A DNA stretch of 64,000 nt from Aldrovandia affinis. Lineage: Eukaryota > Chordata > Actinopteri > Notacanthiformes > Halosauridae. Of this stretch, positions 1-64,000 are shown piece after piece (position 1 is the stretch's first letter; each line of letters begins with the position of its first letter). The notes beneath the pieces are model-generated. The model saw nothing but the letters and a program-made list of their open reading frames with translations, searched no databases and was not told where the DNA came from. Both the position numbers and the translations under genes were made by a program. Where the stretch lies: positions 931,011-995,010 of the forward strand of contig JAINUG010000212.1 in the NCBI GenBank assembly GCA_029706075.1, written 5' to 3'.

Positions 1-2160
1 TCACAAAGACTACTCAAAGACTTTTCTTTAGAAACGACTATCTCCATTTCAATCCCTTTTAAAAACGCAAGAACTTAGTTAGTTGTACCTTTTAAGGAAA
101 CCTTTCTCTCTAAATGGGGGTTTTCGGTTGGTTTCCGTTCGTCAGTCTGTTCGACTGTTTCGGGTTGCTAACTCGTTCTTTTGGCTCTGCTAGCCGTTTA
201 CGTTTTTGGGGAGTACTCTGGTCCTAACGAAAGAACTTATCTTAGTTTCCTGCTTTAAGAAACCTTGTTCGCTAAAATGCGCTTTTCTTTTGGTTTCGTG
301 TTATCCAGCCGGGTCGACTGGTTCGTGGGTTACTACTGGTTATTTTGGCTAACTGCCTTTCACGTTTTGGACATAAAGAGTTTTGGGTTAAGGTCGGTTC
401 ATTAACCATTTAATTGTACCCACATTTGAAACTTCTCTCGTGTGTAAATTGTACCCGCATTTGAAACTTCGCTCGTGTGTAGGAGCGATTGGTTAAGTTT
501 CTTTTGTTGGGTCGCTGAGGCTGTTTTCGGGTTTCAATTTTGTTCTGGCGGCTTTGCTAGCCTCCTGCGTTTTCATACGCTCAGACCTATTTCATAACCT
601 TTAGTTCCTACATTTGAAACTCACTCGTGGTTAGGAGTGTTTTACTAGTTTCATTTGTTCAGTCGTCTAGGCTGTTTATGGGTTCTATTTCATAACCTTT
701 AGTTCCTACATTTGAAACTCACTCGTGGTTAGGAGTGTTCCACTAGTTTCATTTGTTCAGTCGTCTAGGCTGTTTATGGGTTCTATTTCATAACCTTTAG
801 TTCCTACATTTGAAACTCACTCGTGGTTAGGAGTGTTCCACTAGTTTCATTTGTTCAGTCGTCTAGGCTGTTTATGGGTTCTATTTTATAACCTTTAGTT
901 CTTACATTTGAAACTCACTCGTGGTTAGGAGTGTTTCACAAGTTTCATTTGTTCTGTCTGATAGGCTGTTTACGGGTTACTTATTGTTCTGGCGGTTCTC
1001 CTAGCCCTCCTGCGCTTTCATACGCTCAGAACTTTTTATAACCAATTTCTTTGTCTCTTACGAATAGAAACCTTGTTCGCTAAAAATGCGCTTTTATTTT
1101 GGTTTCATTTTTGTTCAGCAGATCTCCTGGTATAGGTTTTACTCTGTGGTTCTGTCGGTCCCCCTTAACCGTTTCGAGTTTTTGCGGACGTCAGATGTGG
1201 GTCTTGTTGTGCCCTGCTGTCTGTCATCCCCCCCTAACTGTCTCTTAGGCTCCTGCGTTTTCATACGCTCAGACCTTTTCGCCACCATTTAATTGTACCC
1301 ACTTATGGAACTTCTCTCGTGTGTAAATTGTACCCTCCTGGTCGCTGAGGCTGTTTTCGGGTTTCAATATTGTTTTGGCGGCTTTACAGTTTTTGTGGAT
1401 GCCAGATGTGGGTCAACTTGTGGGCCCTGCTGTCTGACGAGGATGTCGGATGTGGGTCCAGTCGTCCTGCTGTTCTGCCGGTCCCCCCTAACCGTTTCGA
1501 GTTTTCGGACGTTCAGAACTAGTGGGTCAGGTTTTACCATGTGATCTTGTGGGCTCTCCTAGCTCTTCCGCGTTTCCGGACGCTCAGTATTTTTAGAAAC
1601 CTTGCTCTTTTGCTATGGCCTTTTTTGGGTTTCGGTTGTTCAGTCACTTCGACTGTTTCGGGTTGCAATGTGGTTCTGTGGCTCTCCTGGCCTTTGCGTT
1701 TTCGGACGTTCGGAACTTTTTGGGATTATGCAATCTAATTAACATGTTTACTGTACCCATTATAAGAACCCTGCTCGCTATTAAGCGTTTTTTCGTTCGG
1801 GTTCATGTTGTTCAGCCTGTTGGGCTGTTTTTGGGTTTCATTCATGTTCTCTCGGCTCTCCTAGCCTTTATTTTGGGATACTCGTGTCTTTATTTTACGA
1901 ACTTTTAGTTGTAACTATTATAAAGAACCTTGCCCGCTAGGCGGTGCTTTGATTCAGGTTGCTTTTGTTCAGTTCGGTTGGACTGGTTCAGGTTACTAAC
2001 TTGTTCATTTGGCTATCATTGCCTTTACGTTTTCAGACACTTGGAGTTACCACCCGGTGGGTGTGGTTTGCGTTCATCCCTAATTATCTTCCCTATTCTC
2101 TGTTTTACAGAGCTAGTGGTTAGACGGGTTCCGTCTAACTTTTTGATCCCCTAGGGCTTC
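1..2160. repeat. T-rich satellite-like tandem block with diverged ~165-bp monomers
   Basis: The block is built from recurring phrases: 'gaaaccttgttcgcta', 'gttcagtctgttcgactg', 'gctctcctagcc' and 'cattcatacgctcagac'. The 'gaac/gaaacctt' landmark recurs near 98, 260, 1067, 1597, 1766 and 1926, giving spacings of about 160-170 bp in the best-preserved parts. Short open frames here (for example 1086-1292 and 1615-1908) follow the repeat and look like nothing known. I read it as satellite or minisatellite DNA entering the window from the left; its true extent is unknown. Confidence 0.6.
590..990. repeat. 98-bp tandem repeat, about four copies
   Basis: The phrase 'ttagttcctacatttgaaac' starts at 601, 699 and 797, and again at 895 with one change, so the period is exactly 98 bp. 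Copies differ by only a few bases (gtgttttact versus gtgttccact), far less than in the surrounding block. This points to a recent local amplification inside an older satellite. Confidence 0.85.
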
Positions 2161-2175
2161 TGCGAGTGGCGCCTA

Positions 2176-2765
2176 TCACCACCAACCCTTACACCTGTCT
2201 ACTGTTTGACCGCAGCCTGCAGCCTTTTCCTCTTCACTGGCAATCAAGAACATCACAAAACACGTTACTATATAACACACACAGGCAGGGCTGGTATTGG
2301 CACCCTCGATGAAAATGAGCGAAAGAAAGGCTGTATAAAATAAACAACACAGGGTTAATAAGGTATATTTTATGCTCAAACTAATTGTAAAACTACAGTC
2401 AGGTCCAAAATTGTCGGCACCCCCTCACTAAAATGAGCAAATGACTATAGAAAACAATTAACACCATTACTGAGATATACTGTAATTTCCATGTGTTAAA
2501 ATATTTAACTTTATTAATGATTCACTGGAATCAACCAAAAATAACATATTTTTCCAATTATACATTTCTTTCCAAAAGAAAAAGGGTTTCAGTTATTGGC
2601 ACTCCGTGTTTTTCGTGCTTGGTACAGCCTCCCCTGACAAGGATAATGGCACTGAGTCTATTTCTGTTTAAACCCATAATCCTTATGCATCTAGTACACT
2701 TAATACACTTCTGTTGGTGTGGTTTTCCCCTTGCACGATAAGTTCTACTGTACTGTGCTGTATAT
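2176..2765. mobile_element. Degenerate Tc1-like transposon remnants
   Basis: Phrases such as 'cagtcaggtccaaaattgtc' with 'ggcaccc' (about 2396) and 'ttattggcactcc' (about 2593) resemble the non-coding ends of fish Tc1/mariner-like elements. No transposase frame survives. Family assignment is from memory of fish repeats and is weak. Confidence 0.4.
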
Positions 2766-2955
2766 CAGCGTTTCTCAATCCATTCCTACAGGCCACACTG
2801 CCCTGATCATTTTAATCCCAACCTCCGCTCCCAACCTATCATCTGCATCGGTCGTCTGTTAATGATCACTTGAGCATGATTAAGTGGCGGTTGGAATGAA
2901 AACATGCAGCGCAGTGTGCCCTGTAGGAATGGACTGAGTAACACTGCTGTAGAAA
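2766..2955. mobile_element. hAT-type MITE (palindromic, non-autonomous)
   Basis: The left end 'gtttctcaatccattcctac' is matched in reverse at the right end by 'cctgtaggaatggactgag'. A close relative with a cleaner terminal sequence (CAGTGTTTCTCAA) lies at 39461-39640. There is no coding capacity. Confidence 0.7.
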
Positions 2956-3131
2956 GAGGGCGTGGGGTGGGACCTGCTCTCCTCGTCGTCTCACTGTTGC
3001 AACGTCTGGTCAATTTGTGCACGCCAGCAAGCACATCCCCCAAAAAGGTGCCTGGTTGACCAGAGGAGTTACTGCTGCATGAAGAGGCAGGGGGCACCCT
3101 GCTGACCGAGACCCTGGGTGAGAGACTCATT

Positions 3132-3335
3132 CAGGGGTGTCCAATCTTATCCGAGAAGGGCCAGTGTGGGTGCAGGCTTTTGTTCTAGCCCTGCACTAAA
3201 ACACCTGATTCAACTAATTCACCAATCATGGTCTACAATCAAGACCTTGATTAGTTTAATCAGTTGTTTAGTGCTGGGCTAGATCAAAAGCCTGCACCCA
3301 CACTGGCCCTTCTCGGATAAGATTGGACACCCCTG
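3132..3335. mobile_element. hAT-type MITE with near-perfect terminal inverted repeats
   Basis: It begins CAGGGGTGTCCAATCTTATC and ends with the reverse complement, GATTGGACACCCCTG. The arms run for tens of bases, through the phrases 'gagaagggccagtgtgggtg' and 'cacccacactggcccttctc'. This is typical of short non-autonomous hAT elements of fish. Confidence 0.8.
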
Positions 3336-4085
3336 GACTAATTCATCAACAATTGCCAATTAGCCACAGTTGGCAGTGCTCAGGGTTCAATTCTGGACCA
3401 TGGTAAGCATCTCCCAGGACAGGACACGCCACCCAGGAGCCCTGTTTCTGCTTCAGCTTTTAAGAGCAACCACAGCCACAGGCCTCTCCCACGTCCCATC
3501 CATTTGCAAGAAAGATCAATATCTATATCGATTTTTCATACGCAGAAAAATCCTGGAGGTCCACGGGGAATTGTTCTTTTCGTTCTTGCTTGCCTCGTGA
3601 TAACTGAACTGGAGCCGTGGAACGGCTGGGAACTCGAATCCCCCGGTATCCCCATATTAATTATTCACTGGTAACGGGCAGCTCTGATTCCAGCATGATG
3701 ACAGCCTCTGTGTGATGGCCCACCCTGGGTGGATTATCTGTTGTCCATGTTCGCTACACGGATATATCTTTTTGGTGGTGTCAGGGGAGCGCAGGCCACA
3801 ATGTGTAATGGCGTATCGAGGAGGTGAAAGTGATTTTTTTATTGAGCCACAGAGTGCATTGCTCTCTTCTCACCCACACTAAGCATCGACTCACCCTGTT
3901 ACATAGTGGTACATTCAAACTCAAACCTGCAGGAGGCTGGTAGAACAGTACCACAAGCTCGCGAACATGTCACAGACCTGAACAAACACTGCCAGTAACT
4001 CATTAACTCATTTCAACCAATCATTGTGTTCTGTTGTGAAGAGCAAAACCATTTGATTGGGTCAAATAAGTCAGTGATTAACAGC
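3336..4085. other. Unassigned intergenic stretch
   Basis: I see no gene, RNA or recognisable repeat here. A 76-codon open frame at 3370-3600 has no family resemblance and no splice context, so I do not call it a gene. Confidence 0.5.
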
Positions 4086-4089
4086 TGAT

Positions 4090-4440
4090 TGTAGCTTCAT
4101 CCATTTTTTAAAGGAAAATTTCTCCCAATTTGATATCCAATTACACCCTCCCCACATACTGTGAGTTCGCTGCCTATGACCGGCGGTGTCGAAGGCGAAG
4201 CATCGTCTCTTCCAGAGACGACACTCGCCAAGCCGGCAACCGTAACTCCAGAGCCACTCCTGTGCGCAGTGAACATCCTGTCGGCTTCCCTCCCCCCTCC
4301 CTGGGGCAGACAACCAATCGCCGCCCCTCCAGTGGCACTCCCGGCCAGAGCCGACTCTGGCGCGGCCAGTGGAATTGAACACCGGTCACAGTGGCCAGCG
4401 TCGAACGTTGTAACCACTGGACCATGCGGGAGGCCCCTCT
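4090..4440 (-). mobile_element. tRNA-derived SINE (tRNA-Glu-like head)
   Basis: Read on the minus strand, the head is 'ggcctcccgcatggtccagt', with an A-box-like TGGTCCAGTGGTTACAA and a B-box-like GGTGTTCAATTCC. The body follows and ends with 'aattggatatcaaattggga'. Related copies of the head are at 11700-11877 and 61600-61797. Confidence 0.7.
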
Positions 4441-4575
4441 TCATCCATTGTTTGGTGTCATTCCCCCGATCACCACTGTGAGGCCCACCTCACTTTCAGC
4501 CTCTAGTAAGGGGACCTCCTGCAATGGCCTGCCCTTGGCCAGCACAAGCAGGCCAGGAAGTGAGACATTGTAGAC

Positions 4576-4778
4576 CAGGGATGTCAAACTCATTCCACCG
4601 AGGGCCGAGTGTGTGCAGGTTTTTGTTGCAACCAATGCATTACACCAGGTGATTTCAATTAGGTTCCCTCCTTAGTTGAAGAAGTGAGCTAATTAGTGAA
4701 ATCACCTGGTGTAGTGCATTGGTTGCAACAAAAACCTGCACACACTCAGCCCTCGATGGAATGAGTTTGACACCTGTG
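4576..4778. mobile_element. hAT MITE with 8-bp target duplication
   Basis: The element starts CAGGGATGTCAAACTCATTCC-like and ends in the inverse (GGAATGAGTTTGACACC). Long inner arms ('gcaggtttttgttgcaacca') make it nearly a perfect hairpin. It is flanked by ttgtagac at 4568-4575 and 4779-4786, the 8-bp duplication expected of hAT insertion. Confidence 0.85.
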
Positions 4779-4913
4779 TTGTAGACAGTCTCCTTGCCTG
4801 GCAGATAGACAGGGAGAGAGGCTTCCAACATCCCAGCAGCTCTGGCACTTATGGAGTGTATCTCCCTCATGGAGAGTGCAGGCAGAGTCACACTGAGGTC
4901 ATGGCACCCTCCA

Positions 4914-5085
4914 CTCCAGGGGTGGGCAACTCCGGTCCTAGAAGACCAGTGTGTATGCAGGTTTTTATTTCTACCAACTACCCCTGGCTCAACTAGCTAA
5001 TTAGTTGGATACACCAATGCTGGTTCACTTGTAGATTAGACCACAGTAACATGTTTCATATGGGAACAGTCTTCAGCTGTCATTC
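4914..5085. mobile_element. hAT MITE fragment (CAGGGGTGGGCAA end)
   Basis: The end CAGGGGTGGGCAACTCCGG is present, followed by 'gcaggtttttatttctacca' and an AT-rich middle. The opposite end is not clear. Better-preserved relatives are at 37712-38010 and 39295-39458. Confidence 0.55.
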
Positions 5086-5087
5086 AT

Positions 5088-6405
5088 GGGTTCATAATCC
5101 CAGGGTACACTATACTGGAAAAGAACAATGATAAATTCAAAATTCCCCATTGTTCTAGAGACGCTTCTGGAGCTGTCTCCTAATAGTGAAGTGAGCAAAT
5201 GAACAAAAAAACTCTGTAATGGCAGTCTTATAACCAACCAGCAGAGCAACCAGACTCCAGTACTGCTACTACTACATGAGCACAATACGAACAGACATCA
5301 ACTACACCCTGGACACGTTATGAAATCAACAGTACACGCAACACACAATCGGAAGCATTTTAGATTATGTGTAGAGCGTGATCAATATGAGCACACAAAT
5401 AAACAAACATTCTGCTCTTTATCGCATCACTTTCTCAGCCAGAACATTTACCTTCCATATACAGGATACAACATCGCCATCTAGTGGTTTACTATGGCTC
5501 GATCTGTTCTACTAATCACGTGAATCTAGGGGTATTTTAGCAAGCATGCTCAAACATTTGCAACAGCTCTGAGGACCAAAGTGGACATGACTGAGACGTT
5601 CCTCAATTTCACATCAAAGATTCCCATGAAGACCAAAAGCCTGAATAAGAGCGACTGTTTAAATATGGGTGTATGCAGCTGTAGAATAAAACAAATTGAC
5701 AAAAATGTCAGCAAAAAATTAACACAAAGTCATCGCAATGGCCATCTAGTGTCCAGACTTGAACCCGATTGAAAATGTGTGGTTCTAACTAAAGAGGACA
5801 GCCCACAAGCGCAGACTGAAGGATGGGGAGACTGTGTATGGAGGAAGGGTCAAAGATATATTCACCAATCTCATAAACACTATAGATGACTCAGTAGTAT
5901 TATCACTGCAAGGGGAGCATGCACAAAGTACTAAAAACAGGGGTGTGAATAATTGTGACACTTCTTTTTGGAGGAAGAAATATTTGTTAAACAAAATATT
6001 CTTCTGTAAACAAATGCATGCATTATTTTATACAGGTTTTTTTACTAATCTTTATCAAGTGTGAATCATTTTGGAGTTGACAGTATATGAAATTATTCCC
6101 AGAGTGGTGCTTTGGTACATTCTTGGGGTTTTAGTGCTCTCTGCAAGAAGTCACAGATAACTTAATTTATTCACATTTTCAATGAATCACTCTCTTCTTG
6201 GGCTATGCCAGAAGGTTCAATCTGTTGGCCCTTCCAGAACCAGGTATAGGCAACATAAAATTTGAAATCCTTGGATATGTTGTTAAATGTTATCTGGTGT
6301 CACAGAGATGTGAAAATGTGCCGACTGGTGTGTCTGCCCACATTGTTACTTTGCACCGATTCTTAAAATGTGAAGAGCTTAACACAGGACATCTGAAGTG
6401 CCTGA
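5088..6405. repeat. Dispersed repeat block, copy 1, including a Tc1-like 3' end
   Basis: This block is almost identical to 29010-29426 joined to 31987-33380. At 5745-6090 it holds a decayed Tc1-like transposase C-terminus (the 'ttgaacccgattgaaaatgtgtgg' region resembles the family's LNPIENVW motif) and the terminal phrase 'tttggagttgacagta'. It also preserves the empty target site (atatacag, 5457-5464) for the hAT element found in the second copy. Confidence 0.7.
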
Positions 6406-6446
6406 GGATATATTAAGGATATATTAAGGATATATTAAGGATATAT
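6406..6446. repeat. 11-bp microsatellite-like repeat, about 4 copies
   Basis: The unit GGATATATTAA repeats head to tail without interruption. Confidence 0.85.
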
Positions 6447-6639
6447 AGATTGGACACGGGATATGTTGCGTCTGTCTAAGTGTTGTAACTTCAGAAACCA
6501 GCTCTTAATTTGAATTGAACTGTGAGTTGTATATTTTGATGGAAGGTTGATCCAACAGATTGCTCTGCCTATTGACGAATGTGGCGATTTAAGTGTAGTA
6601 ATTATTATATTGAATCAAATCCATTTATTTTACATGTAG

Positions 6640-7150
6640 GATAAGTGAGGGGTTTTAACAGTATTCTGAGTGCTGAACGTTACACATGGGCATTTGACTG
6701 TCATGGCGACTGGATTCAGAGAATAGACCGGAACAGAAGGATAAAGGCGATGAAGCCCATTAAGAGGCTATACTGTCCGAGCAGACACGCGCTTATTTGT
6801 TAAAGTTGCGAGAGTGGCACACAAGCCCGCTGGGTTATGTTAATGAAAAGGGCAAATTTGAATACAATCAATTATTTACAGATACAATCAATATTTAACA
6901 TCTTTATTTGGGGAACAACTTTATTTACATATTTATTATTTATTTTATTATGGATGCCATGCAACTTTCATGTATATTATATTACCTATAAACAAGTTAC
7001 AATAATTAATCATTCAATACCCAGATTTAACTTCCAATATGTAAACAATAAGGCATAAAATATGGTGCATTAGAATCTCACTGCATACTGTAATATACCT
7101 GTTCTACATCCTATCTATTCCATATCATAATGTACCCAAATAATGTGGCC
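6640..7150. repeat. AT-rich intergenic DNA with a dispersed repeat shared with 51826-51965
   Basis: The phrases 'ataagtgaggggttttaaca', 'gcgactggattcagagaata' and 'ttgttaaagttgcgagagtg' reappear near 51836-51958. No coding region is recognisable. The 73-codon AT-rich frame at 6837-7058 is not convincing. Confidence 0.5.
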
Positions 7151-7370
7151 ACCGGGCAGCCACTCCTCACGGTCTCGCGAAGAATGATCTTCCGCACTCA
7201 GTCAGGACCGCAGAATCACTTGCAATCTAGCCAATTGTCATCACCACTGCCTACTTGTTCAATACGTTTTGTATATGTATACTTGTTTCATATCATGTAT
7301 TAATGCACATCTTGTAAGTCTCTCTAGATAAGAGCCTCTGCTAAATGCTGTAAATGTAATGTAATGTACA
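7150..7370 (+). mobile_element. L2-type LINE 3' end
   Basis: This is the end of an L2 reverse-transcriptase region ('gaatgatcttccgcactcag') followed by the shared L2/SINE tail ('taagagcctctgctaaatgc' and 'gtaatgtaatgta'). The same fragment is attached to a longer L2 at 57382-57720. Confidence 0.7.
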
Positions 7371-7676
7371 TTGCAACTTTTAAATTGCGCTCAGCTTGCT
7401 TGCTGTTCACCTTCAAGCCGTTCATGGAGAGGGTGCAGGTATGAGTACACAGGTATGAACAGACACTCAGGCATACATGCTGTGCTCTTGCTTTGCCTGT
7501 GTTGTTGGTGCCAAACCCATGCCACGGCACGACCAATGACCACAACCACCCATGTACCCATGACAATACCCATGTCAAAAAAGGTCACGCTTGCTGTCAC
7601 ACACCACGCGACAATCCCTGGACGGGAACAGAGCAGTCTGGAGACGGAGTGGATTCTTTGGTCCACGGACCGGATC

Positions 7677-7682
7677 TTTATT
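7677..7682 (-). terminator. Probable polyadenylation signal of IFI44-like copy A
   Basis: AATAAA on the minus strand, 356 nt downstream of the stop codon at 8038-8040. It is conserved at the matching place in copy B (57975-57980). Confidence 0.5.
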
Positions 7683-8037
7683 CATCAAACAGATTAGTTT
7701 TCTGCACACCAACATGTGCAGAGACCAAGACCGGGAGTTTTATGTAAGCAGACAAAAACCAATCCGTCCGTAGCTTTGCTTTCTTTTCTTTCTTTCCTTT
7801 CCTTTCCTTTCCTCGTCGGTCTCTAAATGTAAATGTAAAGCAAACAAAACAAATGTGAGGCTAGTTTGTAATTGGTCATGCGGGCCCCGGACCTCACATT
7901 ATCAAAAAGAAGAAAATGAAAGCTAAGCTACCTGCCATGCTAATATCATATCATATGCTCATACAACAAAGCCTCGGAATGCACGTATGAATCTAGAAAT
8001 TGAAAAATGTGAACATTCACAGAGACTGTTGATTTCT

Positions 8038-11000
8038 TCAAGGCAGACTCTTCACGTAGTCGTTTGCATAGTTGACTATTTGCCTCAGTGCTTTCAGCAA
8101 CAGCTCATCCATGTCATCCTGCAGATCGATTACATTGTGGTAGTTCTTCACAGGCAGGATGCAGTTCAGAGGTATTCCCACTTTAGCGCTGAACTGATCC
8201 ATCTGTAGACCATCAGGGCAGAATTAAGTCAGAGTGAAAGAGAAAGCACTTCCCCCAAGTAACTTCATTTTATGATCCACTACGGCATGTTTGCATGGTT
8301 TATCACACCTCGATTTCATTGCTACAGTTCCTGTGGTTTAAGTTAATTAATTTAATTTCCACATGCCAGCAAAATATTTCATATTCTGTTATGTGGACAG
8401 ACTTATGAACCCACTGCTGTAGTGTAGTGGCAAAGAAGAAGTGGGTACAATAAAAAAATATTCTATTGTATGGCTTAAAAAATTACTTTAAAGTAATTAA
8501 ATTAAAGTTATTTTAAAGTTACTGATCGCTGCAAAGTAATTAAAGTTACGTTACTTGTAGGGTCAAGACTGAGTTTTAGTCTTAACATTTATCAACTGAA
8601 CTCTTATACATCACAAATCTATTCATATGCTGTACTTCTGCCTTCAAATAAATAAAGGAAGAAAGTTCAGCTCAGACCTTTATTAATGCAGAGATTGAGT
8701 TTGGTGAATCGCTGTCAGTCTGCAGACTAGTTTTCCAGAGTGCACATCCCTAGTTGACACCGGAGGGGTAGATGAACCCAGACAGAAGAGATTTTGATCA
8801 CACCACTACAAATATGTGCAGCTACATGCATGTTCCAAATTCACAATTCCAAGTTGCAAATCTGAAATTGTCGTTGAATGTTTGAATGTGCTCCCGAATC
8901 AGCCTCAGCCCTGCACACAACTACACAACCAAGGAAAACAAGCAAATAATTGAAAATGGGCTATGGCAGGCCCATTGCTATGATCTCACAATGAGAAATT
9001 CCAAACTACAAGTTTGCTAAAGTTTTATTAAAGTAATTCTCTCACATGCAGGCTAAAATTTATACACAACTTTTGCAACTTTTGTTCACATTCTGTGAAA
9101 TAATTCTAAGGAATAAATGGCTCAGTAGGTAGAGCATGCTTCTGTGTGGCTCAGTAGGTAGAGCGTGGTTCTGTGTGGCTCAGTAGGTAGAGCATGGTTC
9201 TGTGTGGCTCAGTAGGTAGAGCATGCTTCTGTGTGGCTCAGTAGGTAGAGCGTGGTTCTGTGTGGCTCAGTAGGTAGACATTTACATTTTACATTTTAAG
9301 CATTTAGCAGACGCTCTTATCCAGAGCGACTTACAAGATGTGCATTAATACAAGGTGAGAACAATCAAAGTTAGCGTACAAGATCAGTGCAGTAAAACGG
9401 CAAAAGACATCATTGCAGGCGTCTGCGTATCATACCTGTAACACTGGGAAAGAAAAGGTTAGTGGGTGTTTTTTTTTTTGTTGTTGTTTTTTTTAGAACA
9501 AGTAAACAGTGGTGATGACAGATTGACTAGATGGACAGTGTTCAGTGGTAGTGGAGTCTGAAGAGGTGGGTTTTGAGTCTCTTGCGGAAGATTGGAAGTG
9601 ATTCCGCAGTCCTGACCTGTGCGGGAGGTCGTTCCACCAACGAGGGACCAGGACAGAGAAGAGGCGAGACCGCGAGGAGCTGCTGCCAGGTGCCCGGAGG
9701 GATGGGGCAGTCAGTCTGCCAGCGGAGGCGGAGCGGAGGGGTCTGGACGGGGTGTAGGGCGTGATGAGTGACTGGAGGAGGGGGAGCAGTACCTCTGGCT
9801 GCTTGAAAAGCCAGCACCAGTGACTTGAATCTGATGCGTGCTGCGATGGGGAGCCAATGCAGAGAGGAGAGTAGAGGGTGACGTGGGTGAACTTCGGCTG
9901 GTTGAACACCAGGCGAGCAGCAGCGTTCTGGACTAGTTGCAGTGGCTTGATGGCACAGGCCGGAAGGCCTGCCAGCAAGGAATTGCAGTAGTCCAGACGT
10001 GGTTCTGTGTGGCTCAGTAGGTACAGTGTGGTTCTGTGTGGCTCAGTAGGTAGAGTGTGGTTCTGTGTGGCTCAGTAGGTAGAGCGTGGTTCTGTGTGGC
10101 TCAGTAGGTACAGTGTGGTTCTGTGTGGCTCAGTAGGTAGAGCATGGTTCTGTGTGGCTCAGTAGGTAGAGTGTGGTTCTGTGTGGCTCAGTAGGTAGAG
10201 TGTGGTTCTGTGTGGCTCAGTAGGTAGAGCGTGGTTCTGTGTGGCTCAGTAGGTACAGTGTGGTTCTGTGTGGCTCAGTAGGTAGAGTGTGGTTCTGTGT
10301 GGCTCAGTAGGTAGAGCGTGGTTCTGTGTGGCTCAGTAGGTACAGTGTGGTTCTGTGTGGCTCAGTAGGTAGAGTGTGGTTCTGTGTGTCTCAGTAGGTA
10401 GAGCGTGGGTCTGTGTGGCTCAGTAGGTAGAGCGTGGTTCTGTGTGTCTCAGTAGGTAGAGCGTGGTTCTGTGTGTCTCAGTAGGTAGAGCGTGGTTCTG
10501 TGTGGCTCAGTAGGTAGAGCACAGCGCTGACAACCCTTAGGTTGTGGGAAAGATGTATGCATTCACTACTGTAAGTCGCTTTGGACAAAAGCGTCTGCTA
10601 AATGGCATATATACTACTCAATTTGTCCAGAAATATTTAAAAGTTTCAAATATTTGGGTCAGTTTGGGTCCTGATCTATCCATGTGTGTAGATCTGATGA
10701 TCCAGGTGGGCCGGGCCTGGTTTGGTTTGGTACCACTGATTAAATGAAAAAAGATATATACATCCCCAGATATATTCTCAGTGAACAGGTACATTTTCCC
10801 ATCTTACCTTCTCCTTTAGAAATTTGCATTTGTATACCCTTTTCAGGTCTTCCTTCACCAACGGACAGAACTCATCCACCTTGGTGATGACAACCACGTG
10901 AGGAATCCCTGTATGAGAGATAGACATTATCTTTCCTTGTGTAGTAATATAATAATAATTATGATTGCACTGTTTTAAGTGACCATAAGAGTTGTCAAAG

Positions 11001-14000
11001 CTGAAACAGAAGCTAAATTCAGGTAAGGGCACCAAGCGCATTGGTTTCTATACTACCAAAATAAAGGAAACACCAACATAAAGTGCCTTTATAGAGCGTT
11101 GGGTCACCACGAGCCACCAGAACAGCTTCAGTGCACCTTGGCATAGAATCTACAAGTGTCTGGAACTCTACTGGAGGGATGCAACACCATTCTTTCATGA
11201 GAAATTCCATCATTTGGTGTTTTGTTGATAGTGGTGGAAAACACTGTCTCAGGCGCCGCTCCAGAATCTCCCATAAGTGTTCAATTGGGGTGGAGGTCTG
11301 GTGACTGAGACGGCCATGGCATATGGTTTACATCGTTTTCATGACTCACCAAACCATTCAGTGACCACTCATGCCCTGTAGATGGGGGCATTGTCATCCT
11401 GGAAGAGACCACTCCCATCAGGATAAAAATGCATCACCACAGGATGAAGGTGATCACTCAGAATGGCTTTGTATAAATTGCCATTTACCTTGCCCTCTAA
11501 GGGGTTGGGTGGACCTAAACCATGCCAGAGAAATGCACCCCTCACCATAACAGAGCCAACAGAACCCTTCATTTACTCAATGTTTCCTTTATTTGGGCAG
11601 TTACCTGTATGTTGTGAATTGTAGGGCTATATAGCAGCTGAAGAAGCTCCATGCTGGATTTAAATTAATTGTGTAATTGTTATTATTGGGCTAGAATCCT
11701 GGCTAGGAGGCACAGCCTGTTGTTCTGTCCTTCACTCGGCTTCCCTCCCCCCTCCCTGGGGCGGACAGCCTTCCATTCTCCCGGCCAGAGCCGACTCTGG
11801 CGGGACGGAGAACCGAACCCCGGTCTCCAATGTCGAATGTTGTAACCGCTGGACCACGCGGGAGGCCCCCTGTCCTTCACTCTTAGTACAGGCTGAAACC
11901 TGGGGGACCAGGAAGTCGTAACTTCAGACTTTGAGTATTTGAAGTGTGCACTTGTAACGGAGTTGGTCTGCCGCTGAGTTTCAAACCGAGGATCCCAACG
12001 CAACAAGAGACACGATTAGCCCGCTGAGCTAAAGACCCGAGTCCCCAGCCAAGGGAACTAATCGTACTCTTATCAACATCACTTTCTGCAGCGGACGCTC
12101 ACGTGCTTAACTCACATTTTCCGAGCTCCGCTACACACTCACATGTAAAGGTCCTGACATAATATAGTGTAAATGTCAGTATTGTATGCATTGTTTCAGG
12201 ATTTGTACAGTTGTGATGTGAAGCATCGAGCAACGTCAAATGAGGGATTCACTCATGCTTTGTGGAGTGTATATTAAAATCATAGAAATTATTCTGCATG
12301 CCCTACGGATCGGACTGTTAATATGACACACAACGTTCAAAGACCACATCCGGTTCGATGGCAAGTTTGACTTTAAGTATTACATAAGTTTTACATTAAT
12401 AATAACATAAATCCAATTTTAGAAGTATCATCATTTTAATGTATGCGATATCTACTTTTTGAATCTTTGCTATATGTTGGGAGAGTGAAGTGAAAGATTT
12501 TAAAAGTGAATATACCAACTCCTTGGCTATGGCTTAAATGCGTTACATCAATTCCTTCTCAAAACTTGCATGTCTTATTTCTTAATTTCTGCATTTGTAC
12601 AGCTGTATAGGTTGTCTTATATCTAATCTAGGTCTGTTCTCTGGAGACATGACAAGATCACTTTTGTGTATTTTATTAATGAACACGCAACAGTATTGGT
12701 GAGATTTGCTAAAACTGGTGTTGAGAGTTGTGTGTCAGTGAGTCCCTAAAGGCTTGGGAGGATCTGCCTACACCCACACAATACTTGCCCAAGTTGCTGG
12801 CTGCCAGGCGGATCTCACGCAGTTTTTTGACCATTTCATCTTTCATGATGGCGATTTTATTTGCGTCTACCACGGTGACTAGGCAGTGCACCTGGTCCTC
12901 TAGACTGGGACTGTCGTTGTACCAGTAAGAATCATCTTGTGACAAAGGGGCACTGGGATTGAACTAGCAGAGAGGGACAGGAAGGAAGTCACACATGAAG
13001 GAGAATGCAAATGTGAAATGTTGTTTTTGTTTGAGCAAAAACAAAGATGGGTTTCATTAGGTAGTACAACTAATTCATAAATGTCTGAGATAATTATGCA
13101 GCACTCCGTGGGGGCGATCGAGCGCCGTCCCAACTGTCATACCAAACCATTCTCAAATTTAAAAAGAAAATAATGTTTTAGGGAATGGGTTAGCATTAGT
13201 GATCTTGCTCCTAGCCCTGTCCCACGTTCTATATCAGAGAAAATGAGACAGAAATCAAGCAAGTCCATTGCGCTTTGCAGGCGGTGAAAACAAAAACAAA
13301 TAACATGTCTGTTTGTCATCATGTCTCCAAAAACAACACCATAAAAGCGGTAATGCTATATTGTTAACAGTATTTTCATGATGCCATAGCGTTGAATCGA
13401 GTAACGGAGAGCAGAGTGGAGTTTGTACCTTGTAGCCTTCTTTTACGTGACCTTTCATGGCATTTATGATGTCACTGGTACACACCCCTTGATCTCCTTC
13501 CAGGCCCATGACATCATTGAAAGCAAAGGAATAGGTGGAGCCTGGCATGTTTGGATTCTTTATGAGGTGGGTTTTGTACTGAAAGATAATATTGAACACA
13601 TAAATCATACTGCTGCAAACACTGCTGCAAACAACTGAACAAATACATAAATACATAAAAATATCAAACATTTTAAAATGGATTAATCTCAAAATGCACC
13701 ATCCCTGAAATATAGTGAATATAGAGAATGGAACTGATTGTGTACTCCTCCGATGGTTCACTCACCCAGATGGCTTTCCAGAAATACAGTAACTGTTTAT
13801 TCTCTATTTTCAACATAATAGATAATAATATAAAGTTCAATACATTCCCAGTAGGCTACAGTATAAGGTTTTATCAGCAGGCATTTAAACACATTTCCCA
13901 GTTTTCTCCATTTTCCAGAGCACGGAAAAGGAACCAGGATTTGCATAATACTGTAATTGTGCCAACTGTGACAAGCTTGAAGGGCTAAGGGCTAGAACTG

Positions 14001-17000
14001 GAAATAGAAATCCACTAAATTACTAAACTTATTTGTCCTGATCCCTCGGTGGTGGAATGATCTTCCGCACTCGGTCAGGTCCATGGAATCACTGGCCATC
14101 TTCCACAAGAGACTCAAAACCCACCTCTTCAGACTCCACCACCACTGAATTCTGTGCATTCTTACTCATTGTCATCACCTCTGCTTTCATGTTCAATGCT
14201 GCATTTTGTAATATGTATCTATCTTGATGACTGTCCAAAAAATGAAAATCTAACTTTTCCTTCCCAGTGTTACAGGTATGGTGTGCAGCTGCCAACAATT
14301 ATGTCTATTACAGTATTACTGCACTGATCTCTTGTGCGGACTATGATTGATCTTACCATGTATTAATGCACATCTTGTAACATATGCATAACATAACATA
14401 TGCCATTTAGCAGACACTTTTATCCAAAGTGACTTACAGTAGTGAACGCATACATTTTTTCAGTATATGTGGTCCCAGTGGGAATTTACATTTTTACATT
14501 TACATTTTAAGCATTTAGCAGACGCTCTTATCCAAAGCGACTTACAAGATGTGCATTAATACATGGTAGGAACAATCATAGTTCATGTATTAATGCATAG
14601 TTCATAGAATTGAACTCACAACCTAAGCATTGCCAACACCATGCTCTACCTACTGAGCCACACGGAACCATGCTCTACCTACTGAGCCACCAGGAACCAC
14701 TTGTAAATCTTGTAAGTCACTCTGAATAAGAGTGTCTGCCAAATGCTAAAATGTAATGTAATGTAAAATGTAAATTAAATAAAAAGCTTGGTGTGGAACT
14801 GGAGAATCTTTAATCACTGAAAGCTAGCCAATGCAAAGTGGTATCACACAACTAAGTGTTGTGTACAGATTTAGACCTGTAATGCTTCTGATATTATGCA
14901 AAAGCTGATATTGTGTCTGAATGTGTGTGTGTGTCTGTCTGAAAACCCTGAACTGTTTACTTATTAAAATTGGATGTAACAAGACAATCTGTTTCAATGC
15001 AGGACATCCAAGCCAACCGGACATTAAAGCAACCAGATTTGTTTAAAAAAATGGATAGAATTATGGTAAATCTGAATATATTTTGTTTAAATTTGCAATA
15101 GTTTTGTTTCTGTTTGGCCTAATAATAGTCATGTCTAGGAAGACTGAGCTGTACCACGTGCTACCAATCTCACACTTAAAAGATCAGTTCACTAAATTTT
15201 GTAAACCCTCACATTTCTTCCAGGTATGGGCTGAAGTTACAATGGTACGGAGCCCCTAACGTAAGGTTCCACCCCTAAACTCAACTGGTAATCCGTTCTT
15301 TCGATTTTCTAATGAATTCCTAAAAATGATCTGGTATCAATAAATTCTCATTTTAAGGGCTCTGTTGTTCACAGTGCTTAGAATAGAAAGATAAAAACAC
15401 TAGCGTGTGTCGTAGACTCCTGTTTGAATTGTGATTTTGTTCTGATTAAAGTGTTTACATGAGTATTTGTGTGTATTAGGTTACAGTACACTGTATGTAT
15501 TGATTTGTAATATATGTTTTATTAGCTTGTATGGCACACAATAACAGCAATGGGCTACAGGTAGGATGCCCTGGCGATGTCTTCTTGCCCAGTTTGTCCT
15601 TAACACAGAGCTGGGTGTGTGGCACAAGGGCTTTATTTGATGTGGGAACAGACTATTATAGCCACAGAACAAAATAACCTACAAAAACATCTAGGTACAG
15701 GATTATTAATTTAAGGGGACAGATTACTAAACTGAGAGAATAACAATGATCTATAAAAGCAACTTTGTTTCGTGTTGCATGTTTCATTGTCTTCATTGTG
15801 AAGGCTTTGTTCATACTTACTTTCTTGGTGAAACTTCCACCTCCAATGCCATCTGCAAGGGCGGAAGTAGTTGAACGTCCCTGAAAGATGTTATTGATGG
15901 AGTTGATGAAGCTGGACTTCCCAGCACCGACTGGTCCATTCAGAAGGATTCTGAGTTTTCCCACGTTTGGGTTTCCAGATGTAAATGTCCTCAGTTCCTC
16001 CAGAGTTTCCTCTCTATCACTGTGTCAGTAACACAATGAAGTCTTTAAGCACAGAAGAGTACTATGGGACACTCACTAACAAGGCTTGCTGAGCGGTATT
16101 TACATAGTGGGGATATAATAACACTCCTCTGGATGAAAAGCAGAAACTTTGTGTTCTCTGCAGAGAGCGTGAGTGTTTACGAGACACACACAGGGACTCC
16201 ATTCTGGCAATGTGAACACGAAGGTCGATCACAATGCTAGAGCACAGTAGCGCTGGTTAAAATGCCATTGAGCTATTTTCACAGTGGGGAAATCACTAGC
16301 ATGGTAGCTCTATTGTAAAAGTGTTTTTTGTTTTTTGTAGATTATACTACCTGTAGGTCTGGTGAGGTGTGACTGCATTATGGCCAATCAGATCATCAGT
16401 CTTTCCCCTTTTTTGTATGTGCTTCATGGTAATGTGTTATTATTGTATGTTTACCCAACATAACACATGCCATTTAGCAGCTTTTTATCCAAAACGACTT
16501 ACAGTACTGAATGCATACATTTTTCAGTATATGTGGTCCCAGTGGGAATCAAACCCACAACCTAAGCGTTGTCAGCACCGTGCTCTACCTACTGAGACAC
16601 ACAGAACCCTACCTACTGAGACACACAGAACCACGCTCTACCTACTGAGCACACACAGAACCACACTCTACCTACTGAGACACAGAACCATGCTCTACCT
16701 ACTGAGACACACAGAACCACACTCTACCTACTGAGACACACAGAACCACGCTCTACCTACTGAGCCACACAGAACCACACTCTACCTACTGAGCCACACA
16801 GAACCACACTCTACCTACTGAGACACACAGAACCACACTCTACCTACTGAGACACACAGAACCACGCTCTACCTACCACACAGAACCAGACTCACACAGA
16901 ACCACGCTCTACCTACTGAGCCACACAGAACCACACTCTACCTACTGAGACACACAGAACCACGCTCTACCTACTGAGACACACAGAACCACGCTCTACC

Positions 17001-18009
17001 GACTGAGCCACACAGAACCCACCTCCAAGACATTTCCCTCCATGGTGTCCAGAATTCTGTAAAATACCAAAATAATTTTTATTTTATTTATTTTTTATTC
17101 CAGAAAATTAGAATCCTAAACAACCCACCCCACTGACCCACCAATTAGTGAGTACATTTTGTCTGGCGTAAAGCCACATACAGTACAGTACGGCTTTGGA
17201 AAGAAGTGTGTGTGGAATATACTGTCAATAAATAGTCAGTGTCTTTTTTGGCTTTGCCAACTTAAATAAAAAACATTGATTTAGTTTGGATTTTCAACTG
17301 TTAAGACCACAAAGTCAATAATGTGTATAAACTGGAACATTTTGATCATGTCAAGTGAAGTTTACAAGGTTAGAGGTTAGCTCTGGTAGCCTGCATGCTG
17401 TACACGGATTCTGAAATGGGTACTCAATGGGGTGGGGGGTGTGCACCATGGTGCGACCCACACTCTAGCCCAGCAGGGGGCGATATAGGCTACAATAAGA
17501 ATATTTAATCTATCTGATAAACCTACTGAAGAATGCAGGACACTGTCCCATAGATATAAGCACGTAGATGCCCCATTCACCCTGCATGTGTATTGAGAGA
17601 TGTAGACTTCCGCTGATAAAATCTACTGTAACTCACTTAATTCTCAACCAATCGTGACATTTGGCTTGTTATAAACGTTAGAAATTTCTGCATAACATGC
17701 AGGTTACTTGAAGAGCAGAACCTGGCTGTGAACACGATATGCAAAAATTCCACAAAGTTGTGCATCATTTAGGTGTAGAAATAGGACGAACCCAGAAGCA
17801 AGGCTCGTAGGATAGCCACTTACTTGTGAAGTTATTTCACTATTTCACTGTCACTTAAAGCTGACGTTGAATAAATAACTGACAGATATCGCCATGATGA
17901 TAAGAAAACATAGGCTAACGCTGGCTAGTTATCTGCCAGGACCTGTCCTGCACTGGAGGCAAGAAGCGTGCGTGCGTGCGTGAAGCTCACCTGAACACGA
18001 ACTTCCCAT
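8038..18009 (-). CDS. ifi44-like: Interferon-induced protein 44-like GTPase, complete gene, copy A
   Basis: A seven-exon minus-strand gene was assembled from splice sites and phase. Coding exons are 17991-18009, 17023-17056, 15821-16019, 13429-13578, 12789-12963, 10808-10908 and 8038-8202, totalling 843 nt or 280 residues. All phases join cleanly. Residues 8-17 hold the family's TPWRE segment. The P-loop GPVGAGKSS is at 46-54, a DxxG motif (DVMG) at 106-109, and TKVD, the guanine-specificity motif, at 201-204. The C-terminus contains ILPVKNYH, typical of IFI44 proteins. The start MGSSCS resembles an N-myristoylation signal. IFI44/IFI44L proteins are interferon-induced, cytoplasmic, GTPase-like modulators of antiviral responses; biochemical activity in fish is inferred only. 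Intron 5 has a GC donor. At 280 aa it is shorter than the roughly 450-aa human members. No clear ISRE was found upstream. Confidence 0.88.
9121..9280 (+). repeat. 29-bp minisatellite made from a SINE tRNA-like head, block 1 (copy A)
   Basis: About six units, each containing the Pol III A-box-like core TGGCTCAGTAGGTAGAGC. The array is cut by the L2 insertion at 9281-9995 and continues at 9996-10525. It lies in the last intron of the IFI44-like gene. Confidence 0.9.
9281..9995 (-). mobile_element. 5'-truncated L2 LINE inserted in the minisatellite
   Basis: On the minus strand this reads as the C-terminal part of an L2 reverse transcriptase, with motifs such as [32 protein letters not shown] and VPRWWNDLP. 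The L2 tail follows at 9281-9345. The reading frame is interrupted by shifts. Copy B lacks it, so the insertion followed the segmental duplication. No clear target duplication is visible. Confidence 0.85.
9996..10525 (+). repeat. 29-bp SINE-head minisatellite, block 2 (copy A)
   Basis: About 18 units with exact 29-bp spacing (for example the unit starts at 10031 and 10060). Variants alternate between GTAGAGC and GTACAGT endings. The last unit runs into a SINE body (10526-10606) whose B-box segment is deleted, leaving 'ggttgtgggaaagatgtatg'. Confidence 0.9.
11044..11605 (-). pseudogene. Tc1-like transposon remnant with transposase fragment (copy A)
   Basis: The minus-strand frame 11369-11572 contains [10 protein letters not shown], which resembles the second-aspartate region of Tc1 transposases (family motif HDNAP). 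The right end 'gggcagttacctgta' is present, but the left terminal repeat is lost at the junction near 11043. The intact-ended counterpart is at 60951-61516. It lies in an intron of the IFI44-like gene. Confidence 0.7.
11700..12110 (-). mobile_element. Two adjacent tRNA-derived SINE heads
   Basis: The first, 11700-11877, read on the minus strand starts 'ggcctcccgcgtggtccagc' with a B-box-like GGGTTCGGTTCTC. The second, about 11945-12075, has 'tttagctcagcgggctaatc' as an A-box and 'ctcggtttgaaactc' as a degenerate B-box. Both are conserved in copy B (61600-62040). Confidence 0.6.
14035..14420 (+). mobile_element. L2 LINE 3' end
   Basis: It begins 'ccctcggtggtggaatgatc', matching the L2 'WWNDLP' coding end. 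It continues through 'aagagactcaaaacccacct', and ends with 'gtattaatgcacatcttgta'. It is about 85-90% like the copy at 46860-47280. The duplicated segment can still be followed into this element in copy B. Confidence 0.7.
14385..14720 (-). mobile_element. SINE with a nested L2 tail
   Basis: A minus-strand SINE ('catttagcagacacttttat' tail, 'ctctacctactgagccacac' head) is interrupted by an L2-type tail at about 14488-14580 ('catttagcagacgctcttat' with 'acaagatgtgcattaataca'). Two head units remain at the right, a possible start of the array expansion seen elsewhere. Confidence 0.6.
16455..17022 (-). repeat. SINE with its tRNA-like head expanded into an array beside a splice donor
   Basis: The SINE tail and body are at 16455-16590 ('ccagtgggaatcaaaccca' is its B-box region in reverse). 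About 15 head units of roughly 29 bp follow up to 17020. The array runs directly into the donor of IFI44-like exon 2: the intron begins GTGGGTTCTGTGTGGCTCAG, which is itself a unit start. Confidence 0.85.
17455..17715. repeat. Dispersed repeat shared with 49140-49380
   Basis: The phrases 'gcatgtgtattgagaga', 'gtagactt', 'ataaaatc', 'actgtaactc' and 'gacatttggct' recur in order near 49245-49345. No ORF or clear terminal repeat is visible, so the family is unknown to me. Confidence 0.6.
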
Positions 18010-18619
18010 TTCTGTTAAAACAAAAATAAATGTTTTTTATTTAAAAACAAAAACAGTTCAAATCATTCACTTGCGCTCTTTTTAGGAAATACTTCCACAA
18101 GACTGCGATGTAAAAGATTATGAACAAAAAGTGTTTATTCCAAGTTCCAACTGCGACATTAAAGATGACAGTAGCCAGAATATTACGAACATAAATACAA
18201 CGTAAAACAAAAGGCTTCCTATTCTCGTCTATTGTAAACATCATTACCAATACAGTTTTTAACCCGTGTCATCTATGTAAACATTATTTACATTGCAAAA
18301 CGTATACAATGAATTATTATTGTATATAATAATGCTATTGTTTCTAGTTTCTTATGAACTCTGCATATAAAGTGAATGTAAATAACAACATTAGAATATA
18401 TAATTAACACGCACATGTCTAAGGTGCCTTGGCTCCTACAAGGATGTCTTTGGTGAACATGTATAATTTGGTATGCACCGAACCTTTAATAGATTAATTA
18501 GAACCCCACCCCTTTGCTTCAAAAATAACACACGCTGGTCTGCAGATGGCTTTCTGATCACGTAGACACCAGGAAATCATGGCTTTAGGAAAAACCTCAT
18601 CTGGGTCTATCCATGAGAA

Positions 18620-18775
18620 ATGGTTCTCTGTGGCTCAAAATTGGTAGAGCACAGCGATTGGCAACGCTAAATAGGTATTAAAAAGGTTCAGTACCCAAAC
18701 TGGGGCCTGCATCTAAACTGAAAATGTATTCATTCACTACTGTAAGTGATGCTTTCTGATAAAAGCTTTGTCCTT
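18620..18775 (+). mobile_element. Decayed tRNA-derived SINE
   Basis: The head 'tggttctctgtggctcaaaa' and tail 'cattcactactgtaagtgat' correspond to the intact SINE at 44513-44657, with many substitutions. Confidence 0.65.
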
Positions 18776-19129
18776 CTCTCACCTAAATATACACATATCA
18801 AAAAAGAAATGTACAGTGAACCCAAACTAATAATACTGCATCTAAATCAAATCCAATTACTACATAAACAATATTTAGGAAAGTATGTGAGTTGACTTAC
18901 TATTCAGTTGTTTCTGATCCGAAGGTCTTCGTGAGATTGTTGATGCTTTCTGTTACTATGCAGGAGAGCTTTGTCCTTCTGCTCACCTTTAAGTATATAT
19001 ACACATCTCAAAACACTTTATTGACTTTCATCTGCCATTGTTACATTTTGGTACTGAACTGAAGTCAGGCCATTTCCAGGAAACAGATGCTAATCTCCGG
19101 AAGGGCTCAGCCCCAATGCTCTTGGGTAT

Positions 19130-20437
19130 AGAACAGGGCTGCATCCGTGTTTTTTACTCCTTAAATGCTTTCACTTTTGAAATGATGCATTGGTACTTAA
19201 ACTATAAACATTTTTTGACCGACTGCCATTTGATACTGAAAAATTAAATTAAATTAAATCAATAAATAAATAATAATAAATTCAAATTGATCAGCAACAT
19301 TAACTCAGGAGCACAATGTATAAAACACTTTAACCTACAAAACAAAAATGAATAAAACAATTTGTGCTGATTTTTTTAATCAAAATGAGGAAGTCAGGAT
19401 TAATGGCTACAATGAGCACGTTTTGCAGTGCACAGCTTTTCGAAGCGGGGTTTGAAGCATGATAATGCAACTCTCAGCTCCTGTTCAATGTTTAGCTGGG
19501 ACCTGTACTTGGTCTTCAGTGCAGCAACAGCAGAGAAGCCAGTCTCACAAAGATATGATGTTGCAAAAGGAATAAGAATGCCCATAGCTTTTTGCCCTAA
19601 GAGTGGATACTGCCTCTCTACACTCAGCCAGAATTCACTCAGTGTCTGTGATGTGAACCTCAGTCTCAATGTGGAGTCAGACGTCATGTCAATGAATTGG
19701 TCCTCCTCTGCAGAGCTGAAACCAGTTGGAGCTGGTGCATTGAAAGGATCTCTGACCCAGTCATACTGGGAACTGTTTTCAGGGAAGTACTTTTTAAAGT
19801 TTTATATGATGCTAACAGTGCTCGCTGGTTTTCTGAAGTAGCATTCACAAAGCGGGATGATTATCGGCAATATTCGGCACGTTTTCGCTTAAAAAACTGA
19901 AGCGGCTTATCAGCGTGATTGGGGTGTAATGTCTTTAAGTGACGCCTTAATTTATTTGGCTTCATGCTGTCCGCTGCCAACATTTGAAGACACAGTAAAC
20001 ACACCGGTCTTTCCTCGTCTCCCACCGTAGTCACAGTGAAGCCAAGCGCTACATACGCTTCGTCATATTTCCTCGTCTTAGCTTTCGGGTGACTTTTGTT
20101 TGTCTCATTATCTTCGTCTCTCTCCGCCTTTCTTTTCAACCCTGTTAAATATTTTTCCACGGTGTCTCTTGAGGGTTTGTTCACTGCACTTCATATCTCC
20201 TGCTCAGTGCTGTGTGTGCGCATGCTCCGTGCAGAAAAACCCTATACCGTAGAGCTGATACTCCCTGCGCACACTCTGACAATGACAGCGCCACTGCCAC
20301 CTAGTGGATGTGGAATTACACTTTATTCTAGTACGGCAAAAAAAAGCATGTTCCCCGGGGTCACACGCGCCCCCCCTGGCATCGCACCGCGCCCCCACAG
20401 GGGGGCGCGCCCCACTATTTGAGAAGCACTGGACCAA
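19130..20437 (-). mobile_element. Internally deleted hAT (ZBED-type) transposon
   Basis: The minus strand codes for a BED zinc-finger N-terminus (19861-20184: RPVCLLCLQMLAADSMKPNK and RRHLKTLHP). It then runs, after a large missing middle, into a hAT dimerisation C-terminus (19400-19687: LIPFATSYLCETGFSAVAAL and KTKYRSQLN). The outer end CAGTGCTTCTCAAATAGTGG lies near 20415-20435. The left end is not clear. The catalytic core is absent, so this is non-autonomous. Confidence 0.75.
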
Positions 20438-20439
20438 TA

Positions 20440-20689
20440 GAAGTGGTAATCCTGGATTATAGTAATAGTACACATGATCAGTGCTCTACTGTGTAAGATA
20501 GTCATAGTCAACAACAGTCTACAACAGATAGTGTACCCTAGCAGCAGGCTAAATAAGATAAATAAGTTACAGAGTTGAGAGCAGGTAGTGCAAAATGCAA
20601 ATTGCAACAGAAATGTAGTGATAGACTATAGTTTAAAGCAGCAGTCTCTAACCCACCAATGTTCATTTTCTGGGAATTCTAGGAATTCT
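20440..20689. other. Short unassigned stretch
   Basis: AT-rich sequence between a hAT end and a LINE 3' end. No gene or clear repeat is visible. Confidence 0.4.
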
Positions 20690-21580
20690 GGGTGTTCTGG
20701 GTACCACCGGTGTTAGACCCGCCCCCCCAAAGTCACTCAGATCCATTTCACTCCTCCAGTCGAGTTTAGCTGCATTATACAATCTAATGGCAGTGGGAAT
20801 GAAGGTTTTTCGGAAGCGTTCCATTGAACAGCTTGGGAGTGTCAATCTACCACTGAATGAGCTCTTCTGCTTGACCAGGGTGGCGTTCAGCGGGTGTGTC
20901 TTGTTGGCCATGATTTTTCCGAGTTTGGTCAAAATCCGTCTCTCTGTGATGATTGTCAGTGAGTCCAGTCCAATCCCCATCACCGACGCCGCCTTCTTGA
21001 TCAGCTTGTCCAGTCTGTTCACATCTGCCGCCTTGATGCCTTTACCCCAGCACACCACCGCAAAGAAGATGACGCCGCCACCACAGACTGGTAGAACATG
21101 TTGAGCATGGTCCTGCACACGTCGAAGGACCTGAGCCTCCTTAGGAAGTAGAGGCGGCTCTGTCCCTTCTTGTAGACAGCATCCATATTACCACTCCATT
21201 CCAGTCTGTTGTCCAGATGCACCCCCAGATACTTATAAGACTGGACCACCTCCACATCCGTGCCCAGTATGGAGACCGGGGTCAGCTGGGCCTTCTTCCT
21301 TCTGAAGTCCACCACCATCTCCCTGGTCTTCCCCACGTTGAGCTGGAGGTGGTTCCGAGTGGACCAGTCGCAGAAGTCGTTCACCAGGCCTCTGTACTCA
21401 TCCTCCTGCCCATCCACTACACGTGCGACAATAGCCGTGTCGTCTGAGAACTTCTGCAGGTGGCATGTCTCAGAGTCATACCTAAAGTCAGATGTGTAGA
21501 TTGTGAACAGGAAGGGAGACAGGACAGTCCCCTGTGGGGCCCCCGAGCTGCAAGTCACCGTCTCAGACACACAGTCCCTG
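20690..21580 (-). pseudogene. 5'-truncated Rex1/CR1-like LINE reverse transcriptase
   Basis: Two overlapping minus-strand frames (21019-21570 and 20663-21118) carry reverse-transcriptase landmarks: GAPQGTVLSPFLFTIYTSDF, FSDDTAIV (the catalytic FADD-type box, here SDD), NHLQLNVGKTREMVVDFRR and YKYLGVHLDNRLEWS. A frameshift separates them near 21060. The 3' end runs into a short 'ggaattctgggtgttctggg' repeat. Assignment to the fish Rex1/CR1/L2 group is by remembered motifs. Confidence 0.8.
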
Positions 21581-21740
21581 ATCTATGAATACCAAACATT
21601 AGTAAGAAAACACTTATTGAATTGAAAACCCAATGTATACGTCAACCCCAATCATTTCAAAAAGAAGACAGGATTTGTGCAACCGGCTCACACACAGGCT
21701 GTGAGGCTTTATAACCCTCAACAAGTGTCCCTGGGAACAT

Positions 21741-24700
21741 CCATCCATCCATCCATCTTCTACCGCTTCTCCATTTCGGGTCGCGGGGGCAGCGTCCTAA
21801 GCAGGGAGACCCAGACTTCCCTCTCCCTGGCCACTTCGTCCAGCTCTTCCGGGGAATCGAGGCGTTCCCAGGCCAGCCGAGAGACATAGTCTCTCCAGCG
21901 TGTCCTGGGTCTTCCGGGCCTCCTCCCGGTGGGACGTGCCCGAACACCTCACCAGGGAGGCGTCCAGGAGGCATCCTAACCAGATGCCCGAGCCACCTCA
22001 TCTGGCTCCTCTCGATGCGGAGGAGCAGCGGCTCTACTCTGAGCCCCTCCCGGATGACCGAGCTCCTCACCCTATCTCTAAGGGAGAGCCCAGACACCCT
22101 GCGGAGGAAACTCATTTCGGCCGCTTGTATTCGCGATCTCGTTCTTTCGGTCACTACCCACAACTCGTGACCATAGGTGAGGGGAACATAGATCGACCGG
22201 TAAATCGAGAGCTTTGCCTTTAGGCTCAGCTCCCTCTTTCCCACGACAGACCGATGCAGCGTCTGCATCACTGCCGACGCTGCACCAATCCGCCTGTCGA
22301 TCTCCCGCTCCATCCTTCCCTCACTCGTGAACAAGACCCCGAGGTATTTAAACTCCTCCACTTGGGGCAGGATCTCCTCCCCGACCCGGAGAGTGCACTC
22401 CACCCTTTTCCGGCTGAGAACCATGGTCTCGGATTTGAGGTGCTGATTCTCATCCCAGCCGCTTCACACTCGGCTGCGAACCGCTCCAGCGAGAGCTGAG
22501 GTCACGGCCGATGAAGCCAACAGGACCACATCATCTGCAAAGAGCAGTGACCCAATCCTCAGGCCACCGAACCGACCCTCAACGCCCGGCTGCGCCTAGA
22601 TATTCTGTCCATAAAGGTTATGAACAGAACCGGTGACAAAGGGCAGCCCTGGCGGAGTCCAACCTCACCGGGAACAAGTCCGACTTACTGCCAGCAATGC
22701 GACCAAGCTCTGGCACGGGTCGTACAGGGACCGAATGGCCCGTATCAAGGGGTCCGGTACCCCATACTCCCGGAGCACCCCCACAAGACTCCCTAGGGAC
22801 ACGGTCGAAAGCCTTCTCCAAGTCCACAAAACATGTGTAGACTGGTTGGGCAACTCCCATGCACCCTCCAGGACCCCGCGGAGGGTGTAGAGCTGGTCCA
22901 CAGTTCCGCGACCAGGACGAAAACCACATTGCTCCTCCTGAATCCGAGGTTCAACCATCCGACGGACCCTCCCTCTCCAGAACCCCTGAATAGACCTTAC
23001 CAGGGAGGCTGAGGAGTGTGATCCCCTATAGTTGGAACACACCCTCCAGTCCCCTTTCTTGAAGAGGGGACCACCACCCCGGTCTGCCAGTCCAGAGGCA
23101 CTGCCCCCGATGTCCACGCGATGCTGCAGAGTCGTGTCAACCAAGACAGCCCCACAACATCCAGAGCCTTGAGGGACCGGGCGGATCTCATCCACCCCGA
23201 GGCCCTGCCACCACGGCTTTTTAACCACCGTGGCGACTCTCAGCCCCAGAGATAGGAGAGCCCACCCGAGTCCCTAGACCCTGCTTCCTCGCTGGAAGGC
23301 GTGTCGGTGGGATTGAGGAGGTCTTCGAAGTATTCCCTCCACCGACCCACAACAACCCGAGTCGAGGTCAGCAGCGCCCATCCCCACTGTACACAGTGTT
23401 GACAGTGCACTGCTTCCCCCTGAGACGCAGGATGGTGGTCCAGAACCTCTCGGCCGCTCGGGAAGTCGTTCTCCATGGCCTCACCGAGCTCCTCCCATGC
23501 CCGAGTTTTTGCCTCAGCGACCGCCGGCCGCCGGGCGCTCCGCTTGGCTCGCCGATACCCATCTGCTGCCTCCGGAGTCCCACAGGCCAAAAAGGTCCGA
23601 TAGGACTCCTTCTTCAGCTTGACGGCATCCTTCACTGCCGGTGTCCACCAGCGGGTTTCGGGGATTACCGCGACAGGCACCGACGACCTTGCGGCCACAG
23701 CTCGGTCAGCCGCCTCGACAATAGAGGCACGGAACATGGCCCACTCGGACTCAATGTCCCCGCCTCCCCGGGACATGGTTGAAGCTCTCCCGGAGGTGGG
23801 AGTTGAAACTCCTTCTGACAGGAGACTCTGACAGATGTTCCCAGCAGACCTCTGTCACGTTTGGGCCTGCCAGGCCTGACCGGCATCCTCCCCCACCATC
23901 GGAGCCAACTCACCACCAGGTGGTGATCAGTTGACAGCTCAGCCCTCTCTTCACCCGAGTGTCCAAGATCATGCGGCCGCAAGTCCGGCGACACGACCAC
24001 AAAGTCGATCATTGAACTGCGGCCCAGGGTGTCCTGGTGCCAGGTGCATATATGGACACGCTTGTGCTTGAACATGGTGTTCGTTATGGACAATCTGTGA
24101 CAAGCACAGAAGTCCAACAACAAAGCACCATTCTGGTTCAGATCGGGGCCGTTCCTCCCAATCACGCCCTCCAGGTCTCACTATCGTTGCCCACGTGAGC
24201 ATTGGAAGTCTCCCAGCAAAAACGAGGGAGTCCCCGGAAGGAGTGTTCTCCAACACCCTCCAAGGACTCCAAAAAGGGTGGGTATTCTGAGCTGCTGTTT
24301 GGAGCATAAGCACAAACAACAGTCAGGACCCGTCCCCCCACCCGAAGGCCGAGGGAGGCTACCCTCTCTCGTCTACCGGGGTGAACCCCAATGTACAGGC
24401 AACGAGCCGGGGGCAATAAGTATTCCCACCCCTGCTCGGGCCTCCCACCAGGGGCAACTCCAGAGTGGAAGAGAGTCCAACCTCTCAAGGAGACTGGTTC
24501 CAGAGCCCATGCCATGCGTCGAGGCGAGGCCGACTATATCTAGCCGGAACCTCTCAACCTCCCGCACCAGCTCAGGCTCCTTCCCCGCCAGAGAGGTGAC
24601 ATTCCACGCCCCTAGAGCTAGCTTCTGCAGCCGAGGATCGGACCGCCAAGGCCCGCCTCGGCCGCCGCCCATCTCACACTGCACCCGACTTGGCCCCTCC

Positions 24701-25041
24701 CATGGGTGGTGAGCCCATGGGAAGGGGGTCTACGTTGCCTCTTCGGGCTGTGCCCGGCCGAGCCCCATAGGTGTAGGCTCGGCCACCAGGCGCCTCGAGC
24801 CCTACCCCGGGCCTGGCTCAGGGGGCCCCGTGACCCGCGTCCGGGCGAGGGAAACGATTTCCCATTTTTTGTTTGTCGTCATGGGGGTCTTGTGAGCCAC
24901 GCTTTGTCTGGTCCCTCACCCAGGACCTGTTTGCCTTGGGTGACCCTACCAGGGGCATGAAGCCCCCGACAACTTAGCTCCTGGGATCATTGGGACACGC
25001 AAACCCCTCCACCACGGTAAGGTGGCGGCTCAAGGAGGAGC
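21741..25041 (-). mobile_element. Full-length-looking RTE/Rex3-like LINE with 12-bp target duplication
   Basis: The element is flanked by ccctgggaacat at 21729-21740 and 25042-25053. Its 3' end is a GGAT/GATG repeat (21741-21757), as known for fish Rex3-type elements. On the minus strand from the 5' end: a roughly 300-nt leader, an apurinic endonuclease region (24684 to about 23850; LGAWNVTSLAGKEPELVREV, then CTWHQDTLGRSSMIDFVVV, STDHHLVVSW), then a reverse transcriptase (about 23780-21740; NYRG.., CGFRPGRGTVDQLYTL, FKYLGVLFTSEGRME, YGHELWVVTERTRSRIQAAE). Several frameshifts and stops break the frame, so it is inactive. Exact clade is uncertain. Confidence 0.85.
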
Positions 25042-25089
25042 CCCTGGGAACATATTAGTCCAAATCTAGTCCGGCGAAATCTCAGAACG

Positions 25090-25238
25090 CCTGGGTCCTC
25101 TTTTTAGAAACAACATCATAGAATTTAATTGCTTTTAGATATTGCATCTAGTTTTTTGGCGGGAAGTGTACAACCCTGGAGGCAGAACATACAACATGTA
25201 TTATCTGTAGTGTTGTTTTCTAAAAACAGGACCCAGGT
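25090..25238. repeat. MITE-like inverted repeat
   Basis: 'cctgggtcctctttttagaa' (from 25090) is mirrored by 'ttctaaaaacaggacccagg' (to 25238). No coding content is visible and the family is unknown. Confidence 0.65.
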
Positions 25239-25386
25239 AAAAATCGATCCAAATTGGTTGTAAATATGTTTTTAACCAGTCACCATGCCATACTGTATGG
25301 GTTTGTTTTTTGTATAAAATGGCACACCTCTCATACAGATATGAGAGGGAATATCTGCAATGCCGCCAAAGTGGAATTCATGGCGG

Positions 25387-25712
25387 TGTCATGTTTTGCC
25401 ATGTTTGTTTTTGTATTTTATTATTTTTCTCATTGATCATTATTCACTGTGCCGATTGTGTGTAAGCCAGAGTTTGTTTGTATTTTCCGAGACACCCCTT
25501 CTGTTTGACTTCGAGTTTGCCTTCCGATTTTGTTTGTTTGCCGTTCTGATTATTTGGTTTTGACTTTTGTATTGCCTTTTTGACTACGCTTTCGGATTTC
25601 GATTTTGTACTTTATCTACCTCTGACTATCGGCTTTTGAAACCTGCTTGAGCATTAAACGTTCCTTTCCTGCCTTCCTGGTCTGCGTCTGGGTCCCTGTT
25701 CGGTGCCTCACA
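25387..25712 (+). mobile_element. Possible solo LTR
   Basis: It starts TGTCATGTTTTGCC and ends CCTCACA, with a T-rich body and 'gagcattaaacgttcctttc' as a likely polyadenylation region about 70 bp before the end. This is how fish Ty3/gypsy LTRs look. No flanking duplication or internal domain is visible. Confidence 0.4.
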
Positions 25713-26180
25713 ACCCCTTTAATATAAAGAAGGCTGGGAAGGACTATTGCCTTCAGGACCAGGATCTTACCCGTCATTGTCAGGGGCCGTGCGCTCCAGC
25801 TCCTGATTTGTCTCTGGACGTGGCGGAGGGCCTCCTCCCAGCTCCGGTTCCCTCCCCTGTCGTTCTGGAAGATGACCCCCAGAAGCTGCTACACACAAAC
25901 TAAATGGAGGGCAGCTAGCATTCCTGTGGCTAAGCTAGCTGCTCACCATGACAATAATTTATTGCATTCTGCAAAAGCATTTAAATGACACGATGTTGCA
26001 GGACATAACATTGTAAAACCAAAAGTAAACCCAGTAGCTGCTGACTGCCTAAACTCATGTTTTATGAGTGAACGAATGGGCATTACCCAAAGCTACTGAA
26101 TGAAATCAACAACAATCACAACTCTTTCGGGGCTCAAGAGTGACAACACTTGAGTTCTTCTAATTGGGTACATTATCTAG
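25713..26180. other. Unassigned intergenic stretch
   Basis: A 66-codon open frame at 25703-25903 gives a proline-rich peptide with no recognisable family. It could be a remnant internal to the LTR element on its left. Nothing else is visible. Confidence 0.4.
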
Positions 26181-26259
26181 TTGTGTTTGCTATCAGAACA
26201 ATGCATTGCAATGGTTTAGCACTCATGGGCCAAGTTAATCTATCACGCCAACGAACGGC

Positions 26260-26467
26260 TATCTCACTCCACTGAACTAACGAGACGTGTCTGAACGAAT
26301 CGATTCGCGAACGGTTAACCCGGCTCAAACGAGAATCACAACATTTTCGAGTCTTTGTTCGCTGGTAGGGGGGTTCCTATGCGCTCTGGGGAAGTGGTGA
26401 TTACTGAATCAAATGAACGAATCGTTCGTGAAAGAGTTAGGAAAAATAATCAAACTTCCCATCACTA
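26260..26467. mobile_element. hAT-like repeat fragment
   Basis: Repeated 'gaacgaatcg' motifs are followed by the end 'acttcccatcactac', which resembles the CAGTGATGGGAAGT terminal repeats of fish hAT elements. The other end is not found. Confidence 0.45.
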
Positions 26468-26594
26468 CAACGCAAACATCTGTTCAAATTTGAATTTCAG
26501 CGCCACCCTCACTGCGCAGGCGCCATGAGGACTACCCACGTGTTTGGGCAATAGCCTATGAGAAGACGGGCTGAAATATTCACTGCCCTCCCAC

Positions 26595-26728
26595 CTTTTT
26601 TGATTCGGTTCCGTAAACTGTATTTAATGCTGTCCTTTATTTGAACTGTTTCATTTTTGTACATTTCAGTTTGACTTTCACCACTAGTGTCGGTATCTCC
26701 CACGAAACACTTGATTTGAACATCTTGT
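26595..26728 (-). CDS. Weak candidate coding exon of an unknown gene
   Basis: On the minus strand an acceptor-like 'tgtaattcag' precedes 134 nt open in one frame. The frame reads QDVQIKCFVGDTDTSG, then YKNETVQIKDSIKYSLRN, and ends at AAAAAAG|GTGGGAGG, a plausible donor. The composition (charged, no repeats, no transposon resemblance) differs from neighbouring frames. I do not recognise the protein. It may belong with the promoter-like region at 28560-28665, but I could not bridge the two. Confidence 0.2.
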
Positions 26729-26879
26729 CTGAATTACATATGTCCTTCTATGGCATATTATGTTATATTAGAAATGTAGATAATTTCCTGTAAAGATACA
26801 TGGATGTATCCGATATATATTTTTTAATCCCAAAGGCTGTACATTGCAAGGCACTGTTTCTATAGCGTCGGTATTTTAT

Positions 26880-27480
26880 CAGTCGAGAAAGTGACGCATA
26901 TCGCGGAAAGGTTCAGCGAAGCCCATATCTCTGTGTGATGGACGTGCATCGCATCTTTGTACGTTTCGTCTTTCTTGATCGTTGCGTCATTTTTATGCTT
27001 AGGATTGAATGCTTGTTAAGGTAGTTAGGCCATAAAGTGAACCCGTTTTTCGTTTAATCTCATAGACTTGGACACTTTTTTGTCTTGCTTTGACACAGAC
27101 TGTTCTAACTGTTCATAAAGATGATGGTTTTGTTGAGGTGTACTTTTGATTTACATTCTTAGATGGGCTGAGATTAATTTAACATCACAAAATAACATCT
27201 CATCAGTGTACTTGTACAGTTTTGTGCATGTATTGCCTCAGAACGGCATCTCTGTGTCATCAAACTTTCACCTTTGTTGCTTCTTCTTAGCTCTGTAGCC
27301 CTCTCTCTATTCCCTCTGTAATGTAGTCAAATTGTGCATTGTTATCGTTGAATGTCCATTACTTTGTCAAATCTCGGTCGAGGTAGACCTCTGCCTACGG
27401 TCCTATATGTACTGTAGCTGTCAATGGCCTCACAGATGCTGCAAGAATAAAGTTGCAAGCAGAACCATCAGCATATGATT
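26880..27480. other. Unassigned stretch with an AATAAA near 27446
   Basis: No coding frame is convincing. A plus-strand AATAAA occurs in 'ctgcaagaataaagttgcaa', so it could be the 3' end of an unrecognised transcript. Confidence 0.25.
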
Positions 27481-27499
27481 TTCGTTTTTTTATTCACAT

Positions 27500-27700
27500 T
27501 CATTACATTACATTACATTACAGTCATTTAGCAGATGCTTTTATCCAAAGCGACTTACAATAAGTGCATTTAACGTAGGTAAGAGAACTGCTAGTCACCA
27601 GAAATCATAAGTACATCTCCCTACTAAACAAGCATCCAAGAGCATAACCAGTGCTGAGGTAAGTGCAAGAACAAATCTATACAAATACAGTACAATATCT
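27500..27700 (-). mobile_element. SINE/L2-type tail
   Basis: 'cattacattacattaca', then 'catttagcagatgcttttat' and 'ccaaagcgacttacaataag', is the reverse of the common fish L2/SINE 3' tail. The head is not preserved. Confidence 0.65.
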
Positions 27701-28560
27701 AGGTATGTTATAACATTTTGAAATGTTATAAATCATTTGCAAATAAATTGCATGACATTTTCAGTAATTTACAGATTGGAGCATTCTAAAAAAGATATGA
27801 TATATCTTAATTTGAATTATCTGAAGTTACATCACATCATTACATGTTGCGCAGGCAGTGAGCATTTGGGCAAAGATATCTCACATTCCGGGTCAAAAAT
27901 ATCGCATTTCGCATCGACAGATTTCAATGAAATTTCACCAGAAACAAGATAAAATGTTACATTAACGTCCTGGATACCTTTTATTTAGTCCTGAACTTGA
28001 GATATATCATTTTGAAAGCACTAAACACGAGTCTGACCCTGGAGTGTAGCGTATAACCAAACCGAGCAATGTTTAATCACATTTCGGAAACAAGATAGAG
28101 GATCGAGTTTTCAACTACGTTATATCGCAGACATATGGTGGAAAAAAAAAAACCCCGACAGCCCTTGAAAAGCCTGCATTTTTGGGGTACGGCCATAGTC
28201 TCTCGTAATCACTCGCACAGGGACACAGGCACATCTAGACCGCCGCTGCGCACGGAAATTGTAACATACCTATTTGCTAATAAGGATCAGAGTAGTAGGC
28301 TATACATAGCCTATACATTTATGGGTACATATACATTTATGGGTCGTGACAAAAAAACTAAACTGCAGGATACAGATGTTGTCTATGGAAAATGCATTTA
28401 AAAAGTAGGCTAGTGCCCAGGTGTGAAAACAAATCACGTTCGAGGCACTTTTTCTTAGTTCACCTTTTGCCTCTTCGTTCTTTATGGACGTGACATGCAT
28501 ATAGCACTGTTTATAATCCCTTTTGTGCACTTTCGGAGGACTTGGCAGGATTTCCATCAT
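27700..28560. other. Unassigned AT-rich stretch
   Basis: Short open frames at 27737-27952 and 28135-28401 have no recognisable motifs. No RNA gene is seen. Confidence 0.4.
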
Positions 28561-28665
28561 CTTCGCTAGTGCTTGTTAACGACATGGAGGCAGACATCTT
28601 GGAAGCTAGTTCCAAAAAGCGGCCACCTTATTGGTCTAGCGGGATCACGTGACGGCCGCTTCACC
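28560..28665 (-). promoter_or_regulatory. Promoter-like sequence with possible first exon
   Basis: Reading the minus strand: 'cgtcacgtgatcc' (an E-box/CRE-like CACGTGA), a CCAAT box in 'agaccaataagg', then 'ccaagatgtctgcctcc', where an ATG opens a short serine-rich frame (MSASMSLTSTSEDDG) that stops after about 28 codons. The layout resembles a CpG-type housekeeping promoter. No donor is convincing. Confidence 0.25.
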
Positions 28666-29009
28666 ACTCGTGAACAAACTCTGATTACGCCCAGGACGTA
28701 CTAGTACCGAATTTAAACACTGATTATAAAATAACTGCAGGATTCCACGAGTAGAAGTTTTATTTTCTCGCTCAACACCAATAGATATTTTTTATGAAGT
28801 AAAAAGTGTGTGGTCGGGTTTGATGGGAACGAGATTCGCTTTCTAGACACATTTTCGGCGTTCACCTACGGCCTAAATTGGACATGCCATCTGTAGATAG
28901 GATTCTGTTTGCACCTCAATAAGGGATCATTAGCTAGACGCAGCTCGATTTGCTTCCGAGTCTCCTCATCTGACCCTTAAATAATGTCAATGGATGGGTA
29001 TAATCCCGG
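28666..29009. other. Unassigned stretch
   Basis: No gene or recognisable repeat. Confidence 0.4.
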
Positions 29010-29434
29010 GGTACACTATACTGGAAAAGAACAATGACAAATAAACATTATATACTATATATATTTTTTCCTTCAGTAATATTCCAATGTATTAAAAATG
29101 ATAAGTTCAAAATTCCCTATTGTTCTAGAGACGCTTCTGGAGCTGTCTCCTAATAGTGAAGTGAGCAAATGAACAAAAAAACTCTGTAATGGCAGTCTTC
29201 TAACCAACCAGCAGAGCAGCCAGACTCCAGTACTGCTACTACTACATGAGCACAATACGAACAGACATCAACTACACCCTGGACACGTTATGAAATCAAC
29301 AGTACACGCAACACACAATCGGAAGCATTTTAGATTGTGTGTACAGCGTGATCAATATGAACACACAAATAAACAAACATTCTGCTCTTTATCGCATCAC
29401 TTTCTCAGCCAGAACATTTACCTTCCATATACAG

Positions 29435-31978
29435 CAGGGGTGTCAAACTCAAATACCCAGTGGGCCAAAATTCAAAACTTGGACAAAGTAGCGGGCCAAC
29501 ATTGATATTTATTGAAAAAAATCTTCCTCCAGATATAACAATGAACCTTTTCATATGGACCCAAATAAGTTTTGCTTAAACATTGAATATGGAACAAGCA
29601 AAGCTTAATACTATACAATATATAACTTAATATTGCACACATGCAAAATCGAATTTCAAATAAAAAAACACATCAATGGCATTCATTTCTTAAATAAAAA
29701 TTGTATGCCTTTTTTTATTTGCAGCCTTCTGATTTAAATTTCAACAGTAACTTTTTTTAACGGGCTAATAATAAATGTAAAAATAAAATAACAATAATAA
29801 ACCAATTAACTAATAATAATATCCTTCAATGAACATGCAACCATTAAAGCCCATGCCTTGGAGTAGCAAGGAAAAGTGCATAAAGAAAACGTTAATTACA
29901 GCTCAGTTTGCTACACACTGATCTACTCTGATGTGTCCAAGCCAGATACCTGCCATCTCTTCTTGGATGCTAGTTCATCAATGTCTGGGCTCAGGCTTTG
30001 AGCTGAGGAAATCCTCAGGATCGAGCGAAGGTGTTCATCAGTCAGACGTCTCCTGTGAGATGTTTTGGTCATCTTCATCGAGGAGAATAGTTGCTCACAT
30101 AGATAAGTGCTGCCGAACATGGAGAGCATCTGAGCAGCTTGGGTGCGGAGCTGAGGCATTGTGTTAGGGATGAACTGTGGAAACTGTGCAGCGCCCACAG
30201 CGTCATACTTTGCCTTCAACGTGTCACTACACTGGAGTTCAATCAGTTCCATTTGGAGGTTGGTTGGTGCGTTTTCAACGTCAACTGCAAACGGATTACT
30301 GAGCAGTTCAAACCTAGATTTCTGAACATCAAAGTCGGCAAATCGGCGGGTAAACTCAGCGCTAAGTACGCTGAGTTTTTCAGCAAACTGTGCACATGGG
30401 AACACGGTGGTAGAGATCTGCATTTTCATCTTTTGGCAGCAGGGAAAATGGCCCAGGTTTCCTTGCAGCATCTGATTCTCCCACAGGCACAATTTAGTTT
30501 TAAAAGCCCTCATTGTAGCGTACATGTCTGTGATGATGCGCCCGTCCCTGAAGCTGCAGGTTCAGCGCATCGAGATGGCTCGTGATGTCACACATAAAGG
30601 CCAGCTCACACAGAAACTTTTGCTCCCGGAGCTCTGCTGTGTCTTTTCCTTTGCTTTCCAGAAACTGAAAGATTTCCTCACGCAGCTCGAAAAATCTGTT
30701 CAGTACTTTTCCTCGGCTTAACCATCTCACCTCTGTGTGATACGGCACGTCTACGTATTCCGAACCACACTCCTCCAGAAAAGACTTGAACTGGCGGTGA
30801 TTCAGTCCTTTGGCCCGTATAAAGTTAACTACTCGTGTTACTGTGGTCATAACATGTTCCATCTTTAGGGCTTTGCCACACAGCGATTCTTGATGTATGA
30901 TGCAGTGATAAACAGTCAGCTCACCTGCACAGTTCTCCTCCGCATCTTCTCCCGAACCCTGCCCACCAGTCCTCTTTTGACCGCACATCGCTGGCGCACC
31001 ATCTGTTGTTAATCCCACGAGTTTATCCCACGGCAGTTTCATTTCAGTTACACATTTGGAAACCTCTTCAAAGATTTCCTTTCCTGTGGTTGTGCCATGC
31101 ATTGATTTTAATCCTAAAAGTTCCTCCGTAACACACAGATTTGAGTCCACTCCGCGGATGAAGACCGACAGCTGGGCAGTATCAGATGCGTCGCTGCTCT
31201 CATCCACAGCAAGAGAGAATGTAACGAAATCGTTTCCCTTTTCCATCAGCTGGTCATATAGATTGGTGGCAAGATCACATGTGCGATCAGCTACAGTATT
31301 TCTGCTCAGGCTCACATTTGAAAATGCTTGCTTTTTCTCTGGGCAAACGACGTCACAAACTTTCATCATGCATTTTTCACAAACTCTCCCTCATTGAAGG
31401 GCCGGGCCGATTTTGCGATCTCTGCTGCTACAATAAAACTAGCCTTTACAGCAGCCTCACTTTGTGATGTGGCTTTTTGAACATAGTCTGTTGTGAAACC
31501 AAACTTCTTTTCATCTCCTCTACTTTCTGGCGCTTTTGAGTCATGTCCAGGTCCTTGTACTTGTCGTGGTGTTTCGTTTCATAGTGCCGTCTAATGTTGT
31601 ACTCCTTGGTTATAGCCACGTTGGCTCCACATACAAGACAAACAGGTCTGTCTTTTACATATGTAAACAGATATTCTGTCTGCCACCTGTCCAGAAAGCT
31701 CCTGTTTTCTGCCTTTCTCTTCGCCATTTTTAGGAGGGGTATCAAGGTGCCGGTAGTAGCATAAGGTTGCTATGAGGACTGTCAACAGAGGAGAGCGTGA
31801 TGCCTGATTGGCCCGCCAAAACACCAGCAGAGCATTCTGGGATTTGTAGTATTAGCGGTACATGCACTCTATAATACTGGCGGGCCAGCTCTAGTAGTAA
31901 TTTGGTTTTGCCTCGCGGGCCAAATATAATTACACTGGGGGCCAAATTTGGCCCGCGGGCCAGAGTTTGACACCTATG
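29435..31978 (-). mobile_element. hAT transposon with 8-bp target duplication
   Basis: 2544 bp. The right-end reverse complement CATAGGTGTCAAACTCTGGC pairs with the left end CAGGGGTGTCAAACTCAAAT. It is flanked by atatacag at 29427-29434 and 31979-31986. The matching unoccupied site exists in the paralogous block at 5457-5464, so the insertion boundaries are certain to the base. Confidence 0.95.
29923..31730 (-). pseudogene. hAT transposase with frameshifts (GTF2IRD2/ZBED-like family)
   Basis: Three consecutive minus-strand segments form one broken transposase. 31446-31745 encodes a BED-type zinc finger (RPVCLVCGANVAITKEYNI, then RRHYETKH). 30500-31369 encodes the catalytic and insertion region ([54 protein letters not shown]). 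29923-30525 encodes the C-terminal dimerisation region (TYLCEQLFSSMKMTKTSHR, RRLTDEHL). One-base shifts separate the parts near 31470, 31370 and 30555. The protein family is recognised from domesticated vertebrate relatives; this copy cannot make intact protein. Confidence 0.85.
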
Positions 31979-32790
31979 ATATACAGGATACAACATCGCC
32001 ATCTAGTGGTTTACTATGGCTCGATCTGTTCTACTAATCACGTGAATGTAGGGGTATTTTAGCAAGCATGCTCAGACATTTGCAACAGCTCTGAGGACCA
32101 AAGTGGACATGACTGAGACGTTCCTCAATTTCACATCAAAGATTCCCATGAAGACCAAAAGCCTGAATAAGAGCGACTGTTTAAATATGGGTGTATGCAG
32201 CTGTAGAATAAAAATTAATTGACAAAAATGTCAGCAAAAAATTAACACAAAGTCATCGCAATGGCCATCTAGTGTCCAGATTGAACCCGATTGAAAATGT
32301 GTGGTTCTAACTAAAGAGGACAGCCCACAAGCGCAGACTGAAGGATGGGGAGACTGTGTATGGAGGAGCGGTCAAAGATATATTCACCAATCTCATAAAC
32401 ACTATAGATGACTCAGTAGTATTATCACTGCAAGGGGAGCATGCACAAAGTACTAAAAACAGGGGTGTGAATAATTGTGACACTTCTTTTTGGAGGAAGA
32501 AATATTTGTTAAACAAAATATTCTGTAAACAAATACATGCATTATTTTATACAGGTTTTTTACGAATCTTTATCAAGTGTGAATAATTTTGGAGTTGACA
32601 GTATATGAAATTATTCCCAGAGTGGTGCTTTGGTACATTCTTGGGGCTTTAGTGCTCTCTGCAAGAAGTCACAGATAACTTAATTTATTCACATTTTCAA
32701 TGAATCACTCTCTTCTTGGGCTATACCAGAAGGTTCAATCTGTTGGCCCTTCCAGAACCAGGTATAGGCAACATAACATTTAACAACATA

Positions 32791-33240
32791 TCCATCCATC
32801 CATCCATCCATCCATTATCTAAGCCGCTTATTCCTGGTCAGGGTCGCGGGGGGCTGGAGCCTATCCCAGCATGTGTTCCGGGCGAGAGTACACCCTGGAC
32901 AGGTCACCAATCCATCGCAGGGCACACACACCATTCACTCACACACTCATACCTACGGGCAATTTAGACTCTCCAATTAGCCTAACGTGCATGTCTTTGG
33001 ACTGTGGGAGGAAACCGGAGTACCCGGAGGAAACCCACGCGGACACGGGGAGAACATGCAAACTCCGCACAGAAAGGCCCCCGGCCTGGATTCAAACCCG
33101 AGACCTTCTTGCTGTGAGGCGACAGCGCTATCCACTGCACCACCGTGCCGCTCTAGATAGATAGATAGATCCTTTATTTGTCATTGTAACACGTACAACG
33201 AAATTGAAATGCCAACCAGTCAGTGCAAAATTACAACATA
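32791..33240 (-). mobile_element. (GATG)-tailed tRNA-derived SINE plus TAGA-tailed fragment
   Basis: On the minus strand the SINE reads 'gcggcacggtggtgcagtgg' (A-box), 'gtctcgggtttgaatccagg' (B-box), a body with 'cacagtccaaagacatgcac', and a GGAT repeat end. It is followed on the right by (TAGA)4 and 'cctttatttgtcattgtaac', another retroelement tail. 'acaacatatcc' flanks both sides, a probable 11-bp target duplication. A cleaner copy of the SINE is at 51361-51724. Confidence 0.8.
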
Positions 33241-33380
33241 TCCAAGGACTTCAAATATTATCTGGTGTCACAGAGATGTGAAAATGTGCCGACTGGTGTG
33301 TCTGCCCACATTGTTACTTTGCACCAATTCTTAAAATGTGAAGAGCTTAACACAGGACATCTGAAGTGCCTGGGACAGTG

Positions 33381-34024
33381 AGCGTGTGTTCAACCAAGGA
33401 GTCAAGGTAGTGACGGATGAGAAACAGATGTCACCAGAGTGAGTTTATTTAAAGGGGTTCGAGACATGGTGATACCAGCTTCACCCCACAGCTATACAGG
33501 TATAGTCTTATTTGCTAATAATTTACTAATGAATGATTTACTTTGCGGTCAAACAGTCAAATGGTAGTGGGCCTAACAGAGTTTTTTTTCTACATTTTAT
33601 CCAACATGTGTCAGAACCATGAGCCCACGCATCCACAAAGTAGATTTACCACACAAAACATTCCATACTACACAAAACACATCATTTTAAGGACGCTTAA
33701 GGAAGACGCTAGCAGAATATGGGAATACCCACATAAAGAGGAGCAACAACAGAGAGATGGAGACAAGAGGCCAACTGCCCCCACCCCCCTCAGCAACCCA
33801 AACCTCAGATCATGAGCTGGATGCAGCTGCTACACTGCAAGTGCAGCAAATCTGATCTTAGATCAGTAGTGGTCCAGACCGGTCCTGGTCGTCAGCCCTG
33901 AGGGTGTAATTGGGAGAAAAACTGGAGAAAAAAACCTGAAATGAATAATAAAAAAAATATATATATATCAGCAGTGGAGATGTATCTGAGTGGGGCAGGA
34001 ACACTCGGGCCCCAGAGAAACACA
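33381..34024. other. Likely ncaph2 3' UTR and flank
   Basis: Directly downstream of the ncaph2 stop on the minus strand. An AATAAA occurs on the minus strand near 33446-33451. The left part, about 33830-33930, resembles a fish dispersed repeat ('tctgatcttagatcagtag'). No other gene is seen. Confidence 0.35.
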
Positions 34025-37000
34025 TCAGTGGGCGTCGGTGACGGAGGGAGCGCTGTAGGTCTTGAAGCGCTCGTGGGCTTTGAGTTTGCTGAGCAGGGTC
34101 ATCTCCATGGTGTCGATCGCCTCCTCCAGCCCGTCCCGCTGGTGGATCTCCACCGTGGAGTCATTGGCCTGGAGGACAAACAGAGACACGGAGTCAAAAC
34201 CCGGCTTAGAGTGATGCGCTGAAGACGGTGGGTGTGCACGCAGGCGCGTTAGCGCATGCATACACGTGTGTTTGTGTGTGAGCGTTAGAGTGAGAGGGCG
34301 TACACACGTGTGTTCGTGCGTGAGTGAGGGCGTACACACGTGCGCGTGTGTGGGTATTAGGCTACGTTTACAGTCTGATAAAAGTGACCCAATTCAGATT
34401 TTTTGGGTGTGTTAGACTGAGTGAGAGGTGTACGCACGTGTGTGTGGGGGTATTACAAACGTGTGTGTGTGTGTGTGTGTGTAAGGGGGGCATTCCACAC
34501 TCACCAGCTGCAGGGACGCCAGCATGTAGCGGCACACCTCGTGGTTCTCCTTCCCCTGGACGATGGAGGCGAAGGTGCGCCTCTCCCCCACATCGCTGAA
34601 GTTGCTCATGATCCTGTCCCCATAGTCGTGGATGTCAAAGGCCGGCTTCTCCTCCTGAGGGGGACAAACTCAACTAAATGAACCCTGCCTGCTTAGTGCT
34701 GCCGCCTGGAGGAAACAGGGCCGTGATCTCCCCGTCTGCAAGATCAACTGTGACCGTAAACGGCCGAGATCACGAGCTGTCCTGTCGCTCAAGGACCAAG
34801 AGTTTTGTAAACGCCGTTGCTGCGTCGTTGTCGCGGTTACAGCACCTGTGCAGTGAGGTGGGGCCCGATCATCTCCTCCCAGTCCTTCATGGCGCGCGAC
34901 AGCACCGTCTCCTGCGCGTACTTCTCCGAGTTCACCAGGAACAGCTCCTGAAGAAGAGGAACATCAACAAGATTCAAGATTCAAGATTCAAGATTTTTAT
35001 TTGTCACATACACACACGGGGTGTGCAGTGAAATGGAAAGTGACAATGCTCAACGAAAAAAGTGCAAAAGTACACAGTATTTACAGTAAAAAGACAATAG
35101 AATTATTACAAAAATTTAAGCAATACAATATATATAATTATTACAATAAGTACAGAAAGAGCTCTTATATAAAAAAACAACAACACAATATATACATTAA
35201 GAGCACTTGGAAATGGAGGAAATTATGTGTGGTCATTACGTGTGTGTGTGTGTGTGGGTGTGCATAAGAGGGGCAGTGTGTGTGTCTTGGTGGGGGCCCT
35301 GGTGAGGTCAGAGTTCACAGTCCTGATGGCCTGAGGAAAGAAACTCCGTCTCAGTCTCTCTGTTTTGGCAGCGTGACTACGGAGGCGCTTGCCTGACCGC
35401 AGCAGCTGAAACAGTCCGTTGTTGGGGTGGTGAGGATCCTTCATGATCCTGCGGACTCTGGTTCTGCACCTCCTGGTGTATAAGTCCTGCAGGGTGGGGA
35501 GTGTAGTTCCAGTAGTGCGTTCAGCCGAACGCACTACTCTCTGCAGAGCCTTCCTGTCCTGAGCAGAGCTGTTGCCAAACCAGGCGGTGATGCTTCCGGT
35601 CAGGATGCTCTCTACAGCTCCAGAGTAGAAGGACTGAAGGATCCTCCGGGAGACTTTAAATTTCCTCAGCTGCCTGAGGTGGTAAAGGCGCTGCCTCGCC
35701 TTTCTCACCAGAGTGTCAGTGTGTGCTGTCCATGTGAGGTCATCGGTGATGTGGACCCCCAGGTATTTATACCTGCTCACCCTCTCCACAGTGGTCCCAT
35801 TAATCCCCAATGGTGAGTACGTCCTCTGTTGTTGTGTCCTCCTAAAGTCCACAATCAGCTCCTTAGTTTTGGTGACATTCAGGAGGAGGCTGTTGTCTTG
35901 GCACCAGAGTGACAGATCAGCAACTTCCTCCAGGTAGGCCTTCTCGTCGTTGTTGGAGATCAGGCCCACCACCACTGTGTCATCCGCAAACTTAATGATG
36001 GAGTTGGAGCTGGACCTGGCCACACAGTCATGTGTGTACAGGGAGTACAGTAGGGGCTGAGGACGCAACCCTGGGGATCCTGTGTTCAGGGTGAGGGGGT
36101 TGGAGGTGTGTCTGCCCACCCTGACCACCTGGGGCCTGGCGGTCAGGAAGTCCAGGATCCAGGCACACAGGGGGCGTTCAGTCCCAGCTCAATCAACTTG
36201 CCAGCCAGTCTGGTGGGGACTATGGTGTTGAAAGCTGAACTATAATCAATGAACAGCAGTCTCACGTAGCCCCCCTTCCGGCTGTCCAGATGAGAGAGTG
36301 TGGTGTGCAGTACCTGGGAGACAGCATCATCCGTGGATCTGTTTGGACGATAAGCAAACTGCAGCGGGTCCATGGAGCAAGGGAGGAAGGCGCAGATGTA
36401 GTCCTTAATCAGCCTCTCAAAGCATTTCATGACCACCGAGGTGAGGGCCACCGGTCGATAGTCATTCAGGCATGCTGGAGAAGCATTCTTGGGCACAGGG
36501 ACAATAGTGGATCTCTTGAAGCAGGCGGGGACCACAGACTCAGCCAGGGAGATGTTGAATATAGTGGTGAACACTGGAGCTAGCTGGTTAGCACAGGTCT
36601 TCAGTACTCGCCGAGATATGCCATCTGGACCAGCAGCTTTCCTGGTGTTCACCCTCGTTAGAGCCCTCCTCACACTGTGCTCGGTCACCGAGAGCGTGTG
36701 TACGTCCCCAGCGGTAGAACTCACTTCGGCTATGCTAGCAGTGTTGTTTTTAGCCGGCGAGCTAGCGCTGTTGTTGCTAGCCTCAAACCGTGCATAAAAT
36801 GAGTTCAGGTCGTCCGCTAGGGATGCGTCGGCACTCACCATTGCGGGGGGTCTGCCCTGGTAGTCTGTTATAGTCCGTAGCCCCTGCCATAGGCGTCTGG
36901 TGTCGCGCTGCTCCATCTGCGACTCCACTCTGTCTCTGTACCTCCTCTTAGCCTCCTTCACCGCCCTTCTCAGTCCATAAGACGCTGCCTTGTGCTCGTC

Positions 37001-40000
37001 CATGTTGCCGGATACAAGACCGGAGTTATAGGCAGCAGTGCGGGCATTCAAAGCGTCGCGGATGGATTTATCAACCCACGGTTTTGGTTAGGAAAATACC
37101 TAACTTTTACCGTGGGGACAATGATATCCACTAGCGTTGCTATGAAGCTCGTTACTACTTCCGTAAACTCGCTGACGTCCCTGGAACTGGATTGGAACAT
37201 GTCCCAGTCGACGTCACACAGAGCGTCCTGTAGCTCAGCCTCTGAATGGTCAGACCACCGCTTTCGTCCCTCGTCACTACCGCTTCCCGTGCTATCCTCT
37301 GTTTATACTCCGGCAGCAGGAAAATGGCGGCATGGTCTGATTTGCCGAACGGAGGTAGAGAGACAGCCTTAGCCTCTCTCTTGAACGGCGTATAGCAGTG
37401 GTCCAACGTTCTTTCCCCTCTGGTAGCACACGTAATGTGCTGGTGAAAGTTCGGCATAACTTTCTTTAGGTTCGCCCTATTAAAGTCCCCAGCCACCACC
37501 ATAGCCGCGTCGGGATGCTTGTTCTGATGCCGACATAACACGTCCTGTAGGTCCGACAGTGCTACGCCGGTATCCGCATCTGGTGGTATGTAGACGGCTG
37601 TGGTGATGACCGAGCCGAACTCCCGGGGAAGGTAGAATGGACGGCATGAGATCGTCAGATGTTCCAGGTTCGGCGAGCAGGAACGAGAAAGAGTCTCGAC
37701 ATCAACCACAAGAGAGACCAGGGCTGGGCAAAGAGGGCCATACCCCTTTCTGGAGTTCATGCCAACTTCTGCTCTTAACCATTTCATTAGCCCAATCATT
37801 TAGCCAAGTTTTCTGTTAAGCTCATGAATGACAGCTGAAGACTGTTCTTGTGTCCCTGTATGAAATGTTTACTGTAATATAATCTGAGTGAACCAGCATT
37901 AATGTGTACAGCTAATTCGTTAATTGAGCCAGGTTGTAATTGGTAGAAACAAAAGCCTGCACACACAGCAGCCCTCCAGGCCATCCAGGACCGGCAAAAT
38001 TGCCCACCCGAGATAGACCATGCAGCAAGATGCACATACACATGCAGTTCTTAAGATATTGGTCCAAAGTTGTTATTCAAAGTGCTTATAGACTGCTATT
38101 ATATATTTAATTTCAGGTCTCAGCAGCCAGGGAGAGAAGTGGGAGCCCCAGCCTCTAGCATTGCTGCAATGCTTTCAGCAGCAGTCATAACACATGCAGT
38201 TCTTAAGATATTGGTCCAAAGTTGTTATTCAAAGTGCTTATAGACTGCCATTATATATTTAATTTAAGGTCTCAGCAGCCAGGGATGTCAATAAACATGT
38301 AATATCAAATATTAGATGCCCCAGCCAGTTCTAAGCAGTAATGTGCCTTTTGGCTAGCATAATCAGTTAGCAGTCCATCCAGCAGAATTGACCAGCAGTC
38401 ATAGTGGTATGTTGATGTACCATCTATTTATGCCATGAATATATGCTGTGATTATCAAAGTCACAAATATTTAAATGTGTTCTGTGAAGCATTTAATTCA
38501 AGTTCACTCACAAAAAAAAAATTCTACTGCACGGATCTTTTTTTAAATCATTTGAAACAAACACATGCAAATTTTCCCCTTTGGACTTCCTGCTGTAACA
38601 AACTACCATTCAGTGAAGGCCAAAGGCCTAGCTACAACGCTGCCTCAACCTCAGTGCCATCGCCCAGAAACGCCATGACAACGCTGAGACGGAACCTACC
38701 ACGCTCCTCTTCACCAGGTCCTCGTACGTCATCCTGTCAGTCTGAGAGGCTGAAACCACACAAACACACAAGTCTGAAACAACACAAACACACAAGTCTG
38801 AAACACAGACACACAAGTCTGAAACAACACAAACACACAAGGCTGAAACCACACAAACACACAAGTCTGAAACAACACTTAGAGACCCTGGGCTGTCTGG
38901 AGTCATACAGAACCAGAATCAGGGGAGATTAAGAGTTATCACAACGGCCAGCTGATTTACACCAGGAATACTCACAGACTTCTGTCCACGTAATGACTTC
39001 AATGACACGGCTGACACGACCCCCCTATTCATTATTAAATGACATTTTTTGGACTTCCCGTTTTTTTGGTCATCCCTAAGATTGTACTGGATGAAAAGAG
39101 AAATGAATCTCTGGACGCATCACCGGTAATAAACTGGTCCTGATCTTCTGCAATCTGCGCAGGGACCTCGTCGGCGAAGTTGTCAAGGTTGGAGAAATCG
39201 TCACCTGAGGATGAAGCGTGCAGAAATCACAATTTAAATATTCAGCCCCTGCCTCCATTTACTGTTCAGCTTTACAGCACTTTCAGCATAGGCCAGGGGT
39301 GGGCAAGGAGGGCTGTATCGCTTTCTGCATTTCACAGACTTCTGCTCTTAGTTATTCAATTAATTGTGTAAACTGACATTTTTGCTACATTTATTGGTAA
39401 GCTCATGAAGCTCATGTTAGTGTGTCCCTATATGAAACCTTTTACTGTGGGCTAATCCAGTGTTTCTCAATCCATTCCTACAGGGCACACTGCCCTGCCA
39501 TGTTTTCATTCCAACCACCACTTAATCATGCTCAAGTGATCATTAACAGACGACCAATGCAGATGATAGGTTGGGAGCGGTGGTTGGAATGAAAACATGC
39601 AGCGCAGTGTGCCCTGTAGGAATGGATTGAGAAGCACTGGGCTACACTCCTGCCCCATTCCTCACAGCTCCCCAGGTATCCAGAGTCCAGCGCTCACCTC
39701 CTACACTCCTGCCCCATCCCTCACAGCTCCCCAGGTATCCAGAGTCCAGCTCACCTCCTACACTCCTGCCCCATCCCTCACAGCTCCCCAGGTATCCGAG
39801 TACAGCGCTCACCTCCTACACTCCTGCCCCATCCCTCACAGCTCCCCAGGTATCCAGAGTCCAGCGCTCACCTCCTACACTCCTGCCCCATCCCTCACAG
39901 CTCCCCAGGATCCTGTACAGCGCTCACCTCACTCCTGCCCCATCCCTCACAGCTCCCCAGGCATCCAGAGTCCGCGCTCACCTCCTACACTCCTGCCCCA

Positions 40001-43000
40001 TCCCTCACAGCTCCCCAGGTATCCAGAGTCCGCGCTCACCTCCTACACTCCTGCCCCATCCCTCACAGCTCCCCAGGTATCCAGAGTCCAGTGCCCCATC
40101 CCTCTGGGTATCCAGAGTCCAGGCTCACCTCCTACACTCCTGCCCCATCCCTCACAGCTCCCCAGGTATCCAGAGCCAGCGCTCATCCCTGCCCCATCCC
40201 TCACAGTGGATCTTCCCCAGGTTCCAGACACGTGATCCTGAGCTCCGCTCTCGCTCACGTGACTCCGATCTCTGCTCCCGTCCCGCAGACAGGGTCTCCA
40301 GCCAATCCCTGGTGGATCTTCTTCCGACACTTCAGCCGCTCTCTCACGTGACTCCAGTACAGGGTCTCCAGATCTGCGAGGCACACGATCCAGCACGATG
40401 CCATCGAAAGGGAAAGTCGATGTGGAACCGGTCAATCGAGGTCAAATCCAGGGGCAAGACGAAAAGTGCACGAAACAAACTATATAGCATCTGGTTATAG
40501 GAATTCTCGCTCCAAAGTGTAGTAAAAAGGTCTGTAGTTACCTGCAAACGTCGGTCCCTTCTTGGTCTTTCGGCTGGGCCTTTCAGACACTACAGGCAGA
40601 GGAACTCAAGTCAGGTCAAATCAGGTCAAGTCTAGTCACAATTACATATATACAGATCAGAGACCTACATCTAGAGAAATGGAGTGACCGTTTCTTCAAA
40701 GAGAATCTTTCACGATCCTCCAGATCCTTCATTCTGTGCTTGTGGACCGTCCTCAATTTGTCAATTCAAACCACAACCAGACGGAGATGGCCATTGCAAT
40801 ACAGTAATTTTGTGGTCAGTTGACCATTTCTTGGTTGATTTTGAAGTATGCTTGGGATCACTGTCTTACTGAAAGATAGAAACAAACCCACCGCTGATGT
40901 GCATGGCCAAAAAGCCAATTTTGGTCTCATCATACCCATTTAGAATCGGAGTTCCAATTTCCAATTCCAAAGCAATTCCAGACGTTTATTTTTGTTGATT
41001 GGCCTCCTTTTTTCTGGCAACCCTTCCAAAAAGCCTTTCGGCATGGAAGTGGCGTGTGATGGTAGATCTGAAGAGACTGTGTCCCCAAGATGACCAACCA
41101 AGGTCTGTAGCCAACTGCGGCCCTAGGATTTTTCTTTGCCTCCCAAACCACCTGCCTCACTATGTGTGGTGGCAAGATGCACTCTACCAGGCAGGTTTTC
41201 CACTGGTCCAGTGATTTTAAACTTAATTATTGACCCAATATTGGAAAGTGGGATACACCTGGGTTTTTATTTATTTGTTTGTAACCATCTTCTTGGCTGG
41301 ACTTGTGTTGGTCAACAACCCTTTGTCTCATTTAGTTTCTTTGCCTTTCCCCATGGTGATGGATGTAAAATGTGCCCCATTTTTATTCCACAGTGAAAAA
41401 GGAAACCATGGGAGACCACAGTAGAGTTCCCCAAGATTGAGATGAACTTAAACAAGTTCACATTTACTTTTGGAGACAATGTTTTTTATATACATTTAAT
41501 ATTTTTTTAATCATATATTTTTCTCTGAGCAGTTGTATTCGTATTAAAGAACGATTCACCAATTTTCTGAGCATACAATATAGCTCATTAACTGCACTGC
41601 TTATTTTAAACAGCCTTCTTTGCTCATCTTTATCAACGGTGTGAATTTGAGGGTACTGACTGTACATGCTGCATCCAAACTCCTCACTGGCGGGAAAAAC
41701 AAACCCAGTTGGTCAAAATGCTTTACAGCAGGGTTCCTCAAATCTCGCCCACGAATCCAAATTCGGTCCTGGTTTTACTTTCTCTCAGGTAGTTAATTGA
41801 CCATTTCAGGAGTGGCCAGAGTGGGGGGGAGCAGCTGTGCTCAGCCCACGAGGACCAGGATTTGAGGAACACCGAGTGCAAGTGTTGCAGTTCAGGGATG
41901 TATAGGCATCATGTGCAATGCAAAATGCTACCAAACACATAACAGCAAACTGCACTCGTGATAAAGTCCTCTCCGAGTTCTCACGTGTACTCACAGGTCC
42001 CAGTGAGCCAGCTCATGAACTCCGGCAGTTTGTTGCTGCCGCCTCTTTTCCTCTTGTTCCCTGGCACTTCCTGGACATTCGGTGGGATGGTAAAGTGCTT
42101 CCCTGAAGGGCGAACCACACACATTACATACCCGGGAAGTGAAATATAGAAAATTAGTCAACGTATAAACTATTTGTATTAAAACGAGAAACATTTTAAT
42201 TCAAATCCATATGAATACAAGTACTTGCATGTTGCGGTGGACAGACCACAAATTATATAGTTAATGCGGTTCAGAAAAACACCATTGCATTTAGCGAATT
42301 TAGCAAAAGGATGCGATTACTCAAACTAAAATAGAGGTACACCCCCAATACAAGGCTGAATCATTATGATGTTCCGCTGGAGAGAAATCATAATTGCACA
42401 CATATTTTTAAATTAATTAACAGAGCACACACTTCATATCATATGGTGCACAAACTAGTACAAATATCTTGTCAACAGTTATAGCATATCGCATTTGCAC
42501 CTAGCTAGTACATCTACTCTACAATCCATTTATATGCAGTAGAACTGCCATCCTGTCAAAGTAAAATACATGAAAGCAAGGAAACCCTTAGTGCTCATCA
42601 CCTGGTTTCAGAGGTCTGTCCTCAGAGGTGGAGAAGGGGTCGTGACACTTCCAGGGATCGGGGTTTTCCTGCATGGGCACAGCGATGGAGGGTGCAGCGA
42701 TCAACGAGACATGCAAGCCCCAAGCCACAGCAGATAACCACAAGCCCTCACAAGTGACTGTAGAGGCCTCTACATGCTTATACCGTGTCGAACAAATGAT
42801 GCTAGCTATCTATACCGTTAGCTACTAGCGCAATGTTCTGTGACCTATGAACTATGACAATGACAGCTCCGCCTCAATTCGCTAAGCAACCAATCAATGA
42901 TGCGCAACATCTACGTGAACGGTTGTGCTGTGGTCGCAGGTTTGATTTTTGTGCTAGGTGCGCGACAGCCTCTGAAACCCCCTCTGCGTGGGTCGCAAAG

Positions 43001-46000
43001 GTTGCGTTGATGTTGCAGAGCCCTGGTTGTGCTGCTGTCGCGTTGTTGTCCTTCGAGCATGTAGAGGCCTTATGGTCATGGGGAGCCAAATTAGGGTGGT
43101 TTCTTTACTTCAAAGAGTAAGAATAGTGCCCTCTTCTGCTCCAATGCAGGCTTCACGGCAGGCCTCTCTCTGAGCATTCGCCTGTCACTGCGACCCTGCG
43201 GGGAGAACGGACACACATCAGTACACACACATACCCCGAATATAAAAAGAGACAAACCACTTCTGACAGACATGCATGCCTAGGTTAGGGAGAAACAAGA
43301 CAGCTGCTTGCAGGGCAGTACATGCTGCCTGTGGCTTGGGGATTTCTATCTGGAATGCAGAGGGAGGCGTGTGAACCTGGTGCCTGTCGATGTGTGTGTC
43401 GGGCGAGTGGTCCACCTCCATGCCGTCACCCTCCTCCTGCAGAGGCAGGAAGGCCTCCAACACATCTGCACCTCCAGCGTCACCATCCACACCATCCACA
43501 CTGACCCCCTCGTCTGGACAAAGAGCACAAACGGTCCAATCAACAGGACACTCGAGGGTCAGCAGGTCTGTGATATTATCAGCATATTTTCAATTAAAAT
43601 CATAACTTCAGCCAAGTGTGCCATTAAATAACATTTGATATTCTGATCGACGGTCCAAAAGATACTTTAGTGACCGACTGACTGAATGAATGACTGAATG
43701 AATGAATGATAAATTAATAAACTCCTTACAAGGGACTTCAGACAGGTTCAGTGGAGGCAAGGGGGCATTGTGGGCACCAGTGTCCTCAGGGATGATGTTG
43801 GGGTCTCCAACTAACACCAGAGAGAGAAATGGTAAGACTGGCGTTCCCATATCCAGTGTCTCAGGACCGAATTCATGCAGGTGATTTGAATGTGCAGGGC
43901 GGAACGGATCTTTACCGAAGTTATTTTGTACATATGAATGCATGTTGTGTGAAAACTCAAAAGGAGTGGAAGCCATATACAGCCGGATGCTCCCGTTGGC
44001 ATGGGGGGTGAAGTTATTCATCCGGAAATCCGCACAGCTAGCCAGGACCTCCCCTTTATGGCTGGGGTAAACACACAGGTATGCGCTCGTGAAAATACAG
44101 ATTATTCAACCTGATCAATCCTTTACATTACATTACATTATAGGCATTTAGCAGACGCTCTTATCCAGAGCGATTTACAGTTTACATTTCTTTACATACA
44201 ATCCATTTATACAGCTGGATATTTTACTGAAGCAATTCAGGTTAAGTACCTTTAGCTCAAGGGTACAACGGCAGTGTCCCACCTGGGGATTGAACCTGCA
44301 ACCTTAACGTTACAAGCCCAGTTCCCTAACCATTATACCACACTGCCTGCCAATCCTTTGATTACAAATACAGACCACTGTTCTGGTCTGAGTGTACTTG
44401 CTTCACACAGGGCGGGGACTCTGCATACCTGCGAGCGCGCTTCAGGCAGGGGGATTGCACATATCGGAGTGCGCTTGTTTTAGATGGAGGGATATCACAC
44501 AGTCAATTCTCTATGGTTCTCTGTGGCTCAGTTGGTAGAGCACAGCGTTGGCAGCGCTTAGGTAGGGGTTCAATCCCGACTGGGGCCACATATACTGAAA
44601 ATGTATGCATTCACTACTGTAAGTCGCTTTGGATAAAAGCGTCTGCTAAATGGTGTATATTAATTCCAAAATGTTTGACACCCTTGTTAGCAAAAAAGCG
44701 ATATGAATAAATACAGGTAACGAGCTATATTGTGCGCTCATGAACGGGGAAATGGTATTATTTCACACTAATAAAATTGCTCAGAGAAAGTCTCCAGACT
44801 TGAACCTGATCGAAGATTTGTGGTTTGGATTGAAGAGGGCAGACCAAAGGAAAGATTCTGTACACAGCAATGGTCAAAGATCCTCCCCAATGTGTTCTCC
44901 AATCTCATAAAGCACTACAGAAGACAAATCAGTCACGCCATCCTTGGATGGGGAGGGTGCCCAGACTACTGAAAACAGGGGGGTGAATAATTATGACATC
45001 TTTTTTTGGAAAATAATATATTACTTGTTAATCAAAATCTTGTTCTCTGAGCAATCGAACAATATTGTATCGGTATTGGATATTGTATTGGTATGAAATA
45101 TCGTTTTCCCATTTGTTTGTGCATACAATATAGCTCACTACCGGTTTTGTTTATTTTATACAGCCTTTTTTTGCTTTTTGCTTATCTTTATGGAGATGAA
45201 TCATTTTGGAGTTGACTGCATCTGTGGATGTGATAAAACAGGTTGGCTCTTTTGCTTGGAAGTGCTTTGTGTTGAAAGGGGTTTGGTGAAACCCAGGGAA
45301 CATTCTTGTCTAGGAAACTAGTTCTCTAAGCTTTCAACTGTGGACCAGCTCAATTTAGAAAGGGGGCTGATGCTGTCAAATAGTTTGTTTGACTTGGGGA
45401 GGGATTGTCTTGACACTTACCTGTGCAGGGGGTTCTTCTTTTTCTCCATCTCGTCAACCAGAATCAGAGGCTCAGGGGTGAGGGGTACCATCTCCAAACC
45501 CTGAGGAGCAACAAGCAGGCCCAGGACACGCATATGACACGCAACACACAACAGTAACCCGCGTCTGCATACTGCAATATTAAGTGTGACACCAAGTCCC
45601 TGTAAAAGTCAATCGCATAAAAGATATTTCCAGCTAAAAGCATTTATCAAAGTTTTACTGAAGTTACAGGGACATTAAACAGCCAAATAAGTTACAATAT
45701 TTTGAAAATTATCAAATATATGGAGTAAGTACTGTGGAACATTGTTTCATGAGCAATACTGAATGTAACCAAAATGGAAAATTTAACTGAAAGTTACTCT
45801 TAGGCATTCTGAATTATAAGAGAGAGGAAGAAAACATAGAAACTTACTTTGGCAGTATCATTTCTTATATCTATATTTGGCGTGTTCTTCTCAGTGAAGT
45901 CATCCAACGTGAGAAACTTAAAGCAGAATAAAAAAGGAGGCTTGAGTCAAGTGTGTATTGAGATAACTCACCTTTTCACACCCACTTTATGGCTTGATTA

Positions 46001-48274
46001 AAACAATGAGGAGTCGTTTGGTTGCGACTCCTCGGTCCTTACCTCCGCTTCATTGTTTTTGCTGCCGAAGGCCACATCTTTGTCCATACCATCTCGTTCA
46101 ATTGATGTTGGCTGCTTATCACGCCTATTGACAGTTTAACAGAGATGTTTACTAACATATACAGATAGTGTATTTCCACCTAGATTATAGCATTAATACA
46201 ACTATTTATACATCGTATGTTCTTGACCGATTATCTAAGAGAGAATAACATTAAGAAAGCTGCTCCAGTATTCAATAAATAAATAAATGTTGAATAATAA
46301 AAATTTGAATTGTTAAACGGTAATGCAAATTAATCATTGATAAATGATAGAACAACCCTAGATATCCTTGAAATTATGACGTTTATTTTAGCAAATAACA
46401 GTGGGGTTAAGAAATTAACCATAAATAAAATACAAGGAAAAACCTTTAATTATTTGATGGTTCTGTGTGGCTCAGTAGGGAGAGCACGGCGCTGACAATG
46501 CTTAGGTTGCAGGTTCGATTCCCATTGGGAGCACATATACTGAAAAATGTATGCATTCACTACTGTAAGTCGCTTTGGGTAAAAGCGTCTGCTAAACGGC
46601 ATGTGTTATTGTGTTATTATAATTCAACCCGCTTGAAAATTAATTTAAGCAGGATGATAAAAACATGACAAATATGAGAAAAAAAATGCAAAGAAGAAAA
46701 TTGGTTAAAAGTAGTCTCGGATTACTTTTTGTTTGAGATGAAGTCCAGAGCTTGGTACACTAAGGAGTACAGGTACTCCACCTGTCAAAAAATAAATAAA
46801 ACCCGGTCACAAAATCATACATCAATCCGCAAGACTACTGCAGCAATGAGGATCTGTTCTCTCTGTCCTAACCCCTCGCTGGTGGAATGACCTTCCGCAA
46901 TCGGTCAGGACCGCAGAATCACTTGCGATCTTCCGCAAGAGACTCAAAACCCACCTTTTCAGAATCCACTACCATTGAATTCTGTACATCTAGTCAACTG
47001 TCATCACCACTGCCTACTTGTTCAATACTTCTTGTATATGTATCCCTGCTTAATCATTTAAAAAAATATATAATAATTACGAATGCTTTCCTTCCCAGTG
47101 TTACAGGTATGGTATGCAGCTGCCTACAACGATGTCTATCGCTGTAGTACTGCACTGATCTCTTGCGCAAACTATGATTGTTCCTACCATGTATTAATGC
47201 ACATCTTGTAAGTCGCTCTGGATAAGAGCATCTGCTAAATTCTGTAAATGTAAATGTAAATGTAAAATGTAAATGTTCTGCTGAACAATGCTGCTGATAC
47301 TCGTGTTAGGATAAAAACGTACATTTAATGGCGTGACAGAACAATCACCTCAGAAGGATGGAATATCTGCACTAACTGCTCTGTGCTCATTGAATAGAAC
47401 ATTGCAGCACACATTACACAAGATACTTTATTGACTCTCTGAATGGGTGGAAGGTGCCTCTATGTATTGCAAAGTGCCTCTACTATGTACTGCATTTAGA
47501 AAATCATTACAAGTCTGGACTTACTGGTTGGGCCACATTTATCCAGTGTGATAAGCACTCATCTTATGGTTTAGGTTACGGGTTTGTACGCTTGTATGTG
47601 GGTAATATAAGAAGTAGAAAGCTCACATCTGTATTTTTCAAAAACCTCATATTTACGTTGAAACGCTTTATCCACTCACCTTTTTGCTGTAGATGCATGC
47701 TGAGCCTTGGATAAGCAGTGCAGCCTCTGCAAAATTCATCGTGGTTTTCCCTTCATCATACGATATGCAGATCTGATCCAGCTGCCATGCAAAAGACAAT
47801 GAAGCAGATGTCATTGCAATACCAGACATCCTGTCTGTTTATCTTCAGATACAATGCAAGTGGGAAAATAATTATGCATTTTTGATTTATGTTCTGGTAC
47901 CCAATGCACTTAAATCACATTGGACTATTCAAGTCAGCTTGTCCTAGTGTGCTTTCGGTTCAAGACCAGGTTCAGTCCGTGAATTTGAGAAATAGCCTGT
48001 CACTGTCAACTACACGTTTCAATAACCAATTTCAGTTGATAAATTTCACCTATGAAAATAATAATAATGGCAAAACAAACTGCTCTATGCATAAAGCACG
48101 TTCGCCTGCCAAGATATCATATAGTATGTGAACTCATTTCTACTGGTAAGAGATCATCACCTCGTCCAGGTACTCGCCCAGTTGCGAGGCTACGTCAACC
48201 TCCCAGTTCTTGGTAAGGTCCCGAATGGGCTGCAACAGGTGACTGAAACGGGTTTCGGCGGCATCCACCATCAT
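34025..48274 (-). CDS. ncaph2: Condensin-2 complex subunit H2 (kleisin-beta)
   Basis: Coding exons on the minus strand: 48161-48274, 47680-47781, 46726-46781, 46043-46124, 45848-45916, 45421-45500, 43916-44061, 43730-43810, 43377-43513, 43109-43195, 42602-42668, 41995-42102, 40542-40589, about 40259-40373, 39124-39204, 38700-38749, 34846-34947, 34505-34654 and 34025-34168. Phases fit at every junction except around 40259-39204. The N-terminus ([20 protein letters not shown]), [47 protein letters not shown] and the C-terminus (YMLASLQL, then ANDSTVEI) match vertebrate NCAPH2 as I remember it. The protein bridges the SMC2-SMC4 heads in condensin II and acts in the nucleus in mitotic chromosome folding. 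Expected length is about 600 residues. Splice donors at 43109 and 40259 are the least certain. Confidence 0.93.
34230..34500. repeat. GT-rich microsatellite between ncaph2 exons
   Basis: Imperfect (GT)n and 'gcgtacacacgtg' motifs fill the intron between the last two exons. The purest run is at about 34458-34482. Confidence 0.8.
34968..37710 (-). pseudogene. 5'-truncated CR1/L2/Rex1-group LINE in an ncaph2 intron
   Basis: Minus-strand segments: an apurinic endonuclease C-terminal half (37155 to about 37710; [19 protein letters not shown], then [10 protein letters not shown] and [10 protein letters not shown]), reverse transcriptase (36143-37051; [55 protein letters not shown]) and 35223-36128 ([48 protein letters not shown]). 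The FADD catalytic box is intact, but frames are broken near 37075 and 36135. The 3' tail is GATTCAA repeats at 34970-35000. It sits antisense-neutral, in the same direction as ncaph2. Confidence 0.85.
37712..38010. mobile_element. hAT MITE (CAGGG.TGGGCAA family)
   Basis: The left end 'cagggctgggcaaagagggc' and right end 'ccggcaaaattgcccaccc' are inverted relatives of each other. Related copies lie at 4914 and 39295. Confidence 0.65.
38755..38880. repeat. 24-bp minisatellite repeating an ncaph2 splice acceptor
   Basis: Plus-strand units 'tctgaaacaacacaaacaca' plus 'caag' repeat about five to six times, one unit shortened. On the minus strand each unit ends in GTTTGTGT(T/G)GTTTCAG, a polypyrimidine tract with AG, immediately upstream of the acceptor used by ncaph2 exon 17. 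Confidence 0.85.
39295..39458. mobile_element. hAT MITE fragment
   Basis: It starts CAGGGGTGGGCAAGGAGGGC and continues as in 37712-38010. It is truncated by, or abutted to, the MITE at 39461. Confidence 0.6.
39461..39640. mobile_element. hAT MITE, palindromic, clean ends
   Basis: It starts CAGTGTTTCTCAATCCATTC and ends GAATGGATTGAGAAGCACTG. The inner arms ('ttttcattccaaccaccact' and its reverse) make a long hairpin. Same family as 2766-2955. Confidence 0.85.
39645..40205. repeat. 59-bp minisatellite in ncaph2 between exons 15 and 16
   Basis: About nine units with exact 59-bp steps (for example 39661 to 39720), each containing 'ctcacagctccccaggtatc' and 'gctcacctcctacactcctg'. On the minus strand every unit holds GGGGCAG|GAGTGTAGGAG|GTGAGC, that is AG and GTGAGC splice-like signals 11 nt apart. 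Long chance frames across it are a result of the repeat. Confidence 0.9.
40259..40373 (-). CDS. ncaph2: ncaph2 exon 15, 3' limit uncertain
   Basis: The acceptor 'gtgcctcgcag' at 40374 is followed by a split D codon and [14 protein letters not shown], matching the family's ADMEVLYWTHVKE segment. Beyond 'RKKIHQ' similarity fades. The first strong donor is CAC|GTGAGC at 40258, leaving phase 2. Exon 16 needs phase 1. Either a micro-exon lies in the adjacent minisatellite, a weaker donor is used, or this part is damaged or misassembled. Confidence 0.5.
40640..41690. mobile_element. Decayed Tc1/mariner-like element
   Basis: The right half ('gagcatacaatatagctcat', 'ttatttt', 'acagccttctttgctcatct') matches the end of the Tc1-like remnant at 45050-45230. 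The left half has the phrasing of inverted Tc1 transposase sequence. No usable frame. It is intronic in ncaph2. Confidence 0.45.
41729..41875. mobile_element. Short hAT MITE
   Basis: It starts CAGGGTTCCTCAAATC and ends GATTTGAGGAACACCG, with 'gaatccaaattcggtcctgg' and 'gaggaccagga' as inner arms. Confidence 0.7.
42110..42595. other. ncaph2 intron, no feature seen
   Basis: AT-rich intronic DNA without recognisable repeat or RNA. Confidence 0.5.
44120..44355 (-). mobile_element. tRNA-derived SINE
   Basis: Minus strand: head 'gcagtgtggtataatggtta', B-box GGTTCAATCCC, tail 'gagcgtctgctaaatgccta' with ATGTA repeats. Head and tail are both preserved. It lies in an ncaph2 intron. Confidence 0.85.
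44513..44657 (+). mobile_element. tRNA-derived SINE, intact reference copy
   Basis: A-box TGGCTCAGTTGGTAGAGC, B-box GGGGTTCAATCCC, and the tail 'actgtaagtcgctttggata' with 'aaaagcgtctgctaaatgg'. This is the unexpanded form of the SINE whose head makes the 29-bp arrays in the IFI44-like genes. Confidence 0.85.
44770..45230 (+). pseudogene. Tc1-like transposon 3' remnant
   Basis: The plus strand encodes [18 protein letters not shown], the well-known C-terminal motif of Tc1 transposases (third acidic residue in NPIE). It ends with 'tttggagttgactg'. The rest of the transposase is missing. It lies in an ncaph2 intron. Confidence 0.8.
46455..46605 (+). mobile_element. tRNA-derived SINE, single head
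   Basis: A-box TGGCTCAGTAGGGAGAGC, B-box GGTTCGATTCCC, tail 'gtaagtcgctttgggtaaaa'. It shows that the head is not expanded at this locus. Confidence 0.85.
46850..47280 (+). mobile_element. L2 LINE 3' end
   Basis: 'ctcgctggtggaatgacctt', then 'gagactcaaaacccaccttt', then 'taagtcgctctggataagag' with AAATGT repeats at the end. It is intronic in ncaph2. Confidence 0.75.
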
Positions 48275-48801
48275 TCCTTACGATCCTGTGAAGAACAAAT
48301 CAACCACGTCAGTTAGCAGCGATACTACAGCTACGTTAAAGTTCCTGGAAAGCTTATTTTGCTACGGTTAGCTAGCTAGCTACATGAACCAGCACTAGCT
48401 AGTGTTCTTGTTTTAGGTTAGCTTGCTGGACAGTTGCTACTATTTAGCTAACTTTTCGTTTTGACAAAGACTAAGTTAGGCAGACAGTTTGTTAAACGAA
48501 ATAAAGACACTACATGTTAACGTTAGGTCGCTTGCCAACTTGGTGTAACGTTAATGAGCAAACGTTAGATAGTAGTTGCTAACGCTAGCGTTCTTGGCTA
48601 ACGTTACAGAAGCTTTCCATTTGTGTCGTAACCTTTATTCTACTGACAATTTAGCGAATTGGGTAAGACACTCCAGATTCGTCGGGGTATCGTCGCATTC
48701 TAGCAAATTTAGCTAGCAACTAGCCAATTCTGCGACCCATCTGACTTAGTACTGCTTAGCTAGCTGACAGAAAGGTTTGCAGCAAGGTTAAAGCAGCTTA
48801 C

Positions 48802-48970
48802 CTTCACAGGAACTGTACATACATTTGTTTGTCATAAATCTCACGTACGGTGATGGTATACGCCAGGCATTTGGCCTTTTAAACGTGTGCCCGGTGATTT
48901 AGCTGTTACTCTACTTAAGCTAGCTAAAGCAAATGATTCAAAAGAACCGCGTAGGCGCCATTTTTGTTTT
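48802..48970 (-). promoter_or_regulatory. ncaph2: ncaph2 5' UTR exon and probable core promoter
   Basis: On the minus strand a donor (GTGAAG|GTAAGCTG, exon edge 48802) pairs with the acceptor 'gttcttcacag' just before the start-codon exon. Upstream, AAAATGGCGCC at 48954-48964 is a YY1-type element typical of housekeeping start sites, next to a CG-rich GCGCGCGC run (about 48974-48982). No TATA box is seen. Confidence 0.55.
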
Positions 48971-49139
48971 CCCCGCGCGCGCAGCGTACGAGCCGACGCA
49001 AATCTCACGTTCGCTGTCAAGGCAACCGCGTTGAAATGTTTGACGTTCCGAGGGCTATGGTGACGTACACAAGTGATTGCTGCGATGTTAAGTAATTACA
49101 AATTAAATTGGTAGAACTGGAAAAGTTTAATATTGTAAC
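48971..49139. other. Upstream flank of ncaph2, CpG-bearing
   Basis: A short CpG-rich stretch; no divergent gene is recognised. Confidence 0.3.
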
Positions 49140-49380
49140 GGCCATAGATGTATACACGTAGATGCCGCATAGGCTGCTGTTGTATATTGCAGCGATTCGT
49201 CTGCACGGCCGCCATATTGAGGCGGGCAAGATCCGCGTTTAAACAAACGCATGTGTATTGAGAGACGTAGACTTACCCTGATAAAATCGACTGTAACTCG
49301 CTTACTTCTCAACCAATTTTCGCGACATTTGGCTGGTTATAAACGCGAGAAATGTCTGCATGCCCCATGTGGCGGACTTT
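49140..49380. repeat. Dispersed repeat shared with 17455-17715
   Basis: It shares 'gcatgtgtattgagaga', 'ataaaatc', 'actgtaactc' and 'gacatttggctggttataaa' with the other locus. Unknown family, no ORF. Confidence 0.6.
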
Positions 49381-50805
49381 TGAGGGTGAGAGAGAGAGAT
49401 GGGGAGGTCAGCTGACATGGCTCACACCCCAGAGTGGTGCGTTTTTAAATATTGTTTTTGGCTTTGCGTTTTGTGCAGGCCTCCCTGACTAAATTGCATT
49501 AAAAATAGATTTATTTTGTAGTTATTTTGAGAGCCGATATGCATCCTGTCTCGTGATGTTATTTTTGTTTGTGGTTTCGATCTCTCCCATAAAATATCGA
49601 TACCTATGTTTACAAAAATAAATTAATTTCTCAGTACACTAGTTGAGTGTAGGGGCATCCATTTTGAAGCTGCCTGTGCAAATGTGTCTTCATTCTTTGT
49701 ACAGGCATTCCTGCGCTCATGAACTTCCTGCGATTGCTCCTGATTGATTCCTCACCTCGCAGAACTTTGCGGGAGCAGGAGACCTGAACGAAAACCATAT
49801 GAAATGGCTGAAAAGAAGCGAAGTGTTGTGTGGTGTTACTAAGCAGGGCAAGCTGTGACACATGCAGCACGATGGTGCAACACTCTGGTAATACCATACA
49901 ATTAAACATTTAGAACGTAAACACCCCGATCAATACGAAGAAAGCCAGTCAAAAAAGAGGGAGGAAGATTCCCAAAGAAGCACACCAAGAACTCAGACGT
50001 CCACTGATGGCGTCATTTTTAAGAGGCAGAGCATATCCAGGTATATAGTCAAACAGATAACGTTTGCCAGTCTTCATGAGGTTGATAGTTTATTTTAGTC
50101 AAATTCGTCCATGCAGCATGCCTATATTGAATTTAGTACTTCTACTTGTTAGCTAGGTAACTTAACCGATCTAATACATGCTAACCTAATGTTGCTAGCT
50201 AGCTAGGAGCTACTACCAGTTTTAAAGGGTGATTAATGCCAAACTATTCAGAAATATCAATATGATTTTGTAATATTCTCTTTACATTATTTTAATGTAT
50301 CACTTTACATTACAGTGCTCTGTTCCTGTGTAACAAGTATTGTATTCATTGCTGCACACTGTCGTTACTGCATTAATACCTACGAATAAGGTTAGGGTTA
50401 GGAAGGTTAATGTTAATAAAAATTGTAATGTAGTAAGTACAGTGTAACAATAAGTAATTAAGATGTTTAATATGTATGTACACTGTAATTACAGTGGAAT
50501 CAGCACTGTGATGTAAAGTTTCACCTTTTATTTTTTATTTGTGGTTAGGCCTAATACAGTAAATCCACTCTCCTTTACCATTATATCTAATTAGATTGGC
50601 ATTAATTACCCATTGCATAATATTATTAATAATAATAATAATAATCTGTTTAATATTTCTACTTCCATGTAAAATATTTTTCATAAGAGTTTTCGTGTCA
50701 TGTGGTGTTGTGTGGGTAACTGAAAGTGCCAAGGAATATGCCACGGAAGCAGAAATGCCTGTATTCATCACAGTGTTCACTTAGACATTTTCCTTCCCCT
50801 TTAAA
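49381..50805. other. Intergenic stretch, no gene recognised
   Basis: It contains AT-rich DNA, (AAT)n near 50625-50645 and short chance frames (49631-49909, 50535-50780) without family signatures. Confidence 0.45.
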
Positions 50806-50807
50806 AG

Positions 50808-50907
50808 TACAACAGCATTTATTATTGGAAAGTATCGGTATCGATACTGGCCTAGTATTACTTGGTATCGTATTGAACCCAAAATGTGCAGTATCGCCCA
50901 CCCCTAG
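50808..50907. mobile_element. hAT-like terminal fragment
   Basis: The reverse of 'ctaggggtgggcgatactgc' with 'ggtatcgata' and 'gtattactt' motifs is typical of a common fish hAT end (CAGGGGTGGGCGATA). Confidence 0.5.
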
Positions 50908-51130
50908 TCCGTATGTCTGGTCCTGATGGGATCGGTTATGCGGATGTATGTACTGTATATAGAGGCCAAAAACAACCTGGCGGAGAACTGTGACCTCGGA
51001 ACTGAAAACGGCGAACCTAACCTGGGGCGAGGCACAACATGCTGCACAGGATAGGACCAGATGGAAGCAGATCGTCGCAGCCTTATGTTCCTCAAGGAAC
51101 GAAGAGGATTAAGTAAGTAAGTATGTACTG
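50908..51130 (+). pseudogene. Non-LTR retrotransposon 3' end
   Basis: The plus strand reads RPKTTWRRTVTSELKTANLT, then WGEAQHAAQDRTRWKQIVA and ALCSSRNEED before a stop, the classic last residues of a LINE reverse-transcriptase protein. It is followed by (TAAG)n-type DNA. Only the last 60 or so codons remain. Confidence 0.7.
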
Positions 51131-51360
51131 TGTATATATATATATATATATTTTTTTTTAAAGACAGTCCAGATCGAATGCTGCAGAATTGGAGGTTGAT
51201 TGGGCATCGAATCTTCCTGCTTCAGTTCCACCACCACTGGTTTCAGAGGCCAGGCCTGTTCATGTGCCCCCCCTCGCAAAAGGGCTTAAAAATACAATTA
51301 GTCTTCATAATTCTGGGCAGGACAAAAACGAATTATTAAATGATGTATTAATGCCCATCT

Positions 51361-51724
51361 AGCGGCACGGTGGTGCAGTGGATAGCGCTGTCGCCTCACA
51401 GCAAGAAGGTCTCGGGTTCGAATCCAGGCCGGGGGCCTTTCTGTGTGGAGTTTGCATGTTCTCCCCGTGTCCGCGTGGGTTTCCTCCGGGTACTCCGGTT
51501 TCCTCCCACAGTCCAAAGACATGCACGTTAGGCTAATTGGAGAGTCTAAATTGCCCGTAGGTATGAGTGTGTGAGTGAATGGTGTGTGTGTGCCCTGCGA
51601 TGGATTGGCGACCTGTCCAGGGTGTATTCCTGCCTCTCGCCCGGAACGCATGCTGGGATAGGCTCCAGCCCCCCCCGCGACCCTGACCAGGAATAAGCGG
51701 CTTAGATAATGGATGGATGGATGG
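51361..51724 (+). mobile_element. (GATG)-tailed tRNA-derived SINE with ~50-bp flanking duplication
   Basis: Head GCGGCACGGTGGTGCAGTGG, B-box 'ggtctcgggttcgaatccag', body 'cacagtccaaagacatgcac', end (GGAT)n. The sequence just before it (51307-51360, 'attctgggcaggac...cccatct') is repeated directly after it (51725-51776) with two or three mismatches. Confidence 0.9.
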
Positions 51725-51776
51725 AATTCTGGGCAGGACCAAAACGAATTATTAAACGATGTATTAATGCCCATCT

Positions 51777-52145
51777 TGTAAGTCGCTCTGGATAAGAGCA
51801 TTTGCTAAATCCTTAAGATGTAAAATGTACAAGTAGGATAAGTGAGGAGGTTTAACAGTGTTCTGAGTGGTGAGCGTTAAACGAGGGCATTTGACTGGCA
51901 TGGCGACTGGATTCAGAGAATAGCAGATACACGCTTATTTGTTAAAGTTGCGAGAGTGGCACCCATAGCTGGACATATGATGACGATACACGAAAGAAGA
52001 AGTGAATTGTGAGTTAGTCTTTGTCTGGTTGTGTGTGTTATTGCGTATTATTGCTGTGTTTGATGTGACTGTCAGGCATGGTGGCGCGTGTCTGTAGTCT
52101 GTGTGGAATTTATGTTGAATTCTGTGTGCGTTTGTCGATCCCATT
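51777..52145. repeat. L2-type tail and dispersed repeat shared with 6640-6830
   Basis: 51777-51830 is an L2/SINE tail ('taagtcgctctggataagag'). 51832-51960 matches the repeat near 6640. 51961-52145 is unassigned. Confidence 0.5.
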
Positions 52146-53203
52146 CATTCCCCACTCTTCCAGTCCATTGCTATGGACATCCTCCCCTTTGTCTCCAAGA
52201 GTTATCAACTCTTCTCTTTCCTCTTTCCTTCTCTTTTGGCTCTGTCCCCTCTCCCCTCAAAAGCGCCCATGTTGTCCCCCTCCTCAAAAACCTGCTGTAA
52301 TTTTAATAACTGATCTGTCTCTCTCCTCCCATTCCTTTCCAAAACACTAGAGCAGGCTGTCTATAACCAACTGTCTGCTCATCTCCTACAGAACAACCTG
52401 CTTAATCCTAACTGAGGCAGGCCACTCCACAGAGACTGCTCTGCTTGCGGTCACTGAGGCTCTACAAGTGGCCAAGTCCCAATCTCTTACCTCCGTCATC
52501 CTCCTCCTCGACCTGTCAGCTGCATTTGATACTGTGGACTACCAGATCCTGCTCTCATCTCTCATCGAGATGGGAATCTCTGGATCTGCACTGACATGGT
52601 TCAAGTCATACCTGGCTGACCGATCCTACCAGGGACCTGGAGAGGATCTCTCTCCTCTCCCCACACCCTCTCCACTGGAGTCCCACAGGGCTCAGTGCTA
52701 GGCCCCGTCCTATTCTCCCTGTACACCAAGTCACTTGGCTCTGTCATCTCTGCTCATGGTTATTCTTATCACTGTTATGCCAACGACACTCAACTCTTTC
52801 TCTCCTTCTCTCCTTCTGAGACCCAGGTCCCGGCGTGGATCTTTGCATGCCTGGCTGATATCTCTGCCTGGATGTCCACCCACCACCTGAAGCTGAACCT
52901 GGGGAAGACTGAGCTGCTCTTCCTCCCAGCGAAGGGCTCCCTTATGATTGATGCTTCAATCACCGTGGAAGGCTCCATAGTGTCTCCGTTCCAGTCTGGC
53001 AGGAATCTTGGACTGACCCTGGATGACCAGCTGTGCTTTCAGGCCACATCGCAGCAATCACCCATTCTAGTCAAGAATGCTGCTGCACGTCTGGTGTTCA
53101 ATCAACCTAAGTTCACCCATGTCACCCCTCTACTCTCCTCTCTGCACTGGCTCCACATCGCAGCACGCATCAGATTCAAATCGCTGGTGCTAGCTTATCA
53201 AGT
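52146..53203 (+). pseudogene. L2 LINE reverse-transcriptase region, interrupted
   Basis: Plus-strand frames give VILLLDLSAAFDTVDYQILL, GISGSALTWFKSYLADRSYQ, GPVLFSLYTKSLGSVISAHG, YANDTQLFLSF, MSTHHLKLNLGKTEL and [20 protein letters not shown]. The catalytic box normally reads YADD; here it is YAND, so this copy would lack activity. There is a frameshift near 52680. The element resumes at 57390 after the hAT insertion. Confidence 0.88.
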
Positions 53204-53748
53204 GGCTAGAGCAGGGGTACTCAACTTCAGAGGCCAAGAGGGCCACATTTAAACCACAACAGATGCAAAGGGCCACAACATATTATTAAGATATTTGTAC
53301 AATTGTATTCACTGTATTTAATACTGATGTTTAATATGCTGCATAGTCTTGCTAGTCATTTTTAATGCATTCCAAAGCATCATGGAATATGAAAAACAAT
53401 ATTTTCCATTTGAGTAAAAAAAAAATTTTTTGGGAGGTAAATAGTTTGTATTGCTAGTCTTTTTTAATGCATCCCAAAGCATCATGGAATATTTACAAAA
53501 TATTCTCAATTTGAATAACAAAACAGTTATGTGGGTAAATAAAGTTTGTCTTGCTATTCTTTTTTAATGCATCGCAAAGCATCATTGAATGTGGAAAAAA
53601 ATATTCTCAATTTGAGTAAAGAAAAACCACAGTTAGCCTATGTGGGTAAATAAACTTTGCAAGCCATGGTGGAAAATAACTTACTTATTCCTAGTGAGAA
53701 CTCTGAGTCTGCATTCTTTTCACAAGTACTTTCAGATCTGATTGTTGC

Positions 53749-54033
53749 TCAGTTGTAGCTGCTTTTAACAACGCTGCGGAACATGGATTGCTGGGCTTGA
53801 AACCCACCTAGCAACGTTTGTATTTTGTGTTTCCTGAGATCACTGCCAGGTGGATAGACATCTCGGAACTCGGGGTGAAGCTGTTCGTGGTGGCGTTGTA
53901 GATTAGCTCGCTTTGACACAGCAATTGTTTTTTGACAGATGAGACACATTGGTTTCCCATGTAGCCTATCTCCGCAAAAGCAAATTCCATTTCCCACGCA
54001 GGGTTGAAAACCCTGTTTTCCCTCTAAGCACAA
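53749..54033 (-). pseudogene. BED-type zinc-finger fragment of a hAT transposase
   Basis: GKPMCLICQKTIAVSKRANL and QRHHEQLHPEF follow the C-x2-C...H-x4-H pattern of the BED/ZBED N-terminus. The sequence continues to about 90 residues and stops without a catalytic domain. Confidence 0.7.
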
Positions 54034-54439
54034 TGCGAAAAAGCGTAAGAAGTAAAATGATATGAGCCAGCAATAGGTTATTATTTTTTTTGTTTTTAAA
54101 TAGTTTTTATTCTATTTTATTTTATCTGAGAACAGGTCTGTAGCGAACGGAAATTATTTGATTTCAAGTCGGCAGCAGCACACCGTAATTCAAATGTTAT
54201 GAGCCAGATAGGCCTACATGTAACTTTTTGTTTGTTTGCAAATAGTTTTGATTCTGTTTTATTTTATCAGAGAATGTGTAGGCCTAAAGCTGAAGGACAT
54301 TCTTTGTGTTTACGTGTTGCCCCAACGAACGTAGGCTAGCGTAATATTTATTTATTTATTTATTTTTAAAATAACGTTATTTTACGTTAGTCTAACTAGA
54401 AAAATTCCACTGAAATTTTGAGGGTGCCTTCTCCCCACA

Positions 54440-55265
54440 CACAAGCAATAACACACACACACACACACACAGATGTGTAGGAGAGGAGTAGAGAGATATG
54501 CGTGTGTGAGAGAGTGTGTGTGAGTGTGCACGTGAGAAAGAGAGTGCGTGTGCGTGTTGTGAGTGTGTGTGAGTGTGGAGAGTGTGGCGTGTGTGCGTGT
54601 GTGTGTGTGATGTGGTTTGGTAAGGTTGGCTGTGTGCACGCGTGTGTGAGTGTGTGTGTGAGTGTGTGTGAGAGAGTGTGTGGCGTGTGTGTGTGTGTGT
54701 GTGGTGTTGTGTAAGGTTGGCTCAGTGTGTTAGAAAGAGTCAGTGTGTTGAGAGAGTGTGTGTGTGTGTGTGAGTGTGAGATGAGAGAGTGCGTGTGTGT
54801 GTGCACGCGTGTGAGAGAGTGTGTGTGTGTGTGTGTGCGTGTGTGTGTGTGTTTGAGTGTGTGGTGTGGCTTGTTAAAAGGAGTAGAGAGATACATTTGT
54901 GTGAGAGGGAGTGAGAGAGTGTGTGTGCGTGTTGTGAGTGTGTGTGTGTGTGTGTGTGTGGAGAGTGCGTGTGTGTGTGTGTGTGTGTGGTGTGGTTTGG
55001 TAAGGTTGGCTCAGTGTGTTAGAGAGAGTGTTCAGATGTTCCAAGAAGTCACGTTTTTGCAATTTATAGTGCGTGTGTGCGTGTTGTGAGTGTGTGTGTG
55101 TGAGAGTGTGTGAGTGTGCACACGTGTGAGAGTGCGTGTGTGTGTGTGCGTGTGTGCACGCATGTGAGAGAGTGCGTGTGCGTGTGTGTGTGTGTGTGTG
55201 AGTGTGAGAGAGTGCGTGTGTGTGTGTGTGTGTGTGTGGTGTGGTGTGGTTTGGTAAGGTTGGCT
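54440..55265. repeat. GT/GAGTGT-rich microsatellite, ~820 bp
   Basis: Compound (GT)n with GAGTGT, GCGTGT and 'gtttggtaaggttggctcag' spacers recurring near 54617, 54710, 54995 and 55250. That indicates internal tandem duplication of a larger unit. Long frames across it are artefacts. Confidence 0.9.
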
Positions 55266-55329
55266 CAGTGTGTTAGAGACAGTGTTCAGATGTTCAAAAA
55301 GTCTAGTTTTTTTTTGGAAAAATGATTTT

Positions 55330-55850
55330 AATGCAGTGGCAAATCTAGCGGTGTAACCATTGTAAAACTTCGCTAGGTATTCGCTGTGATAGCCGCCTCA
55401 ATAACTAGGCCTTTTTCCCGTTCAAATCGGTCGAGAAATTTGTGTAAATGAACTCGGAAAACATGCTAGGATGCTACCCATTGAAAACCATGGTCGCGCT
55501 AGCATTGCGGTGACATTTTGTAACGTAGCGATAAATCTAGCGGTTAAACCATTGTAAAACTTCGCTAGGTATTCGCTGTGATAGCCGCCTCAATAACTAG
55601 GCCTTTTTCCCCGTTCAAATCGGTCCAGAAATTTGTGTAAATGAACTCTGAAACGTTGCTAGGATGCTACCCATTAAAAACAATGGTCGCGCTAGCATTG
55701 CGGTGACATTTTTTTACGTAGCGATAAATCTAGCGGATAAACCAGTGTAAAACTTCGCTAGGTATTCGCTGTGATCCCCGCCTCAATAACTAGGCCCTTT
55801 TCCCCGTTCAAATCGGTCCAGAAAGTTGTGTAAAACATGTCGGAACGAAG
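55330..55850. repeat. ~192-bp tandem repeat, 2.7 copies
   Basis: 'aaatctagcgg' starts at 55341, 55533 and 55726. Units share 'aaacttcgctaggtattcgc' and 'ctcaataactaggccttttt' and differ by a few percent. Confidence 0.9.
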
Positions 55851-55949
55851 CAGTTTGACTTTTTCTGTAAAGTTAAGCCGTTGCTTAGCAACCGGTTCTT
55901 CTGCAATGCATATCAGGCCGATAGAAACGGCTCTGTTTTAAAAAGTAAA

Positions 55950-56460
55950 GCATATATATACATTCTGTAAAAAAGGCGTCTTAATAGAGGTAGTCCTCTC
56001 CCGTTTAGAGTTTGAATGGTGTCGATATGATGTAAAATGAAGGAGTTGTAAGGACATCGAAATTGCCTGGTAAACTCTTAAAAAGAAAAGTTTTTGCGAT
56101 TAGACGCTTTCAAAACATAAACGGCTCCTGTTTCAAAATTACAGCATGTATAAACATTCTGTAAAAAAGGCGTGTTAATAGAGGTAGTCCTCTCCCGTTT
56201 AGAGTTTGAATGGTGTCGATATGATGTAAAATGAAGGAGTTGTAAGGACATCGAAATTGCCTGGTAAACTCTTAAAAAGAAATTTTTTTTGCGATTAGAC
56301 GCTTTCAAAACATAAACGGCTCCTGTTTCAAAACTACAGCAGTTATAAACATTCTGTAAAAAAGGCGTCTTAATAGAGGTAGTCCTCTCCCGTTTAAAGT
56401 TTGAATGGTGTCGATATGATGTAAAATGAAGGAGCTGTGATCAAATATAAATCGGCCAGT
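55950..56460. repeat. ~194-bp tandem repeat, 2.6 copies
   Basis: 'cattctgtaaaaaaggcgt' starts at 55961, 56155 and 56350. Units share 'agaggtagtcctctcccgtt' and 'atggtgtcgatatgatgtaa'. It is unrelated by eye to the neighbouring 192-bp unit. Confidence 0.9.
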
Positions 56461-56544
56461 CTTATTTTTGTAATATATTTTTTTTTAACATGGGATTGAA
56501 TGGGAGTTTGACACAGCGTCCTCTGTCCTTATGGGCGATTTTCT

Positions 56545-56915
56545 CAGAAACCGTGCGTCCTATTTCAATGGAAGTAACATTGGACGAGAGAGGACAAAAA
56601 TGCCTACGTTTTGGTGTATAAATTGTGCATGTAGAGTGTAAGGTGTGGGAGTTAGACGATAATGTTTGGGAGATTTTTGATAAAATTTGCACCTGGTCAA
56701 GCTAGAGGCCATTGTGACGTCACCCACTCTAGCTGTGTCCATTGACTTCAATGTAAAGTGGAATCTGACATTTTTTAATAAAGAAATCTTCCAAACATTA
56801 TCATGTAACTCCCACACCCTTCCATTGTACAGGCCCATTTATGCACCAAAATGTAGGCATTTTTGTCCTCTCTCATCCAATGTAAATTCCATTGAAATAG
56901 GCCTCACGGTTTTTG
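56545..56915. repeat. Large inverted repeat (arms about 130 bp)
   Basis: 'agagaggacaaaaatgccta' near 56586 and 'ggtgtgggagttagacgata' near 56642 reappear in reverse as 'taggcatttttgtcctctct' near 56855 and 'catgtaactcccacacc' near 56802. The arms are about 85% alike and could fold into a long hairpin. Confidence 0.8.
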
Positions 56916-57389
56916 AATAAAGGGCCCAAAAGGCCAGAGAGTACAAAGACAGTATTTCTAATTTGGCCCTTTTTCCCAGTTTCCCATGCATTGTCAATGG
57001 GCCCAAAGAGTCGACGTTTTCGCACTTTGTGCGAAAACGTCAGGCGCGATCGCTAAGAAAAGTAATAGCACACGATTCCCGCCCGAGCCGCACGTTTTGA
57101 TGTATTTCGTGCGTCTGTGCTGGCAACGCTGCGAGACTAGTAGCGAACCAAAGTTTTGTACGGAAGAATAATAATAAATAATAAGTATGGCGGCGAAGAA
57201 CAATAGAGTGCCTTTTGCTATGCAAAAGGCCACACTGCAGTGCTCTGCACTGAAGTGTGGCCTCTTTGCATTGCAAACGGCACCCTAATTATTATACATT
57301 CATAACCAGACATGTTGGGGGCCGTAAAATAAAGGTTCACGGGCCGTATGCGGCCCGCGGGCCGCCTGTTGAGTAAGCCTGGGCTAGAG

Positions 57390-57720
57390 GAACTGCTCCC
57401 CCTTACCTCTAGACACTCATCACACCCTACACCCCAGCCAGACCCCTCCACTCCGCCTCCTCTGGCAAATTGACTGTCCCATCCCTCCGGGCACCCGGCA
57501 GCCACTCCTCGCGGTCTCGCGAAGAATGATCTTCCGCACTCAGTCAGGACCGCAGAATCACTTGCAATCTAGCCAATTGTCATCACCACTGCCTACTTGT
57601 TCAATACGTTTTGTATATGTATACTTGTTTACTTGTTTCATATCATGTATTAATGCACATCTTGTAAGTCTCTCTAGATAAGAGCCTCTGCTAAATGCTG
57701 TAAATGTAATGTAATGTACA
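57390..57720 (+). pseudogene. L2 LINE 3' part (continuation after the hAT insertion)
   Basis: It resumes the L2 frame with 'ggaactgctcccccttacct' (the family's SLITPYTP region follows), then 'gaatgatcttccgcactcag', and the L2 tail ending in GTAATGTAATG repeats. Its last 230 bp equal the left border of the segmental duplication. Confidence 0.85.
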
Positions 57721-57974
57721 TTGCAACTTTTAAATTGCGCTCAGCTTGCTTGCTGTTCACCTTCAAGCCGTTCATGGAGAGGGTGCAGGTATGAGTACAC
57801 AGGTATGAACAGACACTCAGGCATACATGCTGTGCTCTTGCTTTGCCTGTGTTGTTGGTGCCAATACCCATGTCAAAAAAGGTCAAGCTTGCTGTCACAC
57901 ACCACGCGACAATCCCTGGACGGGAACAGAGCAGTCTGGAGACGGAGTGGATTCTTTGGTCCACGGACCGGATC

Positions 57975-57980
57975 TTTATT
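57975..57980 (-). terminator. Probable polyadenylation signal of IFI44-like copy B
   Basis: Minus-strand AATAAA, 376 nt downstream of the stop at 58357-58359, in the same context as in copy A. Confidence 0.5.
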
Positions 57981-58079
57981 CATCAAACAGATCAGTTTTC
58001 TGCACACCAACATGTGCAGAGACCAAGACCGGGAGTTTTATGTAAGCAGACAAAAACCAATCCGTCCGTAGCTTTGCTT

Positions 58080-58115
58080 TCTTTTCTTTCTTTCCTTTCC
58101 TTTCCTTTCCTTTCA
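58080..58115. repeat. TTTCC microsatellite
   Basis: 'tttcctttcctttcctttcc' run; shorter at the paralogous place, 7780-7813. Confidence 0.8.
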
Positions 58116-58356
58116 AACAAAACAAATGTGAGGCTAGTTTCTAAATGTAAATGTAAAGAAAAAAAAACAAATGTGAGGCTAGTTTGTAATTGGTCATGCG
58201 GGCCCCGGACCTCACATTATCAAAAAGAAGAAAATGAAAGCTAAGCTACCTGCCATGCTAATATAATATCATATGCCAATACAACAAAGCCTCAGAATGC
58301 ACGTATGAATCTAGAAATGGAAAAAATGTGAACATTCACAGAGACTGTTGATTTCT

Positions 58357-61300
58357 TCAAGGCAGACTCATCACGTAGTCGTCTGCAAAGTCGACTATTT
58401 GCCTCAGTGCTTTCAGCAACAGCTCATCCATGTCATTCTGCAGATCGATTTCATCGTGGTAGTTCTTCACAGGCAGGATGAAGCTCACAGGTATTCCCAC
58501 TTTAGCGCTGAACTGCTCCATCTGTAGACCATCAGGGCAGAATTAAGTCAGAGTGAAAGAGAAAGCACTTCCCCCCCAAGTAACTTCATTTTATGATCCA
58601 CTATGGCATGTTTGCATGGTTTATCACACCTCGATTTCATTGCTACAATTCCTGTGGTTTAAGTTAATTCATTTAATTTCCACATGCCAGCAAGATATTT
58701 CATATTCTGTTATGTGGACAGACTTATGAACCCACTGCTGTAGTGTAGTGGCAAAGAAGAAGTGGGTACAATAAAAAAAGATTCTATTGTATGGCTTAAA
58801 AAATACTTTAAAGTAATTAAATTAAAGTTATTTTAAAGTTACTGATCGCTGCGAAGTAATTAAAGTTACTTTACTTGTAGGGTCAAGAGGTCACACTGAG
58901 TTTTAGTCTTAACATTTATCAACTGAACTCTTATACATCACAAATCTATTCATATGCTGTACTTCTGCCTTCAAATAAATAAAGGAAGAAAGTTCAGCTC
59001 AGACCCCTTTATTAATGCAGAGATTGAGTTTGGTGAATCGCTGTCAGTCTGCAGACTAGTTTTCCAGAGTGCACATCCCTAGTTGACACCGGAGGGGTAG
59101 ATGAACCCAGACAGAAGAGATTTTGGTCACACCACTACAAATATGTGCAGCTACATGCATGTTCCAAATTCACAATTCCAAGTTGCAAATCTGAAATTGT
59201 CGTTGAATGTTTAAATGTGCTCCCGAATCAGCCTCAGCCCTGCACACAACTACACAACCAAGGAAAACAAGCAAATAATTGAAAATGGGCTATGGCAGGC
59301 CCATTGCTATGATCTCACAATGAGAAATTCCAAACTACAAGTTTGCTAAAGTTTTACAAAAGTAATTCTCTCACATGCAGCCTAAAATTTGTACACAACT
59401 TTTGCCCCTTTTTGCAACTTTTGTTCACATTCTGTGAAATAATTCTAAGGAATAAAAGCATGGTTCTGTGTGGCTCAGTAGGTAGAGCATGCTTCTGTGT
59501 GGCTCAGTAGGTAGAGCATGGTTCTGTGTGGCTCAGTAGGTAGAGCATGCTTCTGTGTGGCTCAGTAGGTAGAACATGGTTCTGTGTGGCTCAGTAGGTA
59601 GAGCGTGGTTCTGTGTGGCTCAGTAGGTAGAGCATGGTTCTGTGTGGCTCAGTAGGTAGAGCGTGGTTCTGTGTGGCTCAGTAGGTAGAGTGTGGTTCTG
59701 TGTGGCTCAGTAGGTAGAGCATGGTTCTGTGTGGCTGGCTCAGTAGGTAGAGCATGGTTCTGTGTGGCTCAGTAGGTAGAGCGTGGTTCTGTGTGGCTCA
59801 GTAGGTAGAGCGTGGTTCTGTGTGGCTCAGTAGGTACAGTGTGGTTCTGTGTGGCTCAGTAGGTAGAGCGTGGCTCTGTGTGGCTCAGTAGGTAGAGTGT
59901 GGTTCTGTGTGGCTCAGTAGGTAGAGCGTGGTTCTGTGTGGCTCAGTAGGTAGAGCGTGGTTCTGTGTGGCTCAGTAGGTAGAGTGTGGTTCTGTGTGGC
60001 TCAGTAGGTAGAGTGTGGTTCTGTGTGGCTCAGTAGGTAGAGTGTGGTTCTGTGTGGCTCAGTAGGTAGAGCGTGGTTCTGTGTGTCTCAGTAGGTAGAG
60101 CGTGGTTCTGTGTGGCTCAGTAGGTAGAGCACAGCGCTGACAACCCTTAGGTTGTGGGAAAGATGTATGCATTCACTACTGTAAGTCGCTTTGGACAAAA
60201 GCGTCTGCTAAATGGCATATATACTACTCAATTTGTCCAGAAATATTTAAAAGTTTCAAATATTTGGGTCAGTTTGGGTCCTGATCTATCCATGTGTGTA
60301 GATCTGATGATCCAGGTGGGCCGGGCCTGGTTTGGTTTGGTACCACTGATTAAATGAAAAAAGATATATACATCCCCAGATATATTCTCAGTGAACAGGT
60401 ACATTTTCCCATCTTACCTTCTCCTTTAGAAATTTGCATTTGTATACCCTTTTCACGTCTTCCTTCACCAACGGACAGAGCATATCCACCTTGGTGACTA
60501 CAACCACCTGAGGAATCCCTGTATGAGAGATAGACATTATCTTTCCTTGTGTAGTAATTATAATAATTATGATTGCACTGTTTTAAGTGACCATAAGAGT
60601 TGTCAAAGCTGAAACAGAAGCTAAATTCAGGTAAGGGCACCAAGCACAGGTTCCTGTAACTTGGCGCTGTATTTCTACACAAAGAGAATGTGGTCTTTCA
60701 AGCTTTGTGTCTCTGATCAGTACGTGAGATCATGGATCAGCAGAAAGGATGTGTGATGGTGGTAATATTTAGGGTTAGGGTTAGATCATGAGATCATGAG
60801 ATCATGAATCAGCTCAGAGGATGGTAATATTTAGAAATGTGTTTTGCCATTAGTTTACATGATCCTGTTGAAGTTTTTGTGTTATGAGGAAAGGGAAAGC
60901 ATCTGCATATGTATATTCATGCATGACCATTGCTTTGCATCAGTACAATGTACAGGTAACTACCAAAATAAAGGAAACACCAACATAAAGTGCCTTTATA
61001 GAGCGTTGGGTCACCACGAGCCACCAGAACAGCTTCAGTGCACCTTGGCATAGATTCTGGAAGTGTCTGGAACTCTACTGGAGGGATGCAACACCATTCT
61101 TTCATGAGAAATTCCATCATTTGGTGTTTTGTTGATAGTGGTGGAAAACACTGTCTCAGGCACCTCTCCAGAATCTCCCATAAGTGTTCAATTGGGGTGG
61201 AGGTCTGGTGACTGAGACGGCCATGGCATATGGTTTACATCGTTTTCATGACTCACCAAACCATTCAGTGACCACTCATGCCCTGTGGATGGGGGCATTG

Positions 61301-63499
61301 TCATCCTGGAAGAGACCACTCCCATCAGGATAAAAATGCATCACCACAGGATGAAGGTGATCACTCAGAATGGCTTTGTATGTATTGGTGTTTACCTTGC
61401 CCTCTAAGGGGTTGGGTGGACCTAAACCATGCCAGAGAAATGCACCCCTCACCATAACAGAGCCAACAGAACCCTTCATTTACTCAATGTTTCCTTTATT
61501 TGGGCAGTTACCTGTATGTTGTGAATTGTAGGGCTATATAGCAGCTTAAGAAGCTCCATGCTGGATTTAAATTAATTGTGTAATTGTTATTATTGGGCTA
61601 GAATCCTGGCTAGGAGGCACAGCCTGTTGTTCTGTCCTTCACTCAGCTTCCCTCCCCCCTCCCTGGGGCGGACAGCCAATTGCCGCCCCCTGGTGGCACT
61701 CCCAGCCAGAGCCGACTCTGGCGGGACGGAGAACCGAACCCCGGTCTCCAACGTCGAATGTTGTAACCGCTGGACCACGCGGGAGGCCCCCTGTCCTTCA
61801 CTCTTAGTACAGGCTGAAACCCGGGGGACCAGGAAGTCGTAACTTCAGACTTTGAGTATTTGAAGTGTGCACTTGTAACGGAGTTGGTCTGCCGCTGAGT
61901 TTCGAACCGAGGATCCCAACGCAACAAGAGACACGATTAGCCCGCTGAGCTAAAGACCTGAGTCCCAAGCCAAGGGAACTAATTGTACTCTTATAGACGC
62001 CACTTTCTGCAGCGGACGCTCACGCGCTTAACTCACATCTTCCGAGCTCCGCTACACACTCACATGTAAAGGTCCTGACATAATATAGTGTAAATGTCAG
62101 TATTGTATGCATTGTTTCAGGATTTGTACGGTTGTGATGTGAAGCATCGAGCAACGTCAAATGAGGGATTCACTCATGCTTTGTGGAGCGTATATTAAAA
62201 TCATAGAAATTATTCTGCATGCCCTACGGATCGGACTGTTAATATGACACACAACGTTCAAAGACCACATTCGGTTCGATGGCAAGTTTGACTTTAAGTA
62301 TTACATAAGTTTTACATTAATAATAACATAAATCCAATTTTAGAAGTATCATCATTTTAATGTATGAGATATCTACTTTTTGAATCTTTGCTATATGTTG
62401 GGAGAGTGAAGTGAAAGATTTTAAAAGTGAATATACCAACTCCTCGGCTATGGGTTAAATGCGTTACATCAATTCCTTCTCAAAACTTGCATGTCTTATT
62501 TCTTAATTTCTGCATTTGTACAGCTGTATAGGTTGTCTTATATCTAATCTAGGTCTGTTCTCTGGAGACATGACAAGATCACTTTTGTGTATTTTATTAA
62601 CAAACACACAACAGTATTGGTGAGATTTGCTAAAACTGGTGTTGAGAGTTGTGTGTCAGTGAGTCCCTAAAGGCTTGGGAGGATCTGCCTACACCCACAC
62701 AATACTTGCCCAAGTCGCTGGCTGCCAGGCGGATCTCACGCAGTTTTTTGACCGTTTCATCTTTCATGATGGCGATTTTATTTGCGTCTACCACGGTGAC
62801 TAGGCAGTGCACCTGGTCCTCTAGACTGGGACTTTCATTATACCAGTAAGAATCATCTTGTGACAAAGCGGAAACGGGATTGAACTAGCAGAGAGGGACA
62901 GGAAGGAAGTCACACATGAAGGAGAATGCAAATGTGAAATGTTGTTTTTGTTTGAGCAAAAACTAAGATGGGTTTCATTAGGTAGTACAACTAATTCACA
63001 AATGTCTGAGATAATTATGCAGCACTCCGTGGGGGCGATCGAGCGCCGTCCCAACTGTCATACCAAACCATTCTCAAATTTAAAAAGAAAATAATGTTTT
63101 AGGGAATGGGTTAGCATTAGTGATCTTGCTCCTAGCCCTGTCCCACGTTCTATATCAGAGAAAATGAGACAGAAATCAAGCAAGTCCATTGCGCTTTGCA
63201 GGCGGTGAAAACGAAAACAAATAACATGTCTGTTTGTCATCATGTCTCCAAAAACAACACCATAAAAGCGGTAATGCTATATTGTTAACAGTATTTTCAT
63301 GATGCCATAGCGTTGAATCGAGTAACGGAGAGCAGAGTGGAGTTTGTACCTTGTAGCCTTCTTTTACGTGACCTTTCATGGCATTTATGATGTCACTGGT
63401 ACACACCCCTTGATCTCCTTCCAGGCCCATGACATCATTGAAAGCAAAGGAATAGGTGGAGCCTGGCATGTTTGGATTCTTTATGAGGTGGGTTTTGTA
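58357..63499 (-). CDS. ifi44-like: Interferon-induced protein 44-like GTPase, copy B, 5' end outside the window
   Basis: Coding exons on the minus strand: 63350-63499, 62710-62884, 60418-60518 and 58357-58521, equal in length and phase to exons 4-7 of copy A. The DVMG motif and TKVD are intact, and the frame is open to the stop. Exons 1-3 with the P-loop should lie beyond 64000, since in copy A they start 2.2 kb upstream of exon 4. Relative to copy A, exon 4 is identical. Exon 5 differs at 9 bases (7 replacement), exon 6 at 7 (6 replacement) and exon 7 at 11 (all replacement). Its C-terminus, [12 protein letters not shown], is closer to the family pattern than copy A's. The GC donor after exon 5 is conserved. 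Confidence 0.85.
59459..60150 (+). repeat. 29-bp SINE-head minisatellite, copy B
   Basis: About 23 uninterrupted units with the core TGGCTCAGTAGGTAGAGC, then the same B-box-deleted SINE body as in copy A (60131-60210). Unit number is close to copy A (about 24), but the variant order differs. Confidence 0.9.
60951..61516 (-). pseudogene. Tc1-like transposon with both ends, decayed transposase
   Basis: The ends TACAGGTAACTACCAAAATA and its inverse 'gggcagttacctgta' are both present, next to TA dinucleotides as expected for Tc1 insertion. The minus-strand frame 61276-61479 holds [11 protein letters not shown], the second acidic motif of the DDE core. Length is about 566 bp, so most of the transposase is deleted. 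Confidence 0.8.
61600..62040 (-). mobile_element. Two adjacent tRNA-derived SINE heads, copy B
   Basis: Counterparts of 11700-12110, slightly longer in the first head ('caattgccgccccctggtgg' retained). Confidence 0.6.
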
Positions 63500-63924
63500 C
63501 TGAAAGATAATATTGAACACATAAATCATACTGCTGCAAACAACTGAACAAATACATAAATACATACAAATATCAAACATTTTAAAATGGATTAATCTCA
63601 AAATGCACCATCCCTGAAATATAGTGAATATAGAGAATGGAACTGATTGTGTACTCCTCTGATGGTTCACTCACCCAGATGGCTTTCCAGAAATACAGCA
63701 ACTGTTTATTCTCTATTTTCAACATAATAAATAATAATATAAAGTTCAATACATTCCCAGTAGGCTACAGTATAGGGTTTTATCAGCAGGCATTTAAACA
63801 CATTTCCCAGTTTTCTCCATTTACCAGGATTTGCATAATACTGTAATTGTGCCAACTGTGACAAGCTTGAAGGGCTAAGGGCTAGAACTGGAAATAGAAA
63901 TCCACTAAATTACTAAACTTATTT

Positions 63925-64000
63925 GTCCTGACCCCTCGGTGGTGGAACGATCTTCCGGCCAGGTCAGCGGAATCACTGGCCATCTTCCGCAAGAGACTCA
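63925..64000 (+). mobile_element. L2 LINE 3' fragment at the window edge
   Basis: 'cccctcggtggtggaacgat', then 'cttccgcaagagactca', as at 14035 in copy A, with a small internal deletion. Confidence 0.7.

Follow-up and report, generated by a model that had tools for sequence, protein, structure and literature searches.

Diversifying selection as the probable source of replacement-rich divergence in a young IFI44-like GTPase family of Aldrovandia affinis

Within a stretch of 64,000 nucleotides of Aldrovandia affinis DNA (the window), two paralogous copies of an IFI44-like gene, A and B, differ in their last exons almost exclusively by amino acid replacements while the surrounding introns are nearly alike, and this raises the question of what has caused coding sequence to diverge faster than the non-coding DNA in which it is embedded. 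The best explanation is, very probably, diversifying selection acting throughout a young cluster of IFI44-like paralogues. Copy A occupies 8038-16024, and the coordinates quoted in a preliminary description of this DNA (58357..62884) span copy B only. The features are listed below, the exon numbering being a convention of this analysis and the names G1, G3 and G4 denoting the motifs GPVGAGKS, DVMGLE and TKVD, respectively.

7147..14116, minus strand: duplicated block with copy A exons 4-7; the alignment between the copies ends at 7147
8038..8202, minus strand: copy A exon 7, including the stop codon
10808..10908, minus strand: copy A exon 6, with the G4 motif TKVD
12789..12963, minus strand: copy A exon 5, with a GC-type splice donor (G|gcaagt)
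13429..13578, minus strand: copy A exon 4, with the G3 motif DVMGLE; 150 of 150 bases as in copy B
15821..16024, minus strand: copy A exon 3, with the P-loop GPVGAGKS and the switch I stretch, placed by tblastn and by sequence and splice context; 5' border approximate
57489..64000, minus strand: duplicated block with copy B exons 4-7, extending past the end of the window
58357..58521, minus strand: copy B exon 7, including the stop codon; 11 differences from A, every one a replacement
60418..60518, minus strand: copy B exon 6; seven differences from A
62710..62884, minus strand: copy B exon 5; nine differences from A
63350..63499 (C1247:994360-994509), minus strand: copy B exon 4, same as A
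C1247:996604-996807, beyond the window: copy B exon 3

The six exons 5-7 of A and B lie at these positions on the minus strand and are open; their splice-site bases are the same in the two copies and exon 7 is terminated by TGA in both. Upstream of 14116 the copy A block still matches, but against DNA outside the window, and N-terminal exons of copy A were not recognised upstream of 16024. A scan for GAAANNGAAA interferon-type motifs returned 14 scattered matches in the window, of which no use was made.

As to the identity of the protein, the P-loop GTPase motifs are present: G1 is found in A, the P-loop of B lies just beyond the window, and DVMGLE and TKVD of B are inside it. Exons 5-7 of copy B yielded weaker matches at C180:2348273-2348437 (minus strand, E=2.4e-8) and at C1767:2798747-2798926 and 2800908-2801048 (plus strand, E about 1e-3). 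Some 5 kb upstream of these, and sharing their strand, are TLD matches at C180:2353153-2353584 and C1767:2793580-2793999. To judge from position, each pair of TLD and GTPase matches would constitute one gene, and A and B would be homologous to genes having a TLDc and a GTPase part, as does IFI44, to which PMC5614904 attributes a putative TLDc domain. On the other hand, at least 18 TLD matches were listed genome-wide, none of which falls on C1247, C2058, C1980, C790, C1390, C2499 or C2333 and, since no N-terminal TLDc domain of their own was detected, A and B are named IFI44-like and not IFI44. Pfam returned matches to general P-loop families only, PDB two matches (E 0.39 and 0.53), both to unrelated proteins, and no relative was confirmed among the viral and prokaryote contigs searched.

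Exons 5-7 of A and B differ at 27 of 441 positions (6.1%), and Nei-Gojobori counting gives exactly the 24 replacement and three silent changes claimed in the preliminary description, including its 11 replacements and no silent change in exon 7. Its figure of ~2% for the flanking introns also proved right, 91 of 4863 sites (1.87%) being different in the aligned non-exon DNA outside a 29-bp minisatellite, and so did the premise that the exons have diverged several times faster. Indeed, the rates are 24/346 (6.9%) for replacement sites, 3/92 (3.3%) for silent sites and 1.9% for introns; replacement sites exceed introns (one-sided Fisher p=3.2e-7), silent sites do not (p=0.25), and the replacement share of 24/27 departs from the neutral value of 0.69 given by the intron mutation spectrum (p=0.015). 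The exon excess is maintained against exon-sized blocks drawn from the patchy non-exon alignment (p 0.0002-0.0003) and upon inclusion of exon 4, omitted by the preliminary description and carrying 0/150 differences (27/591 for exons 4-7, p=1.1e-4). The intron substitutions closest to the borders of exons 5-7 are 37-361 bp away, and these exons carry 7-11 differences each. When replacement sites are set against silent sites within this pair alone, the contrast falls short of significance (one-sided p=0.14 for 24/346 vs 3/92); it is the comparison with further copies that decides the matter.

That the assembly has placed a pair of haplotypes of a single locus end to end, as A and B, is very improbable: an intron divergence of ~2% fits the allelic range and the two share one contig, but the alignment ends sharply at 7147 and 57489, the insertions differ between the copies and ~43 kb of other DNA separates them, which led to rejection of this artefact; furthermore, the replacement excess would need explaining even between alleles.

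Nine copies on six contigs of the same genome were compared, of which those on the short contigs C790, C1390 and C2499 may be alleles instead of extra loci, while copies identifiable solely by the P-loop exon and exon 4 may be missing from the set. In 35 of the 36 pairs, whose flanks diverge by 1.5-4.8%, pN is larger than pS, the pair A-J displaying 45 N vs 2 S changes. As a control, the same counting applied to four copies compared with an older relative, L, gave the opposite relationship (pS 0.28 > pN 0.21). Model M0 yielded a whole-domain omega of 2.98 on the exon tree (p 3.0e-6) and of 3.04 on the intron tree (p 1.9e-6) vs omega=1, and the site models assigned 36-44% of the codons to omega 7.3-8.0, M2a being preferred to M1a in three runs (p 4e-12 to 4e-13) with agreement between the two trees, although mosaicism can inflate M2a and M8. 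The dN/dS test with further family members proposed in the preliminary description points to diversifying selection, the first of the two readings given there.

Tree-free counts of variable sites are unaffected by mosaicism. Among seven copies 71/366 zero-fold, 3/65 four-fold (a small sample) and 139/2149 intron sites vary; zero-fold sites differ from introns (p=1.2e-13) and from four-fold sites (p=0.0013), and four-fold sites do not differ from introns (p=0.80). The intron rates could have been lowered by the dropping of flank windows that were >30% different or heavily gapped, but the four-fold sites concur with them. Sets of eight and nine copies gave counts in agreement with these. In both codon models and site counts copy C was used without exon 7 and the stop codon of E was set as missing, and both leave aside G and K (one exon each), E2 (a lone exon 7) and the older or fragmentary L, M and N. 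Hypermutation of CpG was rejected as the cause, the zero-fold excess persisting off CpG (52/328 zero-fold vs 1/54 four-fold sites). Diversifying selection is supported because the replacement excess is family-wide and stands against both silent sites and introns.

The nearest pairs besides A-B show a weak signal of selection or none, and this counts against the preferred explanation. Of four disjoint close pairs, A-B is the only one with a strong signal of its own; that of D-J has p=0.077 and that of H-I p=0.035, and E-F displays no excess (pN/intron 0.88). Pooled, the four pairs differ in N vs intron (p=8.5e-6, or p=0.038 minus A-B); in N vs silent they do not differ significantly (p=0.25).

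That one copy or both are under relaxed constraint or are decaying as pseudogenes might be suggested by a stop in exon 7 of copy E, a broken frame in the same exon of copy C and, in copy B, an A-run shorter by one base where exon 3 begins, all three being damage or read errors. Decay, however, lifts replacement sites at most to the neutral rate and not to three times that rate, neither the reading frame nor the splice sites of exons 4-7 are broken in A or B, and the replacement rate surpasses both intron and four-fold rates, by which pseudogene drift is refuted; this explanation is barely worth entertaining.

Conversion with another family member, the other possibility raised in the preliminary description, has left visible traces. 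In its exon-confined form, short tracts from members whose introns are no longer alignable would have overwritten stretches of exons 5-7 in either copy, making selection for change unnecessary. In fact, both states are found in other core copies at 17 of the 27 A/B differences (19 with the frame-broken exon 7 of C), at two otherwise B-private sites the initial portion of C's exon 7 carries the states of B, the A/B exon differences are clustered (nine neighbour pairs within 3 bp vs a null mean of 4.2, p=0.008), and A and B, which the intron tree joins with support 1.0, are not sisters in the weakly supported exon tree. Yet conversion would move silent and replacement changes alike, whereas donors and recipients differ nearly only by replacements throughout the family, and the four-gamete test finds incompatible site pairs no more often in exons (228/1128, 20%) than in introns (440/1770, 25%), so that conversion is not commoner in the former. 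Conversion alone is unable to favour replacement over silent changes and, as sole cause, was rejected on the zero-fold vs four-fold counts, which largely refute it; exon-confined conversion is accordingly a distinctly unlikely account. Conversion thus shuffles the variation made by selection, and it may well explain in particular the patchiness of the A-B differences.

Somewhat less remote, albeit unlikely, is that the slowness of introns and silent sites is only apparent, owing to conversion or constraint, and that the replacements are old variation retained by selection. Identical A/B runs of 398, 366, 353, 246 and 213 bases, exceeding nearly all of 5000 shuffles, are such as homogenising tracts would give, and the excess is weaker in close pairs besides A-B than in distant ones. 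Silent sites are, however, interspersed with replacement sites and tract-wise homogenisation would erase both; site-by-site retention would still require diversifying selection, altering the age of the variation and not its cause.

The nucleotide-binding core is nearly invariant among the copies; what varies is the segment that follows the P-loop and by its position is switch I, the beginning of exon 4, portions of exon 5 and the exon encoding the C terminus. In exon 3 of six copies 20/118 zero-fold and 0/29 four-fold sites vary; of the residues, 6/42 vary up to NIFQ and 10/20 beyond it. A and B are members of a young family of IFI44-like P-loop GTPases that has many copies and no detected TLDc domain. 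According to the explanation by family-wide diversifying selection, after multiplication of the family selection would have fixed replacements over much of the GTPase domain at ~3x the neutral rate, the nucleotide-binding motifs being held nearly fixed while the periphery varies, and conversion or unequal exchange among copies would have passed the replacements around and kept introns and silent sites alike.

A B30.2-bearing family of fish immune paralogues, whose selected part is the B30.2 domain, likewise diversified by duplication and selection, the protein being unrelated. Venom phospholipases A2 have introns more conserved than exons, and accelerated evolution in snake venom gene families was reportedly described by Nakashima in 1993 and 1995. 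Like the copies studied here, duplicated venom genes display a replacement excess, with KA/KS >1 between copies and accelerated evolution according to passages of PMC6062510, but venoms are secreted toxins and the present protein is a GTPase of intracellular type whose nucleotide-binding core is nearly fixed. Closer by homology are IFI44 and IFI44L, interferon-stimulated genes in which replacements are favoured by positive selection in primates, both being named in a table of PMC8074226; there the comparison is between orthologues across species, whereas here it concerns a paralogue cluster of one genome in which whole-domain omega is ~3 and introns have stayed closer to one another than exons have. 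Teleosts resemble the present case in having many regionally duplicated copies: excerpts of PMC7573153 report 20 IFI44/IFI44.L genes in zebrafish and 12 in Atlantic salmon, where IFI44.L is strongly induced by interferon gamma; IFI44 and IFI44L rank with the interferon genes of strongest induction, their function being described as unresolved in that paper, and an IFI44 expansion is recorded for clupeids (PMC13403563). In the parts concerned, the data of these two papers are copy number and induction, those presented here a substitution pattern; the selection scan of PMC13403563, as outlined there, is on single-copy orthogroups and paralogues like A and B would escape it. The term "antiviral-response" used in the preliminary description would draw on homology and on the salmon IFI44.L induction published in PMC7573153.

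The protein is presumably interferon-induced, and the selective pressure would come from pathogen proteins that an IFI44-like GTPase must bind or escape, in a relationship resembling an arms race. With replacement sites at ~3x introns and silent sites, the contact surface of the conflict would be the GTPase domain as such, down to the residues adjacent to the nucleotide, and the variable positions provide a list for testing. The case also exposes a blind spot, in that scans limited to single-copy orthologues overlook selection of this type. More tentatively, the cluster might be a germline repertoire in which a GTPase scaffold with a nearly fixed nucleotide-binding core is combined with shuffled hypervariable positions, switch I included, exchanged by conversion; it would thus supply a stock of recognition variants for use against pathogen partners that are numerous or quick to change, an MHC-like mode of evolution within an interferon-type GTPase.

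Exons 5–7 of the two IFI44-like P-loop GTPase paralogues, copies A and B, lie where the preliminary description placed them, all six being open on the minus strand, spliced alike and ending at the same stop.

8038-8202, 10808-10908, 12789-12963, minus strand: exons 7, 6 and 5 of copy A
58357-58521, 60418-60518, 62710-62884, minus strand: exons 7, 6 and 5 of copy B
9999-10519, 59457-60130, 16582-17025, 9118-9278: 29-bp minisatellite and adjoining UnaL2 LINE tails
19.4, 29.9 kb: hAT-like frames
21.0, 36.1, 52.6 kb: reverse transcriptase frames

A recount returned exactly the 27 differences reported for these exons, 24 of them replacements and the other 3 silent (13 transitions, 14 transversions), and the non-exon DNA of the duplicated block, minisatellite excluded, differs at 91/4863 aligned sites, in keeping with the claimed ~2%. 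The exons have indeed diverged faster, replacement sites (24/346) exceeding introns (one-sided p=3.2e-7) and silent sites (3/92) being similar to them (p=0.25); for this pair by itself, replacement versus silent rate gives p=0.14. Against a null of exon-sized blocks drawn from the non-exon alignment the excess has a probability of 0.0002-0.0003, and it persists (p=1.1e-4) when exon 4, absent from the earlier count and identical over its 150 bases, is added. The closest intron substitutions lie 80 and 102 bp from the borders of exon 5, 41 and 361 from exon 6, and 81 and 37 from exon 7; net charge over exons 5–7 is -2 in A and -6 in B.

The two introns 6 carry the minisatellite (TGGCTCAGTAGGTAGAGC...), with 18 units in A and 23 in B; it recurs inverted at 16.6 kb, is adjoined by UnaL2 LINE tails, and its unit looks like the head of a tRNA-type SINE. 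Inserts at 9278-9998 (intron 6 of A) and about 60.7-60.95 kb (intron 5 of B) are each missing from the other copy. Between the copies, 19-54 kb holds many transposon remains, and two adjoining tandem arrays (55341-55834, 55925-56438; 2.6 units each) have periods of 193 and 194 bp and dissimilar sequence.

In the genome (1.22 Gb, 2576 contigs; the window is C1247:931011-995010) the protein from B exons 5–7 matched at least 41 places; 20 stretches were retrieved and family exons read from them. The source is probably a fish, judging by the gene family and the UnaL2 LINE tails.

Family copies whose exons were read, by contig
C1247: A, B
C2058: C, D
C1980: E, F and part of G
C790: H
C1390: I
C2499: J and exon 7 of K
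C2333: L, M, N (older)

Copy E has two identical exon 7s about 3.3 kb apart (C1980:269482 and 272766) with the same in-frame stop, the frame of C exon 7 is broken, and an A-run near the start of B exon 3 is one base shorter, through either damage or read error. All 12 exon 5s examined (A-J, L, N5) have a GC donor instead of GT (TTGG/gcaagt), at 12788 in A and 62709 in B.

The family-wide dN/dS and intron comparison proposed earlier bears out selection. Over exons 4–7 of nine copies (C without exon 7), replacement differences per site (pN) exceed silent ones (pS) in 35 of 36 non-independent pairs, the exception being E-F (0.81), and flanking introns differ by 1.5-4.8%, similar to silent sites. 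Averaged over pairs, exons 4, 5, 6 and 7 differ by 5-11% and the closest flank windows mostly by 0-4%; higher values occur 50-100 bp upstream of exon 4 (16%) and of exons 5 and 6 (6%), 100-200 bp upstream of exon 6 (8%, from 16/36 pairs) and downstream of exon 7 (4-15%, some windows with few pairs). A purpose-written codon model with a single omega estimated it at 2.98 for the exon tree and at 3.04 for the intron tree (versus omega=1, p=3.0e-6 and 1.9e-6); M2a was preferred to M1a (p=4e-12 with nine copies on both trees, 4e-13 with seven), with 36-44% of codons selected at omega 7.3-8.0. Since recombination may mislead codon models, variable sites were counted as well.

Variable sites, by copies compared
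Seven (open through exons 4–7): zero-fold 71/366, four-fold 3/65, intron 139/2149
Eight: zero-fold 71/363, four-fold 3/64, intron 129/2037
Nine: zero-fold 79/362, four-fold 4/62, intron 90/1342

The exon contrast survives removal of CpG contexts (zero-fold 52/328, four-fold 1/54). Four copies compared with the older copy L gave ordinary values (pS 0.27-0.28, pN 0.20-0.23), so that the counting method by itself creates no replacement excess.

Among four disjoint close pairs, pN/intron is strongly raised in A-B (3.25), weakly in H-I (1.79) and D-J (1.66), and not in E-F (0.88). Pooled, replacement exceeds intron divergence (p=8.5e-6; p=0.038 minus A-B), and replacement versus silent gives p=0.25; the weak or absent excess outside A-B thus places that of the family largely on deeper branches and A-B.

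The P-loop stretch has one change among six copies, in F, and DVMG (G3) and TKVD (G4) have none across core copies. In exon 3, where 20/118 zero-fold and 0/29 four-fold sites vary, 10/20 residues are variable after NIFQ, a stretch which, from GTPase layout, we take to be switch I. Variable residues number 17/50 in exon 4, chiefly the first ten, 23/59 in exon 5, 13/34 in exon 6 and 30/54 in exon 7.

The preliminary description had offered diversifying selection or conversion. Selection is favored by the family-wide excess, and conversion has left traces: other core copies carry both states at 17 of the 27 A/B differences, a further 8 being private to B and 2 to A (two of those private to B become shared if C exon 7 is counted), and identity runs common to A and B exceed chance length. 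Around exon 4 (A 13640-12964) the two are near-identical, matching without interruption over 353 and 213 bases, which would fit a recent conversion tract. Four-gamete conflicts are equally common in introns (440/1770) and exons (228/1128); exchange between copies therefore extends over the entire gene, with selection determining which differences persist.

IFI44 and IFI44L are listed among positively selected primate genes (PMC8074226), and many copies of the family are described in teleosts (PMC7573153, PMC13403563). In the literature searched, neither selection across the paralogues nor conversion was described for IFI44-like genes of fish, which is weak evidence of absence. The A/B family is a real, strong and new case of an already known kind of process.
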